Shown one piece after another: positions 1 through 64,000 of a stretch of 64,000 nucleotides of DNA (positions are counted from its first letter, which is position 1; the number at the start of each line of letters is the position of its first letter). Source of the DNA: Clostridia bacterium (GTDB lineage Bacteria > Bacillota > Clostridia > Oscillospirales > UBA644); NCBI GenBank assembly GCA_017623475.1, contig JAGAPC010000003.1, positions 1 through 64,000 of the forward strand, written 5' to 3'. Below the pieces are notes generated by a model that was given only the letters and a program-made list of their open reading frames with translations, did not search any database and was not told the DNA's origin. The position numbers and the translations under genes are program-made.

Positions 1-345
1 CAAAACTTCACTATGCCGTTAGGCATAACATCACATCGGCATCAGCCGATGCTTCACTGAAAACTGCGAGAGTTCGAAGTCATACTTAAAACTGAAAATA
101 TATTTTATTTATAGTCCTTACACAAGAAAAACGACAAGTTTCGACTTGTCGGTTTTTCAACTAAGTGCGCCTTTCGGCGCGTGAAGTTTGCATTTGCAAG
201 TGAAGTTGTCCTGCGGACAGTGAAGTTTCTGCGGAAGTGAGTAGCGCACTTAACTTCACTTTGTGCGACAGCACAAAACTTCACTATGGCATAAGCCATA
301 ACTTCACATCAGCAATAGCTGATACTTCACTAAAACTGCAAGAGT
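1..345. repeat. Array of mini-hairpins separated by a conserved heptamer
   Basis: This stretch has no convincing gene. It holds at least eight short inverted repeats, each with a 4-6 bp stem and a 3-4 base loop: 12-27, 35-50, 167-180, 188-199, 207-219, 261-276, 285-300 and 308-323. The stems differ from one another, but the linkers are near constant: ACTTCAC around the outer groups and its reverse complement GTGAAGT around the 167-240 group. The array is therefore itself arranged as forward, reverse, forward blocks. Blocks 1-75 and 270-345 are diverged copies of one unit ending in a conserved ACTGCRAGAGT. A UUCG-loop hairpin with T-rich flanks lies at 132-157. The left end is cut by the window edge. 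This is probably a dispersed intergenic repeat; its function is unknown. Confidence 0.75.
132..157. terminator. Hairpin with TTCG loop and T-rich flanks
   Basis: An 8-bp perfect stem (132-139 with 144-151) encloses a TTCG tetraloop. A GTTTTTC tail follows on the plus strand, and an A-rich 5' flank gives a T tail on the minus strand. It looks like a bidirectional intrinsic terminator inside the hairpin array. Confidence 0.5.
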
Positions 346-360
346 ATAAATTTATACGTA

Positions 361-392
361 AAATAAAGAAGCCCCCGAATTTCGGCGGCTTC
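361..392 (-). terminator. Intrinsic terminator of the phosphodiesterase gene
   Basis: The stem GAAGCC... / ...GGCTTC (368-392) lies just past the stop codon of the minus-strand gene. Read on the minus strand it is followed by TTTATTT. Confidence 0.7.
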
Positions 393-408
393 TTTTCCTG
401 TTCAATCG

Positions 409-1158
409 TTATTCCAAAATATTCGTCGTGATATATTCCACCTGCATCTCTTCTGCGAGGGGCAGGGCAGACTCCAAATCGTTTACCGTCCACACGTTGA
501 TCTTTTTCCCCGCGTCGTGGACGGCCTGCGCCAATTCCTTGGTCAGAATATTGTATTGAATATCCAGATCCAAATCGTACCGATTTAACGTATCCAGCAA
601 CGCTTCGTTGGTGCCGCCGTTCCGGAAAAATCCGCCGGAGATCAAATATTGCGCCGTCTGCTTCGGAGCAAATTCCCGCAGCGTAATCAGATTTTCAAGC
701 CCGAAGGCGATAAATACCGTATGGTCTAACCAATCCTGCGCCTTGATGATATCGCAAATTTCAATCAGCTGCTCTTTTGTAAAAATCTGCTTTAATTCCA
801 CGACCGCAACCTTTTCATACCCCTTGCAGATCTGGATATATTCTTCGAGCAAGGGGATGCAAATATCGTTCCGATCCTTTTCGCCGCTTATTCCGCATAG
901 TTGGATTTTGCGGATCGTATCGTAGGTACACTCCGTTACGTTGATATTGTCAATCCCAACCCGTGCCGTATTGGAATCGTGCAGGCAAACGTAACGTCCG
1001 TCCGCCGTCCGGTAAATATCGGTCTCAATGCCGTAATAGGAGCGATTCCCGGCGGCAATAAACGCTCCGTGGGTATTTTCCTTTTCCAGACCGGAAACAC
1101 CCCGGTGGGCAACCATCAGCGGTTTTCTTTCGCAGGAAAGCTTAATCGTATCCATCAT
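409..1158 (-). CDS. Glycerophosphodiester phosphodiesterase family protein
   Basis: This 249-residue protein has the GDPD TIM-barrel pattern. AHRG at residues 17-20 supplies the catalytic His and Arg. E45 and D47 in the IETD stretch are the metal ligands, and HD at 60-61 supplies the second His. A late NVWTVN motif is typical of the family. Members hydrolyse glycerophosphodiesters to glycerol-3-phosphate and an alcohol. There is no signal peptide, so it should be cytoplasmic. GTG-ATG-ATG occur in a row at the 5' end; the first ATG sits 7 bases from GGGAG and is preferred. The gene stands alone, with its own promoter and terminator, divergent from the MscS gene. The family is clear; the substrate is not. 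Confidence 0.9.
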   Translation of the reverse strand: MMDTIKLSCERKPLMVAHRGVSGLEKENTHGAFIAAGNRSYYGIETDIYRTADGRYVCLHDSNTARVGIDNINVTECTYDTIRKIQLCGISGEKDRNDICIPLLEEYIQICKGYEKVAVVELKQIFTKEQLIEICDIIKAQDWLDHTVFIAFGLENLITLREFAPKQTAQYLISGGFFRNGGTNEALLDTLNRYDLDLDIQYNILTKELAQAVHDAGKKINVWTVNDLESALPLAEEMQVEYITTNILE

Positions 1159-1184
1159 CACAAAACTCCCTTGAATTTTTTTTC

Positions 1185-1213
1185 AGTATAGCACATTTTA
1201 TTTGGAAAGTCAA
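1185..1213 (-). promoter_or_regulatory. SigA-type promoter of the phosphodiesterase gene
   Basis: Read on the minus strand: TTGACT, a 17-base spacer, then TATACT. It lies back to back with the mscS promoter, with only 9 bases between the two -35 boxes. Confidence 0.75.
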
Positions 1214-1222
1214 TGCTTTTTC

Positions 1223-1251
1223 TTGACAAATTCCGAAAAAAGTATTATAAT
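1223..1251 (+). promoter_or_regulatory. SigA-type promoter of mscS
   Basis: TTGACA at 1223-1228, a 17-base spacer and TATAAT at 1246-1251 form a consensus promoter. It overlaps the upstream extension of the open frame, which supports the downstream ATG at 1280 as the true start. Confidence 0.85.
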
Positions 1252-1279
1252 AAAAGAAAAACGAAAGAGAGCGTTATCC

Positions 1280-2098
1280 ATGGAAGAATTTCTGAAAACG
1301 ATCCTTACGAAATTCGGAGAATTTGCCTCCACCGCAGGGCTCCGTCTCGTAGGTGCGATTTTAATTTTATTCGTAGGCTTCAAGCTCTGCAAATGGTTGT
1401 TGAAAATTTTGCAAAAAACAAAAGCCTTTGCAAAAATGGATGCAGGCGTGCAGACCTTTTTGACCAGCCTTTTGAACATTGTATTAAAGATTATGATCGT
1501 GTTGAGCGCCGTCTCCCTGCTGGGCGTTCCCATGACCAATTTCGTGGCGTTGCTTGCTTCTGCAGGCGTTGCCATCGGTGCGTCGTTGCAGGGGTCTCTT
1601 TCTAACCTTGCCGGCGGAATCATGATTTTGATTTTCAAGCCCTTCCAGGTGGGCGATTACATCGATACCGCGGAAGGCTCCGGCACGGTGACGGAGGTGA
1701 CGATCCTTTACACCATCCTCACCACCCCCGACAACCGCCGCATCGTCATTCCCAACGGTGCCATTTCCAACGAAGCCATCACCAATTATTCTTATCACGA
1801 CCGCCGTCGTCTTGATTTTACCCTTTCGGTTTCTTACGACGCGGATATCGAGACCGTGAAAGCCCTTTTGTTGGAAACGGCAAAAGCGCATCCCCTGGTT
1901 TTGTCCGAGCCGGACGCCCCCTTCTGCCGCCTTGCGGAGCACGGGCAATCTTCCTTGAATTTTGCCCTCCGCGTCTGGGTCAAGAGTGAGGATTATTGGC
2001 AGGTCAATTTTGATCTGAAGGAAAATATCAAAAAAGCCCTGGATGAAAAGGGAATCGAAATTCCTTATCCGCAGCTTGAGGTTCATTTGGATCGATAA
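1280..2098 (+). CDS. mscS: Small-conductance mechanosensitive channel, MscS family
   Basis: This 272-residue membrane protein would open under membrane tension and release solutes on hypo-osmotic shock. Two hydrophobic segments near residues 18-37 and 60-85 precede the glycine- and alanine-rich pore helix (SAGVAIGASLQGSLSNLAGG), then the PFQVGDYI turn and the beta domain with the conserved IPNG motif. The length is that of the short MscS/YkuT class. ATG 1280 was chosen because the frame upstream runs through the promoter and a GAGAG ribosome site sits 8 bases away. It is monocistronic: a strong terminator follows and the next gene is convergent. Confidence 0.93.
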   Translation: MEEFLKTILTKFGEFASTAGLRLVGAILILFVGFKLCKWLLKILQKTKAFAKMDAGVQTFLTSLLNIVLKIMIVLSAVSLLGVPMTNFVALLASAGVAIGASLQGSLSNLAGGIMILIFKPFQVGDYIDTAEGSGTVTEVTILYTILTTPDNRRIVIPNGAISNEAITNYSYHDRRRLDFTLSVSYDADIETVKALLLETAKAHPLVLSEPDAPFCRLAEHGQSSLNFALRVWVKSEDYWQVNFDLKENIKKALDEKGIEIPYPQLEVHLDR

Positions 2099-2102
2099 AA
2101 AA

Positions 2103-2138
2103 ACAGAGACACTTTTTCGGAAGTGTCTCTGTTCTTTT
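2103..2138. terminator. Bidirectional terminator between mscS and the TM2-like gene
   Basis: A 12-bp perfect stem (2103-2114 with 2121-2132) has T-rich tracts on the 3' side of both strands. It can serve both convergent genes. Confidence 0.85.
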
Positions 2139-2149
2139 CATATGCAATT

Positions 2150-2374
2150 TTACTTCGTCAGAAAGGTGTTTTTGTATTCCTCGTCGGACATCTTCAGGAT
2201 TTTAATTCCCTGGATAATGCCCTTGATTTCCAGAATGATAGCACCAACGCTGCAGGTAAAGAGAGAAAGTGCAATCTTGCCGATTCCTTTTCCGACGTTG
2301 CCCTGCATAAAATCAGGAACACCGACGGCATTGAAGATGATGGTCATGATCCCAAAAAGAATTTTGTTTTCCAT
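2150..2374 (-). CDS. Small TM2-like membrane protein
   Basis: This 74-residue protein starts at an ATG seven bases from AGGAG on the minus strand. Two hydrophobic stretches flank a VGVPDFMQGNVGKGI segment. That segment resembles the core of TM2-domain proteins (a GxxxFYxGxxxxGI-like turn between two helices). The C-terminus is polar and ends in MSDEEYKNTFLTK. Similar short proteins are common in Clostridia and have no established role. It has its own promoter and shares a terminator with mscS. I am fairly sure it is a real gene and less sure of the TM2 label. Confidence 0.75.
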   Translation of the reverse strand: MENKILFGIMTIIFNAVGVPDFMQGNVGKGIGKIALSLFTCSVGAIILEIKGIIQGIKILKMSDEEYKNTFLTK

Positions 2375-2403
2375 AAGAGAACTCCTTTCATTCTTATGCT
2401 GAT

Positions 2404-2432
2404 ATTTTACCATAAAACGCGAAATTTGTCAA
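2404..2432 (-). promoter_or_regulatory. SigA-type promoter of the TM2-like gene
   Basis: Minus strand: TTGACA, 17 bases, TAAAAT. It lies just upstream of the AGGAG ribosome site. Confidence 0.7.
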
Positions 2433-2435
2433 GGG

Positions 2436-3011
2436 TTATCCCGCCACGGAAATTACGTAGCCGTCTTCCACGCGGGTTTGGAAAACAACGCCGTCGGAAG
2501 GGGATAAAACGTTTTGTTGCCGATCCTTCCGCGGGAGAATTCCGTTCCGCTTAAAAACCGCTTCCTTTCGCGTCCAAAGGGTTAAAAAGCGGAGATTTCG
2601 TTCTTCCGGATTTTCCGAAGCCCGAAGATATACCAACTCGTGATCGGTGCAGATCCGTTCCTGGATCGACGGCTTTATCGGGCGGATAACTTCAACGTCA
2701 ATTCCCACAGGACGGTCGGCAACGACGCAAGCCACGACGTTTTCCGAGTGGGAAAGGCTGAAATAGACCGGATTCCCCTCCACGTAAGGCTTTCCGGAGG
2801 GGGAGACGAGGATTTCCACCGCGGTCGGGGGGACGTTTAACGCTTCCGACAGGGCGACCTTCGCTAAATGATCCGCCGCAATACATTGTTTTTTTGCCAA
2901 TTTTTTGGTCATGCGGTCGCATTTGTTCCGCCGTTCGGGGGACATCTCAAAATACCAGCCCTCGAACTCCTGCGCGGAAACCGCCGCAATATCGCAAAAA
3001 TATTCCTTCAA
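2436..3011 (-). CDS. 4'-phosphopantetheinyl transferase, Sfp superfamily
   Basis: The product transfers phosphopantetheine from coenzyme A to a serine on carrier proteins. The diagnostic blocks are FSLSHSENVVAC (substrate-binding His), VGIDVEVI (metal-binding Asp and Glu) and LWTRKEAVFK (the WxxKEA motif). With 191 residues it is a compact bacterial member. The frame could extend to a TTG at 3047, but that codon overlaps the -10 box of a perfect promoter. The TTG at 3011, five bases from AAGGGG, is therefore the likely start. No polyketide, peptide or fatty-acid synthase gene adjoins it, so it may be the general acyl-carrier-protein activating enzyme. Confidence 0.87.
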   Translation of the reverse strand: MKEYFCDIAAVSAQEFEGWYFEMSPERRNKCDRMTKKLAKKQCIAADHLAKVALSEALNVPPTAVEILVSPSGKPYVEGNPVYFSLSHSENVVACVVADRPVGIDVEVIRPIKPSIQERICTDHELVYLRASENPEERNLRFLTLWTRKEAVFKRNGILPRKDRQQNVLSPSDGVVFQTRVEDGYVISVAG

Positions 3012-3035
3012 ATCCACCCCTTCTGTCCGTATTTT

Positions 3036-3064
3036 ATTATACCGCAACCGAAGAAATTTGTCAA
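3036..3064 (-). promoter_or_regulatory. SigA-type promoter of the phosphopantetheinyl transferase gene
   Basis: Minus strand: TTGACA, 17 bases, TATAAT, a full consensus match. Confidence 0.8.
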
Positions 3065-3100
3065 GTCACAAAAAATTGCACTTTTTTTCCGAAAAACCTC

Positions 3101-3129
3101 TTGCAATCCATCAAAATATGTTGTATAAT
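3101..3129 (+). promoter_or_regulatory. SigA-type promoter of the aldolase gene
   Basis: TTGCAA at 3101, a 17-base spacer and TATAAT at 3124, 40 bases upstream of the aldolase start. Confidence 0.8.
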
Positions 3130-3168
3130 ATAGGGTAGAAAAGAAATCAATTTCGGAGGTAAAACGAA

Positions 3169-4032
3169 ATGTTAGTTTCCGCAAAAGAAATGCTCACCAA
3201 AGCAAAGGCCGGTCATTACGCGGTCGGTCAGTTCAACATCAACAACCTGGAATGGACCAAAGCCATCCTTCTCACCGCCCAGGAGATGAATTCTCCCGTT
3301 ATCCTCGGTGTGTCGGAGGGTGCCGGCAAATATATGTGCGGCTACAAGACCATCGTCGGTATGGTCGAGGGGATGATCGAAGGACTCGGCATCACCGTTC
3401 CCGTCGCCCTGCACCTGGATCACGGCTCTTACGAAGGCGCTCTTGCCTGCATCGAAGCCGGATTCTCTTCCGTTATGTTTGACGGTTCTCATTACCCCAT
3501 TGAAGAAAATATTGCAAAAACCACCGAATTGGTCAAGCTGACCGGCGAAAAGGGAATTTCCCTGGAAGCGGAAGTCGGCGCCATCGGCGGAGAAGAAGAC
3601 GGCGTTGTTGGTACCGGCGAATGTGCCGATCCCGACGAATGTAAAGAAATTGCCGATCTCGGTGTAACCATGCTCGCCGCAGGGATCGGCAACATCCACG
3701 GCAAATATCCCGCCAATTGGGCAGGACTGTCCTTTGATACCCTGGCTGCCATTCAGGAAAAAACCGGAACGATGCCCCTGGTTCTCCACGGCGGTACCGG
3801 AATTCCCGCCGATCAGATCCAGAAAGCCATCGATCTCGGCGTTTCCAAGATCAACGTCAATACCGAATGTCAGTTGGCGTTTGCCGCCGCTACCCGCAAA
3901 TACGTGGAAGCAGGCAAGGATCTGGAGGGCAAGGGCTTTGATCCCCGCAAGCTTCTCGCTCCCGGCGTCGAAGCCATCAAAGCTACCGTCCGTGAAAAGA
4001 TCGAGCTGTTCGGCTCTGCGAACAAGGCGTAA
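3169..4032 (+). CDS. fba: Class II fructose-1,6-bisphosphate aldolase
   Basis: This glycolytic enzyme cleaves fructose-1,6-bisphosphate to dihydroxyacetone phosphate and glyceraldehyde-3-phosphate and depends on zinc. Its 287 residues are the normal length. The metal and catalytic pattern is present: HLDHGS (His82, Asp84, His85), GNIHGKYP (His177), LHGGTG (His207), and the SLEAEVG acidic stretch near 131-137. An excellent GGAGG ribosome site precedes the ATG. A strong promoter lies upstream and a terminator right after, so it is monocistronic. Tagatose-bisphosphate aldolase is a close relative, but no tagatose genes are nearby. Confidence 0.96.
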   Translation: MLVSAKEMLTKAKAGHYAVGQFNINNLEWTKAILLTAQEMNSPVILGVSEGAGKYMCGYKTIVGMVEGMIEGLGITVPVALHLDHGSYEGALACIEAGFSSVMFDGSHYPIEENIAKTTELVKLTGEKGISLEAEVGAIGGEEDGVVGTGECADPDECKEIADLGVTMLAAGIGNIHGKYPANWAGLSFDTLAAIQEKTGTMPLVLHGGTGIPADQIQKAIDLGVSKINVNTECQLAFAAATRKYVEAGKDLEGKGFDPRKLLAPGVEAIKATVREKIELFGSANKA

Positions 4033-4043
4033 TTTTTGAAATT

Positions 4044-4079
4044 AAAAAGAGAATCCGCCTTTCGGAGGATTCTCTTTTT
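4044..4079 (+). terminator. Terminator of the aldolase gene
   Basis: A 16-bp stem with one mismatch and a TTTC loop ends in CTCTTTTTC. It lies just before the ribosome site of the next gene, which may therefore be expressed by read-through. Confidence 0.85.
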
Positions 4080-4098
4080 CATACAGGAAGGATTTATT

Positions 4099-4767
4099 AT
4101 GAATTGGAACGGAAAAGTAATCAATTTTCTCGGTGACAGTATTACCCAGGGCGTAGGCGCTTCCTGCCCCGAAGCCCGCTACGTCAGCCAAACGAAGGAG
4201 CTTTTAAACCTTGCCGCCGCCAACAATTACGGCATCAGTGCTACGCGGATCGCACCCCGCAAGCACCCGAATCACGGCGATTACGTGGAGGAAAATTGGT
4301 TCGGCAATCGGGTGGAATCCATGGATCCCGACGCCGACGGTGTCGTCGTTTTCGGCGGAACCAACGATTTCGGTCACGGCGACGCCCCTCTCGGAAGCAT
4401 GAGCGATACCACCGACGATACCTTTTACGGCGCGATGAAGAATTTGTGCCTGAAGTTGATCAACCGTTATCCCGGCAAGCCCATCGTCATTCTTACCCCC
4501 CTGCACCGTTGCTCGGAGGATAATATTTTCGGCGATGAAAAGGGACACAAAATGGCTCTGGGCGTTCCCTTGTCTGCCTTCGTGCAGGCAATTCGTGAGG
4601 TTGCCGCTTACTATTCTCTGCCCGTCCTGGATCTTTGGGCGGTCAGCGGAATCCAACCCAACGTTCCCGTAATTAAAGAGAAGCTCATGCCCGACGGACT
4701 TCACCCCAACGATGCAGGTCATCGTCTGGTGGCGGAACGCCTCGCAGGCTTCTTGAACGCTCTGTAA
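4099..4767 (+). CDS. SGNH/GDSL-family hydrolase
   Basis: This 222-residue protein is probably an esterase or lipase-like hydrolase. The SGNH blocks are all present: GDSITQG at residues 12-18 with the nucleophilic Ser, a central glycine, GGTNDF with the Asn, and DGLHPNDAGH near the end with the catalytic Asp and His. No signal peptide is seen, so it should be cytoplasmic. The start was set at the ATG that follows AGGAAGG. The longer frame begins inside the aldolase terminator and is unlikely. No other gene hints at the substrate; acyl or acetyl esters of sugars are common for this family. Confidence 0.87.
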   Translation: MNWNGKVINFLGDSITQGVGASCPEARYVSQTKELLNLAAANNYGISATRIAPRKHPNHGDYVEENWFGNRVESMDPDADGVVVFGGTNDFGHGDAPLGSMSDTTDDTFYGAMKNLCLKLINRYPGKPIVILTPLHRCSEDNIFGDEKGHKMALGVPLSAFVQAIREVAAYYSLPVLDLWAVSGIQPNVPVIKEKLMPDGLHPNDAGHRLVAERLAGFLNAL

Positions 4768-4780
4768 TCTTATCCAAATC

Positions 4781-4810
4781 AAGGCGGTGTGTTAAATCAC
4801 GCCGCCTTTT
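4781..4810 (+). terminator. Terminator after the SGNH hydrolase gene
   Basis: Stem AAGGCGGTGTG (4781-4791) pairs with CACGCCGCCTT (4798-4808), with one wobble and a short T tail. Confidence 0.7.
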
Positions 4811-4832
4811 GAAAAAAATTCCATTTCCGCTA

Positions 4833-4861
4833 TTGACAAATCAATAAAACTGTGCTATAAT
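4833..4861 (+). promoter_or_regulatory. SigA-type promoter of the leader-exporter operon
   Basis: TTGACA (4833-4838), a 17-base spacer and TATAAT (4856-4861). The first ATG with a ribosome site downstream is the leader peptide at 4897, not the exporter at 5116. The untranslated leader is therefore more than 240 bases long. Confidence 0.85.
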
Positions 4862-4896
4862 TTACTCATAAATTTTTATGAAAGGAGGAGAATACG

Positions 4897-4968
4897 ATGA
4901 CAAACCGCATTTACAATCACAATTTTATCAACGCAAACGTACTCCCCTCCGAGGATCATAAAGCATAA
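4897..4968 (+). CDS. 23-residue leader peptide upstream of the ABC exporter
   Basis: A near-perfect AAGGAGGAG ribosome site lies 7 bases before this ATG, stronger than that of the exporter gene itself. The peptide MTNRIYNHNFINANVLPSED ends in HKA and is rich in Asn (5 of 23). Bases 4896-4907, which span the start codon, are exactly complementary over 12 bases to 4982-4993 just past the stop. Bases 4938-4944 inside the reading frame can pair with 5005-5011 in the loop and 3' arm of the terminator that follows. A ribosome on this frame would change which helices form. The layout resembles bmrB-bmrCD of Bacillus subtilis, where a leader peptide controls a heterodimeric drug exporter by transcription attenuation. 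The regulatory role is inferred. Confidence 0.7.
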   Translation: MTNRIYNHNFINANVLPSEDHKA

Positions 4969-4981
4969 TCAGACCGTCTGA

Positions 4982-5027
4982 CGGTTTGTCATCCCGGTGC
5001 GTACGAGTACGCCCCGGGTATTTTTTT
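4982..5027 (+). terminator. Attenuator terminator behind the leader peptide
   Basis: An 11-bp GC-rich stem with one mismatch (4993-5003 with 5008-5018) is followed by TATTTTTTT. The preceding 4982-4993 pairs with the leader start codon region. As it lies between the promoter and the exporter genes, it should stop most transcripts unless it is disrupted. Confidence 0.8.
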
Positions 5028-5036
5028 GTGTTCAAG

Positions 5037-5071
5037 GCACCCGTGGGCGGCTCACGGGTGCTTTATCGTTT
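5037..5071 (+). terminator. Second hairpin in the exporter leader
   Basis: A perfect 9-bp stem (5037-5045 with 5053-5061) has a 7-base loop and a weaker T-rich tail (TTTATCGTTT). Either it is a back-up terminator or it protects the mRNA 5' end. From here to 5115 I see no further structure. Confidence 0.55.
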
Positions 5072-5115
5072 CTCTCGGAGAACACCCTTGGAACGAAATC
5101 TGAAAGAAAAACGAA

Positions 5116-6849
5116 ATGAAAAACATACTTGAATTATTAAAGCCTTATCGAAAAAAACTGATCGGCGTTGCCGTGATTGACGGGATTGGCATGATCTGTG
5201 CCCTTTTGATGCCCTTCGTGATGAGCGAAATCGTCGAAAAGGGAATTTCGGAGCAAAACCTTGCGCTCGTGTGGCAATACGCGGGGATTATGGTGCTTTT
5301 GGCGGTGGTATCGGTTACGGCAAACGTAATCTCCGCCAAGCTGAACACCGGGATTTCAGCCGGTTTTTCGGCGGATCTTTGCAGTAAAACCTTCGAGAAG
5401 ATCAATTCCCTTTCTTATTCCGCTTATACGAAAATCGGACCTTCCGGATTGTTGACGCGAGCCACCGATGATATCTGGAACGTGGAGGGGACGATCACCG
5501 GCCTGCCTTACACGCTGTTCACCGTTCCCGTCATGTTTATCGGCTCCGCCGTCCTTGCGTTTTTGGCCGATCCCGTATTGTCTGCGGTATTTATGCTGTC
5601 GATTCCGCCGATTCTTATTATGGTTCTGATTTTGATGCGGCCGTTGTACGATATGTGGGATCGGTCGGATCGGTACGTGGATCTGCAGAATAAAATCGTA
5701 AGAGAGCGCCTGTCGGGGCTTCGCGTCGTGCGGGCGTTCAACAACGAAAAGCGGGAGCACGGAAGAGCCAAGTTTGCCACGGAGGAAATGGCAAAGTACA
5801 TGATCCGCGCCAATACCCGGGGCGGAATGGTCGATCCCTTTGCGATGCTTTTGCTGAATCTTGCCACGGTGGCGGTGGTCTGCTTCGGCGGAATTCGGGC
5901 GCAGCTCGGCTCCGGGATTACCACCGGCGGCGTAATCGCCGTACTGCAGTATATCGGGATGATATCCAACGCACTGATCAGCATTTCCTGGACCCTTGCG
6001 TGGCTTCCCAAGGTAAGGGTCTCCCTGCGCCGCTTGAATGAAATTCATTCCGCCCCCGACGAGGAAACGATTCCGCAGGGCGCGGGGAAAACCGCGGACG
6101 GATTTGACGTCGAAATTAAAAACCTCTCCTTTGCCTATCCCAACGCCACCAAAAATGTCATCGAAAACGTGTCGCTTACCCTTCGGGAGGGGGAGCATAT
6201 CGCCCTGATCGGCGGCACGGGAAGCGGAAAAAGCACGCTGATAAAATTGCTCGCAGGTCTTTTTGATCCCGGCGAGGGAGAAATTCGGATCGGCGGGGTG
6301 TCTTACGGAGATATGAGAAAATCCGACGTCCGCGCCCACTTCTCGGTCGCCCTCCAAAAGGCGCAGATCTTTGAAGGCACGGTGCGGGATAATATCAAAA
6401 TGGGCAATCCCGAAGCCTCCGACGAGGAAATATATCGGGCGCTGAAATTATCGAAAATGGCAGAGTTCGTCGATTCCCACTCCGAGGGATTGGACTACCT
6501 TTTGGTCGGAAGCGGTCAAAACGTAAGCGGCGGTCAGCGTCAGCGGCTCAACATGGCAAGAACGGTCATTAAAAACGCCGACGTCTATATTTTCGACGAC
6601 AGCTTCAGCGCTTTGGACTTTCTTACCGAAAGCGAGATCAAGGAAAATTACGCTGCTCTCCTGCAGGGAAAAAGCAGAATCGTCGCAACCCAGCGGATCA
6701 GCACGGCGATGAGCGCCGACCGCATCTACGTTCTGGATCAAGGGCGAATCATCGGCATCGGGACCCACGACGAGCTTCTTTCATCCTGCCCCATCTATCG
6801 GGAAATTGCCGAATCCCAGCTTGGCAAGGGAAAGGAGAGCTCGAAATGA
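5116..6849 (+). CDS. ABC exporter half-transporter, degenerate-site subunit
   Basis: This 577-residue subunit has six transmembrane helices and then an ATPase domain. Walker A is GGTGSGKST at 366-374 and the signature is SGGQ at 471-474. Two catalytic positions are changed. The Walker B Glu is Asp (YIFDDSFSALD, 494-495), and the switch His is Gln (VATQRIST, Gln526). These are the changes expected in the non-hydrolysing half of heterodimeric exporters such as BmrC or TM287. The next gene encodes the canonical partner and overlaps by 4 bases. The ribosome site is weak (GAAAGA), consistent with control by the leader upstream. Likely role: efflux of drugs or lipophilic compounds. Confidence 0.93.
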   Translation: MKNILELLKPYRKKLIGVAVIDGIGMICALLMPFVMSEIVEKGISEQNLALVWQYAGIMVLLAVVSVTANVISAKLNTGISAGFSADLCSKTFEKINSLSYSAYTKIGPSGLLTRATDDIWNVEGTITGLPYTLFTVPVMFIGSAVLAFLADPVLSAVFMLSIPPILIMVLILMRPLYDMWDRSDRYVDLQNKIVRERLSGLRVVRAFNNEKREHGRAKFATEEMAKYMIRANTRGGMVDPFAMLLLNLATVAVVCFGGIRAQLGSGITTGGVIAVLQYIGMISNALISISWTLAWLPKVRVSLRRLNEIHSAPDEETIPQGAGKTADGFDVEIKNLSFAYPNATKNVIENVSLTLREGEHIALIGGTGSGKSTLIKLLAGLFDPGEGEIRIGGVSYGDMRKSDVRAHFSVALQKAQIFEGTVRDNIKMGNPEASDEEIYRALKLSKMAEFVDSHSEGLDYLLVGSGQNVSGGQRQRLNMARTVIKNADVYIFDDSFSALDFLTESEIKENYAALLQGKSRIVATQRISTAMSADRIYVLDQGRIIGIGTHDELLSSCPIYREIAESQLGKGKESSK

Positions 6850-8627
6850 AAAAGAATACGAAACGAAACGGATTCAGCTCGATCAAGGTAATCCTTCGCA
6901 TCCTGAAGGATTCCTTGGGGATCGGTCATTGGCTTCTCCTTGCCACGGTCTTGAGCATCGGTTCTGCTTACCTTGCCATGACGGCACCGGAAATTCTCGG
7001 AAACATGACCAATCAGATTTACGATTTTCTCGACGCAGGGATCGTCATGGATTCCCCTTTGTTCTTTCGTCGCATGATAATTCTCGTGGCGATCTATCTC
7101 ATATCCGCCCTTTTGGGCGCGCTGACCAAGGGAGTTATGAATTACTCCGTCAGCAGCTTTTTTACCTGTAAATTGCGGGTGAAGATGAGCGAAAAAATAG
7201 CGAAGATTCCGATCAAAGTCGTTGATAGCACGCCAAACGGAGAATTCATATCCCGCATGACCAACGACGTTTCCATGATGGGCGGCTCGATCCACGATAT
7301 CTTCGGCGTCGTGATTAACGGCGTCATTCAGCTGGGAATGATCTCGATGATTATCTTTCGGGAAGAGCCCGTCATGGCGTTGGCGGTCATCCTGTTCGTC
7401 CCCCTTTCTCTGATCCTTTCCGCCCTGCTTGCGTCGAAAAGCGAAAAGCACTTTAACGAGTTTCGGGTCCAATCGGGAAAGCTTTACAGCATTTGCGAAG
7501 AAAATTTAGCCTGCTTTGACGCGGTCAAAATTTTCTCCATCGAAAAATCACAGAACGAAAAATATAAAAAGGTGACGAAAAAGTACGCCGAATATTCCTC
7601 CAAGGGGTACTTCGTTTCGGGACTCGTCAGCCCCATCGTCGGACTGATCAACAACCTTTCTTACGTTGCAATTTGCGTGATCGGATCCTATCTCGTGATC
7701 CACGGACGGGTCAACGTCGGCTCCCTCGTCGCCTTTATCATGTACACCAAGCTATTCTCCGGACCCTTGGAATCCATCGCCAACGGAATGTCCATGATCC
7801 AATCTACGATCGCCTCCGCAAGAAGAGTGTACGAATACCTTGACGGAGAGGAGATGGAGGAGCACGAGCCCGAAGGCGTCGGAACCGTTCGCGGCGAGGT
7901 GGAATTGATCGACGTTTGTTTTTCCTATACCGACGATAAGCCCTTGATTGAGCACCTGAACCTACGCGTCAAGCCGGGGGAGAAGGTGGCGATCGTCGGA
8001 CCTACGGGCGGCGGGAAAACGACCATCGTAAACCTTTTGATGCGTTTTTACGATCCGAAATCGGGAAAGGTTTTGGTGGACGGCAGGGATATTACCTCCA
8101 TGAGCCGTACCGACGTGCGGGAAATGTTCGGGATGGTTCTGCAGGACACCATGCTCTTTTCGGGAAGCGTATATGACAATATCGCCTACGGAAAAGAGGG
8201 CGCAACGCGGGACGAGGTAATGCAAGCCGCAAAAAAAGCGCATATCGACCGATTTATCGACGCGTTGCCCGACGGATACGATACCGAGATCAACGAGGAC
8301 AGCACCAATATCAGCGCAGGACAAAAGCAGCTTTTGACGATTGCCCGCGCCTATCTGTCGGATCGACCGATCCTGATCCTTGACGAAGCCACCAGCAACG
8401 TGGACACCCGCACCGAGCTTTTGATCCAGCAGACGATGGACGATCTGATGAAGGACCGTACCGCCTTCGTTATTGCCCATCGGCTCTCCACCGTCGAAAA
8501 CGCCGACGTTATTCTGGTGGTGGATAACGGTCACGTCGTCGAGCAGGGAACCCACGCCGATCTGTTAGCGCGAAAGGGATTGTACTCCAAAATTTATAAC
8601 AGCCAATACCCAAAAACGAAGATGTAA
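6846..8627 (+). CDS. ABC exporter half-transporter, catalytic subunit
   Basis: This is the 593-residue partner of the preceding subunit. The first ~330 residues form the membrane domain. The ATPase domain is canonical: Walker A GPTGGGKTT, signature SAGQ, Walker B LILDEATSNVD with the catalytic Glu, and switch His in VIAHRLST. In heterodimeric exporters the canonical site is built from this subunit's Walker motifs and the SGGQ of the degenerate subunit. The ATGA overlap implies translational coupling and equal amounts of both. A strong terminator follows directly, so the operon is leader peptide plus two subunits. Confidence 0.94.
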   Translation: MKKNTKRNGFSSIKVILRILKDSLGIGHWLLLATVLSIGSAYLAMTAPEILGNMTNQIYDFLDAGIVMDSPLFFRRMIILVAIYLISALLGALTKGVMNYSVSSFFTCKLRVKMSEKIAKIPIKVVDSTPNGEFISRMTNDVSMMGGSIHDIFGVVINGVIQLGMISMIIFREEPVMALAVILFVPLSLILSALLASKSEKHFNEFRVQSGKLYSICEENLACFDAVKIFSIEKSQNEKYKKVTKKYAEYSSKGYFVSGLVSPIVGLINNLSYVAICVIGSYLVIHGRVNVGSLVAFIMYTKLFSGPLESIANGMSMIQSTIASARRVYEYLDGEEMEEHEPEGVGTVRGEVELIDVCFSYTDDKPLIEHLNLRVKPGEKVAIVGPTGGGKTTIVNLLMRFYDPKSGKVLVDGRDITSMSRTDVREMFGMVLQDTMLFSGSVYDNIAYGKEGATRDEVMQAAKKAHIDRFIDALPDGYDTEINEDSTNISAGQKQLLTIARAYLSDRPILILDEATSNVDTRTELLIQQTMDDLMKDRTAFVIAHRLSTVENADVILVVDNGHVVEQGTHADLLARKGLYSKIYNSQYPKTKM

Positions 8628-8628
8628 A

Positions 8629-8661
8629 AAGAACCGGAAGGAATTTCTCCTTCCGGTTCTT
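8629..8661. terminator. Terminator between convergent exporter and ATP-grasp genes
   Basis: A 14-bp perfect stem (8629-8642 with 8648-8661) has A-rich 5' and T-containing 3' flanks. It probably serves both directions. Confidence 0.8.
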
Positions 8662-8672
8662 GTATCGTTATA

Positions 8673-9542
8673 TCATTGAAAAACGGAAAAATCCAACGGA
8701 TTTGCTTCCTCCTGCCGCACCGCGTCCGCGATGTGCTTTTCGACGGCAACGCCGCAGACGGCGTTCAATTCTTGGAACAGGGCGTTGGAATTGACCTCGC
8801 ACAGGATCGGCTCTCCGTGTTTGCCGTACAACAGATCCACGCCGCCGAAATCCAGCCCCAAAAGGGCGCAGGCGCTGATTGCCGCATCCTCAAATTCCTT
8901 GGGCGGTCGGATCGCCGTTCCCCGTCCCCCCGCACCGATATTGGAGCGAAAATCATTGGGATTGTACCGTTCCATGGCGGCGACGGCTTCTCCCTTTACG
9001 ACGTAGATCCGAAGATCCTTTCCCTTGGAGGTATCAATATATTCCTGCAGTAAATAAGGTTGATCCTTCCATTGGTCACAACAAGCAATCAGTTCCTCTT
9101 TGGAAGCAATCAGTTTTACCTGTTGCCCCAACGATCCAAAGGCTAATTTTGCCACCAAGGGAAATTGAAGCCGTTCCCCCGCCCGCCTTGCAAATTCCCC
9201 GCGGAAGATCGGATCGTCGGAAAATAACAGGGGAGAGGGCACGGTCTTCGGAAGGTTTAGATCTCTCCGCAATAACTCCGCCGTCCGCCGTTTGTCATCG
9301 CACAGTTCAATCGAGCCGATGTTGTTATATAGGCGGACGCCAAGCATCTCCAGCCGAAGCCCCGTAATAACGTCCTTGTCAAAATAAACGCATTTTTCAA
9401 ATTCGATCTCTTCATCCCCGAGGAAAAGCAATTCGTCCGTGTAAAGGCAGGGGCAATCCAATTCCCGTGCAACGGCGCGGGCTTGCTTCCCAAAAACAGA
9501 TTCCAGGGATCGGTTGTAAATAACGGCGTATTTTCGGTTCAT
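8673..9542 (-). CDS. ATP-grasp ligase, RimK-like
   Basis: This 289-residue protein has the RimK-type ATP-grasp layout. A small N-terminal domain is followed by LVAKLAFGSLGQQV with the ATP-binding Lys and the glycine-rich loop. Then come QEYIDTSKGKDLRIYVV, AMERYNPNDFRSNIGAGG, and the metal-binding CEVNSNA near the end (equivalent of EVNxNP). Such enzymes join an amino acid to a carboxylate with ATP; RimK adds glutamate to proteins or small molecules. It lies 4 bases after the PLP enzyme gene in the same direction, so the two probably share a transcript. The substrate is unknown. Confidence 0.83.
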   Translation of the reverse strand: MNRKYAVIYNRSLESVFGKQARAVARELDCPCLYTDELLFLGDEEIEFEKCVYFDKDVITGLRLEMLGVRLYNNIGSIELCDDKRRTAELLRRDLNLPKTVPSPLLFSDDPIFRGEFARRAGERLQFPLVAKLAFGSLGQQVKLIASKEELIACCDQWKDQPYLLQEYIDTSKGKDLRIYVVKGEAVAAMERYNPNDFRSNIGAGGRGTAIRPPKEFEDAAISACALLGLDFGGVDLLYGKHGEPILCEVNSNALFQELNAVCGVAVEKHIADAVRQEEANPLDFSVFQ

Positions 9543-9546
9543 CGTA

Positions 9547-10785
9547 TCATTCTTTCATCATTTCTTCGTAGGCGGTCATAATCGCAAGCTTTCCGCTGGA
9601 ATAGGTCAATCCGCCCTGCAAATATCCCACGAAGGGGTCGCGCATCGGACCGTCCGCGGAAATCTCAATGGACGCGCCGGAAACGAAGGTCCCCGCCGCC
9701 ATAATTACCTGGTCGTCGTATCCGTCCTCTATATAGGGTTCGGGATAAACGTAGGAATCCACCGGCGATCCCTTTTGAATTCCCTGGCAGAACCGCACCA
9801 GCTTTTTCGGATCTCGGAAGGTGACGGTCTGTACGATGTCGCTTCGCTTCGCGTCGTAGGAAGGCGTCGTTTCAAATCCGGCGTTTTCGAATAATTTTGC
9901 GGCAAATACGGCGCATTTCATGGCTTCTGCCACGGTGTGGGGCGCCATAAACAATCCCATCGTCAAGGGACGCATCTGATCCAGCGAGGGGGTGCAGTCC
10001 TTGCCCAAGCCTACGGCAGTCAGACGGTACGCCGCCTTTTCCACCAAATCGGCGCGGCCGGCAATATATCCTCCCGTCAGGGCAATTCCGCCCCCGGCGT
10101 TTTTAATCATCGACCCGGCGATCAAATCCGCCCCCACCTCGGTGGGCTCGCGCAGCTCGGTAAATTCTCCGTAGCAGTTATCCACCATCACGATGGCGCG
10201 CTTGTTGACCGTCCGAACGATTTTTTCAATCACGTCGATGGTCAGCGCAGGGCGGGTGGTATATCCGCGGGAGCGTTGCACGTAAACCATTTTGACCGAA
10301 GGATCGGTTTGCAACGCTTTTTCGATGGCGTCGTAGTCGGGGGAGAAATCCTCCAGCAGATTGATTTCCCGGTATTTTACCCCGAAATCCGCCAAAGAAC
10401 CGTTGCCCGGCGTTCCGGAAAGCCCGATGGTCTGCAACAGCGTGTCGTAGGGTCTTCCGGTGACGGCAAGCATCGTATCGCCCGGTCTCAATACCGCAAA
10501 CAACGCCGTTGCCAGGGTGTTGGTTCCGGAAGAAAAATTATGGCGCACCAGCGCGTCTTCCGCCCCCAACACCTGCGCCCATAGGGCGTCGAGGGTGTCT
10601 CTTGCCTTGTCGTCGTGTCCGTATCCGGTGGTTCCGTACATCGTCGCCTGGGAAACCCTATGATCCCAAAAGGCCTGCATTACCTTTTGGGTATTTTTTT
10701 GTTCGATTTCCTCGATCTTGCGGAATTGCTCCCGAACCTGATCCTCTGCCTGCTCCGCCGCAAGGCGGGTGTCCAACGTAAACAT
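9547..10785 (-). CDS. PLP-dependent Met-gamma-lyase-like protein (aluminium-resistance family)
   Basis: This 412-residue protein is a fold-type I pyridoxal phosphate enzyme. The sequence matches the family once annotated as aluminium resistance and now as methionine gamma-lyase-like. It opens with FRKIEEIEQKNTQKVMQAF, then RHNFSSGTNTLATALFAVLR in the cofactor region. VMVDNCYGEFTE supplies the Asp and SMIKNAGGGIALTGGYIAG the Schiff-base Lys. The frame could reach 11010, but a consensus promoter lies in that extension and AGGAG sits 10 bases before the ATG at 10785. It is the first gene of a two-gene unit with the RimK-like ligase. The physiological reaction is not established. Confidence 0.87.
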   Translation of the reverse strand: MFTLDTRLAAEQAEDQVREQFRKIEEIEQKNTQKVMQAFWDHRVSQATMYGTTGYGHDDKARDTLDALWAQVLGAEDALVRHNFSSGTNTLATALFAVLRPGDTMLAVTGRPYDTLLQTIGLSGTPGNGSLADFGVKYREINLLEDFSPDYDAIEKALQTDPSVKMVYVQRSRGYTTRPALTIDVIEKIVRTVNKRAIVMVDNCYGEFTELREPTEVGADLIAGSMIKNAGGGIALTGGYIAGRADLVEKAAYRLTAVGLGKDCTPSLDQMRPLTMGLFMAPHTVAEAMKCAVFAAKLFENAGFETTPSYDAKRSDIVQTVTFRDPKKLVRFCQGIQKGSPVDSYVYPEPYIEDGYDDQVIMAAGTFVSGASIEISADGPMRDPFVGYLQGGLTYSSGKLAIMTAYEEMMKE

Positions 10786-10863
10786 AGTATGGCGTCTCCT
10801 GTTGCTACTTGCTTTTTTTTCAAAAATATGGTAAAATGGTAGTAAGATGTGTTTCTCATCTCT

Positions 10864-10892
10864 ATTATATATGAGAAAACGAAAACTGTCAA
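10864..10892 (-). promoter_or_regulatory. SigA-type promoter of the PLP enzyme and ATP-grasp operon
   Basis: Minus strand: TTGACA, 17 bases, TATAAT. It lies outside the chosen start at 10785 and inside the longer alternative frame, which argues against that frame. Confidence 0.8.
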
Positions 10893-10910
10893 GAAGGGAA
10901 CTGAGGTTTT

Positions 10911-11564
10911 TTGCTGAATTTTCTGAGAAATCGACCGGATCTGAATACCGTCCTGCGGGAGGTGGGGGATGATTGCACCCCTTCTGCCGAAAAAATCTTC
11001 CGCGCGGCACAGCCGGTGGATGAAATTAAGATCGTTATTTTGGGGCAGGATCCCTATCCCGCCCCCGGCGCCGCCACCGGACTTGCCTTTGAGGTCAACG
11101 GGCTTTCCTCCTGGAAGCAGCCCTTTCGGCAGGTATCGCTGAAAAATATCGTCCGCCTTTTATACGCCTCTTACACCGGCGCCGATCCCTACCGGACCAA
11201 ATTTTCCGATGTTTTGGATGCCATGGATCGGGGAGATTTTTCCATCCTTCCTCCGGACCGTCTCTTTTCTTATTGGGCGGAAAACGGCGTGCTTCTGCTG
11301 AACACGGCGTTGACCTGCAAGCCCGGATACCCCGGCTCCCACGCGGAATTGTGGCAGCCGATCATGGACGATCTGATTCGTTATATCGAGGATCAGGCGC
11401 ACCCCGTATGGTTCCTTTGGGGAAAGGAAGCGCAAAAATATAATTACGTACAAAAATCCTATCAATCCCGCCACCCCATGCTTTGCTCCGCAAATTGGGC
11501 AGACGATTTTCTCAAAAACCCCTGTTTCCGAGAGACTTCGACCTTTATCGATTGGCTTGGCTGA
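10911..11564 (+). CDS. Divergent uracil-DNA glycosylase, family 1-like
   Basis: This 217-residue protein would remove uracil from DNA. The catalytic loop is VILGQDPYPAPG, which keeps the catalytic Asp but has Pro where family 1 enzymes have His (GQDPYH). LLLNTALT matches the uracil-binding Asn region, and WFLWGKEAQ follows. The DNA-intercalation loop reads SRHPMLCSANW in place of HPSPLS: the His is kept and the Ser-Pro is lost. The ending STFIDWL is family-like. The start is probably the TTG at 10911, five bases after GAGG. Nothing nearby gives context. I am confident of the superfamily and less sure that activity equals that of a standard Ung. Confidence 0.82.
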   Translation: MLNFLRNRPDLNTVLREVGDDCTPSAEKIFRAAQPVDEIKIVILGQDPYPAPGAATGLAFEVNGLSSWKQPFRQVSLKNIVRLLYASYTGADPYRTKFSDVLDAMDRGDFSILPPDRLFSYWAENGVLLLNTALTCKPGYPGSHAELWQPIMDDLIRYIEDQAHPVWFLWGKEAQKYNYVQKSYQSRHPMLCSANWADDFLKNPCFRETSTFIDWLG

Positions 11565-11642
11565 CCGATTTTTCGCCCCTTGAATAAGCCCCGTATTTTT
11601 CGGTAAAACTGTGGAAAAGAACCGCAGAAAAGGGGACACGTC

Positions 11643-11828
11643 ATGATACGAGGCTTATTTCAGAACGCCGTTATTATTCAAAATCCGCGGGGAGGCAAAA
11701 TTTTCAGCCAGGCGATCTTTATTCTTCGTCCGGAATCTGCCTGCACCGACCGGGAATTGGTCGAGGAGGCGCAGCGGATTATTGAAGAGAATACCTCCGT
11801 CCGAAAACGGCGCAAGGCGTACAAATAA
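11643..11828 (+). CDS. Small conserved-looking protein of unknown function
   Basis: The 61-residue reading frame follows AAAAGGGG by 8 bases and is closed by a clear terminator. It is mixed alpha/beta by eye, with no Cys and no membrane segment. A basic tail (VRKRRKAYK) follows the acidic helix-like segment RELVEEAQRIIEE. I do not recognise a named family. The well-placed ribosome site and terminator make it a likely gene. It may be co-transcribed with the glycosylase gene 78 bases upstream. Confidence 0.6.
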   Translation: MIRGLFQNAVIIQNPRGGKIFSQAIFILRPESACTDRELVEEAQRIIEENTSVRKRRKAYK

Positions 11829-11830
11829 TC

Positions 11831-11856
11831 AAATCCACCTTCGGGTGGATTTTTCC
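11831..11856 (+). terminator. Terminator after the small gene
   Basis: Stem AAATCCACC / GGTGGATTT with a TTCG loop is followed by TTTCC. Confidence 0.8.
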
Positions 11857-11861
11857 TTGCG

Positions 11862-11890
11862 TTGACAAAAGGCGAAAAATATGTTATACT
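11862..11890 (+). promoter_or_regulatory. SigA-type promoter of the LRR lipoprotein gene
   Basis: TTGACA at 11862, a 17-base spacer and TATACT at 11885. Confidence 0.8.
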
Positions 11891-11928
11891 TAATTCGACA
11901 AAACTCGAACCGTTAGGAGTGTTACGCT

Positions 11929-14079
11929 CTGAAAAAGTATATACTGATATTGCTTTCCGTCCTGATCCTCACCGGTTTTTCCGCCTGTGAGGACGCTCCC
12001 GTGCTGTCTTCTGCCCCGGTGGATAAGACGGCGCTGGTCTCTTTGCTGGAGGATTTCAAGACCATCCCCCAAACCCTCGACCAGGCAACCCTCGTCACCG
12101 CCTATTCTTTGGTAAATCAGAACGAACAGGCGACGCAAAAAGAAGTCAACGAAGCGGTTTCGGCGTTGAAGGGATTAAAGCAATCGATCTACGCCACCCC
12201 CATGTCCTTTATCGACGGCGGGTTGGAGCCCCACGTCCGCACCGCCCTGGGCTTGGACGACGACGTTGCCATCACCATCGGCGATTGCCTTTCCCTGGAG
12301 GAGCTGGATTGCACCTACGATAAAAATCTCGGCGCAAAGATCCGCGTATCCTACGATTTCCGCTATTTCCCCAATTTAAAATCTCTGAACCTGTCGGGGA
12401 ACAGCGTGGAGGATTTGGCAGGCTTTGCCTACCTTTCCAAGCTGGAGCATCTTTCTCTGGCGGATAACCCGGCGCGTTCCTCCACCTTGTCCGAAGACGA
12501 TGCCGAGGCGGATATCCGTTCTTTGGATATTTTGGGGAAATTGCCCCTCAAGACGCTGGACTTGTCCGGGAAATCGGTCATTCTGTCCTTTTCCGCCCTG
12601 CCCATTATGACGCGGCTGGAATCCCTTGACATTTCCGAAAATTCCCTGGATTCCCTGGATGCGATCGGCACGAAATGCCCCAATTTGAAAACCCTCGTCG
12701 CCGCCGATTGCAAGATCTCCACCCTTTCCGACCTCGCCTTCTGCACGGGGCTGGTTTCCCTGGATCTGACCCGCACCCGGGGGATCGACCTGTCTTTTTT
12801 GGAATTTCTGACGGCGCTGGAAACCCTTACCCTCGACGGCGTTTCATTGACCGATTACGAAGCCTTGACCAAGGCAGCTCAATTAGTATCTCTGTCCCTT
12901 TCCGGGTGTGAGATCTCGGATCTCTCCTGGATTTCCGGCTTTGGTCTGCTGCAGCAGTTAAATCTTTCCGAAAATGAAATTACCGATTCCGTACTCCCCA
13001 CGGGGAAGACCGCGGTAAAGAAACTGAACCTTTCCGGAAATAAAATCGAATCCTTCGTTTTGACCGACGCCTGGTCGGAGGTGGAAGAATTAAATCTTTC
13101 CGAAAACGGCTTAACCTCCTTTTCCGTTTCGGTTTCCGGCGGAGAATGCGGGCTGAAGGTGTTGAATCTTTCTTCCAACGCTCTTTCGTCCTTTTCCCTT
13201 GGAAATGCGTCGAAGCTGGAATCCGCCGACCTTTCGGACAACGAATTGGAAACGCTCTCCCTTTCTTCCCAGTCCTTACTGTCTCTCTCCCTTTCCGACA
13301 ATCCGTTGCAGGGATTGACTTTGAATCTTCCTTCCCTTGCTTCGTTGGAAATGGCGTGCAATACGGAATTTACCGAGCCGGTCTCGTTGAATCTTCCTGC
13401 GTTGAAGCTGCTGGATCTTTCCGAGGAATTTACGTCTCAAACGGATCTGCTTGCATCTCTTCCCGAGTTGGAAACGCTGTCGGTGCATCTTTCCGGCGCT
13501 TCCTCCGATTCCCTTGCCCGACTGACCTCCTTGAAGACCCTGACCGTCTATGGGGGAGACGACGCCTCCCTTTCGTTCCTTTCCAAGCTTTCCGCCTTGG
13601 AAACGCTGACTATTTCCCACAGCTCCGTGATCACCCCCTCCATCAGCGGGATTGCAACCTTAAAAGCGTTGCATTTCAATTCCTGCTCCAAGCTTACGGA
13701 CGTTGCTGGGATTACGTCCCTTCCCGCCCTGGAATCCTTCTCCGTCGTCGGCGGAAATCTTTCCGCCCCTGTCATAAAGGATTTTCCCGCCCTTCGCACC
13801 GTAACCCTTTCCAAGTGTGATCTCACCTCCGTTTCTTATATGACGAACCTGCCCCTGCTGACGACGCTGAATCTTTCGAATAACGGATTTCAAACCATCG
13901 AGGTGCTGGGCTTTTCTCATTTGCAGTATCTTGATTTGAGTGACAATAAGCTGGAAACGACGAAAGCCATCACGTTGGATATCACCAAGGGAACGCTGAA
14001 CATTGCCGGAAACGAAGAATCCCTTTACGAGGATTTGTCCTCCTATCCCGACACGTTAAACGTAATCATAGAGGAATAA
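11929..14079 (+). CDS. Leucine-rich-repeat lipoprotein with N-terminal FIVAR-like domain
   Basis: This ~716-residue secreted protein begins with a lipoprotein signal peptide: LKKY, a hydrophobic core, then LTGFSAC. The Cys is the probable lipidation site. Residues ~30-85 form an alpha-helical FIVAR-like module (DKTALVSLLEDF ... NEQATQKEVNEAVSALKGL). From ~110 onward there are about 20 leucine-rich repeats of the LxxLxLSxNxL type, rich in Ser and Asp, up to the C-terminus. Such proteins act at the surface in adhesion or ligand binding. The only start that gives the whole signal peptide is CTG at 11929, nine bases after AGGAG; the next candidate, TTG at 11950, would remove the charged N-region. 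It is monocistronic with its own promoter. Confidence 0.87.
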   Translation: MKKYILILLSVLILTGFSACEDAPVLSSAPVDKTALVSLLEDFKTIPQTLDQATLVTAYSLVNQNEQATQKEVNEAVSALKGLKQSIYATPMSFIDGGLEPHVRTALGLDDDVAITIGDCLSLEELDCTYDKNLGAKIRVSYDFRYFPNLKSLNLSGNSVEDLAGFAYLSKLEHLSLADNPARSSTLSEDDAEADIRSLDILGKLPLKTLDLSGKSVILSFSALPIMTRLESLDISENSLDSLDAIGTKCPNLKTLVAADCKISTLSDLAFCTGLVSLDLTRTRGIDLSFLEFLTALETLTLDGVSLTDYEALTKAAQLVSLSLSGCEISDLSWISGFGLLQQLNLSENEITDSVLPTGKTAVKKLNLSGNKIESFVLTDAWSEVEELNLSENGLTSFSVSVSGGECGLKVLNLSSNALSSFSLGNASKLESADLSDNELETLSLSSQSLLSLSLSDNPLQGLTLNLPSLASLEMACNTEFTEPVSLNLPALKLLDLSEEFTSQTDLLASLPELETLSVHLSGASSDSLARLTSLKTLTVYGGDDASLSFLSKLSALETLTISHSSVITPSISGIATLKALHFNSCSKLTDVAGITSLPALESFSVVGGNLSAPVIKDFPALRTVTLSKCDLTSVSYMTNLPLLTTLNLSNNGFQTIEVLGFSHLQYLDLSDNKLETTKAITLDITKGTLNIAGNEESLYEDLSSYPDTLNVIIEE

Positions 14080-14147
14080 AATGGGCACGGCGGCGCCGAT
14101 TTTTCCGCCGTCGGCTCAATTTGTTGAAATTTTGCTACAATTCCCTC

Positions 14148-14176
14148 TTGACAAATCGAAAAAAATATAGTATAAT
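14148..14176 (+). promoter_or_regulatory. SigA-type promoter of the infC operon
   Basis: TTGACA (14148), 17 bases, TATAAT (14171). This is a full consensus, as expected for a ribosomal-protein operon. Confidence 0.88.
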
Positions 14177-14179
14177 ATT

Positions 14180-14314
14180 CAAGCACAATGAAGCAGACTT
14201 CGTCTCACCCTGCCGCACCGCGAGCCGGGTTAATATCGAAAGCATCCCGAGGATGCTCTATCGACGGACGGATTTTGCTCTGTCGATTTTCTTTTTTTTT
14301 GGAGGTGTTTTCCC
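14180..14314 (+). promoter_or_regulatory. infC leader, probable L20-type autoregulatory leader
   Basis: The ~135-base untranslated leader contains hairpin AGCATCC / GGATGCT. A second stem, CGACGG / CTGTCG (one wobble), is followed by ATTTTCTTTTTTTTT just before the GGAGG ribosome site. That last element looks like an attenuator. In Bacillus the infC-rpmI-rplT leader is bound by L20, which promotes premature termination; this arrangement fits the same scheme. A covariance-model match has not been tested. Confidence 0.65.
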
Positions 14315-14833
14315 ATCAACGCAAAAAAATTTCAACTCAACGAAGAAATCAGAGATCCTCAAGTCCGTCTGATCGACGCGGACGGCTCCCAGCTGGGAAT
14401 TCAGTCTGCCCGTGACGCCCAAAAGGTCGCCTACGACAGAGGATTGGACTTGGTCAAGATTTCTCCCCAGGCAGTTCCCCCCGTTTGCAAGATCATGGAT
14501 TACAGCAAATACTGCTTCGAGCAGGCAAAGCGGGAAAAGGAAGCCCGGAAGAATCAGAAGATCGTCTCGGTCAAGGAGGTCCAGCTCAGCGTTCGTATCG
14601 AACAGCACGACCTGGAAACCAAGCAAAACCACGCCCTTCGCTTTTTAAAGAGTGGGGATAAGGTCAAGGTTTCCCTTCGCTTCCGCAGCCGTGAGATTCA
14701 GCATCCCGAGCTCGGTCAGGAGGTTATGGAGCGCTTCGCCCAGGCCTGCTCCGAATTGGGTATCGTTGAAAAGCCCGCAAAATTGGAAGGCAGAAACATG
14801 ATTATGATTCTTGCCCCCAGACCTGCGAAATAA
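14315..14833 (+). CDS. infC: Translation initiation factor IF-3, with ATC start codon
   Basis: IF-3 binds the 30S subunit, blocks premature 50S joining and checks start-codon pairing. The N-domain (INAKKFQLNEEI, then VRLIDADG) and C-domain (QLSVRIEQHDLETKQNHAL, VSLRFRSREIQH) are intact and total 172 residues. The frame has no ATG, GTG or TTG at the right place. An ATC codon lies 9 bases after GGAGG exactly where IF-3 should begin. IF-3 genes are known for rare starts (AUU in E. coli) that allow the protein to repress its own translation. The next genes, rpmI and rplT, complete the classic operon. Confidence 0.93.
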   Translation: MNAKKFQLNEEIRDPQVRLIDADGSQLGIQSARDAQKVAYDRGLDLVKISPQAVPPVCKIMDYSKYCFEQAKREKEARKNQKIVSVKEVQLSVRIEQHDLETKQNHALRFLKSGDKVKVSLRFRSREIQHPELGQEVMERFAQACSELGIVEKPAKLEGRNMIMILAPRPAK

Positions 14834-14894
14834 TTTTGCGTGGGGATTTCCATATCACCGTTAATCAAATCATTTTAATAAAGGAGAAAGTATC

Positions 14895-15092
14895 ATGCCT
14901 AAGTTGAAAAGCCACAAGGGTGCTGCCAAGCGCTTCAGCGTTACCAAGGGCGGCAAGGTCAAATTGAACCGCGCCAACAGAAGACACATCCTTACCAAAC
15001 ACACCACCAAGTACAAGAGAGGTCTGCGGAAAGCCGGCTACGCCAGCCCTGCAAACGCCCCCACCATTAAAAAGCTGATTCCCTACGCGTAA
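14895..15092 (+). CDS. rpmI: 50S ribosomal protein L35
   Basis: This 65-residue, strongly basic protein begins MPKLKSHKGAAKRF and carries the RRHILTKHT core, the hallmark of L35. AAGGAGAAAG precedes the ATG. It lies between infC and rplT in the conserved order. The intergenic gap to infC is 61 bases with no terminator, so it belongs to the infC transcript. Confidence 0.97.
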   Translation: MPKLKSHKGAAKRFSVTKGGKVKLNRANRRHILTKHTTKYKRGLRKAGYASPANAPTIKKLIPYA

Positions 15093-15110
15093 GAGGAGGA
15101 GAGATAGAAA

Positions 15111-15464
15111 ATGGCTAGAGTAAAAGGCGCAATGATGACGCGCAAAAGACGTAAGAAGATTCTGAAACTTGCCAAAGGCTACTTTGGTGCAAAATCCAAG
15201 CAATTCCGTACTGCTAACGAAGCGGTCATGAAGTCTCTGACCTATGCGTACATCGGCAGAAAGCTGAAGAAGAGAGATTTCCGTTCTCTGTGGATCACCC
15301 GCATTTCTGCGGCTTGCGCCCAGAACGGCATCAACTACTCCCGCTTTATCAACGGTCTGAAGAAGGCAAACATTTCCCTGAACCGCAAGGTTTTGGCTGA
15401 TCTTGCCGTTTCCGATCCCGCTGCATTTACCTCTCTGGTTGAGAAGGCGAAAGCGGCTCTTTAA
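15111..15464 (+). CDS. rplT: 50S ribosomal protein L20
   Basis: This 117-residue protein begins [18 protein letters not shown] and contains [20 protein letters not shown], typical of L20. It binds 23S rRNA early in 50S assembly and, in Firmicutes, also represses its own operon through the infC leader. It is the last gene of the operon. The structured stretch after it includes a terminator-like hairpin at 15610-15647. Confidence 0.97.
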
Positions 15465-15472
15465 TTTTGAAC

Positions 15473-15717
15473 AAAACGGAGACCGTTCGCGCCGTGTCCT
15501 CAGGGACACGGCGCATCGATATAAATCCCGGAAGGGATCTTCGATATGTTTGCTACGCAAACGAGGCATATCGATAAACCGCATCTGTTTACAGGTTTGC
15601 GGTGGAAAGAAAAGGACGCGGAATTTTAGCAATCCCTCGTCCTTTTTCTATCGGTACGTTCTATTCTCAAAACCGTCTTTGGAGTGCGTTGTTTTTTGGT
15701 CTCCGTTTTTCTTTTTT
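15473..15717 (+). ncRNA. Hairpin-rich intergenic element closed by a 12-bp long-range helix
   Basis: Bases 15473-15484 are perfectly complementary to 15698-15709, and the 3' arm runs straight into TTTTTCTTTTTT. Inside lie four compact hairpins: 15489-15514 (11-bp stem), 15525-15538, 15541-15574 (TCGATATG / CATATCGA around a GTTTGC / GCAAAC tip) and 15578-15603. A terminator-like stem lies at 15610-15647. It could be a structured RNA, a long 3' UTR of the infC operon, or a second variable-hairpin repeat like that at 1-345. No known RNA family is recognised by eye. Confidence 0.5.
15610..15648 (+). terminator. Terminator-like stem, possible end of the infC operon
   Basis: Stem AAAAGGACG / CGTCCTTTT with a 19-base loop is followed by TCTA. 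The large loop makes it only moderately convincing. Confidence 0.5.
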
Positions 15718-15729
15718 GGAGGATGTTCC

Positions 15730-16431
15730 TTGACCAACATTGTCGGCCCGATCCGTCGGGCAATTCAGGAATACGATATGATCTCCGAAGGGGATCGGAT
15801 CGCCGTCGGGGTTTCCGGCGGAAAGGATTCCGGGGCGTTATTATTCGCCCTGGAGCGTTTGTCGCATTTTTATCCCAAAAAGTTTACCCTCGTCGCGGTA
15901 ATCATCGATATGGGGGTGGGCATGGATTATACTCCGTTGGAGGAAAAAATCCGTGCCGCGGGGATCGAATGCGTCCGAAAAAAGACCGATATCGCCCACA
16001 TCATTTTTGATCTGCGCAAGGAGCAAAATCCCTGCGCTCTTTGTGCCGTCATGCGTCGGGGTGCGTTGAACCGCGCCGCGGCGGAATTGGGGTGCAATAA
16101 GGTTGCCCTGGGGCATCATTACGATGACGTTTTGGAAACCTTTCTTCTGAACCTGGTTCACGGCGGCAGATTGGGGTGTTTTCAACCGGTTACCTACCTG
16201 GATCGTATGGAGGTTACCGTCATCCGCCCGATGATCTACGTCCAGGAAAAATCCGTCAAAAGCTTTTGCCGTTCCAACGAAATTCCGGTCATCGAGAACC
16301 CCTGCCCCGCAAACGGCTTGACCCAGCGGCAGGAAATGAAGGATCTGATGAAAGAGCTGGAAGGACGCTATCCGGGGCTTCGGAAGCGTATTTTCGGTGC
16401 TCTTCAGCGCTCCGGATTGGACGAATGGTGA
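15730..16431 (+). CDS. TtcA/TilS-like ATP pyrophosphatase, probable tRNA thiolation enzyme
   Basis: This 233-residue protein is in the TtcA branch of PP-loop enzymes. The PP-loop is GVSGGKDSGALL and a CALC (CxxC) motif follows in the middle. LGHHYDDVLETFLLNL is the conserved TtcA/TilS helix, and ENPCPANG lies near the end. TtcA makes 2-thiocytidine at tRNA position 32; clostridial relatives may have other targets. The TTG at 15730, seven bases after GGAGG, is the likely start. The frame extending to 15403 runs through rplT and the structured RNA and is rejected. Its expression may depend on the upstream element. Confidence 0.85.
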   Translation: MTNIVGPIRRAIQEYDMISEGDRIAVGVSGGKDSGALLFALERLSHFYPKKFTLVAVIIDMGVGMDYTPLEEKIRAAGIECVRKKTDIAHIIFDLRKEQNPCALCAVMRRGALNRAAAELGCNKVALGHHYDDVLETFLLNLVHGGRLGCFQPVTYLDRMEVTVIRPMIYVQEKSVKSFCRSNEIPVIENPCPANGLTQRQEMKDLMKELEGRYPGLRKRIFGALQRSGLDEW

Positions 16432-16459
16432 AAAAAATGTATCATTTTACGAAATTCTA

Positions 16460-16488
16460 TTGTGCTTTCTGTTCGGTTATGGTATAAT
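16460..16488 (+). promoter_or_regulatory. Promoter of the thymidylate kinase gene
   Basis: TTGTGC at 16460, a 17-base spacer and TATAAT at 16483. Confidence 0.7.
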
Positions 16489-16489
16489 T

Positions 16490-16509
16490 AGTTATAATAA
16501 ATTATAACT
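16490..16509. promoter_or_regulatory. Palindrome at the tmk transcription start
   Basis: AGTTATAA (16490-16497) and TTATAACT (16502-16509) form a perfect 8-bp inverted repeat around TAAA, right after the -10 box. The position suits a repressor operator; the AT-rich sequence leaves chance possible. Confidence 0.4.
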
Positions 16510-16523
16510 AAAGCGGAGGATGT

Positions 16524-17201
16524 ATGGCTACGAAGCGCTTGTTTATTATCGAAGGAATCGACGGGTCGGGGAAGACGACCCAGGTTTCCCTGCTCCGTCA
16601 ACGGCTGCTGGACGCAGGGAAGGACGTGGTTCAGATCAAGCTCCCGAATTACGGTTCTCCCGCTTGCGCCCCGGTGGAGCAGTACCTTTCCGGCGCTTAC
16701 GGATCGGACGCCGATTCGGTCAATGCCTACGCCGCCTCCGCCTTCTTTGCCGTCGATCGGTTCGCCTATTTCAAAACCGGCTGGGGCGAAGATTACGAAA
16801 AGGGCAAGGTCATTCTGTCCGACCGATACGTTTCTTCCAATTTGCTCCACCAATGTGCCAAATTGTCGGCGGAGCAACGGATCGGTTATATGGAATGGCT
16901 CTATGATTTCGAGTTCAACAAGATGGGCATTCCCCGTCCCGACGCGGTTTTCTATTTGGACGTGCCCCCCAAGGTCACCGGCGGCTTGATGACCGGGCGT
17001 TACGAGGGGGATGAGTCGAAAAAGGATATTCACGAACGGAATACGGAATATCTTCGCCGATGCTACGAAATGGGCTTGTATTGCTGTGAAAATCTCGGTT
17101 TTCATCGGATTGCCTGCCTGGACGACCAAGGAAATATGCTTCCCAAGGAAGTGATTTCCGACGCCATTTTCCGCAAGATCGAGCATCTTCTGGAATCGTA
17201 A
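16524..17201 (+). CDS. tmk: Thymidylate kinase
   Basis: This enzyme phosphorylates dTMP to dTDP in the cytoplasm. The P-loop EGIDGSGKTTQ is at residues 10-20, and DRYVSSNLLHQ is the DRY/H motif of the TMK family. LDVPPKV and the later region fit the lid and base-binding parts. At 225 residues it is slightly longer than usual. GGAGG precedes the ATG, and the gene begins its own transcript. It runs into the DJ-1 and CPBP genes with gaps under 20 bases, suggesting an operon that may continue to TrhP at 21592. Confidence 0.88.
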   Translation: MATKRLFIIEGIDGSGKTTQVSLLRQRLLDAGKDVVQIKLPNYGSPACAPVEQYLSGAYGSDADSVNAYAASAFFAVDRFAYFKTGWGEDYEKGKVILSDRYVSSNLLHQCAKLSAEQRIGYMEWLYDFEFNKMGIPRPDAVFYLDVPPKVTGGLMTGRYEGDESKKDIHERNTEYLRRCYEMGLYCCENLGFHRIACLDDQGNMLPKEVISDAIFRKIEHLLES

Positions 17202-17218
17202 GGATTGGAGTGAATTGC

Positions 17219-17770
17219 ATGGTGTACGTTCTTCTTGCCGACGGATTTGAAGAGATCGAAGCCCTTGCCCCCGTGGATTTTTTGCGCCGTTGCGGCGTAA
17301 CCGTTAAGACCGTCTCTCTGACCGGAGCCCCGGTGTCGGGCGCCCACGGAATCGTCGTTACGGCAGACGCCTCCCTGTGCGACGTCAATTTTTCCGATGC
17401 CGAAATGGTGGTTCTTCCCGGCGGAATGCCCGGAACGACGCACCTGGACGAATGTCCCCAAATGACGGAAATCCTCGAAAGGGTGTATGATCGGGGCGGA
17501 GTTCTCGCCGCCATCTGCGCCGCCCCTATGGTGCTCGGCAAGCGTGGATATCTGCAGGGGAAAGAAGCCGTCTGCTATCCGGGGTTCGAAGATTTTCTTT
17601 TCGGTGCTCGGATCTCGGAAAAACCCGTCGTCCGTGACGGTCGTATCGTAACCGCAAAAGCTGCCGGCGCCGCCTGGCAATTCGGATATATTTTAGGAGA
17701 GATTCTCGTGGGAAAAGAAACCTGCGAGACCGTCCGCAAAAATTTGTACCTTCCCCCCTTTGGAGAATGA
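17219..17770 (+). CDS. DJ-1/PfpI family protein
   Basis: The 183-residue protein opens YVLLADGFEEIEA, with the conserved acidic residue of the DJ-1 family. LPGGMPG follows, and AAICAAPM holds the reactive nucleophile Cys. The family includes glyoxalase/deglycase-like and chaperone-like members, so the exact reaction cannot be read from sequence. ATG 17219 was chosen because the upstream GTG lies within the ribosome site. It is one base from the CPBP gene and 17 from tmk, so it is co-transcribed. Confidence 0.9.
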   Translation: MVYVLLADGFEEIEALAPVDFLRRCGVTVKTVSLTGAPVSGAHGIVVTADASLCDVNFSDAEMVVLPGGMPGTTHLDECPQMTEILERVYDRGGVLAAICAAPMVLGKRGYLQGKEAVCYPGFEDFLFGARISEKPVVRDGRIVTAKAAGAAWQFGYILGEILVGKETCETVRKNLYLPPFGE

Positions 17771-17771
17771 T

Positions 17772-18593
17772 ATGAAAAAAGTAATCGCCGTTTCCATAAC
17801 GTCGGCGTTGATTTTCGCCGTCCTGTGGATTCTGAAACTGTTTGAGGTTACGGACAACCCTCTGATCCTGTCTTTGATCGGTGCGGCGTTGTTCCTTTTC
17901 GGGTCAATGGCGCTCAAGGTGTTGACCCCCCGCATCCGCACCCCCCGCTTTTTTTCCTTCAATCCCATGTCTCCCTTGGAGTGGAAATTGACCGTAAGCC
18001 TTTGTATTCTTCTGATTTGCGGCTCTTTTTTGCTCAATTATCTGACGTCAATTTTTTACCGCCTTCTTGCCGTGGAGGCTCCCCCCGCCTTTTCCGGCAC
18101 GGGCTATTCCTCCGTCGGCGTTGCGATTTTGTGCATCGCTCTTTTGCCCGCCCTGTTTGAGGAGTTGTTTTTCCGCGGCGCGGTTTTGACCATGCTTCGG
18201 ACTGCAAAGCTGAAAAACGCGGTGGTTATCGGTCTTTCGGCGTTTTTATTTATGATGCTCCACGGACCCGGATGGTATTTTTTGACCGATCTTTATGCCG
18301 GCGTCATCCTGGCGCTGATCGTCTATTTTACCGGCTCTCTTTACGCATCCGTCGCCGCCCACCTGATTTCCAATTTCGTTTCTTATTTTCTTTCCCTTTT
18401 CGGGACGCGGCTGACCGATGCAGGCATCGGAGATCTGACGGTTCACATCATCGTCGTTTGCTTGATCGGCGCCCTTTGCCACGTATTACATCTTTTGAAA
18501 AAACTGATTCTCAAAAATGAGAAAGAAGATCGCTCTCGCGTCAATGAAAATTCCCGCCGCTGGGAAGAAAAAAAGACAAAAGGAGAAAAATAA
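17772..18593 (+). CDS. CPBP-family intramembrane metalloprotease
   Basis: The 273-residue protein has about eight hydrophobic segments. It carries the Abi/CPBP motifs FEELFFRGAV (the EExxxR motif), FMMLHG (His) and HLISNFVSY (HxxxN). Family members include CAAX prenyl-protease homologues and bacteriocin-immunity proteins; most are uncharacterised. GGAGA lies 5 bases before the ATG. The charged tail RSRVNENSRRWEEKKTKGEK is cytoplasmic. It lies between DJ-1 and mltG with 1-base gaps on both sides. Confidence 0.88.
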   Translation: MKKVIAVSITSALIFAVLWILKLFEVTDNPLILSLIGAALFLFGSMALKVLTPRIRTPRFFSFNPMSPLEWKLTVSLCILLICGSFLLNYLTSIFYRLLAVEAPPAFSGTGYSSVGVAILCIALLPALFEELFFRGAVLTMLRTAKLKNAVVIGLSAFLFMMLHGPGWYFLTDLYAGVILALIVYFTGSLYASVAAHLISNFVSYFLSLFGTRLTDAGIGDLTVHIIVVCLIGALCHVLHLLKKLILKNEKEDRSRVNENSRRWEEKKTKGEK

Positions 18594-18594
18594 T

Positions 18595-19689
18595 ATGGGA
18601 AGAAGAGGAAAGCAATCCAAAGTGAAAAAGTGGATTCCTTTGATTATCATCGGCGTGATCGTCGCCCTGCTTGCCGCGGCAGCCATCACCGTCGGGGTGG
18701 TTTATTCCAATCTTCAGAAGGACGTCAACGGAGACGATTCCTTAACCGACCTTATTACCATCGAGATCGTTTCCGGAGACAGCACCAAGCGGATCGCCGC
18801 AAAGCTGGAGGAAAAGGGAATTATCGACTTCCCCTTCTGGTTTATTTTGATGGCGCGCCAGCAGAGTGTGGATAATAAATTGCAGATCGGCACTTACGAA
18901 TTCAGTGTCGGCGATTCTTATCAGGAGATTCTGAACATTCTTAAAAAAGCCCCCAACTACCGTCCGTCGGTTCGCATCGGCTTTGCCGAAGGGGCGGAGG
19001 TTACGGATATTATTGAAAAATTCCTTGAGGTAGGCGCGGAAAACGGCGCAAAATGGAGTCAGGCAGGCTTCAACGAGGCACTGCAGGCAGACTACAACTG
19101 CCCCTACATTCCCGACCTGGATACCTTGCCTCGGGGCGTTCCCTCTTACGCACGCCTGGAAGGATTTTTATATCCCGATACCTACGATTTCTTCCTCGAT
19201 TCCACCGAAGAGGAATTGTTTGCAAAAATGATTGACCAATTCAATAAAAAAGCCGAAGAATTCGCCCTTGCGGAAAAAGCCCAAGCCGCCGATATGACCG
19301 TGTACGAGGCGATGATCCTCGGTTCGATCATTCAACGCGAATCGGGCAACGTCTCCGATTTCCCCTTGATTTCCTCGGTCTTCAACAATCGGTTGGAAAT
19401 TGATATGAAATTGCAGAGCGACGCGGCGGTTAACTACATGATCCCCAAGAACGAGCGCCGCCCCGGCTGTACCTACGAGCAGCTGAATACCGATACCCTG
19501 TACAACGTCTATATGCGGAAGGGATTGCCTCCCACCCCCATTTGTTGCTCCCGCATCGAAGCGGTGATCTACGCCTGCCAGCCGGAGGAAAGCGATTATT
19601 TCTACTTTATCGGAACCCCCGACGGAGTCACCATTTTCGCCAAAACCTATCAGGAGCATCTGGCAAACGTCAACAAGTATTTGAAATAA
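18595..19689 (+). CDS. mltG: Endolytic murein transglycosylase MltG
   Basis: MltG cuts nascent glycan strands and sets their length. The 364-residue protein has a short basic cytoplasmic tail, one transmembrane helix (~14-36) and a LysM-like part (VSGDSTKRIAAKLEEKGII). The YceG domain carries LEGFLYPDTYDF, then QRESGN with the catalytic Glu, then SSVFNNRLEIDMKLQSDAAV and RKGLPPTPI. AAAAGGAGAA precedes the ATG at 18595; the longer frame overlaps the CPBP tail. MltG, TrmR and TrhP adjoin in the same order as Bacillus yrrL-yrrM-yrrNO. Confidence 0.94.
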   Translation: MGRRGKQSKVKKWIPLIIIGVIVALLAAAAITVGVVYSNLQKDVNGDDSLTDLITIEIVSGDSTKRIAAKLEEKGIIDFPFWFILMARQQSVDNKLQIGTYEFSVGDSYQEILNILKKAPNYRPSVRIGFAEGAEVTDIIEKFLEVGAENGAKWSQAGFNEALQADYNCPYIPDLDTLPRGVPSYARLEGFLYPDTYDFFLDSTEEELFAKMIDQFNKKAEEFALAEKAQAADMTVYEAMILGSIIQRESGNVSDFPLISSVFNNRLEIDMKLQSDAAVNYMIPKNERRPGCTYEQLNTDTLYNVYMRKGLPPTPICCSRIEAVIYACQPEESDYFYFIGTPDGVTIFAKTYQEHLANVNKYLK

Positions 19690-19701
19690 GGAGAGCCGTT
19701 C

Positions 19702-20370
19702 ATGGCGCTTGACTGTCTGATCGATCCGGTCACGGAACGGTATCTTCGCACCCTGCCGTCTCTGATGCCCGAATCTCTTTCGGAGTTTGAGGAGGAGGTT
19801 CGTTCTGCCGGCTTCCCCGTGTCGTCGCCGGAAGCGATGGAGTTGCTGATTTTTCTCTGCACCGTCCGCCAACCCAAGCGGATTTTGGAAATCGGCACCT
19901 GCGTCGGTTTTTCCGCCGTTACCATGGCAACCGTTTGTCCCGGCGTGCAGATTGATACCATCGAACGCAACCCGGCGATGATCCCCGATGCAAAGAAGAA
20001 TTTTGCGCGGTTTCAAAAGGAAAATATCACCCTGTTTGAGGGAGACGCGGCGGTAATTTTGCCCAATCTGTCCGGTCCGTACGATCTGATCTATCTCGAC
20101 GCGGCAAAGGGGCAATATCCGACCTATCTCCCCGAATGTGTCCGTTTGCTTGCGGAGGGCGGGATCTTTCTTACCGATGACGTTCTGTTCCGCGGGCAGG
20201 TTTCTGCCGGAAAGCCCGACTGTCACCGCAATCAAACCATCGTCAACCGTTTGGACGAATATCTTCATTTATTAAAGCAGGATTCCCGATTAACAACCAC
20301 CGTTCTGCCCATCAGCGACGGTATGGCTTTGTCCGTGAAGCGGAGGTGTACGCCCGATGAAAAAACCTGA
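19702..20370 (+). CDS. trmR: O-methyltransferase, probable tRNA 5-hydroxyuridine methyltransferase TrmR
   Basis: This 222-residue class I methyltransferase has LEIGTCVGFSAV as the SAM-binding loop, then YDLIYLDAAKGQYP and FLTDDVLFRG, as in the catechol-OMT-like family. In Bacillus the orthologue YrrM methylates 5-hydroxyuridine at tRNA position 34 to 5-methoxyuridine and is encoded next to mltG and the U32 peptidase genes. Here the flanks are the same: mltG 12 bases before and the U32 gene overlapping by 14 bases. The assignment rests on context plus family. Confidence 0.85.
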   Translation: MALDCLIDPVTERYLRTLPSLMPESLSEFEEEVRSAGFPVSSPEAMELLIFLCTVRQPKRILEIGTCVGFSAVTMATVCPGVQIDTIERNPAMIPDAKKNFARFQKENITLFEGDAAVILPNLSGPYDLIYLDAAKGQYPTYLPECVRLLAEGGIFLTDDVLFRGQVSAGKPDCHRNQTIVNRLDEYLHLLKQDSRLTTTVLPISDGMALSVKRRCTPDEKT

Positions 20371-21592
20371 AATTTTAGCCCCTGCCGGAGATTTTTCCCG
20401 CTTGATCTACGCCCTGGAATACGGCGCTGACGCGGTCTATGTCGGGGGAGAGGAATATTCTCTGCGCGCCGCCGCCGGAAACTTTTCTCGGACGGATCTG
20501 AAGCGTGCTGTGGAATACGTCCACGGAAAACAAAAGAAAATTTACGTCGCCTGCAACGTCGTCCCCCGAAATGAGGAGATCGACCGCCTTCCCGAATACG
20601 CCGCCTTCTTGCAGGAGGTGGGGGTAGATGCGGTCATTATTTCGGATTTGGGTTCCTTCTCCGTGTTCCGCCGATACGCTCCCAAGGTGGATATCCACGT
20701 TTCCACCCAGGCAAACGTAACCAATTACGAAACCTGCATGGCGTGGTATCATCTCGGCGCAAAGCGCATCGTGTTAGCACGGGAGCTTTCCCTGGAGGAG
20801 ATCATCCACATCCGCCGCCGCGTTCCCCAAGATCTGGAATTGGAAGCCTTCGTTCACGGTGCCATGTGTATGGCGTATTCCGGTCGCTGTCTGCTTTCTC
20901 AATTTTTGACCGGAAGAGATTCCAATCGCGGCTATTGCGCCCAGCCCTGCCGCTGGAGTTATTCTCTGATGGAAGAAAAACGCCCCGGTCAGTATTTCCC
21001 CGTGGAAGAAACGGACAAGGGCACTCTGTTTATGAATTCCAAGGATCTTTCCATGATCGAGCATCTCCCTGAGCTTTGTGAAGCGGGGATTTCCAGCTTT
21101 AAGATCGAAGGACGGATCAAAACCGAATATTACGTGGCGGTCATTACCCAGGCGTACCGTCGGGCGTTGGACGACTGCTTTTCCGACGTTATCGCCTACG
21201 GAAACAATCTTCCTTCCTACGTGGAGCAGGTGGATATGGTCAGCCACCGTCCGTATTACACCGGGTTTTATTTCCCCGATCCGGAGCTGAACGGACAGAA
21301 TTATGCCGAGCCCTCTTACATCCGCAATTACGAATTGGTCGGGGTAATCACCGGCTACGACGCTTTACACCGCCGTCTTTTCGTTACGGAGAAGAACAAA
21401 ATAAGCGCAGGCGACGAGCTGATTATCGTCGAACCGGGACAACCCCTGCGGAAATTCAACGCCAACCGAATGTTCGACGAATCCGGCGCCCAGATCCTCT
21501 TCGCCCCCCACGCGGAAATGAAATTCACCATCGAATACGACAAATACGTATCCTCCCACTCCTTCCTCGTCCGAAAAAATCCGTCGCTTTAA
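20357..21592 (+). CDS. trhP: U32-family protein TrhP, prephenate-dependent tRNA hydroxylation
   Basis: This 411-residue protein has the U32 signature AFVHGAMCMAYSGRCLLS near residue 165, followed by GYCAQPCRW. These two Cys clusters bind an iron-sulfur cluster in the family. TrhP makes 5-hydroxyuridine at the tRNA wobble position using prephenate; TrmR, encoded just upstream, then methylates it. Bacillus has two paralogues (yrrN, yrrO), while only one is present here. Older annotations say collagenase or peptidase. A strong terminator ends the operon directly after the stop codon. Confidence 0.9.
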   Translation: MKKPEILAPAGDFSRLIYALEYGADAVYVGGEEYSLRAAAGNFSRTDLKRAVEYVHGKQKKIYVACNVVPRNEEIDRLPEYAAFLQEVGVDAVIISDLGSFSVFRRYAPKVDIHVSTQANVTNYETCMAWYHLGAKRIVLARELSLEEIIHIRRRVPQDLELEAFVHGAMCMAYSGRCLLSQFLTGRDSNRGYCAQPCRWSYSLMEEKRPGQYFPVEETDKGTLFMNSKDLSMIEHLPELCEAGISSFKIEGRIKTEYYVAVITQAYRRALDDCFSDVIAYGNNLPSYVEQVDMVSHRPYYTGFYFPDPELNGQNYAEPSYIRNYELVGVITGYDALHRRLFVTEKNKISAGDELIIVEPGQPLRKFNANRMFDESGAQILFAPHAEMKFTIEYDKYVSSHSFLVRKNPSL

Positions 21593-21596
21593 GTTA

Positions 21597-21628
21597 AAAA
21601 AATCCTCCGAATCTCGGAGGATTTTTTA
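21597..21628. terminator. Bidirectional terminator after trhP
   Basis: A 12-bp perfect stem (21599-21610 with 21614-21625) is flanked by A-run and T-run. It also ends the convergent minus-strand gene. Confidence 0.88.
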
Positions 21629-21630
21629 TC

Positions 21631-22299
21631 TTATTGTAAAAATTTCGGCGGTTTAAAGTATAGGATCGAAGCGGTCGTTCCCAACAGGATCCCCACGATT
21701 CCGATGCCCAGCAGGATCAGACGGATGGTCGTTACGCGTCCCACGCCCCCGGAATTGCTGATGACCTTTTCCGGAATGACCACGTTCTTGCCCGCCTCTT
21801 CGGCGGAGAATTTTTGAATCTCCTTGCTTTCCCCGGCGATCTGAATGACGTTTTGATACGTTTTCTCCGCGCCGTTCAACTGCTCCTTCGTCAGGTTTTT
21901 ATCCTCGTACAGCGCTAAAAATTCTTTTCGGGCGTCGGTCAGAAGCGTTTCGGCTTCAGGGGAAAGATCGTAGGTCGTTGAGTATAAATAATCTTCAATC
22001 TCGTCAACGTATTCCAAAAGCAGGTCGCGGTTCAGGATCGGAATCAGCCCGTTTTTCGCCGTTTTTAATTCCGCGGCGGCCTGATCGATTTCTTCCTGGG
22101 TTGCTCCGTCCTTTTCGTAGATCGGAACGGCGCCGTTGACCGCCTTTTGATAAGGCTGATAGGTCTCCGCCGTGTATTCGGCAGGATCGTAAACCTCGTT
22201 CAAAAGTGCCGCCAGCGAGGATTTGTCCGCCGCAAGGGAAGACACGGACAGAGTTATAAGGCACAGAGCAAAAAGAAAAAACGCAACGATCCGTTTCAT
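21631..22299 (-). CDS. Secreted FIVAR-domain protein with C-terminal membrane anchor
   Basis: The 222-residue protein begins with a clear signal peptide (MKRIVAFFLFALCLITLSVS, cut near SLA-AD). A FIVAR-like helical repeat follows: DKSSLAALLNEVYD ... DGATQEEIDQAAAELKTA. A second diverged copy is at LLLEYVDEIEDYL ... LTKEQLNGAEKTYQN. The C-terminus holds one transmembrane helix (TIRLILLGIGIVGILLGTTA) and a short basic tail, so it is anchored outside the membrane. Function is unknown; FIVAR modules bind sugars or peptidoglycan in some surface proteins. The LRR lipoprotein at 11929 carries the same module. Confidence 0.75.
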   Translation of the reverse strand: MKRIVAFFLFALCLITLSVSSLAADKSSLAALLNEVYDPAEYTAETYQPYQKAVNGAVPIYEKDGATQEEIDQAAAELKTAKNGLIPILNRDLLLEYVDEIEDYLYSTTYDLSPEAETLLTDARKEFLALYEDKNLTKEQLNGAEKTYQNVIQIAGESKEIQKFSAEEAGKNVVIPEKVISNSGGVGRVTTIRLILLGIGIVGILLGTTASILYFKPPKFLQ

Positions 22300-22338
22300 A
22301 AAAATCCTCCCGACGGATATAAATTCCTTATTTAGAAT

Positions 22339-22367
22339 ATTATATCACTTTGTCGGGAGAATGTCAA
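22339..22367 (-). promoter_or_regulatory. SigA-type promoter of the FIVAR gene
   Basis: Minus strand: TTGACA, 17 bases, TATAAT, in the 81-base gap before the DUF4830-like gene. Confidence 0.8.
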
Positions 22368-22380
22368 GGGCAAAATGGTC

Positions 22381-22932
22381 TTATTTCGATCCCGATCCCA
22401 GGGAATCAAGCATTTCTTCTTTGGTAACGCCCGTCGATGCGGATTCCTGATCCACGGCTTCGGAGTTGGATTTTTCCGGCATTTCCAGCGTGTGCATAAA
22501 TCCGCCGGCAGAAACGCTCGATACGTCCGCCGCCACGATCTGATCGTCAATGACGATCACGTTTGCCAACACCTGCGCCGTCGTTTCGTTGGGGTAATTG
22601 GAAATGGTATAGGTATATCGGGTTCCCGCATCCCCCTTGTAGTCGCTCAGATCAAATCCCTGGCTGATCTGCAGGGCGTTGTATTCGTTGTACGTAGCGT
22701 CAAATTCCTCCGGAATCGTGATGTTTACCACCTCAACCGGATCGTCAGATACCTGCCAGCCGAAGGTTTGCAGATACTCGATGCGTTCCTCGTTGGTTTC
22801 GCCCTTGACCGTGTCCTTCGACGCCTTGATCCCCGTGGGCAGAGAGATCAGCAGAAGCAGAACCAGACAGGCGCTGACCAACGCGATGGTCAAAATTTTC
22901 GTTTTTGTCAGTTTCGTCGAAAAAATAAACAT
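22381..22932 (-). CDS. Membrane-anchored protein, DUF4830-like
   Basis: The 183-residue protein has an N-terminal membrane helix (ILTIALVSACLVLLLLISLP) after a basic start. An extracytoplasmic domain contains YLQTFGWQV, ITIPEEFDATYNEYNALQ, GFDLSDYKG and an YTYTISNYP strand, which looks like the DUF4830 family of Clostridia. The Ser/Glu-rich tail ends in SLGSGSK. ATG 22932 follows AAAGGTGA. The role is unknown. It may be transcribed separately from the FIVAR gene, which has its own promoter. Confidence 0.7.
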   Translation of the reverse strand: MFIFSTKLTKTKILTIALVSACLVLLLLISLPTGIKASKDTVKGETNEERIEYLQTFGWQVSDDPVEVVNITIPEEFDATYNEYNALQISQGFDLSDYKGDAGTRYTYTISNYPNETTAQVLANVIVIDDQIVAADVSSVSAGGFMHTLEMPEKSNSEAVDQESASTGVTKEEMLDSLGSGSK

Positions 22933-23077
22933 TTCAATCACCTTTCCCTGATTGTTGGTTGTATTGCATTGTATTGAAAAAAACCGGGAAATATTCTTTT
23001 TTGACTTAAAATTTCTTATCAACCCCCTTACGCGAGAAAAAAACTATGAAGAAACGGAAACAATTTTCCCCCAAGTA

Positions 23078-23106
23078 TTGCAAAAAACAAGGATTCGTGC
23101 TATAAT
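23078..23106 (+). promoter_or_regulatory. Promoter of the second ABC exporter operon
   Basis: TTGCAA at 23078, 17 bases, TATAAT at 23101. Unlike the first exporter, only a 36-base leader follows. Confidence 0.78.
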
Positions 23107-23142
23107 ATACTCAAATTACAGGATTTTTATGGGGAGTATTTT

Positions 23143-24924
23143 ATGGTATTCGGAAAACATATCAACCGCTATTATCTGCGATATTCCTGGCTTTTTTTGC
23201 TGGGGCTGGCGGCGTTGATTATGGTCGATTATTTTCAACTGAAGATTCCGGAATTATATAAAACCGTCGTCAACGGCATGAATCACGGCTTTATCACGTC
23301 CGAGGGACAGACCCTTGCCTTTGATCTGGATTTTTTGTTGGATAAAGTCTGCCTTCCCTTGATCTTTATTATCCTTGCCATGATCGTCGGACGCTTTTTG
23401 TGGCGGGTTTGCTTTTTCGGCGCCGCCGTTTGGATGGAGACCGATTTGCGGAATCGGATGTTCGATCATTGTAAGGATCTTTCCCGTCAGTATTACCAGG
23501 TCAACAAGGTCGGGAATCTGATGTCCTTGTTTACCAACGATCTGGATACGGTGCACGAGTGCTTCGGCTGGGGCGTGATGATGTTCTTCGACGCGCTGTT
23601 TTTAGGGGCTCTTGCCATCGTAAAAATGTGGAACATGAGCTTCCGTCTGACCCTTCTTTCCATGATCCCCATGGCGTTCCTTTTGGTGATTGCCACCATC
23701 GTCGGGAGATCCATGATGAAAAAGTGGGACGTTCGCCAGGAAGCCTTTTCCGATCTGTCGGATTTTTCCCAGGAGAGCTTTTCGGGCATCGCCGTTATCA
23801 AGGCGTTCGTCAAGGAATTGAAGGAATTGCTCGCCTTCCGTCAACTGAACAAGCAAAACGAAAAGGCAAACGTGGAATATACCAAATCCTCCACCCTTCT
23901 TCGCATTTTCGTTACCCTGTTCGTGGAGTCGGTCATTTGCGTGATTCTCGGTTACGGCGGATATTTGGTCCATCAAGGGGTTTTTAACGCCGGACAGCTG
24001 ATTGAATTTATCGGCTACTTCAACGCCGTCGTTTGGCCCGTGATGGCAGTCTCCGAGTTGGTGGAAATGTCCTCCCGGGGGAAGGCTTCCTTGAAGCGCA
24101 TCTCGGAGCTTTTGGATGCCAAGCAGGACGTGATCGATCGGGATGACGTTACCGATCTTGGCTCGGTTTCCGGTAAAATTGAATTCCGCAACCTGACCTT
24201 CCGCTTTCCGGAGGGGGAATACGACGCGCTGAAAAACGTGTCCTTCACCGTCAACGCAGGGGAAAACGTGGGCTTGGTAGGGAAGACCGGCGCGGGGAAA
24301 ACCACCGTGGTCGATCTGATCCTGCGGGGGTACAACGTCCCCGACGGCACGGTGTTTATCGACGGACGGGACGTAAATACCGTTCCCATCGCCCAGGTTC
24401 GCGCCGCTTCTGCTTACGTTCCCCAGGACAATTTCCTGTTCAGCGATACGATTTATAACAACATCGCCTTCGGCGTGGATTCTGCCGATGAACAAACGGT
24501 GGAGACCGTCGCAAAATTGGCGGACGTCCACGGCAATATTTCCGAGTTTAAGGAAGGCTACCAAACGGTTTTGGGCGAACGGGGCGTTACCGTCTCCGGC
24601 GGACAGAAGCAGCGGATCTCCATCGCACGGGCGTTGCTGAAAAACGCGCCCATTCTGATTTTGGACGATTCGGTTTCCGCCGTCGATACCAAAACCGAAA
24701 AGGTAATTCTGGAAAATCTCCGCCATACCCGCGCCGGAAAGACCACCATTCTCATCGCCCACCGCATCTCTACCATCGAAAAGATGGATAAGATTATTTT
24801 CATCGACGACGGTGAGATCCTTGCCGTCGGCACTCACGAGGAGCTGTACGGACGGTGCGCCGATTACCGCCGCATGGTCGATCTGCAAAAGCTGGAAGAG
24901 GAAGGAGAACGGAATCATGCGTGA
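23143..24924 (+). CDS. ABC exporter half-transporter, degenerate-site subunit (second pair)
   Basis: This 593-residue subunit has six transmembrane helices and then an ATPase with Walker A GKTGAGKTT, signature VSGGQKQR and Walker B LILDDSVSAVD. Asp replaces the catalytic Glu in Walker B, but the switch His (LIAHRIST) is kept. It is therefore less degenerate than the subunit at 5116. GGGGAG precedes the ATG. The partner gene starts 8 bases before this one ends. A heterodimeric multidrug or peptide exporter is likely, with the substrate unknown. Confidence 0.93.
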   Translation: MVFGKHINRYYLRYSWLFLLGLAALIMVDYFQLKIPELYKTVVNGMNHGFITSEGQTLAFDLDFLLDKVCLPLIFIILAMIVGRFLWRVCFFGAAVWMETDLRNRMFDHCKDLSRQYYQVNKVGNLMSLFTNDLDTVHECFGWGVMMFFDALFLGALAIVKMWNMSFRLTLLSMIPMAFLLVIATIVGRSMMKKWDVRQEAFSDLSDFSQESFSGIAVIKAFVKELKELLAFRQLNKQNEKANVEYTKSSTLLRIFVTLFVESVICVILGYGGYLVHQGVFNAGQLIEFIGYFNAVVWPVMAVSELVEMSSRGKASLKRISELLDAKQDVIDRDDVTDLGSVSGKIEFRNLTFRFPEGEYDALKNVSFTVNAGENVGLVGKTGAGKTTVVDLILRGYNVPDGTVFIDGRDVNTVPIAQVRAASAYVPQDNFLFSDTIYNNIAFGVDSADEQTVETVAKLADVHGNISEFKEGYQTVLGERGVTVSGGQKQRISIARALLKNAPILILDDSVSAVDTKTEKVILENLRHTRAGKTTILIAHRISTIEKMDKIIFIDDGEILAVGTHEELYGRCADYRRMVDLQKLEEEGERNHA

Positions 24925-26803
24925 ATATTACCCCCTTCTCCTGGTCGGTGCCATCGTCGGCGTTCTTTCGGCGATTTTTATCGTTGCCTTTGCAACGCTG
25001 AAAAACAAAAAGGAAGCCATCGGCTTTGATCGGAATATGAAGGATTCCGAAATCGTCCGTCGGCTTCTGCAGTACGCAAAGCCCCATTGGAAAAGCTTTT
25101 TGTTCGTAATCGTCGTTATGATCTTTTCCATCGCCTACGATATCGTCGCCCCCTTGATCGTCGGTTACATCGAAGAGATCGTCAAGTCGGATTTTGAGTT
25201 AACGCTTCTCTTTTCCGCCGTCGCCCTTTACGGTGGCGTGCTTCTCATTTCCGTTATTTGTACTTACGTTCAGTCGATCACTCTGCAAAAAACAGGGCAG
25301 AAGATCCTGTCCTCCATTCGGGAGGATCTGTTTACCCATATCGAATCCCTTTCCCATAATCAGCTGAATCAGACCCCCGTGGGCAAGCTGGTTACCCGTG
25401 TAACCAACGATACCAACGCCATTTCCATGATGTTTACCAACATCATCGTCAACCTGCTGAAGAACTTTTTCATCATCTTCGGGGTGCTGATCGCCATGCT
25501 GACCGTCAATTATGAATTGACGCTGATGGTTTTGTGCTTCGTTCCCTTTATTATTCTGTTTACGGTGATCTTCCGCAAGTTTTCCCGAAAGGCGTATCGG
25601 AAGGTAAAGGACGGCACCACCGATATCAACACCTATCTTTCCGAAAATCTTTCCGGAATCAAGATCACCCAGATCTTCAATCGGGAGGAACGGAAAAAGA
25701 AGGATTTCGAGGAAAAAAGCCGTTTTTTGGGCAGGGCAAAGCAGAATCAGATCTTCGTCTTCGGGATCTTCCGCCCCATGGTGTATCTGCTTTATATTTC
25801 TTCTGTTCTCTGCCTGTTTTATTTGGGCGGTAAGGGGTATATTGATAATACCACCTTCCTCGGACAGACCATTACCGCAGGGACGGTCGTTACGTTTTAT
25901 ATGTACATCTCCAAATTCTTCAATCCCATTCAGAATTTGGCGGAGCAGTTTAATTGGCTACAGTCTGCCTTTGCCTCGGCGGAAAAGATCTTTACCGTAT
26001 TTGACACCGAGCCCGAATTGGTTGACGAGCCCGACGCCGTGGAATTGGACGAGATCAAAGGGGAGATCGAATTTAAAAACGTCTGGTTCTCCTATGTCCC
26101 GGGCGAATGGGTCTTAAAGGACGTTTCCTTCAAGGTTGAGCCGAAGCAGACCGTTGCCTTCGTCGGCTCTACCGGATCGGGAAAATCCACGATTCTGTCC
26201 TTGATCTGCCGAAATTACGATATTCAAAAAGGGCAGATCCTCATTGACGGAATCGATATCAAAAAAATTAAAATTTCTTCCCTGCGGCGTCATTTCGGTC
26301 AGATGCTCCAGGACGTATTTCTGTTTTCCGGAACGATCCGCAGTAACATCGTCCTTCGGGAGGATTCCTATACCGATGAGGAGGTCATGGAAGCCTGCCG
26401 CTACGTCAACGCCGATTCCTTTATCAATAAGTTGGACGGCGGCTTGGACGAAGCGGTTCGGGAGCGCGGAAACAACTTTTCTGCCGGTCAGCGTCAGCTG
26501 TTGTCCTTCGCCCGTACCATTATCCATAAGCCCTCCGTTATGATCCTTGACGAGGCGACGGCGAATATCGATACGGAAACGGAGCTTCTGATCCAGAATT
26601 CCCTCGAAAAAATGATGACTATCGGCACGATGCTGATCGTGGCACACCGTCTTTCCACCATTCAGAAGGCGGACAATATCATTCTTCTTTCCAACGGAGA
26701 GATCGTCGAGCAGGGAACGCACCAGGAGCTTTTGCACCAAAAGGGACGCTACTATCAGCTATATACCCTTCAGTCTCATAAGGAAGAATTGCAAAAATCT
26801 TAA
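24917..26803 (+). CDS. ABC exporter half-transporter, catalytic subunit (second pair)
   Basis: This 628-residue protein has canonical ATPase motifs: GSTGSGKST, FSAGQRQ, MILDEATANID and VAHRLST. An extra hydrophobic segment (residues ~5-27) precedes the usual six helices, followed by a charged linker. This extension is common in the larger subunit of such pairs. The ATG at 24917 follows GAAGGAGA. The frame could extend to 24812 but would lie wholly within the first subunit. It forms the exporter with the preceding gene. Confidence 0.94.
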   Translation: MREYYPLLLVGAIVGVLSAIFIVAFATLKNKKEAIGFDRNMKDSEIVRRLLQYAKPHWKSFLFVIVVMIFSIAYDIVAPLIVGYIEEIVKSDFELTLLFSAVALYGGVLLISVICTYVQSITLQKTGQKILSSIREDLFTHIESLSHNQLNQTPVGKLVTRVTNDTNAISMMFTNIIVNLLKNFFIIFGVLIAMLTVNYELTLMVLCFVPFIILFTVIFRKFSRKAYRKVKDGTTDINTYLSENLSGIKITQIFNREERKKKDFEEKSRFLGRAKQNQIFVFGIFRPMVYLLYISSVLCLFYLGGKGYIDNTTFLGQTITAGTVVTFYMYISKFFNPIQNLAEQFNWLQSAFASAEKIFTVFDTEPELVDEPDAVELDEIKGEIEFKNVWFSYVPGEWVLKDVSFKVEPKQTVAFVGSTGSGKSTILSLICRNYDIQKGQILIDGIDIKKIKISSLRRHFGQMLQDVFLFSGTIRSNIVLREDSYTDEEVMEACRYVNADSFINKLDGGLDEAVRERGNNFSAGQRQLLSFARTIIHKPSVMILDEATANIDTETELLIQNSLEKMMTIGTMLIVAHRLSTIQKADNIILLSNGEIVEQGTHQELLHQKGRYYQLYTLQSHKEELQKS

Positions 26804-26832
26804 AACAATAACGCCGTTTGCGGGGTGATTTT

Positions 26833-27051
26833 ATGCGCAGAAGATACAATTTCAGACGGGAAAAGAAAAAGCTGATTACCTTCTTTTCCCTGATGATCTT
26901 CTTTGCCGTCATGACGCTTTTGGGCGGAATTTTGGTCATGCGTCACGACTATCACACCTTGTATTCTCTCATTCCCGCAATCCCGACCGTCGTGTTTTTG
27001 TTCCTCTGCAAACGCACCCGCAAGCGGATCGAACGGCACGAGAGAGATTAA
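26833..27051 (+). CDS. Small two-helix membrane protein
   Basis: The 72-residue protein has a very basic N-terminus (MRRRYNFRREKKK), a first hydrophobic helix, a short HDYHT loop, a second helix and a basic tail (KRTRKRIERHERD). The layout suggests two membrane passes with both ends inside. GGGGTGA lies before the ATG. It starts 29 bases after the exporter gene and ends at the same terminator, so it may be an accessory to it. No family is recognised. Confidence 0.65.
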   Translation: MRRRYNFRREKKKLITFFSLMIFFAVMTLLGGILVMRHDYHTLYSLIPAIPTVVFLFLCKRTRKRIERHERD

Positions 27052-27067
27052 GGAACATCTTCCTATC

Positions 27068-27106
27068 AAAAACACTTGCTTTCTTTTGTAAAGCAAGTGT
27101 TTTTTT
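27068..27106 (+). terminator. Terminator of the second exporter operon
   Basis: A 15-bp perfect stem (27068-27082 with 27090-27104) continues into a T run. Confidence 0.92.
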
Positions 27107-27136
27107 GCATATTCTGTTTTACTTGGGTAAAAAATA
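27107..27136 (+). promoter_or_regulatory. Candidate forespore (SigG/SigF) promoter of spoVA
   Basis: GCATA at 27107 fits the SigG -35 (GHATR). AAAAATA lies 18 bases later where CATNHTA is expected. No SigA-type promoter is visible here. The match is partial, so this is tentative. Confidence 0.35.
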
Positions 27137-27157
27137 AGGAAGAAAAGGAGGCAGAAT

Positions 27158-27577
27158 ATGCGATCGGAAGATTATCAGCAGTTGGTTTGGAAACATACGC
27201 CGAAAAAGCCCTTGTGGAAAGGGTGTCTCGGTGCTTTTTTGATCGGCGGTACGATTTGTTTGTTGGGCGAGGTGTTTCAGGAAATTTATCTTGCCCTTGG
27301 TTTGGAGGAAACCGTAGCCTCCGCGATGGAGTCGGTAACGCTGGTCTTTTGCAGTATTCTTTTGACCGGATTCGGCGTTTACGATAACCTTTCCCGGGTT
27401 GCAGGCGCGGGGACGCTCGTGCCGATCACAGGCTTTGCCAACGCCATGTCGTCCCCGGTCATGGAGTTTCGGGTGGAGGGAATGGTTTTGGGAATCGGTC
27501 CGAAGATCTTCTCGGTGGCAGGCTCGGTCATCGCTTACGGCGTTGCCGCATCTACCCTTTACGGGTTGATTTATTAG
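27158..27577 (+). CDS. spoVAC: Stage V sporulation protein AC
   Basis: The 139-residue membrane protein contains the SpoVAC pattern: short charged N-terminus, FLIGGTICLLGEVFQ, then GAGTLVPITGFANAMSSPVMEF and a last GPKIFSVAGSV helix. SpoVAC forms a mechanosensitive channel in the spore inner membrane. It serves uptake of dipicolinic acid during sporulation and its release at germination. AAGGAGG precedes the ATG. It is the first gene of the C-D-E set; spoVAA, AB and AF are not in the window. Confidence 0.95.
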   Translation: MRSEDYQQLVWKHTPKKPLWKGCLGAFLIGGTICLLGEVFQEIYLALGLEETVASAMESVTLVFCSILLTGFGVYDNLSRVAGAGTLVPITGFANAMSSPVMEFRVEGMVLGIGPKIFSVAGSVIAYGVAASTLYGLIY

Positions 27578-27603
27578 ATCCTGTTTCAGATCGGGGTGGT
27601 TGG

Positions 27604-28617
27604 ATGAGTCGGAAAAAATTGGGAAGCGGAACGCTTCAGCTGAAAACGCCCCCGGTCATTCTTTCTTCTGCCGCCATGGTGGGTAAAAAGGAAAAGCAAG
27701 GTCCCTTGGGGGAGTATTTCGACCATTGGCAGGACGACGAATACTGCGGAGAAAGCAGCTTTGAGAAAGCGGAAAGCTTTCTCCAGAAGGAGGCGATGAA
27801 ATATGCGTTCCAAAAAGCCAAAATATCTGAAAAAGATCTTGACCTTGTGTTCGCGGGCGATCTTCTCAATCAATGTATTAGTTCTAATTACAGCCTTCGT
27901 GATAGCGGCGTACAGTTTTTCGGCCTGTACGGCGCGTGTTCGACGATGGTGGAAGGGCTGATTTTGTCTTCTATGGCAATCGACGGAGGCTTTGCCGACC
28001 GTTGCGCCGCCGTCACGAGCTCTCATTTCTGCTCCTCGGAGCGCCAATACCGTTTCCCCTTGGAATACGGCGGATTTCGTCCCCAATCGGCACAATGGAC
28101 GGTCACCGGTGCCGGATGTGCCGTCGTTGCTTCTGAGGGGAACGGCGTTAAAATTAACCGCCTTTGCCCGGGGGCAATTATCGATATGAAGATCACCGAT
28201 ATGGCAAATATGGGGGCGGCGATGGCGCCTGCCGCGGCGCTGACCTTAAAACGGTTTTTTGACGATACCGCCACCGGGCCTGACGATTACGATCTGATTT
28301 TATCGGGGGATCTGGGGAAGATCGGTGCAACGCTTTTGGTTGAATTGTTGAAGACCGACCACATCTACCTGGGCGAAAACTACAACGATTGCGGTTGTAT
28401 GATCTTTGATCCCAAGCGCCAGGACGTTCATTCGGGCGGTTCGGGGTGCGGTTGCGTGGCGTCGGTGTTGTGCGGCTATATTCTTCCGCAGATGATGAAA
28501 AAAACCTGGAAAAAGGTGTTGGTTATGGGCACGGGGGCGTTGATGAGCCCCACCAGCATCATGCAGGGGGAGTCGGTTCCCGGGATTGCCCATCTCGTGG
28601 AATTGTCCGCACAGTGA
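27604..28617 (+). CDS. spoVAD: Stage V sporulation protein AD
   Basis: The 337-residue protein has the thiolase-like fold of SpoVAD: AGDLLNQCISSNY, GLYGACSTMVEGL and VTSSHFCSSERQYRFP are all conserved. It binds dipicolinic acid and sits on the outer face of the spore inner membrane. GGGGTGG lies a few bases before the ATG. The order with spoVAC and spoVAE is the clostridial minimum set. Confidence 0.96.
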   Translation: MSRKKLGSGTLQLKTPPVILSSAAMVGKKEKQGPLGEYFDHWQDDEYCGESSFEKAESFLQKEAMKYAFQKAKISEKDLDLVFAGDLLNQCISSNYSLRDSGVQFFGLYGACSTMVEGLILSSMAIDGGFADRCAAVTSSHFCSSERQYRFPLEYGGFRPQSAQWTVTGAGCAVVASEGNGVKINRLCPGAIIDMKITDMANMGAAMAPAAALTLKRFFDDTATGPDDYDLILSGDLGKIGATLLVELLKTDHIYLGENYNDCGCMIFDPKRQDVHSGGSGCGCVASVLCGYILPQMMKKTWKKVLVMGTGALMSPTSIMQGESVPGIAHLVELSAQ

Positions 28618-28626
28618 GGTAATGTT

Positions 28627-28980
28627 ATGAATTATGTATCGTCTTTTTTTGTCGGCGGCCTTTTTTGTGTCGTGGGGCAGATTTTAATTGAACGCACCCG
28701 TCTGACCCCAGCGCGGATTTTGGTGGGCTACGTGGTCGTCGGAGTGTTTCTCTCTGCCGTCGGTGCTTACGAGCCTCTGTTAAAATTCGGACATTCCGGC
28801 GCGTCCGTCCCCCTGACAGGCTTTGGGCACCTTTTGGCGGAGGGCGTGCGGAAGGGAATTGCCGAAAAGGGCTTTCTCGGAATCCTGACCGGAGGCTTGA
28901 CCTCCACCGCCGCAGGCATTACCGCCGCCATTGTCTTTTCCTTGCTGGCATCGTTGATTTTTAAGCCAAAAATGAAATAA
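28627..28980 (+). CDS. spoVAE: Stage V sporulation protein AE
   Basis: The 117-residue membrane protein resembles SpoVAC (GASVPLTGFGHLLAEGV parallels its VPITGFA motif) and is the SpoVAEb type. It has three to four hydrophobic segments and ends in KPKMK. It completes the dipicolinate channel set. The stop codon is followed within 20 bases by a terminator. Confidence 0.95.
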   Translation: MNYVSSFFVGGLFCVVGQILIERTRLTPARILVGYVVVGVFLSAVGAYEPLLKFGHSGASVPLTGFGHLLAEGVRKGIAEKGFLGILTGGLTSTAAGITAAIVFSLLASLIFKPKMK

Positions 28981-28997
28981 AATCATATATTTATCGA

Positions 28998-29024
28998 AAC
29001 CCGGAGCTTCCGGGTTCTTTTTTT
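28998..29024 (+). terminator. Terminator of the spoVA operon
   Basis: Stem AACCCGGA / TCCGGGTT with a 3-base loop is followed by CTTTTTTT. Confidence 0.88.
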
Positions 29025-29025
29025 G

Positions 29026-29053
29026 TTCTAAACCTGTCCGTGGCGCATAAAAT
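29026..29053 (+). promoter_or_regulatory. Candidate SigE promoter of spoIIIA
   Basis: CATAAAAT at 29046-29053 fits the SigE -10 (CATACANT). TTCTAAA lies 13 bases upstream. SigE drives spoIIIA in Bacillus. The -35 match is weak. Confidence 0.4.
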
Positions 29054-29085
29054 GAAAGTAGAACAACGGAAAGGAATCGTCGGTC

Positions 29086-30060
29086 ATGGATCACGTTTTG
29101 GAGGAGATCGTTCCCTATCTTCCGGAGAAAACCGCAAAAGCCGTAGCTTCTCTGACGGAAAGGGAGCAACGGGAGCTTCGGGAGATCCGAATCCAAATGA
29201 ATAATCCGACGTTCTTCTATTCCGGCTTCGGGCGTCAAATCCTCCCCGATACCGTTTCTTCCAAATCGGAACTCGAATCGGTATTCCGTAAAATTTGCGC
29301 TTCCTCCGCCTATAGCCACCGAAACGAGATCCGCGCCGGCTTCGTAACCATTCCGGGCGGTCATCGGGTGGGAATCGTCGGAACTGCGGTTTTGGGGGAG
29401 GGGGGAAGGGTGGAGAGCGTGCGGGACGTCAGCGGGTTGTCCTTTCGCATCGCACGGGATCATTCCATCGATCTCGATGAAATTCTCCCTCGGATCTGCA
29501 GAGACGACCGCATCCGCAATCTGATGCTTTTAGGTCCTCCCTGCAGCGGGAAAACCACCGTTTTGCGGGAGCTTGCCCGCGCCTTGTCCAAAGGGGTTCA
29601 GGTTGCCGTAATCGATGAAAGGGAAGAGATCTTTCCCTCCTCCCGCCCCGTTCCCATCGGATGCGACGTGCTTCGGGGTTATCCCAAATCCGTGGGGATT
29701 TTACAGGCTTTGCGCACCTTGTCTCCCAAGGTAATCCTTTGCGACGAGGTGGGAACTGCCGCCGAGGTTTCCGCCATGCTGGACGGACTTCGCAGCGGCG
29801 TATCGCTGGTGGTTTCCGCCCACGCCTATTCTGCAGAGGAACTGATGCAGCGTCCTCCCGTGCGGGAATTGTTCGTTGCCGGCGGAATTGACGTAGCCGC
29901 GTTTTTAGATCCCGTCCGTGTGGGTACGGTGCGGGAGATCAAGGAAAGGGAAGATCTGTGTGTTGAAATGTTTTCTTCTGACGCTGGTATTTCTGATCTG
30001 TGCGGGATGCGGAGTGATTTACGCGCTGGATCTCTCTGCCCGACGCCGTCAAATTCTTGA
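29086..30060 (+). CDS. spoIIIAA: Stage III sporulation protein AA, ATPase
   Basis: The 324-residue protein is a secretion-type ATPase for the SpoIIIA-SpoIIQ channel between mother cell and forespore. Features are RAGFVTIPGGHRVGIVGTAV, Walker A LLGPPCSGKTTVLREL, VAVIDEREEIF and VILCDEVGT (Walker B), then SAHAYS. The last ~34 residues are encoded in the region that also encodes the start of spoIIIAB in another frame. They look unlike the usual C-terminus, which suggests a displaced stop codon. The gene opens the operon. Confidence 0.95.
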   Translation: MDHVLEEIVPYLPEKTAKAVASLTEREQRELREIRIQMNNPTFFYSGFGRQILPDTVSSKSELESVFRKICASSAYSHRNEIRAGFVTIPGGHRVGIVGTAVLGEGGRVESVRDVSGLSFRIARDHSIDLDEILPRICRDDRIRNLMLLGPPCSGKTTVLRELARALSKGVQVAVIDEREEIFPSSRPVPIGCDVLRGYPKSVGILQALRTLSPKVILCDEVGTAAEVSAMLDGLRSGVSLVVSAHAYSAEELMQRPPVRELFVAGGIDVAAFLDPVRVGTVREIKEREDLCVEMFSSDAGISDLCGMRSDLRAGSLCPTPSNS

Positions 30061-30457
30061 AATGCAGGATCTGATCCGTTGCCTCCGTCGGGAAATTCGA
30101 TGCTCTTACGCGCCCTTGCCCCGGATTCTGTCGGATCAAAAATCCGCTTCCAATCTTCCGTTGTTGCGGGAAATGGAGCTTTCCGACCCCTTCGATCTGA
30201 CCGCCTCCTATGAAAAATCAAAGCGCTTCTGCCGTGGAGAAATGTTTTTTACCGAGGCGGAATGGAAGGTGTCCGATCAGCTGTTTCATTCCCTCGGACA
30301 GGGGGACGTGACGGAGCAGGAAAACTGCTTGCTTTTGGCGGATTCTGCCTTTTGCGAAGCCGAAAAAAATGCAAAAACCGCCATGGAAAAGAATGGAAAG
30401 CCGGCGATGGTTTTGGGCTGCTCCTTGGGGGCGGTTTTGGTTCTGATGCTGTTATGA
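29960..30457 (+). CDS. spoIIIAB: Stage III sporulation protein AB
   Basis: The 165-residue protein has an N-terminal hydrophobic anchor (LLTLVFLICAGCGVIYALDL), the basic SARRRQILEMQDLIRCLRREI helix and a second hydrophobic segment at the end, as in SpoIIIAB. Its fold is related to the type II secretion protein GspF. The start is the GTG at 29960, or the TTG next to it, after AGGGAAG. The gene overlaps spoIIIAA by 101 bases, unusually long for this operon. Confidence 0.9.
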   Translation: MLKCFLLTLVFLICAGCGVIYALDLSARRRQILEMQDLIRCLRREIRCSYAPLPRILSDQKSASNLPLLREMELSDPFDLTASYEKSKRFCRGEMFFTEAEWKVSDQLFHSLGQGDVTEQENCLLLADSAFCEAEKNAKTAMEKNGKPAMVLGCSLGAVLVLMLL

Positions 30458-30467
30458 CGGAGGCGTT

Positions 30468-30662
30468 ATGGATACGGATATTTTATTTCAAATTGCCGCC
30501 GTCGGGATCATCGTTGCGGTGTTGAATCTGATCTTGACAAAATCCGACCGATCGGAGCAGGCGTTGATGGTTACCATCGCGGGGCTCGTTTTGGTGCTTG
30601 CCCTGATCGTCAAGGAGATCGGAACTCTTTTTGAGACCATCAAGGCGGTGTTCGGATTGTGA
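30468..30662 (+). CDS. spoIIIAC: Stage III sporulation protein AC
   Basis: The 64-residue protein has two transmembrane helices separated by a short TKSDRSEQ loop, the typical SpoIIIAC form. It is a small membrane part of the channel apparatus. GGAGG precedes the ATG, and the stop codon overlaps the GTG start of spoIIIAD by 4 bases. Confidence 0.95.
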   Translation: MDTDILFQIAAVGIIVAVLNLILTKSDRSEQALMVTIAGLVLVLALIVKEIGTLFETIKAVFGL

Positions 30663-31045
30663 ATTTTACGTGGGTCGTGGGGATCGCCCTCGTGGGGGTG
30701 ATCGGGTTTCAGTTGTTGCGGCGTTATTCCCCGGAAACTGCCTCTTTTTTGCCGTTAACGTCGGTGATTCTTTTGCTTTTTGCCTTGCTTCCGCAGATGG
30801 AGACCATTCTTTCTGCCTTACAGGAGCTTGGGCAAAAATCGGGAATCGAGGATGGCTCCTTCGCCTTGATCCTTCGGGGTGTGGGAATCGGATTTATCAC
30901 CCAAATTGCCTCCGGAATCTGTTGTGATTGCGGTCAAAAAGCCTTGGGAGAGACGGTGGATTATTGCGGACAGATCGCCATCGTATCCCTTGCCGTTCCG
31001 CTGATTTTAGAGCTTGCGGGACGAATTTTGGAAACGGAATTTTAA
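30659..31045 (+). CDS. spoIIIAD: Stage III sporulation protein AD
   Basis: The 128-residue membrane protein has LVGVIGFQLLRRYSPETASF, a second helix and the RGVGIGFITQIASGICCDCG segment conserved in SpoIIIAD. It starts at GTG within the GTGA overlap with spoIIIAC, so translation is coupled. Confidence 0.95.
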   Translation: MNFTWVVGIALVGVIGFQLLRRYSPETASFLPLTSVILLLFALLPQMETILSALQELGQKSGIEDGSFALILRGVGIGFITQIASGICCDCGQKALGETVDYCGQIAIVSLAVPLILELAGRILETEF

Positions 31046-31060
31046 AGACGGAGAAAAACT

Positions 31061-32176
31061 ATGAAAAAGACGTTTCTATGCTTCTTTCTTCTTTTCCTTT
31101 GTTTCGGTGTCTTTTCTCTTACTCTTTCTGCCGAAAGCGTCGATGAAATTTTGGACAAGACCGAAGAAGAAATCGGTTACGCGTCCTTTTTTGAGATGAT
31201 CCCAGAAGAAAGCCTGGATTTTTTTGAACGGTACGGAATTGACCTTTCCGCCGATGCGCCCGCCTTGGGCTTGTCCGACACGGTTTCTTTCATTCTATCT
31301 CTTTTTTGCGACGCGATCTCAAAGCATTTCCCTTTATTTACCACGGGCTTGGCGATGGTTTTGGTTTTTAAATTACTATCGTCCCTCTGTCGGGGAAGGG
31401 AACGGTTGTTGGAATCCCTGGGTTATCTTGCGGTAATTTCCTCCGGCGCTTATTCCTTTACCGTTATCGAGGGGTTGTTGTCTTCTCTCACCGAAATTAC
31501 ACAGCAGACCTCGTCTTTTCTCACGGCAGCCTTACCCGTGATCAGCGCGGCGCAGATCTGGTCGGGCTCTCAAGCCGGGGCAGGAATGATCTCCGCCACC
31601 CTGCCCGTGATTCTCACGGTGCTTTCGTCCGCCGTTTCCACCCTGTATTATCCCTTGTGTTGGTTCTGCTACGCCGCTTCCCTCAGCGGATTTTTCCGAG
31701 ATAAAATTTCCCTTCGTCCGATGGTTTCTTCGGTCAAAAAATTCTGTACCCGCGGCGTGGAGATTTTGTCCGGGCTTTCCGTCGGTGTCTTTTGCGTTCA
31801 GCGGGCGGCGGTGGCGTCTGCAAACACCGTAGCGCGGAAAGGGGTGCGGTTTGCTCTGCTCCAGGTGTTGCCCCTTGCGGGCGGGGCTTTGACCGACGGC
31901 ATCGAAACGGTCTATGCCTGCGGTCGGAGTATCTGCGGCAGAGTCGGCGTTCTTTGCGTTTTAGCCGTTGCGGTGCTTTTTGCAACGCCCTGTATTTGCG
32001 GTCTCTTTTTCGTATTTCTTTATTCCTTTTTGTCTTCGGTCGCCTCCCTGTTTGGGGTGGGCTTACTTACGGATTTTTTCGCGGATATCAAAGATACCTT
32101 TGCCATGATGACCTCCTTTTCTCTGTGTGCGCTCGTGGTCGTTTCTTCCGCCCTTCTGCTTTTGACGGGAGGTTGA
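31061..32176 (+). CDS. spoIIIAE: Stage III sporulation protein AE
   Basis: The 371-residue protein has a signal peptide (MKKTFLCFFLLFLCFGVF, cut near SAES) and an acidic extracytoplasmic part. About six to seven helices follow, with the conserved RAAVASANTVARKGVRFAL region. SpoIIIAE is the large polytopic component of the SpoIIIA complex. It lies 15 bases after spoIIIAD and one base before spoIIIAF. Confidence 0.95.
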   Translation: MKKTFLCFFLLFLCFGVFSLTLSAESVDEILDKTEEEIGYASFFEMIPEESLDFFERYGIDLSADAPALGLSDTVSFILSLFCDAISKHFPLFTTGLAMVLVFKLLSSLCRGRERLLESLGYLAVISSGAYSFTVIEGLLSSLTEITQQTSSFLTAALPVISAAQIWSGSQAGAGMISATLPVILTVLSSAVSTLYYPLCWFCYAASLSGFFRDKISLRPMVSSVKKFCTRGVEILSGLSVGVFCVQRAAVASANTVARKGVRFALLQVLPLAGGALTDGIETVYACGRSICGRVGVLCVLAVAVLFATPCICGLFFVFLYSFLSSVASLFGVGLLTDFFADIKDTFAMMTSFSLCALVVVSSALLLLTGG

Positions 32177-32177
32177 T

Positions 32178-32606
32178 ATGTTGGTATCGCTCCTGTTATC
32201 CTGCTTGTTTTTCGGACTGATTTCCATGATTCTTCCGTCGGGGAGAAAAACCGAATGGATATACGTTTTGTTGATTTCCGTGTTGATGCTTTCCGTCGGC
32301 TCACAGCTGGGAAAAATGGATTTTTCTTTCCCCGAATCGGAAGACGCCATTCTTGAATTTTCCGATTCTTCCCCCGAATCGGCAGCCCTGCAATCCGCGG
32401 TGTCCGATCAGGTTCTTTCCCTGACCGGACAGACGCCCCGTTCGGTGGAAAGTGATTTACAGTGTTATGAGGATACCTATGAATTAACGTGGATCCGGGT
32501 AGTGATCCGATCCGGCAACGAACAGGAGGTGCAGCGTGCTCTTCAAGAGGCTTTTTCCTTCCAAGGATTCACCGTCGTTCGGGAAGACTCGGATGGATCC
32601 GGTTAA
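32178..32606 (+). CDS. spoIIIAF: Stage III sporulation protein AF
   Basis: The 142-residue protein has two N-terminal helices (LLLSCLFFGLISMILPSG and EWIYVLLISVLMLSV) and then a soluble ring-building-like domain (WIRVVIRSGNEQEVQRALQE). This matches SpoIIIAF. The 3' end overlaps the start of spoIIIAG by 71 bases. Confidence 0.92.
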   Translation: MLVSLLLSCLFFGLISMILPSGRKTEWIYVLLISVLMLSVGSQLGKMDFSFPESEDAILEFSDSSPESAALQSAVSDQVLSLTGQTPRSVESDLQCYEDTYELTWIRVVIRSGNEQEVQRALQEAFSFQGFTVVREDSDGSG

Positions 32607-33087
32607 AATTTCCGCCTTTTTTCGGAAGAACCGCTGGATGATTATCCTCAGCGTTCTTTCTTTGATTCTGTTGCTCGTTTTCTTCAACGGGAATGAAACA
32701 GGCGGGAAAAACACCGTAGAATCAACGAATTTTCAATCCTATTCCGCAACCTTGCAAAAGGAGCTGGAGACGACGCTTTCCCAAATGTCCGGCGTCGGAA
32801 AATGCACCGTATTCATTACCTTTTCCGATGAAGGGGAGACGGTTTACGCATACGACGAGGACCTTTCCACGTCGGAGGGAAAAACCGATTCCGACCGAAA
32901 GTACGTCCTGATCTCATCCCGTTCCGACGGCTTGGTGTTGAAGGTGTATTCCCCCTCGGTATTAGGGATTGCCGTAATCTGTGAAGGAGGTGACAGTGCC
33001 CGTGTAAAAAGCGACGTGACCGAAATTTTATCCCGCACCCTCGGTCTTACCGCAGACCGTATCGCCGTAAAAAAAATGAATCCATAG
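32536..33087 (+). CDS. spoIIIAG: Stage III sporulation protein AG
   Basis: The 183-residue protein has about 34 basic residues, one helix (WMIILSVLSLILLLVFF) and an extracytoplasmic domain with TTLSQMSGVGKCTVFITF. SpoIIIAG forms a large ring in the space between the two cells. The GTG at 32536 lies 6 bases after AGGAGG, and it gives the usual N-terminal length before the helix. An ATG at 32593 is the alternative. It is shorter than the Bacillus protein (about 230 residues). Confidence 0.9.
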   Translation: MLFKRLFPSKDSPSFGKTRMDPVKISAFFRKNRWMIILSVLSLILLLVFFNGNETGGKNTVESTNFQSYSATLQKELETTLSQMSGVGKCTVFITFSDEGETVYAYDEDLSTSEGKTDSDRKYVLISSRSDGLVLKVYSPSVLGIAVICEGGDSARVKSDVTEILSRTLGLTADRIAVKKMNP

Positions 33088-33099
33088 GAGTGAATTTTT

Positions 33100-33606
33100 A
33101 TGAAAAAGAAAACTATCGTAGCGATTGTCGGAATGACGATTTTCGTATTAGTCGCCGTTGCCGTAAATTGGAAATTTTCTCTGCTCAGTAATTTGTTTCC
33201 GTCGGAGGGATCCCAATCTCCCGAATCTCCGTCCGTGGAAGCCGGGGCGCAAACGGAAGATAACTATTTTGAGAACGCGCGCTATTCCCGATCCCAATCA
33301 AGGGAAGAGGCTCTGGCGATGCTGAACGAGATCGTCAACGACGATGCCGTGGACGAGGACACCCGCAAAAACGCCTACGCCGAGGTGGTGGCTTACGCAA
33401 AGATCACGGAAGGGGAGGCGGCGCTGGAAAACGTGTTGAAGGCAAAGGGCTTTGAAGAATGTATCGTTTTTCTTACCTCCGATACGGCAACGGTGGTTAT
33501 TGCCGCCGAAACCTTGTCCGATCAGCAATCGGCGCAGATCTTCGACGCGGTGCTTGCCCAGACCGGATTTGAAAGCGGATCGGTCAAAATCGTGACCTAT
33601 CCGTGA
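33100..33606 (+). CDS. spoIIIAH: Stage III sporulation protein AH
   Basis: The 168-residue protein has a short N-terminus, one helix (IVAIVGMTIFVLVAVAVNW), a spacer and the ring-building domain (EEALAMLNEIVNDDAVDEDT ... GFEECIVFLTSDTATVVI). SpoIIIAH pairs with SpoIIQ across the septum. It ends the operon; no clear terminator follows. Confidence 0.95.
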   Translation: MKKKTIVAIVGMTIFVLVAVAVNWKFSLLSNLFPSEGSQSPESPSVEAGAQTEDNYFENARYSRSQSREEALAMLNEIVNDDAVDEDTRKNAYAEVVAYAKITEGEAALENVLKAKGFEECIVFLTSDTATVVIAAETLSDQQSAQIFDAVLAQTGFESGSVKIVTYP

Positions 33607-33656
33607 AAAAATGATGAATTTTTATACAAAATTCAGAAAAAATTCCATTTTACCTC

Positions 33657-33685
33657 TATACAAACGATTCAATTTGTGTTATAAT
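33657..33685 (+). promoter_or_regulatory. Promoter of the Asp23-nusB run
   Basis: TATAAT at 33680 has a weak -35 (TATACA) 17 bases upstream. It is the only good -10 in the 126-base gap after spoIIIAH. Confidence 0.5.
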
Positions 33686-33732
33686 ATTATAAAATATTAT
33701 TTTGATTTCAATTTGCCTATGGAGGTCTCATC

Positions 33733-34104
33733 ATGGAAGAAAACAAAAACGGCACCATCCGCATTTCCGACGAGGTCATCGCCGACATCGCAATCAAAGC
33801 CGCGCAGGACGTGGACGGCGTTGCGGGCGTTCAGCAGCGTCTTTTGGAAAATGCAAAAAACATCATGTCCTCCCGCGTAACCTTCGTGAAGGGCGTTCTT
33901 TTGGCCCCCTCGGAAAGCGGGCTTGAGCTGACCGTTCAGATTTCCGTTCTCTTCGGAACGAAGGTTCAGGAGGTTTGCGCCGTCGTTCAGCGTGAGGTGA
34001 AGGAAGCCGTCTCCGACATGACCGGAATTACGGTCAACGCCGTCAACGTGTCGGTGGTCAGCGTTGCTCTGCCCAAAGCACCTGCGAAAAAATCTACGAA
34101 ATAA
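33733..34104 (+). CDS. Asp23/Gls24 family envelope-stress protein
   Basis: The 123-residue protein has the Asp23 domain: IRISDEVIADIAIKAAQDVD, then VTVQISVLFGTKVQEVC-like strands and MTGITVNAVNVSVVSV. It is the YqhY-type member that in Firmicutes lies just upstream of nusB and is linked to fatty-acid and envelope control. GGAGG precedes the ATG. The longer frame begins before the promoter and is rejected. Confidence 0.92.
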   Translation: MEENKNGTIRISDEVIADIAIKAAQDVDGVAGVQQRLLENAKNIMSSRVTFVKGVLLAPSESGLELTVQISVLFGTKVQEVCAVVQREVKEAVSDMTGITVNAVNVSVVSVALPKAPAKKSTK

Positions 34105-34122
34105 GGGAAAGGCGTCAGAACT

Positions 34123-34518
34123 ATGTTAAAACGCTCCGAAGCCCGGAACAACGCCTTCCTCCTTTTGTTTGAATGTGCGTTTCAAGCCGAGCCCGACCGG
34201 GAAGACGTCCTGCGCCTTGCCGCGGAAAACCACGAAATCGTCGTGGATGATTTCGTACTTTCCGTTTTTCACGGCGTTCTTGACCGCAAGGACGAAATCG
34301 ACGGTCTCATTTCCCGCTATTGCAACAAGCGGACGGTAAGCCGCCTTTCCAAAATGCTGTTGACCGCCCTGCGGATCGCCTTCTACGAGTTGATCTGCAC
34401 CGATACGCCCACGGCGATCGTAATCAACGAATCGGTCAATCTGATCAAAACCTACGATTCCCCCGAATCCGCCTCTTACGGAAACGGGGTGCTGGCGTCT
34501 TATGTCCGTGAAAAGTGA
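34123..34518 (+). CDS. nusB: Transcription antitermination factor NusB
   Basis: The 131-residue, all-helical protein has the NusB pattern: ARNNAFLLLFECAFQ at the start, ISRYCNKRTVSRLSKMLLTALRIAFYEL in the middle and PTAIVINESVNLIKTY near the end. NusB with S10 binds boxA in rRNA leader RNA and prevents early termination. It sits between Asp23 and the Kae1-like gene, overlapping the latter by 17 bases. Confidence 0.95.
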   Translation: MLKRSEARNNAFLLLFECAFQAEPDREDVLRLAAENHEIVVDDFVLSVFHGVLDRKDEIDGLISRYCNKRTVSRLSKMLLTALRIAFYELICTDTPTAIVINESVNLIKTYDSPESASYGNGVLASYVREK

Positions 34519-35431
34519 ATATCTCGGCATCGACACCAGCAATTATACCACCTCCGTTGCCCTTTACAGCTCCGACGGGATGGAAAGCTGCAGACGGCTT
34601 CTCCCGGTTCGGGAGGGGGAACGGGGACTTCGTCAGAGCGATGCGGTCTTCCTTCACGTAAAGCAATTTCCCGATATTTTTGACACCCTGCCCAAGGCGC
34701 AATCCTTGACGGCAGTGGGCGTATCGTCCAAGCCCCGCAATACGGACGATTCCTATATGCCCTGCTTTCGTTCGGGCGTGTCCTACGCCCGGGTGTTGGC
34801 GCGCTCCCACGGATGTCCCTTGTACGAGTTTTCTCATCAGCAGGGACATATTGCCGCCGGCGTCTGGTCTTCGGGGAGGGAAGATCTGCTTTCTTCTCCC
34901 TTTCTTGCCTTCCACGTTTCCGGGGGAACGACGGAGCTTCTTTTGGTCAACGGAATTCGGGATATTCAAATTGTCGCCCACACGCTGGATCTGCACGCAG
35001 GTCAGCTGATCGACCGAATCGGGGTTTTGCTGGGGTATTCCTTCCCCTGCGGCGCCGCGATGGATCCGGACGCCCTGCGCGGAGAAAAGCCCACGAAGCA
35101 TCGCGTCCGTCTCAAGGACGGATGCTGTTCTCTGTCCGGTTACGAAAACAAGGCGCAGAAAATGATTGCGGACGGCTGCTCCAAAGAAGACGTCGCCTTT
35201 TTCGCCGTTGATTCCGTTTCCGCGGAATTGGAAGGGATGATCGACGCCGCCCTGTTGCGGCACCCGAACCTGCCCCTGTTGATGATCGGCGGGGTTTGCT
35301 CCAATTCCATTCTTCGCCGCCGTCTTACCCAACGCTACGGCGCGATTTTTGCCGGCAACGGTTTTTCCTGCGACAATGCCGCCGGAATCGCTTACTTAAC
35401 CAAACTTTGTCACGAAGGAGTGATCCGATGA
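34502..35431 (+). CDS. Kae1/TsaD-like ASKHA protein (second TsaD homologue type)
   Basis: The 309-residue protein belongs to the Kae1/TsaD/YgjD superfamily. It opens YLGIDTSNYTTSVALYSSDG. The metal-binding HxxxH is SHQQGHIAAG, FHVSGGTTELLLV is a phosphate loop, and the end has GGVCSNSILRRRL and CDNAAGIAYL. True TsaD adds threonylcarbamoyl to tRNA A37. In Clostridia this shorter homologue often sits between nusB and xseA alongside a separate TsaD, and its role is not known. No other TsaD is in the window, though TsaB and TsaE are at 58393-59498. Confidence 0.85.
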   Translation: MSVKSEYLGIDTSNYTTSVALYSSDGMESCRRLLPVREGERGLRQSDAVFLHVKQFPDIFDTLPKAQSLTAVGVSSKPRNTDDSYMPCFRSGVSYARVLARSHGCPLYEFSHQQGHIAAGVWSSGREDLLSSPFLAFHVSGGTTELLLVNGIRDIQIVAHTLDLHAGQLIDRIGVLLGYSFPCGAAMDPDALRGEKPTKHRVRLKDGCCSLSGYENKAQKMIADGCSKEDVAFFAVDSVSAELEGMIDAALLRHPNLPLLMIGGVCSNSILRRRLTQRYGAIFAGNGFSCDNAAGIAYLTKLCHEGVIR

Positions 35432-36627
35432 ATCCCCCCATAGCACTCTCCGTGGCACAACTGAATCTTTACGTCAAATCCCTTTTGGAGTCCGACCGGA
35501 ATCTGAAATCGGTCTGGATCCGAGGGGAGCTTTCCAATTTTGTCCGTAATTCCAAAAGCGGTCATTGTTATTTTTCCGTCAAGGATCGGGACGCCTCGGT
35601 AAAAGCCGTGATGTTTAAATGGCAAGCGTCCAACCTGACCTTTGCCCCCAAGGACGGAATGCAGGTTTTACTGCGGGGAAAGGTTTCCCTTTACGAGCGT
35701 GACGGACAGTACCAGTTTTATACGGAGGAAATGCTTCCCGACGGATTGGGCGGTCTGTATTTGGAATTTTTACGGATCAAAGCAAAGCTGGAGGCAGAAG
35801 GACTTTTCGACCGAAAAAAAACGCTTCCCCGATACCCGCGCTCCATCGGGATCTGCACCTCCGTGACCGGAGCCGCGATCCGCGATATTTTGAGCGTTTG
35901 TGCCCGCCTTGCCCCCTCGGTCAGCCTTTGCGTTTATCCTTGCCTGATGCAAGGGGCGGAATCCCCGAAATCGGTGGCGGAAGGCTTGCAGTATTTCCGC
36001 GCGCGACCGGAGACCGACCTGGTCATTATCGCCAGGGGCGGCGGCTCTTACGAGGATCTGTCGGTCTTTAACGATGAAGCCCTTGCCCGCCTGGTTGCGG
36101 ATTACCCGTTGCCGGTAATCAGCGCCATCGGCCACGAGACCGATTTTACGATTCTCGATTTCGTATCCGATTTCCGCGCGGCAACTCCCTCCGTTGCGGC
36201 AGAGGTTGCGGTGGGACAAGCCCCCGTCCTCTCCGAGCGTCTGGATCGGGCAAAGCGTAGCCTTTTTACCCTTGCCTCCGGACGGTTACGGTTGGAAGAG
36301 CAGACCCTTCAGAGCTTGTCCGCCCGTATCGATCCCTCTCAAATCCTGCAAAATCACGCCCAACGGTTGGATCATTTGGACTTTCGCATAAAATCCTCCG
36401 GGGAACGGCAAATGCAACGGATCTGTTCGGATTTTTCTTCCCTTACCGCCCGATTGTCGGCGTTGAACCCCCTTTCGGTGTTGTCCCGGGGATACGCTCT
36501 TACGGAACGAAACGGACAACCCGTTCGATCTGCGAAAGAGATTTCCGTCGGAGATCCCCTTACCTTACATTTTCATGATGGAGTGATCGGCTGTGTCACA
36601 GAATACAAAAAATCCCGCAAGCTATGA
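35428..36627 (+). CDS. xseA: Exodeoxyribonuclease VII large subunit
   Basis: The 399-residue protein has the N-terminal OB domain (SVWIRGELSNFVRNSKSGHCYFS), the catalytic region (ICTSVTGAAIRDIL, VIIARGGGSYEDLSVFN, ISAIGHETDFTI) and a C-terminal helical part. XseA with XseB degrades single-stranded DNA. AAGGAG precedes ATG 35428, which overlaps the stop of the Kae1-like gene. Confidence 0.96.
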   Translation: MNPPIALSVAQLNLYVKSLLESDRNLKSVWIRGELSNFVRNSKSGHCYFSVKDRDASVKAVMFKWQASNLTFAPKDGMQVLLRGKVSLYERDGQYQFYTEEMLPDGLGGLYLEFLRIKAKLEAEGLFDRKKTLPRYPRSIGICTSVTGAAIRDILSVCARLAPSVSLCVYPCLMQGAESPKSVAEGLQYFRARPETDLVIIARGGGSYEDLSVFNDEALARLVADYPLPVISAIGHETDFTILDFVSDFRAATPSVAAEVAVGQAPVLSERLDRAKRSLFTLASGRLRLEEQTLQSLSARIDPSQILQNHAQRLDHLDFRIKSSGERQMQRICSDFSSLTARLSALNPLSVLSRGYALTERNGQPVRSAKEISVGDPLTLHFHDGVIGCVTEYKKSRKL

Positions 36628-36826
36628 AGAAATGATTGCCCGGCTGGAGGAGATCGTAGCGTCCCTCGAATCCGGGGAGCTTTCCCTGGACGAAACCATG
36701 CGCGTTTATAAGGAAGCGCTGACTTTGTCCGAAAAATGCTCCAAGATCCTGGAAAAATTCCGGGGAGAAATTACCCTCGTGCGGAACGGAGAGGAGGTTC
36801 CCTTAACCGATGATGACCTTCGATGA
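36593..36826 (+). CDS. xseB: Exodeoxyribonuclease VII small subunit
   Basis: The 77-residue helical protein contains SYEEMIARLEEIVASLESGE and LSLDETMRVYKEALTLSEKC, the standard XseB core. It starts at a GTG inside xseA with a 35-base overlap, so the two subunits are translationally coupled. Confidence 0.95.
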   Translation: MSQNTKNPASYEEMIARLEEIVASLESGELSLDETMRVYKEALTLSEKCSKILEKFRGEITLVRNGEEVPLTDDDLR

Positions 36827-37694
36827 ACGGTATTCTCTCTACCGCACCGAAATCGAAAATTCCTTTTCTCGGTTTTTGCCGGAAGAAAAAGACAATATCC
36901 TCGTGGATTCCATGCGGTACAGTCTTCTTGCCGGCGGGAAGCGGATCCGTCCGATCTTAACCCTTGCCTGGTGTGAATTGTGCGGAGGGGTGCTGAAAAC
37001 CGCCTTGCCTGCCGCCGCCGCGGTGGAAATGATCCATACGTATTCTCTGATCCACGACGATCTGCCTTGCATGGACAACGATACCCTTCGGCGGGGCAGA
37101 CCGACCAACCACGTGGTTTACGGCGAATACGTCGCCCTTCTTGCCGGAAGCGGCTTGTACGATAAGGCGCTGGAAACGGTGCTGGATTTCGGCAAGGAAT
37201 ACGGACTTTCCGACGAGGGCATTTTGCAATCGGTCAAAATCCTTTGCTCTGCCTCCGGTTTGAACGGAATTCTGACCGGACAGGTTCTGGATATGAAAAA
37301 TTCCGATCGCGCAGTCGATCGCAGTTATCTGGAAAAGGTCAACGACCTGAAAACCGCCTCCATGCTTTCCGCCTCCTGCGTTCTCGGTTGTATTGCTGCC
37401 GGTGCCGATCCGAAACTCTGTGCCGATGCCGATGCGTACGGACGCGCGGTGGGACAGGCGTTCCAGATCCGCGACGACATTTTGGACGTCATCAGCACGT
37501 CGGAAGCCCTGGGCAAAACCCCCGGAAAGGATTCCGACGAAAACAAGACCACCTTCGTGGATCTGCTCGGCATGGAAGGGGCGCAAAAGGAAGTGGAAGC
37601 CCTTACCGAACGGGCGTTATCTCTTCTTCAGAATTTCCCCAACCCCGCCTTTTTGCGGGAGCTTACCCTCCGGATGTGCGGCCGTGAGACTTGA
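36810..37694 (+). CDS. ispA: Polyprenyl (farnesyl/geranyl) diphosphate synthase
   Basis: The 294-residue enzyme condenses isopentenyl diphosphate with allylic diphosphates. The first Asp-rich motif is IHDDLPCMDNDTLRRGRPT and the second is FQIRDDILDV, with KTPGKDSDENKTTF after it, as in IspA. The gene overlaps xseB by 17 bases and tlyA by 11. The usual neighbour dxs is missing from this spot. Chain length is probably C15 from family resemblance. Confidence 0.93.
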   Translation: MMTFDERYSLYRTEIENSFSRFLPEEKDNILVDSMRYSLLAGGKRIRPILTLAWCELCGGVLKTALPAAAAVEMIHTYSLIHDDLPCMDNDTLRRGRPTNHVVYGEYVALLAGSGLYDKALETVLDFGKEYGLSDEGILQSVKILCSASGLNGILTGQVLDMKNSDRAVDRSYLEKVNDLKTASMLSASCVLGCIAAGADPKLCADADAYGRAVGQAFQIRDDILDVISTSEALGKTPGKDSDENKTTFVDLLGMEGAQKEVEALTERALSLLQNFPNPAFLRELTLRMCGRET

Positions 37695-38445
37695 CGTTTA
37701 TCTGGTGCAATCCAACCTCGCCGAAAGTCGGGAAAAAGCCCAGGAGCTGATCCGCTGCGGGGCGGTGCTTCGCAACGGACAACCCTGCCTGAAAAACAGC
37801 GCCGACGTTTCCGAGACAGACGAAATTTCCGTTACCGCAACGCTCAAATACGTGGGAAGAGGCGGTCATAAATTAGAAAAGGCACTGCAATCCTTCGGGA
37901 TTTCTCTGACCGGGAAAACCGTCCTCGACGTCGGGGCGTCCACCGGCGGATTTACCGATTGCTCCCTGCAAAGGGGCGCCTCGGAGGTCTTCGCCGTTGA
38001 CGTGGGGCACGGTCAGCTTGCCCCGTCCCTTCTGTCCGATCCGCGGGTTCACAATTTGGAAGGGATTCACGTTAAGGATCTTGCCCTTCATTATAGCGGA
38101 AAGCCGGATTTTATCTGCATCGACGTATCGTTTCTTTCGCTGGAAAAGGTGCTTCCGTATCTGGTCGATTATGCCGCTTCTGCCGACGTCGTCGCCCTGG
38201 TGAAGCCCCAATTCGAGGTGCGTCACAAAAAAAGCGTGATTCGTGATCCGAAAATTCACCGACAGGTGCTTCGTTCGGTCATCGACCAAGCCAATCTTCT
38301 CGGATATTCCGTACAAGGGCTGGATTTTTCTCCGGTAAAGGGTACGGAAGGCAACATTGAATATCTTTTGCATCTTCGCTTCGGCGGTGTAAATTCCGCG
38401 GTGGATCTTCCGTCCGTCGTAACAACCGCCCATACATCATTGTAA
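37684..38445 (+). CDS. tlyA: TlyA-family rRNA (cytidine-2'-O)-methyltransferase
   Basis: The 253-residue protein has an S4 RNA-binding domain first (RLDVYLVQSNLAESREKAQE) and then an FtsJ-like methyltransferase: YVGRGGHKLEKAL, LDVGASTGGFTDCSLQRGA and ALVKPQFEV. TlyA methylates rRNA 2'-hydroxyls; older names include hemolysin A. GTG 37684 gives the full S4 domain and overlaps ispA. The position before nadK-argR-recN is conserved. Confidence 0.92.
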   Translation: MRLDVYLVQSNLAESREKAQELIRCGAVLRNGQPCLKNSADVSETDEISVTATLKYVGRGGHKLEKALQSFGISLTGKTVLDVGASTGGFTDCSLQRGASEVFAVDVGHGQLAPSLLSDPRVHNLEGIHVKDLALHYSGKPDFICIDVSFLSLEKVLPYLVDYAASADVVALVKPQFEVRHKKSVIRDPKIHRQVLRSVIDQANLLGYSVQGLDFSPVKGTEGNIEYLLHLRFGGVNSAVDLPSVVTTAHTSL

Positions 38446-38461
38446 TATCGGGGTGATATTT

Positions 38462-39307
38462 TTGAATCAAAAACCCAACATCCTATTAGTTCCAAACCCT
38501 GCCAGAGATCAGGGCTTGGCGGTAACCCGCGCCGTCGCCGAACGTCTGAAACATCTCGGGGCGGAATTGCGTTGTACCGAGCCTATGCCGGATATTGTGC
38601 AAACCTCCGCTTGTGAAGGCGCAAAATGGGCGGATTTCGCCGTCGTCTTCGGCGGAGACGGAACGATTTTGCGTTTTTCCCACGCTGCCGCCGTTCATCA
38701 GCTGCCGATCCTTGGGATCAACTGCGGAAATCTCGGTTATATGGCGGAATTGAATGGGGAAGACCCGAATCAATTACAACGGCTCTTTTCCGGAGATTAC
38801 GACGTGGAAGAACGGATGATGCTTACCGCCCGTGTCGTTCGGAATGAGCAGGAAATTTTTCGGGCGGATTGCCTGAACGACGCAGTGGTTTCCTACGGAC
38901 AATTACCCCACCTCGTATCCTTTGAATTGTCGGAACGTGGACAAGCCTACGCTTCTTACAACGCGGACGGAATGATTTTTTCCACCCCCACCGGCTCCAC
39001 TGCCTATTCTCTTTCTGCCGGCGGCCCCATCGTCGATCCGGTCTTAAAAGCAATCCTTGCCACCCCCGTTTGTGCCCATTCTCTGACGGCGCGCCCCACG
39101 GTCTTTTCCGCCGACGCCCAACTTTCTCTTCGGGTTTGCGCCCAGAAAAAGGGCGAAGCGTACCTGACCTTCGACGGAGAACAAAATTATCTTTTACAAA
39201 CCGGCGACGTAATCGAAATTTCCAAATCCCCCCTCGTCACTCGGCTGATCCGCTTTTCCCACGCACCTTTCGGAACGGTGCTTTCCGCTAAATTGAATTA
39301 TAATTAA
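38462..39307 (+). CDS. nadK: NAD kinase
   Basis: The 281-residue enzyme makes NADP from NAD and ATP. The GGDGT motif is in VVFGGDGTILRF, and INCGNLGYMAEL is the NLGF-type motif. DGMIFSTPTGSTAYSLSAGG is the conserved substrate-binding segment. The likely start is the TTG at 38462 after GGGGTGAT. A GTG at 38453 overlaps that ribosome site. It lies 16 bases after tlyA. Confidence 0.94.
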   Translation: MNQKPNILLVPNPARDQGLAVTRAVAERLKHLGAELRCTEPMPDIVQTSACEGAKWADFAVVFGGDGTILRFSHAAAVHQLPILGINCGNLGYMAELNGEDPNQLQRLFSGDYDVEERMMLTARVVRNEQEIFRADCLNDAVVSYGQLPHLVSFELSERGQAYASYNADGMIFSTPTGSTAYSLSAGGPIVDPVLKAILATPVCAHSLTARPTVFSADAQLSLRVCAQKKGEAYLTFDGEQNYLLQTGDVIEISKSPLVTRLIRFSHAPFGTVLSAKLNYN

Positions 39308-39322
39308 TAGGAGATAAAACAC

Positions 39323-39793
39323 ATGAAAGTCAAAGAGAAGCGCCAGGCGCAGATCCTGAAGCTGATTTCTTCCACAGAAGTAGAGACGCAGGAAGAAATC
39401 ACCCTTTACCTGCAAAATCTCGGCTTCAAGGTAACCCAGGCAACGGTGTCAAGAGACATCAAGGACTTAAATCTTATCAAAACCTCGGGGGTTCAAAAGC
39501 GCTATAAATACATGGCTTCCGATCAGATTTCTACCGATATTCCCGACCGTAAGGATCGGTTCACCGCCCTGGTTCGGGACGGTGTGATCGACGTCCGCAC
39601 CGCCCAGCAGATCGTCGTCATCCGTTGCCATTCGGGAATGGCGCAGGCGGTTGCCGCGGTCATCGACGGCGTGGATCATCCCGAAATTATCGGTTCGATC
39701 GCCGGGGACGATACCATTTTCCTGGCGGCAGAATCCCTGGACGCCGCCGTTGCCCTGCAAAACGAATTCCGGCAGATTATAAAGCAATCCTGA
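39323..39793 (+). CDS. argR: Arginine repressor ArgR/AhrC
   Basis: The 156-residue regulator has an N-terminal winged helix (EITLYLQNLGFKVTQATVSRDI) and a C-terminal arginine-binding, hexamer-forming domain (VIRCHSGMAQAVAAVID ... IAGDDTIFLA). TAGGAGA precedes the ATG. No arginine genes are in the window; the place before recN is conserved in Firmicutes. Confidence 0.95.
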   Translation: MKVKEKRQAQILKLISSTEVETQEEITLYLQNLGFKVTQATVSRDIKDLNLIKTSGVQKRYKYMASDQISTDIPDRKDRFTALVRDGVIDVRTAQQIVVIRCHSGMAQAVAAVIDGVDHPEIIGSIAGDDTIFLAAESLDAAVALQNEFRQIIKQS

Positions 39794-39804
39794 GGTGATA
39801 CAGC

Positions 39805-41472
39805 TTGCTCGAACGTCTTCATATTGAAAACCTTGCGGTCATTGAGTCCGCAGATTTGGATCTTGCCTCCGGGTTTTCGGTTCTTACCGGGGAGACCGGC
39901 GCCGGGAAATCCGTATTGATCCATTCCCTGAACCTTCTTTTGGGGGAACGGGTCAGCAAAGATATCGTTCGTTCCGGTTGTCCGAAGGCTACCGTTTCCG
40001 GTCTGTTTACCGGGCTTTCCGAAAAGACGATCGGTCTTCTGCGGGAGCAGGGCTTTGAATCGGAAGGAGAGGTTCTTCTCCAGCGGGATCTGACCGCGGA
40101 CGGAAAATCCTCCGTTCGGATTAACGGACGCCCCGCTACGGTGTCCATGCTGCGTGAATTTGCCGGGAATTTGGTCAACATCCACGGTCAGCACGATAAC
40201 CGCGCCTTGCTTGATCCCGCAACCCACGTGATCTATTTGGATTCCTTTGCCAAAAACGATTCCGTCCGCAGCCGCTACGAGTCGGTCTTTTCGGAATTGA
40301 AGCAGGTGCTCCGCAAAATTTCCCAAATCAACACCGACGAGCAGACCCGGATGCAAAAAATCGACCTTCTGACCTATCAGATCAACGAAATTAATTCCGC
40401 CGATCTGAAGCCCGGGGAGGAGGAACGCCTGTCCAATCTCCGCACCGTTCTTGCCAACGCGGAAAAGATCGAAGCGTCTCTTGCATCGGCTTACGCCCTT
40501 TGCTCCGGCGAGGACAACGCTCGGGAAAAATTGAAATCCGCCTGTGTCGATCTGGAAAATGTCGCGGCGTTCGATCCCCGCCTTTCGGAATTGTCCCAGC
40601 GGATGACCTCCCTTTCCGACCAGCTGGACGATCTGTCCGCCGATCTTCGGGATTTTTTGGAAAGTCAGTCCTTCGATCCCACGGAGCTGAACGTGGTGGA
40701 AGAACGGCTGGATCTGATCTACCGTTTGAAGCGGAAATACGGCGCATCCGTCGAAGAAATTCTTGCTTTCAGGGATAACGCCGCCGCTGAGCTGGATTCC
40801 ATCAACACCTCCGCGGAGCAGTTGAACGATTTGAATTCGGAGAAGAGTCAGCTCTACGAGGAATTAAAATCCGCCGCCGCCGCATTGACCGAATCCCGAA
40901 AACGGGCAGGGGAGACCTTGGCAACCATCCTTGCCCAACAGCTGGCGTTTCTCGATATGCCCAACACGGGCTTTTTCGTGAAGATCGAGCCTGCAGGCAC
41001 CTTTACGCCCAAAGGGGCGGACACGGTGGAATTCCTCCTTTCCGCCAATTTAGGGGAAGACCTTCGCCCCCTTTCCAAGATCGCGTCCGGCGGGGAATTA
41101 TCTCGCATTATGTTGAGCATGAAAACCTGCCTCACCCTGGAGGAAGACGCGGAAACGCTGATCTTTGACGAGATTGATACCGGCGTCAGCGGAAAAGCGG
41201 CAGAAAAAATTGCCATTAAATTAAAGGAAATCTCCAAAGGCAAGCAGGTGATCGTCGTGACCCACTTGGCGCAGATTGCCGCCTACGGAGACGAGCATTT
41301 CTTGATTCAAAAGTCCGTTTCGGACGACCGCACCTTTACGACCGTCACTCCCCTTGATCGGGTCGGTCGGATCGGAGAATTGGCGCGGATCATCGGGGGA
41401 ATCTCTCCCACCGACGCCACCCTTGCCGCCGCGGAGGATCTGTTGTCCGTCGGCTCGCAATCAATTCAGTAA
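39805..41472 (+). CDS. recN: DNA repair protein RecN
   Basis: The 555-residue SMC-like ATPase has Walker A GETGAGKSVLIHSL, long coiled-coil regions, the signature ASGGELSRIML and Walker B LIFDEIDTGVSG, then VTHLAQIAAYGD. RecN acts early at DNA double-strand breaks. The start is the TTG at 39805 after TGAGGTGAT. It follows argR by 11 bases. Confidence 0.96.
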   Translation: MLERLHIENLAVIESADLDLASGFSVLTGETGAGKSVLIHSLNLLLGERVSKDIVRSGCPKATVSGLFTGLSEKTIGLLREQGFESEGEVLLQRDLTADGKSSVRINGRPATVSMLREFAGNLVNIHGQHDNRALLDPATHVIYLDSFAKNDSVRSRYESVFSELKQVLRKISQINTDEQTRMQKIDLLTYQINEINSADLKPGEEERLSNLRTVLANAEKIEASLASAYALCSGEDNAREKLKSACVDLENVAAFDPRLSELSQRMTSLSDQLDDLSADLRDFLESQSFDPTELNVVEERLDLIYRLKRKYGASVEEILAFRDNAAAELDSINTSAEQLNDLNSEKSQLYEELKSAAAALTESRKRAGETLATILAQQLAFLDMPNTGFFVKIEPAGTFTPKGADTVEFLLSANLGEDLRPLSKIASGGELSRIMLSMKTCLTLEEDAETLIFDEIDTGVSGKAAEKIAIKLKEISKGKQVIVVTHLAQIAAYGDEHFLIQKSVSDDRTFTTVTPLDRVGRIGELARIIGGISPTDATLAAAEDLLSVGSQSIQ

Positions 41473-41514
41473 ATAATTACCTATATATAGACGTAAGAAA
41501 GGATTTTCTCGCTC

Positions 41515-44145
41515 ATGCAAAATCTGGAAAAGAATTACGATCCCGCGTTGATCGAAGACAAAATCTATAAAATGTGGAACGATAACGGCTGTTTTAAGGC
41601 CGAGGTGGATTCGGAAAAGGATCCTTACACCATCGTCATTCCCCCGCCGAACATTACCGGTCAGCTGCACATGGGGCACGCGCTGGATAATACCCTTCAG
41701 GATATTCTCATCCGTTACAAGCGGATGTGCGGCTTTGCTACCCTTTGGCTTCCCGGCACCGACCATGCGTCCATCGCCACCGAAGCCAAGATCGTGGAAG
41801 CTATGCGCAAGGAAGGGATTTCCAAAGACGATATCGGCAGAGACGGATTTTTGGAGCGCGCCTGGGCGTGGAAAGAGACCTACGGCGGCAGAATTATCGA
41901 GCAGTTGAAAAAATTGGGTTCCTCCTGTGATTGGACGAGAGAACGCTTTACCTTGGACGAAGGATGCTCCAAGGCGGTTCAGGACGTGTTCATGCACCTT
42001 TACGAAAAGGGCTTGATCTATCGGGGAGAACGGATCATCAATTGGTGTCCCCACTGCCTCACGTCCATTTCCGACGCCGAGGTGGAATTTGAAGAACAGC
42101 AAGGCCATTTCTGGCATCTTCGTTATCCCCTGGAGGACGGCTCCGGGTATCTGGAATTGGCAACCACCCGCCCCGAAACTCTGTTGGGCGATACCGCCGT
42201 TGCCGTCAATCCCAAGGACGAGCGTTATCAGAATTTGGTAGGAAAATATCTGATCCTGCCCTTGGTCGGACGGCGGATTCCCATCATCGCCGACGACTAC
42301 GTGGAGCAGGATTTCGGTACCGGCGTGGTTAAGATCACCCCCGCCCACGACCCCAACGACTTTGAGGTGGGCGCTCGCCACGGTCTGGAAGTCATCAACG
42401 TCATGACCGACGACGCCAAAATTACCGCCGATTACCCCAAGTACGCCGGTATGGATCGCTACGAGGCCCGTAAGGCTATCGTCGCCGATTTGGAAGAGGG
42501 CGGATTCTTGGTTCGTATCGAAAATTACGCCCACAACGTCGGCACCTGCTACCGTTGCGGCACGACGGTAGAGCCCCGGGTCTCCAAACAATGGTTCGTT
42601 GCCATGGAAACCCTTGCAAAGCCTGCCATTGACGCAGTTCGGAACGGGGATATCAAATTCGTTCCCGAGCGCTTTGAAAAGAATTATTTCCATTGGATGG
42701 AAAATATCCGCGATTGGTGTATTTCCCGCCAGCTTTGGTGGGGACATCGGATTCCCGCCTACTACTGTGACGATCCCGATTGCGGGGAAATGATCGTTTC
42801 CCGCGATGCCGTTTCGGTCTGTCCCAAGTGCGGAAAGCCCATGCACCAGGATCCCGACACCCTCGACACCTGGTTTTCCTCCGCCCTTTGGCCCTTCTCC
42901 ACGTTGGGTTGGCCTGAAGATACGGAAGATCTCAAATATTTCTACCCCACCTCCACCCTCGTTACCGGCTACGATATTATTACCTTCTGGGTCTCTCGGA
43001 TGATCTTCTCCGGCTTGGAATATACCGGGAAAGCCCCCTTCCAAAACGTATTGATCCACGGACTCGTCCGGGACGCGCAAGGGCGTAAAATGTCCAAATC
43101 CCTGGGTAACGGCATCGATCCCTTGGAAATTATCCGGGATTACGGCGCCGACGCGCTGCGCTTCACCCTCGTCACCGGAAACGCGCCCGGAAACGATATG
43201 CGTTTTAGCAACGAAGGGGTGGAATCCTCCCGAAACTTTGCCAATAAGCTTTGGAACGCCACCCGCTTCGCCCTCACCTATCTGACCCAGGACGAGGTGG
43301 AGCTTCCCGCCGATCTCCAGCCTGAGGATAAGTGGATTCTGCATAAGCTGAATCGGGTCATTGCCGACGTTCGGGAAAATCTTGAAAAATTCGAATTGGG
43401 CATCGCCGCCCAAAAGCTTTACGACTTCGTTTGGGACGATCTGTGCGATTGGTATATCGAATTGATTAAACCCCGCCTCTTCGAGACCAACACCGACGAA
43501 GCCACCCGTTCCTCTGCCCAAAACACCATCGGCTACGTTTTGGTTCGCACTCTGGAATTGCTCCATCCCTTCATGCCCTTCATCACCGAAGAGCTGTACA
43601 ATTCCGTTCCCCATATCAAGGGAATGGGCGACATTTTGATGCTGCAGGAATACCCCTCCTATTCCAAGGATCTGGAATTCCCCGCGGAAGCCGAGCAGAT
43701 GGGCTATCTGATGGATCTGATCAAGCAGGTTCGTCAGTTGCGTCAAAAGATGGGCGTTCCCTTCTCTCGGAAGACCAATCTGTATCTCGTTACCGAGCAT
43801 CCCGACACCTATCGTGCCGGAACCGAATACCTCAAGCGCCTTGCCGCCGCCTCGGAAATTTCCTTTGAACCCCTTTCCGGCGACGTCAATGCCGCCACCG
43901 TCGTCACCTCCGACGCAAAGGTGTTTATCCCCTTGGGCGAATTGGTTGACGTGGAAAAGGAAAAGGCGCGTTTGGAAAAGGAAAAGGAAAAGCTGCTTGC
44001 GGATATTGCCCGCATTGACGGAAAACTGAACAACCCCGGATTCGTCAACAAAGCCCCCGAAAAGGTGGTAAACGACGAGCGTGCCAAGCGGGAGGCTTTG
44101 GCGCGTCAGCTGGCAAACGTGGAAGACGTTTATTCCAAGCTTTGA
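41515..44145 (+). CDS. valS: Valyl-tRNA synthetase
   Basis: The 876-residue class Ia enzyme has HIGH-type motif LHMGHALDN, the editing domain (ATTRPETLLGDTAV), KMSKS in GRKMSKSLGNGIDP, anticodon-binding helices and a C-terminal coiled coil (VEKEKARLEKEKEKLLADI). Cys pairs (CYRCG, CDDPDCGE, CPKCGK) suggest zinc sites. Only 42 bases separate it from recN, and no T-box leader is present there, so control differs from T-box-regulated valS genes. Confidence 0.97.
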   Translation: MQNLEKNYDPALIEDKIYKMWNDNGCFKAEVDSEKDPYTIVIPPPNITGQLHMGHALDNTLQDILIRYKRMCGFATLWLPGTDHASIATEAKIVEAMRKEGISKDDIGRDGFLERAWAWKETYGGRIIEQLKKLGSSCDWTRERFTLDEGCSKAVQDVFMHLYEKGLIYRGERIINWCPHCLTSISDAEVEFEEQQGHFWHLRYPLEDGSGYLELATTRPETLLGDTAVAVNPKDERYQNLVGKYLILPLVGRRIPIIADDYVEQDFGTGVVKITPAHDPNDFEVGARHGLEVINVMTDDAKITADYPKYAGMDRYEARKAIVADLEEGGFLVRIENYAHNVGTCYRCGTTVEPRVSKQWFVAMETLAKPAIDAVRNGDIKFVPERFEKNYFHWMENIRDWCISRQLWWGHRIPAYYCDDPDCGEMIVSRDAVSVCPKCGKPMHQDPDTLDTWFSSALWPFSTLGWPEDTEDLKYFYPTSTLVTGYDIITFWVSRMIFSGLEYTGKAPFQNVLIHGLVRDAQGRKMSKSLGNGIDPLEIIRDYGADALRFTLVTGNAPGNDMRFSNEGVESSRNFANKLWNATRFALTYLTQDEVELPADLQPEDKWILHKLNRVIADVRENLEKFELGIAAQKLYDFVWDDLCDWYIELIKPRLFETNTDEATRSSAQNTIGYVLVRTLELLHPFMPFITEELYNSVPHIKGMGDILMLQEYPSYSKDLEFPAEAEQMGYLMDLIKQVRQLRQKMGVPFSRKTNLYLVTEHPDTYRAGTEYLKRLAAASEISFEPLSGDVNAATVVTSDAKVFIPLGELVDVEKEKARLEKEKEKLLADIARIDGKLNNPGFVNKAPEKVVNDERAKREALARQLANVEDVYSKL

Positions 44146-44154
44146 TTCCCTTGG

Positions 44155-44193
44155 CGGGGAAAGAAACCCCCATTTCTTTCCCCGTTTGTGGTT
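44155..44193 (+). terminator. Terminator after valS
   Basis: A 12-bp perfect stem (44155-44166 with 44173-44184) is followed by TTTGTGGTTTTT. Confidence 0.8.
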
Positions 44194-44229
44194 TTTCTGT
44201 TTCAAAAGTGGAAATATTTCTAAAACCGC

Positions 44230-44258
44230 TTGCTATTTTGATTATAATATGTTAAAAT
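44230..44258 (+). promoter_or_regulatory. Promoter of the flavoprotein-cmk run
   Basis: TTGCTA at 44230, 17 bases, TAAAAT at 44253. TATAAT at 44243 is an alternative -10. Confidence 0.5.
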
Positions 44259-44280
44259 ATATAGTACAGGTGATTTTACC

Positions 44281-45501
44281 GTGAGGATCGTTGTCATAGG
44301 AGCCGGAGCCGCCGGCATGATGTGTGCCGCTACCGCTGCCATGAACGGAGCCGACGTTCTTTTGCTGGAGCGTAACGACCGTTGCGGCAGGAAGCTGGGC
44401 ATTACCGGAAAAGGCAGATGCAACCTGACCAACGCTTGCTCTCGGGACGAATTTCTGAAAAACGTGGTCAACAATCCCCGCTTTCTCTACAGCGCCCTTT
44501 CTTCTTTCTCTACGGAAGATACCGTGGCGTTCTTTGAATCCCTGGGCGTTCCCCTGAAGGTGGAACGGGGCAATCGGGTTTTTCCGGTCAGCGACAAGGC
44601 TTCGGACGTGGTCTGCGCGTTGCAGAAATACTGTACCGACTGCGGCGTCGTTTTGAAAAAGGGCTTTGTTACCCAAATTCTTACGCAAGATTCCGCCGTC
44701 ATCGGCGTCGGTCTTTCCGACGGCACGGTTCTGGATTGTGATAAGGTCTGTATCGCTTGCGGCGGTGCGTCTTATCCGGTCACCGGCTCTGACGGAAACG
44801 GTTACCGTCTCGCGGAAGCCTGCGGTCACTCGGTGGTTTCTCCCCGCCCTTCCCTGGTTCCCTGGGAGGTGGAGGAGGAAGATTTCTGCAGATCTCTGCA
44901 AGGGTTGTCGTTAAAAAATACGGCGCTTCGTGCGGAACGGAACGGAAAGACCGTTTTCTCCGATTTCGGAGAAATGATGTTCGCTCACTTTGGCGTTACC
45001 GGACCGATGATCCTTACCGCCAGCACGGTTCTTCAACCGGGTATGACCCTTCATCTGGATCTGAAGCCCGCCTTGACGGAGGAGCAGTTGGATAAACGGC
45101 TTCTGTCGGATTTCGAAAAATATCGGATGAAAAACCTTGCCAACGCCTTTGACGATCTTCTTCCGTCTAAATTGATCATGCCCTTCCTTGCTTTGTGTGG
45201 GCTGAACCCCACGGATAAGGTTCACGCTTTAACCAAAGAACAACGGAAAATCATTCTTCGCAACCTGAAGGATCTATCCCTTACGGCGCGCAATCCCCGC
45301 CCGATTGCCGAGGCGATCGTCACTGCCGGCGGCGTTTCGGTTTCTCAGGTCGATCCCCGCACCATGGCTTCCAAGGTTTGCACCGGGCTCTATTTTTGCG
45401 GTGAGGTGCTGGACGTGGACGCCTACACGGGAGGCTTTAATCTTCAAATTGCTTTTTCTACCGGCTATCTTGCCGGTCTTGCCCTTGCGGAGGTCCGTTA
45501 A
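44281..45501 (+). CDS. HI0933-family FAD-dependent oxidoreductase
   Basis: The 406-residue flavoprotein has the dinucleotide-binding GAGAAGMMCA at residues 7-16, then GRKLGITGKGRCNLTNAC, a hallmark of the HI0933/YhiN family. It ends with CGEVLDVDAYTGGFNLQIAF. The reaction in cells is unknown. It starts at GTG after AGGTGAT. The next gene is cmk, 27 bases on; this pairing is common in Clostridia. Confidence 0.9.
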   Translation: MRIVVIGAGAAGMMCAATAAMNGADVLLLERNDRCGRKLGITGKGRCNLTNACSRDEFLKNVVNNPRFLYSALSSFSTEDTVAFFESLGVPLKVERGNRVFPVSDKASDVVCALQKYCTDCGVVLKKGFVTQILTQDSAVIGVGLSDGTVLDCDKVCIACGGASYPVTGSDGNGYRLAEACGHSVVSPRPSLVPWEVEEEDFCRSLQGLSLKNTALRAERNGKTVFSDFGEMMFAHFGVTGPMILTASTVLQPGMTLHLDLKPALTEEQLDKRLLSDFEKYRMKNLANAFDDLLPSKLIMPFLALCGLNPTDKVHALTKEQRKIILRNLKDLSLTARNPRPIAEAIVTAGGVSVSQVDPRTMASKVCTGLYFCGEVLDVDAYTGGFNLQIAFSTGYLAGLALAEVR

Positions 45502-45528
45502 GGGACGATAAACAGGAGGTGTTCTTTT

Positions 45529-46197
45529 ATGATAAATATCGCTGTGGACGGTCCCAGCGGATCGGGAAAGAGCAGCCTTGCCAAAACCATCTCCAAAACC
45601 TTGGGGATTCTTTACCTTGATACCGGCGCTCTTTATCGGGCGATTGGATATACGGTTCTTCAACGGTTTTCGGAACAGTTCACCGAAGATCAGGTCTGTT
45701 CTTTACTTCCGTCTCTGACGGTGGATCTCCGTTACGAGGATTCCGTTCAGCACGTTTATGTGAATGGGGAAGACGTTTCCCCCTTCATCCGTACCCAGCC
45801 CGTTGCCATGGCGGCCTCCAAGGTTTCCGCGTATCCGAGGGTTCGGGAGTTCCTTCTGGCTCTTCAGCGGAACATCGCCGCCAAAAACGACGTGATTATG
45901 GACGGTCGTGACGTGGGAACGGTCATTCTTCCCAATGCGGACGTTAAGATCTACCTTAACGCAACGCCGGAGATTCGCGCCGCCCGCCGGGTGGGAGAGC
46001 TTGCGGAAAAGGGAATTTCCGCCGACTTTGATACGGTTCTTGCGGAGGTCCTTCAACGGGATCACAACGATATGAACCGCCCGATCGCTCCCTTGAAGCA
46101 AGCGGACGACGCCGTTCTTTTGGATAATTCCCATCTGGATGCGGAGGGCACCGTTGCCGCCGCCCTTGAAATCATAAGGAGCAAGGTCTCGCTATGA
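45529..46197 (+). CDS. cmk: Cytidylate kinase
   Basis: The 222-residue enzyme phosphorylates CMP and dCMP. The P-loop is AVDGPSGSGKSSLAK, followed by YLDTGALYRAI, MDGRDVGTVILPNADVKIYL and RDHNDMNR, all standard for Cmk. AGGAGG precedes the ATG, and the stop overlaps plsC by 4 bases. Confidence 0.96.
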   Translation: MINIAVDGPSGSGKSSLAKTISKTLGILYLDTGALYRAIGYTVLQRFSEQFTEDQVCSLLPSLTVDLRYEDSVQHVYVNGEDVSPFIRTQPVAMAASKVSAYPRVREFLLALQRNIAAKNDVIMDGRDVGTVILPNADVKIYLNATPEIRAARRVGELAEKGISADFDTVLAEVLQRDHNDMNRPIAPLKQADDAVLLDNSHLDAEGTVAAALEIIRSKVSL

Positions 46198-46775
46198 TGC
46201 TGTACAAAGTTGTTCGCGCTATTTTTAAGTTTTATTTTTACGTTTTCAACCGTCTGATCGTCAAAGGGCAGGAAAACGAAATTCCGGAAGGCTCTCTCAT
46301 CGTTTTCGGAAATCACTATTCCAACCTTGACGTATTCCTGATGGCGGTGGCACTCAAGCGTCAGATCCGTTTTATGGGCAAACACACCCTCTTTAAAACC
46401 CCTGTCGTCGGCGCCTTTGCCCGTGCTTGCGGCGCTTTCCCGGTGGATCGCACCCGCGTGGATCTGACCGCAACCAAAACGGCGTTAAAGATCCTGAAAA
46501 ACGGCGAGGTTTTGGGAATCTTCCCCGAAGGAACCCGCATCAAGGGGGATAAAATTTCCGATCCCAAGGGCGGAATCGCCATGTTCGCATGGAAGACCAA
46601 ATCTCCGGTTCTCCCGGTTCACGTGGAATACCGCCGTCGCTTCCATTTCCTCAATCACATCGAATTGACCATCGGAAAGCCCGTTGCCGCCTCTGATCTT
46701 GGCATCGAAAAGGGCACGCCGGAGGAATACAAGGCAGCCAGCGAACGGTTGATCGATACGGTTTACTCCCTTTGA
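46194..46775 (+). CDS. plsC: 1-acyl-sn-glycerol-3-phosphate acyltransferase
   Basis: The 193-residue enzyme makes phosphatidic acid at the membrane. The catalytic NHxxxxD is GNHYSNLDVF, and the substrate-binding motif is GIFPEGTRIKGD. It is short, with an N-terminal hydrophobic patch (IFKFYFYVFNRLIV). It lies between cmk and ispH-rpsA with overlapping or near-overlapping ends, a conserved clostridial order. Confidence 0.93.
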   Translation: MMLYKVVRAIFKFYFYVFNRLIVKGQENEIPEGSLIVFGNHYSNLDVFLMAVALKRQIRFMGKHTLFKTPVVGAFARACGAFPVDRTRVDLTATKTALKILKNGEVLGIFPEGTRIKGDKISDPKGGIAMFAWKTKSPVLPVHVEYRRRFHFLNHIELTIGKPVAASDLGIEKGTPEEYKAASERLIDTVYSL

Positions 46776-46783
46776 GGTCGCCC

Positions 46784-48865
46784 ATGAAGCTGATCGTTTC
46801 CAAATATCTCGGCTACTGCTTCGGGGTCAACCGCGCCATTACCGCGTTGTTCAAAACCATCGATGAACAACCTGACCGTAAATGTTATACCTACGGTCCG
46901 ATCATTCACAATAAGCGTATCACCGACCAGCTCACCCAACGGGGCGTTGCGGTCATTGATGATATTTCTCTTGCCGAGCCCGGGTCGCTCGTTTTTATCC
47001 GCACCCACGGCGTTTCCGGTTCCGTCCTTCAGGCATTGAAGGATCGGGGCGTGGAGTACATGGATCTTACCTGTCCTTACGTTCAGAAGATCCACAACGT
47101 CGCCAAATCCACGGAACGTCTTCTGATGGTAGGTGATATTCACCACCCGGAGGTAATAGGGATTCTCGGCGATGCAAAGGGCGATTACCGTGCCGTAACC
47201 ACATTGGAGCAATTACGAACGGTTCTCCGCGAGCATCCGGATTTCTCCTACACCATGGTCGCCCAGACCACCTTCAATATGGAGCTGTGGCTGGAAATGA
47301 AGCAGTACGTTGAATCCTTCCGCACCGTGGACGGCGTGTTATTGGATGGGGAAAATTTCCCCGTCAGCCCCGTCACCATCTGTGACACCATCTGCCATTC
47401 TACCTCCGACCGTCAGAAAGAGGTGGAGAAAATGGCAAAGGACTGTGATTATATCGTCGTCATCGGCGACAAGCACAGCTCCAACACCAAAAAACTCTAT
47501 GAAATTGCAAAGAACTACTGTTCCGCGTGTTATATAGAGGACGTAACTGAGTTACCACATTATTTAAGTGAGTATAAAAAAATCGGATTGACTACCGGAG
47601 CTTCGACACCCGGCAGTACAATCGAGGAGGTCATAAACACCATGATGAATGAAAACAACAACGTCAATCTTATGGAGGAGGATATTGATTTTGCAGCGGC
47701 TCTCGAAGCATCCCTGCAGGTCACTCGTGTCGGTCAGCGCATCAGCGGTACGATCGGGGTCGTAGGTACGAATGAAGTCCAGGTCGAACTGGGCGGCAAG
47801 CATACCGGATTTATCCCTGCTTCGGAGTTCAGCGAGGAAGAACTTGCAACTCTGAAAGCCGGCGATGAAGTCGAAGCGTTCGTAATGAAAGTCAACGACG
47901 TGGAAGGCACCGTTCTTCTGTCGAAGAAGAAGCTGGATTCCATCAAAGGCTTTGAAAAGCTCGAAGCCGCAAGAGATAACAACGAAATCCTTACCGGAAC
48001 GGTCTCCGAAGTCGTCAAAGGCGGTTTGGTCGTTTACGTCAACGCCGTCCGTGTCTTTGTTCCCGCTTCCCTCGCATCCCTGAGAAAAGACACCGATCTG
48101 GAAACCATGAAGGATCAGGAGGTTCGTCTCCGCATTATCGAATTGGAAAATGCAGGACGCCGCAAGAGAATCATCGGTTCCATCAAATCCGTTCTCAAGG
48201 AAGAGAAGGATGCCGCGCAGGCAAAGGTTTGGGAGTCCATCGAAGTGGGCAAAAAGTACGACGGTGTCGTCAAATCCCTGGCTTCCTTCGGCGCCTTCGT
48301 TGATATCGGCGGCGTAGATGGCTTGGTTCATATCACCGACCTTGCCTGGACGAAGATCAAGCATCCCTCCGAGATCGTCAAGGAAGGGGATAACATCGAA
48401 GTTGAGGTTAAGGCGTTTGATCCCGAAACCCACAAGATCTCTTTGACCTTCAAGAAGGCAAACGAAGATCCTTGGATGATCCTTCCCCAAAAGTATGAAG
48501 TTGGCGACGTGATTCCCGTCACCGTCCTCAAGCTCATGCCCTACGGCGCTTTCGTTTCCGTAATCCCCGGCATCGACGGCTTGGTTCACATTTCTCAGAT
48601 CGCAAATCAGAGAGTGGAAAAGGTCGGCGACGTTCTGAAGGTTGGCGACGAGGTCGAAGCCAAGATCATCGAAATCGATTACGACGCCAAGAAGGTCAGC
48701 CTTTCCATCAAAGCAACCCTGCCGGAGGAAGAAGCCGTAGAAGAATCTGACGCCGCAGAAGAGGTTGCAGCGGAAGAGGTCGTTGCAGAAGAAACTGCAG
48801 CAGAAGAAGCTGTTGTAGAAGCGGAAGCCGAAGCTTCTGCGGAAGACGGTTCTGTTGAGGAATAA
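46784..48865 (+). CDS. Fused IspH (HMBPP reductase) and ribosomal protein S1
   Basis: The 693-residue protein has two parts. Residues 1-~285 are IspH, the last enzyme of the MEP isoprenoid pathway; the cluster-binding Cys are in GYCFGVNRA, DLTCPYV and ICHSTSDRQ. Residues ~310-650 hold four S1 domains (for example GFIPASEF, GAFVDIGGVDGLVHITDL, GAFVSVIPGIDGLVHISQI). The tail is an acidic Glu/Ala-rich stretch. This fusion is known in Clostridia. It couples an iron-sulfur enzyme with an mRNA-binding translation protein, although no joint function is proven. ATG 46784 follows TGAGGTCG. Confidence 0.94.
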   Translation: MKLIVSKYLGYCFGVNRAITALFKTIDEQPDRKCYTYGPIIHNKRITDQLTQRGVAVIDDISLAEPGSLVFIRTHGVSGSVLQALKDRGVEYMDLTCPYVQKIHNVAKSTERLLMVGDIHHPEVIGILGDAKGDYRAVTTLEQLRTVLREHPDFSYTMVAQTTFNMELWLEMKQYVESFRTVDGVLLDGENFPVSPVTICDTICHSTSDRQKEVEKMAKDCDYIVVIGDKHSSNTKKLYEIAKNYCSACYIEDVTELPHYLSEYKKIGLTTGASTPGSTIEEVINTMMNENNNVNLMEEDIDFAAALEASLQVTRVGQRISGTIGVVGTNEVQVELGGKHTGFIPASEFSEEELATLKAGDEVEAFVMKVNDVEGTVLLSKKKLDSIKGFEKLEAARDNNEILTGTVSEVVKGGLVVYVNAVRVFVPASLASLRKDTDLETMKDQEVRLRIIELENAGRRKRIIGSIKSVLKEEKDAAQAKVWESIEVGKKYDGVVKSLASFGAFVDIGGVDGLVHITDLAWTKIKHPSEIVKEGDNIEVEVKAFDPETHKISLTFKKANEDPWMILPQKYEVGDVIPVTVLKLMPYGAFVSVIPGIDGLVHISQIANQRVEKVGDVLKVGDEVEAKIIEIDYDAKKVSLSIKATLPEEEAVEESDAAEEVAAEEVVAEETAAEEAVVEAEAEASAEDGSVEE

Positions 48866-48902
48866 CTCATTCCGTCCTGCATAAAATCGTAATATCTCAA
48901 TG

Positions 48903-48940
48903 GGTGTGCGGCGGATTTTATCTGCGGCACACCTGTCATT
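48903..48940 (+). terminator. Possible terminator after ispH-rpsA
   Basis: A 7-bp stem (48903-48909 with 48927-48933) has a 17-base loop and a weak T tail (TGTCATTTT). Confidence 0.4.
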
Positions 48941-48958
48941 TTAATTGGAGGCGACGTT

Positions 48959-49915
48959 ATGGAAAAGTCTGTCACCCTCGATAAGGTTATTGCATCCGAG
49001 CATCTTCAGATCGTGCATATGCCCGAGTCTGCAGGGGAGAAGGGGGCAAAGCGTTTGGTCGTCAGCACCGACGTAAACCGTCCCGGACTGCCCCTTTCCG
49101 GCTTTTTTGACCATTTTGATTCCAGCCGGATTCAGATTCTCGGCAACGTGGAAATGAGCTTTTTGATGGAGAAAACCTCGGAAGAACGCACCGTTATCTT
49201 CGACGGATTGTTCTCCCGCAACATTCCCGCCATCGTCATTACCCGCAACATTCCCATTCCCGATGAATTGATCGAAAGTGCCAAGCGGTACGAAATTCCG
49301 GTTTTGGCATCCAAGCGCCCCACGTCCCGCTTCATGTCTTCCTTGATCAATTATCTCAACGTCCAGCTTGCGCCCTGCATTACCCGTCACGGCGTTCTGG
49401 TCAGCGTTTACGGAGAAGGAATATTGATTCTTGGGGAAAGCGGCGTCGGGAAAAGCGAAACCGCCATGGAGCTTCTCAAACGGGGTCACCGCTTAATTGC
49501 CGACGACGCGGTGGAGCTTCGCGCCGTTTCCGATTTAACCATCGTCGGATCTGCGCCGGAGTTGATCCGCTATATGATCGAATTGCGCGGCATCGGATTG
49601 GTGGACGTGCGGCATATTTTTGGGATGGGCTCCGTGATGGATACCTCTCGGATCGATTTCGTCGTCCAGCTGGAAAATTGGGACGAAACCAAGCATTACG
49701 ACCGCCTTGGGCTGGAAACCCAGGAATACGAGATTTTAGATCATAAAATTCCGTCGGTTACCATCCCCGTCTGTCCCGGTCGGAATCTTGCCATCATCAT
49801 TGAGGTTGCCGCCGCAAACAACCGCCAAAAGCGCAGCGGCTACAACGCCGCGGAGGAATTCAACCGCCGCCTTTTGAAGCACATGAACGAAATGTCTCCG
49901 GAGAGTGACGTATGA
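48959..49915 (+). CDS. hprK: HPr kinase/phosphorylase
   Basis: The 318-residue sensor phosphorylates HPr on Ser46 for carbon catabolite control. The P-loop is LGESGVGKSETAMELL, followed by LIADDAVEL and the HprK signature IELRGIGLVDVRHIFGMGSV. GGAGG precedes the ATG. It heads the hprK-murB-whiA-dnaE run, with a 4-base overlap into murB. Confidence 0.96.
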   Translation: MEKSVTLDKVIASEHLQIVHMPESAGEKGAKRLVVSTDVNRPGLPLSGFFDHFDSSRIQILGNVEMSFLMEKTSEERTVIFDGLFSRNIPAIVITRNIPIPDELIESAKRYEIPVLASKRPTSRFMSSLINYLNVQLAPCITRHGVLVSVYGEGILILGESGVGKSETAMELLKRGHRLIADDAVELRAVSDLTIVGSAPELIRYMIELRGIGLVDVRHIFGMGSVMDTSRIDFVVQLENWDETKHYDRLGLETQEYEILDHKIPSVTIPVCPGRNLAIIIEVAAANNRQKRSGYNAAEEFNRRLLKHMNEMSPESDV

Positions 49916-50802
49916 TTACCGAATTTTGCGCCAAAGCAGGCATCCGTCTGGAAAAAGATCTTCCTCTTTCGGAGCATACCACCTTCCGCATCGGCGGAAG
50001 CGCCGATGTCGCCCTGTTTCCTCAAACCACGGAGCAGATGGCGGATTTGATCCGTTTTTTACATCAAAACAAGCTTCGTTATTTCGTCCTCGGCAGAGGA
50101 TCTGATATTTTAGCCGATGACGAGGGCTATCGGGGGATCTTGATCCTTACCAGGGATATGAATCAACTCCGCCGGGAAGAAAACCGCATTTTTGCCGGTG
50201 CCGGCTGCAGTATGACGTCGGTTTCCAACCTTGCCCGCAAGGAAGGTCTTGCCGGACTTGAATTTCTCCACGGAATTCCCGGAAGTGTCGGCGGCGGCGT
50301 GTTCATGAACGCCGGGGCGTACGGCTCGGAAATTGCAACCTACGTCGAATCGGTCGAATGGGTCGGTCCCGATGGGGAGATTCACCAAACCTCAGGCTCC
50401 GGGCTGGAGTTTGCATACCGCCATTCCTATTTTACCGATCACGACGGAATCGTTTGCTCCGCGGTGTTTTCCTGTGAGCCGGGCGATCCTGCCGAGATCG
50501 GCGCTACGATCTCCGATCTGGATTCCCGCCGTCGGGAAAAGCAACCCTTGGAATATCCCAGCGCAGGAAGCGCTTTCAAGCGTCCCGTCGGGCATTTTGC
50601 CGGGAAATTGATTGAAGACGCGGGGCTGAAGGGATATTCGATCGGCGGTGCTTGCGTCAGCGAAAAGCACGCAGGCTTTATCGTCAACAAGGGCGGCGCT
50701 ACCGCATCGGACGTAAAGCGTCTTATGGATCACGTCACCAAAACCGTATGGGATCAATCGGGCGTTTTGTTAGAGCCCGAAATCCGCTTTTTGGAACAAT
50801 AA
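49912..50802 (+). CDS. murB: UDP-N-acetylenolpyruvoylglucosamine reductase
   Basis: The 296-residue FAD enzyme makes UDP-MurNAc for peptidoglycan. Motifs include HTTFRIGGSADV, LGRGSDIL, GIPGSVGGGVFMNAGAYG, YRHSYF, the catalytic Ser in SAGSAFKRP, and HAGFIVNKGGATASDV. The type is IIb by length. Overlap with hprK by ATGA implies coupling. Confidence 0.96.
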   Translation: MITEFCAKAGIRLEKDLPLSEHTTFRIGGSADVALFPQTTEQMADLIRFLHQNKLRYFVLGRGSDILADDEGYRGILILTRDMNQLRREENRIFAGAGCSMTSVSNLARKEGLAGLEFLHGIPGSVGGGVFMNAGAYGSEIATYVESVEWVGPDGEIHQTSGSGLEFAYRHSYFTDHDGIVCSAVFSCEPGDPAEIGATISDLDSRRREKQPLEYPSAGSAFKRPVGHFAGKLIEDAGLKGYSIGGACVSEKHAGFIVNKGGATASDVKRLMDHVTKTVWDQSGVLLEPEIRFLEQ

Positions 50803-50824
50803 CATCGAAAGGAGAAAAGAATCC

Positions 50825-51724
50825 GTGTCTTATTCTTATGACGTAAAGCAAAAATTGTTGTCGATTTCTGCAGGTTCTTGCTGCCGCAAGGCGGAATTGT
50901 ACGGATTTCTTCTTTTCTCCAATACCGTTTCGGATTCGGAGATCCGACTTTTTACCGCCTACCCGGAAATCCGTGCTCGGTATCTGAACTTTTTAATGGA
51001 AGCCGGGGTAAAGAAATTTGAATTGGCGTGCCAGGGAAAAACGGTAAAAAAATATCTTTGCCGCATTTCCCACCCCCGGGATTTACGGAACCTGCGGGAA
51101 TTTCTCGGAAGCGTTTCTTTTGCGTCTCCCTTACGGATCGATCCTTCTCTTTTGGAAAAGGATTGCTGCCGCCGTGCCTTTCTCCGGGGTGTTTTCATGG
51201 CAAACGGCGTCATGGTTTCCCCGGAAAAAACCTGTAGTATTGAGTTTAAAACCGCCCACCAGACGTTAGGCGGAGAATTCTTTGAATTCTGCAAGGACGC
51301 CTTCGATCTGTTGCCCGGCTCTACCGTCCGCAACGGAAAAAAGCTGATCTATTTTAAATCCTGGGATTCTATCAAGGATTTCGTGGCGCTGATCGGTGCA
51401 AAGGACGCGGTCTATGATCTTGCAAATCGGGAGATCGAGCATTCCTTCCGAAGCACCGCAAACCGCCGTTTTAATTGCGATACGGCAAATATCCAGCGCT
51501 CCGTGGATGCGGCAACGGATCATCGCCGAGCCATTGAATTTTTATTCTCTAAAAATATTTCTCTTCCGGATCCCCTGTTGGAAATTGCCCGCTTGCGGCT
51601 GCAATATCCGGAGGACACCCTGTCCGCCTTGGGGCAAAAGTGCGATCCGCCCATTTCAAAGGCGGGGGCCGCACACCGTTTGAAAAAAATCTGCGCGTTA
51701 GCAGAAGAAAAGGGAGGTGCCTGA
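50825..51724 (+). CDS. whiA: DNA-binding protein WhiA
   Basis: The 299-residue protein has the LAGLIDADG-like N-terminal half (FLRGVFMANGVMVSPEK) and a C-terminal helix-turn-helix (LSALGQKCDPPISKAGAAHR), the WhiA layout. It is tied to cell division or growth in Firmicutes. It starts at GTG after AAAGGAGAAAAG. The usual partners rapZ and the YvcK gene are missing between murB and whiA. Confidence 0.94.
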   Translation: MSYSYDVKQKLLSISAGSCCRKAELYGFLLFSNTVSDSEIRLFTAYPEIRARYLNFLMEAGVKKFELACQGKTVKKYLCRISHPRDLRNLREFLGSVSFASPLRIDPSLLEKDCCRRAFLRGVFMANGVMVSPEKTCSIEFKTAHQTLGGEFFEFCKDAFDLLPGSTVRNGKKLIYFKSWDSIKDFVALIGAKDAVYDLANREIEHSFRSTANRRFNCDTANIQRSVDAATDHRRAIEFLFSKNISLPDPLLEIARLRLQYPEDTLSALGQKCDPPISKAGAAHRLKKICALAEEKGGA

Positions 51725-51725
51725 A

Positions 51726-54700
51726 ATGGGATTCGTTCATCTTCACGTCCACAGTCAATACAGTCTCCTGGACGGAATGTGCATCGTCGGGGAAGACAAA
51801 AAGCATAACGACAAAATGATGGATCTGCTTCACGAATTGGGGCAGGACGCCATCGCCATTACCGACCACGGCAATATGTACAGCGCCATCAAATTTTATA
51901 AATCCGCAAAAAGCCACGGAATCAAGCCCATTATCGGGTGCGAGGTTTACGTTGCAAACCGTAGCCGCTTCCAAAAAGAACGGGAGTTTGATTCCGGCTA
52001 CGCCCACCTGGTGCTTCTCTGTGAAAATAACCAAGGCTATAAAAATCTGATCCAGATCGTTTCCAAAAGCAATACCGAGGGCTTTTATTATAAGCCCCGC
52101 GTTGACCATGAATTGCTGGAGGAATACCACGAAGGTCTGATCTGCCTTTCCGCCTGCCTTGGGGGAGAAATCCCTCAACTGATCCTCAACGGTCAGTACG
52201 AAGAAGCAAAAAAGCTTGCCCTGTGGTACGAGGGCGTCTTCGGAAAGGACCGTTATTATCTGGAGATCCAGGATCACGGACTTGCGGATCAAAAGCCGGT
52301 CATCGACGGACTTCTCCGAATCCACGAGGAAACGGGAATCCCCCTCGTCGCCACCAACGACGCCCACTATATGCGGAAAAGCGACGCTAAAGCCCAAAAG
52401 GTGTTGCTCTACGTTCAAATTAAAAAGACCATCAACGAAGAGTGCGGCATGGGATTTGAAACCGACGAATTTTACGTCAAGTCGGAAGAAGAAATGCGCT
52501 CTTTGTTCGAATATATCCCCGAAGCCTGCGACAATACGGTAAAGATCGCGGATATGTGTAACGTATCCTTTAAAAACCTGGACGATCCCGATCATCGGGA
52601 ATACCACTTGCCCGACTACCGCACCCCCGACGATAAGGATCACTACGAATACCTGCGGGAATTGGCGTATCAGGGCTTTGATAAAAAATATCCAGAACGC
52701 ACCCCCGAATTGATCGAACGGCTGGAGTACGAATTAAGCGTCGTTCACAAGATGGGCTTCGTCGATTACTTCTTGATCGTCAGCGACTACGTCCGCTACG
52801 CCAAGCGCTCCGGAATCCCCGTAGGTCCCGGCCGTGGCTCCGGGGCAGGCAGTATCGTTGCGTACTGCATCGAAATTACCAACATCGAGCCGATCAAATA
52901 CAATCTGCTTTTTGAACGCTTTTTGAATCCGGAACGGGTTTCCATGCCCGACTTTGACGTGGACTTTTGCGTGGATCGCCGCCAGGAGGTCATCGATTAC
53001 TGTATCGAAAAATACGGCGCTCAATGCGTTGCCCAGATCGTCACCTTCGGAACGATGAAAGCAAAAATGGCGGTCAAGGACGTTGCCCGCGTTTTGGAAT
53101 TTACCCCCCAGGAAGCCAACGCCATCGCCAAATTGCTTCAGGATAATATGAAGATCATGGAATCGGTGGAATTAGTTCCCGAATTGCGTGAAATGTACCG
53201 AAACGATCCCCGAATCCACGAATTGATCGACCTTTCCGCCAGCGTTGAAAACGCCCCCCGCCACACGTCGGTGCACGCCTGCGGCGTGGTTATTACCTAT
53301 CCCTCGGTTGCCACCCACGTGCCCCTTGCGGTTCAGGACGGAATGCCCGTAACCCAATACGATATGGTGATTAACGAAGAGCTGGGGCTTTTAAAAATGG
53401 ACTTTTTAGGGCTTCGAAACCTGACGGTCATCGAGGACGCCTGCGTGCAGATCCGAAAAAAAGTCGGCGATTTTGACATCAACGCCGTGGATATGGATGA
53501 CACGGCAACCTATAAAATGCTCTCCAACGGCTACACCGACGGCGTATTTCAGTTGGAATCCGGCGGAATGAAAAAGACGCTGATCCAGCTTCAGCCGAAG
53601 AATATCGAAGATATTACCGCCGTTATTTCCTTGTACCGTCCCGGTCCGATGGAATCCATTCCCCAATACGTCTTTAACAGCAACCATCCCGATCAAATTA
53701 CCTACAAGCACGAATCTCTGATTCCCATTTTGAAGGTTACCAGCGGCTGTTTGGTCTATCAGGAGCAGGTCATGCAGGTGGTTCGTGAGCTTGCAGGCTA
53801 TTCCTTCGGCCGCGCCGACGTGGTTCGCCGCGCCATGGGGAAGAAGAAGATGGAGGTCATGGAGCAGGAACGGGAATATTTCGTCAACGGGAAATTCTCC
53901 GCCGACGGAACGATGGAATTGCCCGGGGCAGTCCGCAACGGCGTTCCTGCAGAGATTGCCAACGATATTTTTGACGAAATGATTGATTTCGCCAAATATG
54001 CCTTCAATAAATCCCACGCCGCCGCCTACGCCTTCGTCACCTATTACACCGCGTTTTTAAAATGCCACTATCCGGAGGAATATATGTCCGCGCTTCTGAC
54101 CAGCGTTTTGGACAAGCCGGACAAAATGGTGGGATATATCAACGAATGTAAGCGGATGGGGATTCAGGTTCTTCCCCCCGACATCAACGAATCCGAGGTC
54201 AACTTCTCCGTTGCGGGGAAGGGAATCCGTTACGGCCTTTCCGCGGTCAAAAACGTGGGACGAGCCGTGGTGGAGCAGATTATCGCCGAGCGCCAAAAGG
54301 GCGGTAATTTCTTAAACTTCTACGAGTTTTGTGAGCGTACCATGAAGGCAAGCCGCGACGTGGATTCCCGCACCGTGGAAAGTCTGATTCAAAGCGGAGC
54401 CTTCGATTCCTTTGGATTAAAGCGAAAGCAGTTGATAACCGCTTATGCGGATATCCGCAAATCCCTGCAGGTTTCCATTCGGGAGGAGCAGGAAGGGCAG
54501 ATCTCCCTGTTCGGCATGGCAACGGAGGATGACCGCAAGCACAGCGCCGCCGCCATTTACCGTTATCCCGACGTGCCGGAATACTCCAAAAAAGAATTGC
54601 TGGCGCTGGAAAAGCAGGTCACAGGCTTGTACCTTTCCGACCACCCCATGAACGAATACGAGCCTCTCTTCGAATCCACCGAAGCCACCCGAATTTCCGC

Positions 54701-55283
54701 CTTTAACGACGAGGACGAGGGCTTTAAGAATAACGATAAGGTTCGCGCCTTCGGGATTTTAACGAAGGTCACCCGCAAGATGACCAAGAGCGAGACCATG
54801 ATGGCAATCCTTCAATTAGAGGATCTGACCGGCTCGATGGAGGTTCTCGTGTTCGGGAAAGCCTACGAGCGCCTTTCTCCCAAATTAAACGAGGACGACG
54901 TGGTAATCATCTCCGGAAAATTGAGCATCGAGGATTCCCTTCGGGAGGACGACGAGTCGGAAGGTCGCGAGCCTGCCCGATTGATCGCCCAGGAGATCGA
55001 AACGGTCAGCAACCCCAACGAGCCAATCACCGTCCAACGGGTGGTGCAGGAGGTCAAGCAGCTGTACGTGCGCGTCAATTCCGATGAAGCCGCCCGGATT
55101 CGGGATACCATCGAAGCGCTTCAGTCTCATCCGGGGAATAGCGAGGTGTTCTTCCATTTCCCCGACGAAAACCGAACCGTCCGCTTCAAAGGAGAAGCCG
55201 TCGATCCCTCGTGGGCGTTGATGAGCCGTCTGAAGGAAATTTTGGGCGATCGCAACGTCGCCGTAAAGGTGGTGAAGCGATGA
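51726..55283 (+). CDS. dnaE: DNA polymerase III alpha subunit, DnaE type
   Basis: The 1185-residue polymerase starts with a PHP domain (FVHLHVHSQYSLLDGM, ITDHGNMYS). The polymerase core follows (GRGSGAGSIVAYC, MPDFDVDFCVDRR with catalytic Asp, FNKSHAAAYAFV), then a helix-hairpin-helix part and an OB domain (FGILTKVTRKMTKSETMMAI). GGGAGGT precedes ATG 51726. In Firmicutes DnaE extends primers while PolC does most synthesis; no PolC is in the window. Confidence 0.97.
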   Translation: MGFVHLHVHSQYSLLDGMCIVGEDKKHNDKMMDLLHELGQDAIAITDHGNMYSAIKFYKSAKSHGIKPIIGCEVYVANRSRFQKEREFDSGYAHLVLLCENNQGYKNLIQIVSKSNTEGFYYKPRVDHELLEEYHEGLICLSACLGGEIPQLILNGQYEEAKKLALWYEGVFGKDRYYLEIQDHGLADQKPVIDGLLRIHEETGIPLVATNDAHYMRKSDAKAQKVLLYVQIKKTINEECGMGFETDEFYVKSEEEMRSLFEYIPEACDNTVKIADMCNVSFKNLDDPDHREYHLPDYRTPDDKDHYEYLRELAYQGFDKKYPERTPELIERLEYELSVVHKMGFVDYFLIVSDYVRYAKRSGIPVGPGRGSGAGSIVAYCIEITNIEPIKYNLLFERFLNPERVSMPDFDVDFCVDRRQEVIDYCIEKYGAQCVAQIVTFGTMKAKMAVKDVARVLEFTPQEANAIAKLLQDNMKIMESVELVPELREMYRNDPRIHELIDLSASVENAPRHTSVHACGVVITYPSVATHVPLAVQDGMPVTQYDMVINEELGLLKMDFLGLRNLTVIEDACVQIRKKVGDFDINAVDMDDTATYKMLSNGYTDGVFQLESGGMKKTLIQLQPKNIEDITAVISLYRPGPMESIPQYVFNSNHPDQITYKHESLIPILKVTSGCLVYQEQVMQVVRELAGYSFGRADVVRRAMGKKKMEVMEQEREYFVNGKFSADGTMELPGAVRNGVPAEIANDIFDEMIDFAKYAFNKSHAAAYAFVTYYTAFLKCHYPEEYMSALLTSVLDKPDKMVGYINECKRMGIQVLPPDINESEVNFSVAGKGIRYGLSAVKNVGRAVVEQIIAERQKGGNFLNFYEFCERTMKASRDVDSRTVESLIQSGAFDSFGLKRKQLITAYADIRKSLQVSIREEQEGQISLFGMATEDDRKHSAAAIYRYPDVPEYSKKELLALEKQVTGLYLSDHPMNEYEPLFESTEATRISAFNDEDEGFKNNDKVRAFGILTKVTRKMTKSETMMAILQLEDLTGSMEVLVFGKAYERLSPKLNEDDVVIISGKLSIEDSLREDDESEGREPARLIAQEIETVSNPNEPITVQRVVQEVKQLYVRVNSDEAARIRDTIEALQSHPGNSEVFFHFPDENRTVRFKGEAVDPSWALMSRLKEILGDRNVAVKVVKR

Positions 55284-55612
55284 TCCGAATTCTGCCTTTG
55301 ACCTTAGATCGGGAAATGTTCTGCCTCTACGAGGATGAAAAACTCCTTGCAAAATGCTACTATTCCTCGGAAACGGGGGAGATCTGCTCCATCGAAGACG
55401 TGGATGCCGCCGCAACGCCGTGGCACACCGCAATTCTGAAGGCGACCATGAGCAGTATGGAATACGCCGGCGTTACCGTCGCGTGGAGCAAAGACGCTTC
55501 TTTGTTTCCGTTGCTGAAGGCGTTACGCTTTCAGCCGGAGGGGGAAGATCGGATGTCGGTTTCCCTCGTCGGTTATTTTGACTCCGCCTGTGAATGTGGA
55601 AATCATCAATGA
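55280..55612 (+). CDS. Small protein of unknown function downstream of dnaE
   Basis: The 110-residue protein overlaps dnaE by 4 bases (ATGA) and so is translationally coupled. It has mixed strands and helices (ILPLTLDREMFCLYEDEKLL, then TPWHTAILKATMSSMEYAGV) and ends CECGNHQ. The spacing resembles a shortened GNAT acetyltransferase fold, but the acetyl-CoA loop is not clear. A bidirectional terminator follows. Real gene likely, function unknown. Confidence 0.65.
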   Translation: MIRILPLTLDREMFCLYEDEKLLAKCYYSSETGEICSIEDVDAAATPWHTAILKATMSSMEYAGVTVAWSKDASLFPLLKALRFQPEGEDRMSVSLVGYFDSACECGNHQ

Positions 55613-55618
55613 AAAAAC

Positions 55619-55648
55619 GCTCTCCCTGAAAAAGGGAGAGCGATTTTG
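55619..55648. terminator. Bidirectional terminator after the dnaE run
   Basis: A 10-bp perfect stem CGCTCTCCCT / AGGGAGAGCG has a GAAAA loop, with A-run and T-run on either side. Confidence 0.88.
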
Positions 55649-55650
55649 TA

Positions 55651-55842
55651 TTACTTGCGGATTTTAATTACGTTGGTCGGGCATTGTTCTTCGGCAATTT
55701 CCGCTTCGCTTTTTACCTTTGCGGGAATTTCTTCCACTCGGACGCTTGCCGCTTCGCCGCCCTCCTGACGGAAGACCGTAGGACAGATATCGGCGCAAAG
55801 TCCGCACTTGATACAACCGGATTTGTTGATTTCGGCTTTCAT
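55651..55842 (-). CDS. Ferredoxin, single [4Fe-4S] type
   Basis: The 63-residue protein carries CIKCGLCADICP near residues 10-21 and a distant QCPTNVI. This is the pattern of one four-iron cluster held by three close Cys and one remote Cys; the extra Cys may be spare or in a disulfide. It is a small cytoplasmic electron carrier. The ATG at 55842 follows GAGGTGA; a longer in-frame extension lacks a ribosome site. The partner enzyme is not evident. Confidence 0.9.
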   Translation of the reverse strand: MKAEINKSGCIKCGLCADICPTVFRQEGGEAASVRVEEIPAKVKSEAEIAEEQCPTNVIKIRK

Positions 55843-55899
55843 TTTTATCACCTCACCGAAATTAGTTTTTCCGATCAAAAAGTAATTATTCAAACAAAA

Positions 55900-55935
55900 T
55901 ACCGCACCTGATTTTGTCAGATGCGGTAAAAATTT
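55900..55935 (-). terminator. Terminator of the HtrA gene
   Basis: A 12-bp stem with one mismatch (55900-55911 with 55917-55928) sits just past the stop codon on the minus strand, followed by ATTTTGTTT. Confidence 0.7.
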
Positions 55936-57189
55936 TTATCCCTTGTCCTCGGTCAGCGTTAAGGTCGTTTCCACGGTTTTCCCGGTTCGGTATTGATAAA
56001 ACTGAATGGGAATCGCGTCGCCCACCTTGTGGGTTTTCTTGATTTCTTCAATTTCGTTCAGAGTCGAAACTTCCTGCCCGTCAAAGGTTAAAATTACGTC
56101 GTATTTTTGGATTCCCGCAAGCTCGGCGCCGCTACCTGCAGTGATTTGAGTAACGTAAAATCCTTGGGGCAGTCGGTATCTTCTTGCCATGCTTGCGGTG
56201 ATTTCCGTACCTTCCGCAATTCCCGTCGCAGGACGGTCCTTGACGTAGCCGTATTCCTTCAGGCTGGTCACGATTTTTATGGCGTCGTCGATGGGGATGG
56301 CAAATCCGATTCCCTCCACGTCCGTCGAGGAAATTTTTGCGGATACCACGCCGATCAATTTCCCCGAAGCATCGACCAAAGCGCCGCCGCTGTTCCCCGG
56401 GTTCACGGCAGCGTCGGTCTGTATCATGGTCGAAACGCCGTTTTCCCCGGTCACCTTTCGGTCGAGTCCGCTGATAATTCCCACCGTGACGCTGTTTGCG
56501 TATTCAATCCCCAGAGGATTTCCCACGGCGATGGCAGATTGCCCCACCACCAAGGCGGAAGAAGAACCGATGGAAATCTTCGGCAGGGGCGTTTCGGTTT
56601 CCACCTTTACCAAGGCAAGATCGGTCTGCTTGTCTGCCGCAATCAGCGTTGCGTCCGCTTCGGTTCCGTTGTCAAACAAGATCGTAATATACGCCGAATC
56701 GTACTGTTGGGCGTATTCGACGACGTGCTGATTCGTGATGATATATCCGTCCTCACTCCAGATGATTCCGGATCCCGTGGAGGTTGCCGCCTCGGTCTGA
56801 TAGTGGGTAAATCCGTAATCAATGGTCTGGGAGGGAACGGTGACGCAAACGCAGACCACCGAAGGACGGACGGCAGAGACCACCGTGGAAAGGGCGTAAG
56901 ACGTTTCGTCGATTACGATTTGTGTCGGCTGCTGATCTTCCTGCGAACCGTCGGAAGAATTCTGCAATCCGTCGTTTTTCAGCTCGTCCAATTTCTGCTC
57001 GTATTCTTTGGTTAACCGTCGATTTTCTTCCTTAAAAAAGGAAATCGTCTTTCCCAACGCAATCAACAGAGCGATCGATAAGATCAGCGAAATTACGGCA
57101 ATCCCCGTCGCAGGGGAGCGTTTCTTTTTCCGCGGCGTTCCGATGGGGTTTCCGTTTGGATCATAAATGTTGGAAGGCTCAAACTCCAT
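55936..57189 (-). CDS. HtrA/DegP-like serine protease with PDZ domain
   Basis: The 417-residue protein has a proline-rich cytoplasmic start and one helix (GIAVISLILSIALLIALG). A charged stalk follows, then a trypsin-like domain with TNQHVV (His), TDLALVKV (Asp) and NPGNSGGAL (Ser), and one PDZ domain (IQKYDVILTFDGQEVSTL). It would degrade or refold envelope proteins outside the membrane. Two ATGs are possible; 57189 is preferred because AAGGATGG lies before it, and 57198 is the alternative. Confidence 0.94.
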   Translation of the reverse strand: MEFEPSNIYDPNGNPIGTPRKKKRSPATGIAVISLILSIALLIALGKTISFFKEENRRLTKEYEQKLDELKNDGLQNSSDGSQEDQQPTQIVIDETSYALSTVVSAVRPSVVCVCVTVPSQTIDYGFTHYQTEAATSTGSGIIWSEDGYIITNQHVVEYAQQYDSAYITILFDNGTEADATLIAADKQTDLALVKVETETPLPKISIGSSSALVVGQSAIAVGNPLGIEYANSVTVGIISGLDRKVTGENGVSTMIQTDAAVNPGNSGGALVDASGKLIGVVSAKISSTDVEGIGFAIPIDDAIKIVTSLKEYGYVKDRPATGIAEGTEITASMARRYRLPQGFYVTQITAGSGAELAGIQKYDVILTFDGQEVSTLNEIEEIKKTHKVGDAIPIQFYQYRTGKTVETTLTLTEDKG

Positions 57190-57215
57190 AAAATCCATCC
57201 TTGCGATTTATTTTA

Positions 57216-57245
57216 ATTATAGTATATCAAAATTATGCGGAACAA
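57216..57245 (-). promoter_or_regulatory. Promoter of the HtrA gene
   Basis: Minus strand: TTGTTC, 18 bases, TATAAT, 27 bases before the ATG. Confidence 0.6.
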
Positions 57246-57273
57246 TTATTTTTGAAAAGTAGATAATTTGTGT

Positions 57274-57309
57274 CAAAAAAAATCTGCGGAAAAATTTCTT
57301 TTTCCGCAG
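57274..57309 (-). terminator. Terminator of the minus-strand tsaE-upp operon
   Basis: An 11-bp stem (57284-57294 with 57299-57309) is followed, on the minus strand, by ATTTTTTTT. Confidence 0.88.
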
Positions 57310-57319
57310 AGAGGTTTCT

Positions 57320-57946
57320 TTATTTCGTGCCGAAAATACGGTCGCCCGCATCGCCCAATCCGGGGACGATATAGCCGTGATCGTTCAAACAATCGTCCAA
57401 CGCGGCGCAGTAAACCGGAATATCGGGGTGATCGTCGTTGATCCGCTGAACTCCCTCGGGAGCCGCGATGATATTGACGCATTTGATGTTTTTAACCCCT
57501 TTGTTTTTCAAAAGCGAGATCGCCGCAGAGGCAGAACCGCCGGTGGCAAGCATGGGATCAAGCAGGAATACGTGACGGTCTTCGATATCCGCAGGCAGCT
57601 TGCAGTAGTATTCTACCGGCTCCAGGGTTTCCGGATCCCGGTAAAGTCCGATATGTCCCACCTTAATGTTCGGAATCAGATTTACCACCCCGTCCACCAT
57701 GCCCAAGCCGGCGCGCAGAATAGGAACGGCGGCAAATTTTTCGTTGGCAAGGACGTGGAGCTTTGCCGTTACCAAGGGCGTCGTCACGTCAACCTCCTTC
57801 GTTTCCAGATCGCGGGTGATCTCGTAGCAAAGAAGCATGGCGATTTCGCTTGCCAATTCCCGGAATTCCTTGCATCCGGTGTCGGTGCGGCGCATAATTG
57901 CAAGCTTGTGCTGAATGAGGGGATGATTCGTAACGTTGACGTTCAT
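57320..57946 (-). CDS. upp: Uracil phosphoribosyltransferase
   Basis: The 208-residue salvage enzyme makes UMP from uracil and PRPP. The PRPP loop is [16 protein letters not shown], and the uracil-binding end is [26 protein letters not shown] precedes the ATG. It is the last gene of a minus-strand operon, 12 bases after rpiB, and a strong terminator follows. Confidence 0.97.
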
Positions 57947-57958
57947 GATGATTCTCCT

Positions 57959-58387
57959 TTATTCTTCAAACATATTGATTCTGCGCAAATGTTTTCCGCC
58001 CTCAAAGGGTGTGTTGAGGAAGACGTTGATCAGCTCCAGGGCAAGCCCTTCTCCCGTTACCCGTGCGCCGAGGCAGATGACGTTTGCATCGTTGTGGGCG
58101 CGGGTAAATTTGGCAGAGAAGTAATCGGAGCAAAGGGCGGCGCGGATTCCCTTGACTTTGTTTGCAGCCATGGACATTCCGATTCCGGTTCCGCAGATGA
58201 GAATCCCCAATTCCGCGTTTTTGTCGTTGATCTCTTTGCAAAGGGCTTTGGCAAAGACCGGATAATCGCAGGATTCCTCGCTGTTCGTCCCGCAATCGAT
58301 CACGTTGTGTCCCTGCTCTGCAAGGTATTTTTTGACGCTTTCCTTCAATCCGTACCCTGCGTGGTCGCTGGCAATAACAAGATTCAT
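57959..58387 (-). CDS. rpiB: Ribose 5-phosphate isomerase B
   Basis: The 142-residue enzyme interconverts ribose-5-phosphate and ribulose-5-phosphate. Typical motifs are SDHAGYGLKE, the catalytic Cys in GTGIGMSMAANKVKGIRAALC and RAHNDANVICLGARV. It pairs with upp, supplying ribose phosphate for PRPP. It lies 5 bases after tsaB. Confidence 0.96.
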   Translation of the reverse strand: MNLVIASDHAGYGLKESVKKYLAEQGHNVIDCGTNSEESCDYPVFAKALCKEINDKNAELGILICGTGIGMSMAANKVKGIRAALCSDYFSAKFTRAHNDANVICLGARVTGEGLALELINVFLNTPFEGGKHLRRINMFEE

Positions 58388-58392
58388 GGTAT

Positions 58393-59082
58393 TTATGTCC
58401 TTTCGGTCAATTTATTTTCTTTTTCGTTCCGTTCCCGTTCCGCTTGGGGTAATCTTAAGTAGCAAGGCTCCAGCCGTTCCGGGGTCAGCAGGGCGTCTTT
58501 CGGCAGGTTTTCGGTGATCTGTGCCACCGTTTCCGCCCGAATAAAGCCGCGGTCTGCTGTCGGTTTAAACGCGGTTTTTCCCGCTTTTTCTGCCTCCGTT
58601 AAGGCAATCTGTGAACCGTCTCCGCAAAAGAGCAACGGCTCGTCCGTTTCGTTCAACAAATCCGAAACGGAAATCTGCCGATCCTCACAGAGCCGCTTTC
58701 CGTTTTTGAAATTTGCATTGTAAAGCATATTCCGACGGGCGTCTTCCACAGCGCAGACGATCCCATCAAAGCCGATTCCCTCCGCCAGGGCGTGCAGGGA
58801 AGAGATTGCGGCGCAGGGCGTTTTGTTTTTGTGCGCAAGCCCCTTTGCCGTTGCCACGGCGATTTTAATCCCGGTAAACGAGCCGGGACCCACCGTAACG
58901 CCGATGCGGTCAATTTGATCTATCGTCAGCCCCGCGTCTGCCAAAACCCCTTCAATCATCGGAAGCAAGGTTTGGCTATGGGTAAGCCCGGTGTTTAAAT
59001 ATCGGGAAGCAAGGATTTTTCCATCCCGCATCACGCAAGCAGAGCAAGCCAGGGTAGAGGCGTCAAAAGCCAATATCGTCAC
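58393..59082 (-). CDS. tsaB: tRNA threonylcarbamoyladenosine protein TsaB
   Basis: The 229-residue protein has the ASKHA start LAFDASTLACSACVM and VGPGSFTGIKIAVATAKGLA, the TsaB signature. TsaB supports TsaD in making t6A at tRNA position 37. It overlaps tsaE by 4 bases. The third partner TsaD is not next to it; only a Kae1-like homologue lies at 34502. Confidence 0.94.
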   Translation of the reverse strand: MTILAFDASTLACSACVMRDGKILASRYLNTGLTHSQTLLPMIEGVLADAGLTIDQIDRIGVTVGPGSFTGIKIAVATAKGLAHKNKTPCAAISSLHALAEGIGFDGIVCAVEDARRNMLYNANFKNGKRLCEDRQISVSDLLNETDEPLLFCGDGSQIALTEAEKAGKTAFKPTADRGFIRAETVAQITENLPKDALLTPERLEPCYLRLPQAERERNEKENKLTERT

Positions 59083-59498
59083 GTTTCGTCTGCCTCCTGT
59101 ATCCGTATGATTCGATCTTCGATTCCGTCTCCGTATTCAAAATAGATCCGAAGAGCGCCTTCCGGGAGATATTCTTCCGCATTTTCGCTCCATTCCACGA
59201 GGCTGACCGATCCCGGTTCTCCATCGAAAAAGCCGATGGAATAAAGATCGTCGTACCCGGAAAGCCGATACAAATCGTAATGATATACCGTCTTGTCCGC
59301 CTCGTAGCGGTGGCAGAGTGCAAAGGTGGGGCTCGTTACGTCTCCCCGATACCCCAGCCCGGAAAGAAATCCCTTTACAAATTCGGTTTTGCCGCATCCC
59401 ATTTCCCCGAACAGGCAGATCATTTCCCCTTGAAACCGTTGGGCGAGGGAGCGTCCCAATTCTTTCGTTTCTTCCTCGGAATGGCTGTAAACGATCAT
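59079..59498 (-). CDS. tsaE: tRNA threonylcarbamoyladenosine ATPase TsaE
   Basis: The 139-residue ATPase has Walker A FGEMGCGKTEFVKGF, SPTFALCHRYE, VYHYDLYRLSG and SLVEWSENAEEYLP, the TsaE pattern. It drives the t6A cycle with TsaB and TsaD. It overlaps both neighbours by 4 bases. Confidence 0.95.
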   Translation of the reverse strand: MIVYSHSEEETKELGRSLAQRFQGEMICLFGEMGCGKTEFVKGFLSGLGYRGDVTSPTFALCHRYEADKTVYHYDLYRLSGYDDLYSIGFFDGEPGSVSLVEWSENAEEYLPEGALRIYFEYGDGIEDRIIRIQEADET

Positions 59499-60736
59499 GA
59501 TTTCTCCTTTGGCGGAGTTTTTATTTTTGCTGCGATTTTTTCTTTGATTTCAGAAAAGGTCCACTTTTTGACCGGCGGATCCCGATCCGATTCGTCGTTC
59601 AGGGGCAGTCCCTTTAATTCGGTGCGGCGTGCCACCTCTTTACGAGTCAGCGTGTAAAGAACCGCGCAAAGAGGAACGCTCAGGATAAAGCCTAAAATTC
59701 CGAACAGTCCGCCTCCGAGGGTAATGGAGATCAACACCCAGATGGCGGGCAACCCCGTCGCTTCTCCGGAGATTCGGGGGTCAATGAGATTACTGTCAAC
59801 CTGTTGCAGAATAATGACGAAAATAATAAACCAGAAGCATTGTCCAGGGTTGACCAACAACAGCAGAAACGCCGAGGGAATCGCCCCGATGAAGGGACCG
59901 AGCATGGGAATGATGTTAGTAACGCCGATGATAAAGCTGATCAGCGAAGCGTATTCAAAGCCGAAAATCTTCATAAAGATAAAGCACAGAATTCCAACGA
60001 TGATGGAGTCGATCACTCTGCCCGAAATATATCCCGTCAGCGTGCGCGCCGTCAATTTAGCAATCTCCCGAATCTTATCGGCAACGTTCTTGGGGAAAAA
60101 GGCGTAAATGGTCTTTCTCGCCTGCCATTTCAGATGGTTGCGTCCCGCCATAATGTATATGGAGATGATGATGCCGAGAATCGCGTTGGTCAATCCCCCC
60201 GCAATGCTCTTGGTGATGTTGAAGATCTCCGGCAGGCGGGTTTGAACCGTTTCCGCAACGGTGCTGATCAGGGCAGTAATGCCCTTCTCCCATTCGGTAA
60301 AGTCAAAGGGTTCGATGTTTTCCTTCAAAAATTCGTAATTGGCAATCACGCCGTTCAGCGCATTTTCTACGTTTTCAACGTACCGTCCGATGTTGGCAAG
60401 TAAGCTCGTGACGCTTGCGGTTACCTCCGGAATTACGGCGACCAAAAACACCGCCACGAAGGTCAACAGTAAAACGTAGGTCATGGCAACGGAAAACCCG
60501 GTGGAAAGGGCGTGCTTGTGCTTTGCCTTTTTAAAGCATCGTAGAAACAGCCGCTTGAACAGAGAAAAGGGACGGTCAAGGAAAATAGCAATCAAAACCC
60601 CGGCAATCACGGGGGATAATATGGAAATCAGAAGCTTGATTACGGAAAAAATCGCATCGAACTTAATGACCGTAAGGGCAAGCAGTGCCGCGATCAAAAG
60701 AATTATTACGATGCTCCGAAACAGTTTTTTGTCCAT
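59495..60736 (-). CDS. AI-2E family transporter (YtvI/PerM type)
   Basis: The 413-residue protein has about eight transmembrane helices in the 2-2-4 arrangement. Conserved segments include SGRVIDSIIVGILCFI, GVTNIIPMLGPFIGAIPSAF and the family Asp-Pro in SNLIDPRISGEATGLP. Members have been linked to sodium-proton exchange or signal export; the label AI-2 exporter is not reliable. It is first in the minus-strand operon and overlaps tsaE by ATGA. Confidence 0.9.
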   Translation of the reverse strand: MDKKLFRSIVIILLIAALLALTVIKFDAIFSVIKLLISILSPVIAGVLIAIFLDRPFSLFKRLFLRCFKKAKHKHALSTGFSVAMTYVLLLTFVAVFLVAVIPEVTASVTSLLANIGRYVENVENALNGVIANYEFLKENIEPFDFTEWEKGITALISTVAETVQTRLPEIFNITKSIAGGLTNAILGIIISIYIMAGRNHLKWQARKTIYAFFPKNVADKIREIAKLTARTLTGYISGRVIDSIIVGILCFIFMKIFGFEYASLISFIIGVTNIIPMLGPFIGAIPSAFLLLLVNPGQCFWFIIFVIILQQVDSNLIDPRISGEATGLPAIWVLISITLGGGLFGILGFILSVPLCAVLYTLTRKEVARRTELKGLPLNDESDRDPPVKKWTFSEIKEKIAAKIKTPPKEKS

Positions 60737-60776
60737 AATGCAATCTCCACCTCTGAAATTTTTTTACCTTTCATAT

Positions 60777-60805
60777 ATTATAACACATCCGCTTCGTAAA
60801 ATCTA
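60777..60805 (-). promoter_or_regulatory. Promoter of the AI-2E-tsaE-tsaB-rpiB-upp operon
   Basis: Minus strand: a clear TATAAT with a poor -35 (TAGATT) 17 bases upstream. Confidence 0.45.
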
Positions 60806-60820
60806 TAGGGTTCATAAAAA

Positions 60821-60859
60821 ATTCGGAAAAAATTGTCTGAAGATTCTGTTTTTCCGAAT
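60821..60859. other. Inverted repeat in the divergent upp-operon/metG gap
   Basis: ATTCGGAAAAA (60821-60831) and TTTTTCCGAAT (60849-60859) are perfect 11-bp arms around a 17-base loop, lying between the two promoters. It could be a protein-binding site or a terminator. Confidence 0.45.
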
Positions 60860-60885
60860 ATTTTGCAACTTTCTTGCAAAAGTAC

Positions 60886-60913
60886 TTGATTTTCCTTTAA
60901 AATTTGGTATAAT
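60886..60913 (+). promoter_or_regulatory. Promoter of metG
   Basis: TTGATT at 60886, 16 bases, TATAAT at 60908. Two small hairpins (CGTCC / GGACG and CGTGC / GCACG) follow before the AGGAGG ribosome site. No T-box sequence is present. Confidence 0.65.
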
Positions 60914-60973
60914 AAATCTATTATAACGTCCTCATGGACGAATCCGTGCTCATTTGCACGACAGGAGGTTCCT

Positions 60974-62938
60974 ATGTCGAACGAAAAAAAGACCTTTTAC
61001 ATCACTACCCCGATCTATTATACCTCGGGGCATCTTCACATCGGCAACTCTTATACCACCGTTGCCGCCGATACGATGGCTCGCTATAAGCGAATGTGCG
61101 GATACGACGTGATGATGCTCACCGGCACCGACGAGCACGGTCAAAAGGTGGAGCGTAAGGCGCAAGAGGCAGGGAAGACCCCCAAGGAATTCACCGATGA
61201 GATCGTTGCGGATATCAAAAATATCTGGGAGGTTCTCGGAATTCATTACGATAAATTCATTCGTACCTCCGACGATTATCACGTTGCCGCCGTACAAAAA
61301 ATTTATCAGGAGCTTTACGATAAAGGCGAGATCTATAAGAGCGAATACGAAGGACACTATTGCTCCCCCTGTGAATCCTTTTGGACCGAATCCCAGCTGG
61401 TGGACGGAAAATGTCCCGATTGCGGCCGTCCGGTCGAAAAGGCAAAGGAGGAAAGCTATTTCTTCCGTCTTTCCAAATACCAGGATCGGTTGATCGAGCT
61501 TTTGGAAAATAATCCCGGCTTGCTGCAGCCCGAAGCCCGCGCCGCGGAAATGATCAACAATTTCCTCAAGCCCGGCTTGAAGGATCTTTGCGTTTCCCGC
61601 ACCACCATCAAATGGGGCGTTCCTCTGCCCTTTGACGAACGGCACGTTGCCTACGTCTGGATCGACGCTCTTTCCAATTATCTGACCGCCCTGGGCTACA
61701 AGTCCGACGACGACGGTCTGATGAAAAAATATTGGCCTGCCGACATTCATCTGGTTGGTAAGGACATCGTCCGCTTCCATACCATTATTTGGTTTGCGGT
61801 TTTGATGGCGCTTGACGTGGAACTGCCCAAGCAGGTTTACGGTCACGGCTGGCTGCAGATGAACGGAGACAAGGTTTCCAAGAGTAAGGCGTCCGGTGCC
61901 GCCTGCATCGTGGATCCCATCTTCCTTGCAGAGCATTTCGGAAAAGACGCCGTCCGTTATTTCCTTCTTCGGGAAATGCCCTTCGGCTCTGACGGAGAAT
62001 ATACCTACGACGGCTTGATGAACCGCATCAACGCGGATCTTGCCAACGATTTGGGGAACTTAGTCTCCCGTTCCACGGCGATGGCAGTCAAGTATTTTGA
62101 CGGAAAAATTCCCGCCGCCCGGGTTTCCGAGCCGGTGGACGAAGAACTGTTGTCTCTTACCAAAACCGTCGGCGCAAGCGCGAAGCCTTACATGGAAGCC
62201 ATGTCCTTCTCCCTTGCGTTGACCGAAATCTTCAAGCTGGTTTCCCGCGCAAACAAATATATCGACGAGACGGCGCCCTGGGCTTTGGCAAAGGATCCGG
62301 AAAAATCCGACCGCCTTGCCACCGTCCTTGCCAATCTCTTTGAAGCAATCCGCGTGATTTCCAATCTTCTGATTCCCTTCATGCCCGATACCTGCGAAAA
62401 GATCCTTTCCTGCATCGGTGCTTCCGCCGTTGCCTGGGATTCTTGCGCGCAAGAGGGATGTCTGTCCGGCGAAATTGCCGTTTCGCCCTGTGAGGCATTG
62501 TTCCCCCGCATTGACGTGAAAAAGGAACTTTCCGCCGTCGGCTTGGGGGAAGACACCCCCGCGGAAAAGCCTGCAAAGAAAGAGAAAAAGAAGAAATCCT
62601 CCGAGCCCTCTCCCGCCGCGGAAATCGGAATTGAGGATTTTCTGAACGTGGATCTTTCCGTTGCAAAGGTTTTGGAATGTGAAGCCGTTGAAAACAGTGA
62701 AAAGCTGCTCAAGCTGAAGGTCACCTTCGGCAACGAGGAACGGCAGATCGTTTCCGGAATTGCAAAGGCTTACGCCCCCGCCGACCTGATCGGTCATAAC
62801 GTCGTTGTTGTCAAAAATCTGAAGCCCGCCGTCATTTTCGGGCTGGAAAGCTTCGGTATGATCCTGGCTTCCGGTCAAGGCGAAAACATTCACGTTATGT
62901 TTGCCGACGAATCCAATCCCGGCGACCGCATCCGCTGA
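60974..62938 (+). CDS. metG: Methionyl-tRNA synthetase
   Basis: The 654-residue class I enzyme has YYTSGHLHIGNSYT (HIGH motif) and a zinc knuckle (CSPCESFW ... CPDCGRP). KVSKSKASG is the KMSKS loop, and an anticodon helix bundle follows. A Lys-rich linker leads to a C-terminal tRNA-binding OB domain (FLNVDLSVAKVLECEAVENS). AGGAGG precedes the ATG. tatD follows, a conserved pair in Firmicutes, though a hairpin lies between. Confidence 0.97.
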   Translation: MSNEKKTFYITTPIYYTSGHLHIGNSYTTVAADTMARYKRMCGYDVMMLTGTDEHGQKVERKAQEAGKTPKEFTDEIVADIKNIWEVLGIHYDKFIRTSDDYHVAAVQKIYQELYDKGEIYKSEYEGHYCSPCESFWTESQLVDGKCPDCGRPVEKAKEESYFFRLSKYQDRLIELLENNPGLLQPEARAAEMINNFLKPGLKDLCVSRTTIKWGVPLPFDERHVAYVWIDALSNYLTALGYKSDDDGLMKKYWPADIHLVGKDIVRFHTIIWFAVLMALDVELPKQVYGHGWLQMNGDKVSKSKASGAACIVDPIFLAEHFGKDAVRYFLLREMPFGSDGEYTYDGLMNRINADLANDLGNLVSRSTAMAVKYFDGKIPAARVSEPVDEELLSLTKTVGASAKPYMEAMSFSLALTEIFKLVSRANKYIDETAPWALAKDPEKSDRLATVLANLFEAIRVISNLLIPFMPDTCEKILSCIGASAVAWDSCAQEGCLSGEIAVSPCEALFPRIDVKKELSAVGLGEDTPAEKPAKKEKKKKSSEPSPAAEIGIEDFLNVDLSVAKVLECEAVENSEKLLKLKVTFGNEERQIVSGIAKAYAPADLIGHNVVVVKNLKPAVIFGLESFGMILASGQGENIHVMFADESNPGDRIR

Positions 62939-62946
62939 TATTTTTT

Positions 62947-62975
62947 AGGAAGGACCTTTTCGGTCCTTCCTTTTC
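62947..62975 (+). terminator. Hairpin between metG and tatD
   Basis: Stem AGGAAGGACC / GGTCCTTCCT with a TTTTC loop and TTTC tail lies just before the tatD ribosome site. It probably limits read-through rather than blocking it. Confidence 0.65.
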
Positions 62976-62985
62976 TGAGGTTATT

Positions 62986-63753
62986 ATGTTATTTGATTCT
63001 CACGCACATCTCGACGATAAAGCCTTCGATGAAGACAGGGAAGACCTGATCGCATCGTTGCCCTCCCACGGCGTTTCCCACCTGTTGATTCCCGGCTCTT
63101 CTCTGGAATCTTCCCGAAAAGCGCAATCGATCGCCCAAGCCCATCCGAATATCTATTTTGCCGCAGGGGTTCATCCGGGGGAGATCCTTTCCATGGAATA
63201 CGAGGATATTGATCGGATCTCCGCCCTTGCCTCCGACCCGAAATGCGTTGCCATCGGCGAGATCGGTCTGGACTTTTATTGGGAAAAGGATCCCGTCGTC
63301 CGAGACACGCAGCGCTATTGGCTTCAGCAGCAGCTTCGCCTTGCCTTCGAGCTGGGAAAACCGGTCGTCATCCACGATCGGGAAGCCCATCAGGAGTGCT
63401 TTGACGCCGTCCGTAACGCCGGAGTACAGGGCGTTTTTCACTGTTATTCCTCCTCGGCGGAGATGGCGGTGGAATTGGTCAAGATCGGCTTTTACTGTTC
63501 CTTTACCGGGGTCGTAACCTATCAGGGAGCAAAAAAATCCCTTCGCGCCATCGAGGCGTTGCCCTTGGAACGGATTCTGATTGAAACCGATTCCCCCTAC
63601 CTCGCCCCGGTTCCTTTGCAGAAAGAGCGCAACGATCCACGACACGTCCGCGCCGTCGCTGAGACGATCGCCGCCGTCAAAAAGATTCCTTTCGACGAGG
63701 TCGCACGGGTTACGAGGGAAAATGCCGCCCGTTTATTCCGTATAAATCTGTGA
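62986..63753 (+). CDS. tatD: TatD-family metal-dependent hydrolase
   Basis: The 255-residue TIM-barrel DNase has FDSHAHLDD (two metal His), IGEIGLDFYW (Glu), VIHDREAH, GVFHCYSS and ETDSPYLAPVP, the full TatD set. It is a Mg-dependent 3'-5' exonuclease type in characterised members. The ribosome site TGAGG lies 9 bases from the ATG. Confidence 0.95.
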   Translation: MLFDSHAHLDDKAFDEDREDLIASLPSHGVSHLLIPGSSLESSRKAQSIAQAHPNIYFAAGVHPGEILSMEYEDIDRISALASDPKCVAIGEIGLDFYWEKDPVVRDTQRYWLQQQLRLAFELGKPVVIHDREAHQECFDAVRNAGVQGVFHCYSSSAEMAVELVKIGFYCSFTGVVTYQGAKKSLRAIEALPLERILIETDSPYLAPVPLQKERNDPRHVRAVAETIAAVKKIPFDEVARVTRENAARLFRINL

Positions 63754-63843
63754 CAAAATAAAATCAAAAGAGTTTAAAAAATATGAAATTTCAAATATTT
63801 TACCGTTAAATATGTCTTTTTTATGAAGATTGTATTGTGAAAA

Positions 63844-63872
63844 CTTGCGTTTTCCATATTATTATGGTATAA
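63844..63872 (+). promoter_or_regulatory. Promoter of the gene at the right edge
   Basis: TTGCGT at 63844, 17 bases, TATAAT at 63867. Bases 63754-63843 are AT-rich and show nothing else. Confidence 0.7.
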
Positions 63873-63878
63873 TGATTT

Positions 63879-63907
63879 GCGAAGAGCGGAAGTTGTTTCC
63901 GCTCTTC
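63879..63907 (+). promoter_or_regulatory. Leader hairpin before the right-edge gene
   Basis: A 12-bp perfect stem (63879-63890 with 63896-63907) with loop GTTGT begins a few bases after the expected transcription start and is followed by AGTTTTG. It could be a weak attenuator or an mRNA-stabilising stem. Confidence 0.5.
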
Positions 63908-63945
63908 GAGTTTTGTACGGAGAACCTCTCCGGAAAGGATGAGAT

Positions 63946-64000
63946 TATGGCGGTTGCCGACGTTGTAAAACCCTTGGTTCTGCCCATTACGGAGGAGCAA
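63946..64000 (+). CDS. 5' end of an unidentified gene, cut by the window
   Basis: The reading frame MAVADVVKPLVLPITEEQ continues past the window. GGAAAGGA lies 7 bases before the ATG, and a promoter and a leader hairpin precede it. Eighteen residues are too few to name a family. Confidence 0.6.

Follow-up and report, generated by a model that had tools for sequence, protein, structure and literature searches.

A putative ribosome-mediated attenuator with competing helices upstream of a heterodimeric ABC exporter in gut Clostridia

The leader of vmlR in Bacillus subtilis responds to drugs that stall initiating ribosomes, and extra pairing within the read-through RNA has been proposed to make the start region of its target accessible (PMC9226507). 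Its plan comprises an anti-antiterminator that holds an upstream open reading frame (uORF), an antiterminator capped by a small hairpin, an intrinsic terminator and a read-through pairing that affects translation of the gene behind it (PMC9226507). The clostridial cplR leader of Clostridioides difficile has a uORF, a 5' hairpin and a terminator, and combines transcriptional with translational attenuation (PMC10201436). In B. subtilis, translation of the bmrB leader is needed for the antibiotic induction of bmrCD, a heterodimeric multidrug ABC exporter (PMC4191407), and the tlrB (yxjB) leader joins a leader peptide to an intrinsic terminator and a second structure that controls translation (PMC6851288). 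Regulation of multidrug-type exporters in uncultured gut Clostridia is little studied. Here we describe a leader from one of these organisms that resembles each of the four systems in parts of its plan.

The stretch of DNA analysed, called the window throughout, comprises positions 1-64,000 of contig JAGAPC010000003.1 (GCA_017623475.1) from a gut Clostridia bacterium, and the features of the locus are collected in Table 1. An earlier reading of the same letters, the original prediction, had placed here a promoter, a 23-codon frame with a stronger Shine-Dalgarno (SD) sequence than that of the exporter, two hairpins and the exporter genes, all of which were confirmed directly from the sequence. 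The leader SD proper, GAAAGGAGGAG (4880-4890), is near-perfect, the uORF ends with the stop codon at 4966-4968, and the two exporter genes overlap by 4 bases. The uORF, with its own ribosome site, stands 5' of an intrinsic terminator within the 5' UTR, which is the arrangement of the attenuator class. Against dinucleotide-shuffled controls, the predicted fold of the leader RNA is more stable by 5.0 s.d. When the whole window was scanned for strong-SD short ORFs that a terminator follows, 5 candidates emerged, and significant pairing between SD and codons was found only in this leader. With its membrane and ATPase domains, the proposed target is an ABC exporter and not an ABC-F protein. It has the traits of a heterodimer, with one degenerate and one canonical Walker B motif and with chains of the heterodimeric TM287/288 among the structure matches; TM287-type chains are among the best matches of subunit 1. 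Note that the window holds a second ABC-exporter gene pair (23143-26803), before which the leader scan found no leader of this kind.

Table 1. Features of the leader and of the exporter genes in the window
Feature	Position	Strand	Remarks
Sigma-70 promoter, TTGACA (4833-4838), 17-bp spacer, TATAAT (4856-4861)	4833..4861	+	Perfect consensus, read directly
Element a, strong leader SD and spacer (GAAAGGAGGAGAATACG)	4880..4896	+	Proposed anti-antiterminator partner of b
Leader uORF, 23 codons, MTNRIYNHNFINANVLPSEDHKA followed by stop	4897..4968	+	ORF at equivalent position in 14/14 orthologs
Element b, GTACTC-NCC-TCCGAGGAT, leader codons 15-20, proposed switch strand	4939..4956	+	RNA kept in frame-shifted L063
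Hairpin P2, directly 3' of leader stop codon	4970..4988	+	Putative antiterminator apex, possible pause hairpin
T1 5' arm and flank, putative antiterminator partner of b	4991..5005	+	Nascent-RNA MFE with leader start masked; cognate preference
T1 intrinsic terminator, hairpin 4993-5018 and U-tract	4993..5027	+	Hairpin with U-tract in 21/21 leaders
T2, second GC-rich hairpin, then interrupted U-rich stretch	about 5034..5064	+	Fold
Element E, predicted to pair with b and the codons after b	5059..5080	+	Cognate-preference tests
ABC exporter subunit 1 (PF00664 and PF00005)	5116..6849	+	Walker B ending DD, degenerate-site subunit; start without SD
ABC exporter subunit 2 (PF00664 and PF00005)	6846..8627	+	Canonical Walker B ILILDE

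Orthologs of the exporter with upstream sequence (type 1, L061-L074, 53-87% identity), nearly all of them from MAGs of herbivore-gut Clostridia, carry the leader in 14 of 14 cases. The exporter was not found in the 4 other genomes of the genus, where the best relatives are 32% identical, and among 295 genomes of the order the cut-off for the exporter was passed by just 3, the other two at 41-45% identity and with no leader. This patchy distribution suggests that the exporter has spread by horizontal exchange. Neither the type-1 relatives at 40-45% identity (L083, L084, L088) nor exporters about 32% identical from the same family of genomes have a leader of this type upstream. PLSDB gave no match to the leader, so no plasmid carriage was seen, and a pattern scan of viral contigs returned 2 matches inside unrelated sequence, which we judged to be chance. 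At the end of another contig (G299:C22), the genome that holds L066 also carries L106, a leader that is identical, as far as the two overlap, to the L065 leader of a different genome; this may be a second copy, a recent transfer or contamination of the bin.

A covariance model of the leader (R1), which itself includes the pairs between elements a and b, found L096, L097/L115 and L104 upstream of other ABC exporters. Most of its weak matches (E 1e-5 to 1e-2) resembled ordinary genes or terminators, and the architecture was seen only in L096, L097 and L104. Searching with the L097 exporter brought in L120, L132, L136 and L137, and the 39-45% relatives of the type-2 exporter had no such leader upstream. 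The arrangement thus recurs in about twenty related loci, upstream of three kinds of exporter, with letters that have changed yet still pair. Our comparison table holds 21 leaders, four of which (L120, L132, L136 and L137) were partly picked for a:b pairing. In all 21 the promoter matches the consensus at 10-12 of 12 positions, with a spacer of 17. The AAGGAGG of element a is invariant in alignment A2, and a hairpin is present at the position of P2 in 13 of the 14 type-1 leaders despite variable sequence (shuffle p < 0.05 in 10). T2 was found in most leaders and is missing from L069, L071 and L074. With the exception of L068, the type-1 exporters (L061-L074) have no strong SD of their own, and their starts sit in A-rich sequence.

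The original prediction of an independent system is in line with the searches: none of the 4227 Rfam covariance models matched the leader, even at E = 1, and no description of it was found in the open-licence literature searched. The strong conserved structure would also be expected of a riboswitch-like, cis-acting RNA that binds a ligand and carries the small ORF incidentally. We regard this as extremely improbable, given the lack of an Rfam match, a variable, G-poor loop with no conserved ligand-binding core, and the strong SD and open frame that are always present.

Element b has three predicted partners. It can pair with the leader's own SD (a:b; 4884-4888:4946-4950, 4890-4891:4943-4944 and 4893-4896:4938-4941), with the 5' arm of T1, enclosing P2 (4991-4994:4953-4956, 4995-4997:4949-4951 and 5001-5005:4938-4942), and, together with the codons after it, with element E (b+:E; 5074-5080:4947-4953 and 5059-5065:4959-4965). 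These predicted helices are mutually exclusive. The pairing with the T1 5' arm provides a conserved putative antiterminator that overlaps and excludes T1, and a:b, made of the SD and the late codons, a putative anti-antiterminator that includes the uORF region. All three conserved partners of b were absent from the original prediction, which had named two other helices. The first, a 12-bp helix between 4896-4907 and 4982-4993, is perfect in the window but not conserved (-20.7 kcal/mol, versus -0.1 to -8.6 in the 20 other leaders), so that the proposed check in relatives held for the leader ORF, kept in 14 of 14 orthologs, and not for this helix; in the window only, it may conceal the start codon as a further, local layer. 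The second, of 7 bp (4938-4944:5005-5011), is present as described but is a minor alternative to the better antiterminator formed by b and the T1 5' arm, and leader pairing to the loop and 3' arm of T1, tested as the switch, showed no cognate preference across loci (p = 0.32).

To evaluate the three helices, we compared the RNA duplex energy of cognate pairs with that of pairs swapped between leaders, using as main set 7 divergent leaders, none of them chosen by the a:b filter. In this set cognate preference was found for a:b (p = 0.0042), for b with the T1 5' arm (p = 0.0026; p = 0.003-0.004 across clusters) and for b+:E (p = 0.0002). Within the 14 type-1 leaders, b+:E again preferred its cognate partner (p < 5e-5, 50,000 permutations), and Fisher's method over shuffles gave 6e-11 for this helix, the loci not being independent. 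Within type 1 alone the pairing of b with the T1 5' arm was not significant (p = 0.20; four representatives, p = 0.17), the column counts for a:b in the type-1 alignment gave no double change, and the MAFFT alignment, examined column by column for covariation, was uninformative. Support for a:b rests on the divergent leaders, some of them found with a model holding those pairs, and its raw energy is unexceptional: 21% of 67 strong-SD ORFs have equally strong pairing between SD and codons. A compensatory change is seen between L073 (CGAAAA:UUUUCG) and L074 (UGAAAA:UUUUCA). In L104, a:b extends to 12 bp and b+:E to 7+9 bp around a bulge, and in L071 b+:E runs over 17 consecutive bp. The long-range helix between the leader end and E (5059-5080 in the window; also L104, L071, L068 and L073) is the best supported of the set. 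In its general form, a translated leader with mutually exclusive helices and attenuation logic before a heterodimeric ABC exporter, the original prediction is supported by this comparison.

When the leader start is masked, the antiterminator is the fold of the nascent RNA in the window, L061, L096 and L104, among others. Once T1 is complete, the lowest-energy fold is usually T1 itself, whether or not the leader start is masked, and therefore antitermination would have to be kinetic. Note that b+:E cannot affect termination, because E lies after T1 and T2. The position of this best-supported helix, together with the ability of E to pair with the exporter start region in the window, L069 and L071, is what would be expected if control were purely translational, with b and E tuning both translation of the exporter and stability of its mRNA, and T1 acting as a constitutive partial terminator. 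We consider this quite unlikely: across clusters b prefers the T1 5' arm of its own leader (p = 0.003), and no leader lacks T1. An additional role is a different matter: as vmlR would suggest by analogy, b+:E in the read-through RNA may control translation of the exporter, and the case for this is weak because E can pair with the exporter start in some of the loci only.

We then asked whether the peptide or its RNA is under constraint. The uORF frame survives indels across the orthologs, L063 excepted, and therefore the leader is probably translated. The codons GTA CTC NCC TCC GAG of b do not vary at the third position among the 9 in-frame close members, and the comparison indicates that the constraint falls on the RNA of these late codons. 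In L063 (2736-2883) a one-base shift before b removes the VL-x-SED end, and the frame runs to a new stop; the RNA elements are intact despite the frameshift, which is either real or a MAG error. Conservation of the peptide ends, the MTN start and the C-terminal VL-x-SE in most type-1 leaders, could point to a bmrB-like system, in which the nascent peptide senses the drug and arrest at specific codons shifts the two helices of the original prediction; the heterodimeric exporter, as in bmrCD (PMC4191407), would also fit. This explanation is unlikely in our view: the middle of the peptide is variable, VLxSED is replaced by HASG in L071, L073 and L074, L063 has lost this end by frameshift yet keeps the RNA, the 12-bp helix exists in the window only, and no arrest motif of the RLR/RYR type was seen by eye in the window peptide.

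The peptide had also been described as Asn-rich, and Asn does make up 11-26% of the residues in close orthologs, which would be compatible with an amino-acid attenuator, in which Asn (or other) codons stall the ribosome when charged tRNA is scarce. We give this very little credence: the downstream gene encodes an exporter and not an enzyme of asparagine metabolism, several other leaders have only 0-9% Asn, and the bias fits a loop poor in G (0-13% G across type-1 leaders versus 25% in the window). The Asn-richness is probably a by-product of this loop.

We consider it probable, from the sequences compared, that the leader is a ribosome-mediated attenuator in which an early-stalled ribosome covers the SD, frees b, disrupts T1 and turns the exporter on. 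With no ribosome on the SD, a:b would form and T1 would terminate transcription. Fast translation would lead to the same outcome, since the ribosome would cover b while T1 is being made. When a ribosome stalls early, on the start codon or one of the first codons, as we infer for 50S inhibitors such as lincosamides, pleuromutilins or phenicols, it would cover a and leave b free; b could then take the 5' arm of T1 before the 3' arm is made, and RNA polymerase would read into the exporter. In the read-through mRNA, pairing of the leader end with E may keep the SD-less start region of the exporter open. The sensor would thus be the ribosome on the SD, and probably not the peptide.

If this is true, the leader would add a family of drug-sensing RNA switches, located before multidrug-type exporters in uncultured gut Clostridia. 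Use of the SD as sensor strand would be a simple design of general scope, and searches for it would need neither a peptide nor a structure consensus. With so many natural variants, swap mutations could test the three competing helices directly. More tentatively, and with rather less confidence than doubt, we propose a recurrent design in which the SD serves as anti-antiterminator strand, giving a direct readout of its occupancy by an initiating or early-stalled ribosome, and the late codons then pair with E to license translation of an SD-less exporter, shared by at least three kinds of clostridial exporter through descent or convergence.

Finally, we compared the leader with the described systems. 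vmlR differs in its 3-codon uORF, in an SD that lies unpaired before the hairpin and in its target, an ABC-F ribosome-protection protein (PMC9226507), whereas the window leader has 23 codons, its SD is one strand of the putative anti-antiterminator and its late codons are the other, and the target is an exporter. cplR likewise has a three-codon uORF (MRI) and an ABC-F target, and its terminator sequesters the cplR SD (PMC10201436). tlrB depends on tylosin-dependent stalling and a conserved RXR motif, its terminator is blocked directly by the stalled ribosome, and no antiterminator was identified (PMC6851288). bmrB, named originally as the precedent, gives way to the closer plan of vmlR and cplR: its terminator is part of the leader ORF and AbrB brings in growth-phase control (PMC4191407), unlike the window, where T1 (4993-5018) follows the leader stop codon. 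With the SD as a strand, the late codons of a 20-30-codon leader as its partner and mostly SD-less type-1 exporters, this leader is therefore not a member of the vmlR, cplR or bmrB systems; its closest precedents are vmlR and, in part, cplR for the plan, and bmrCD for the type of target.
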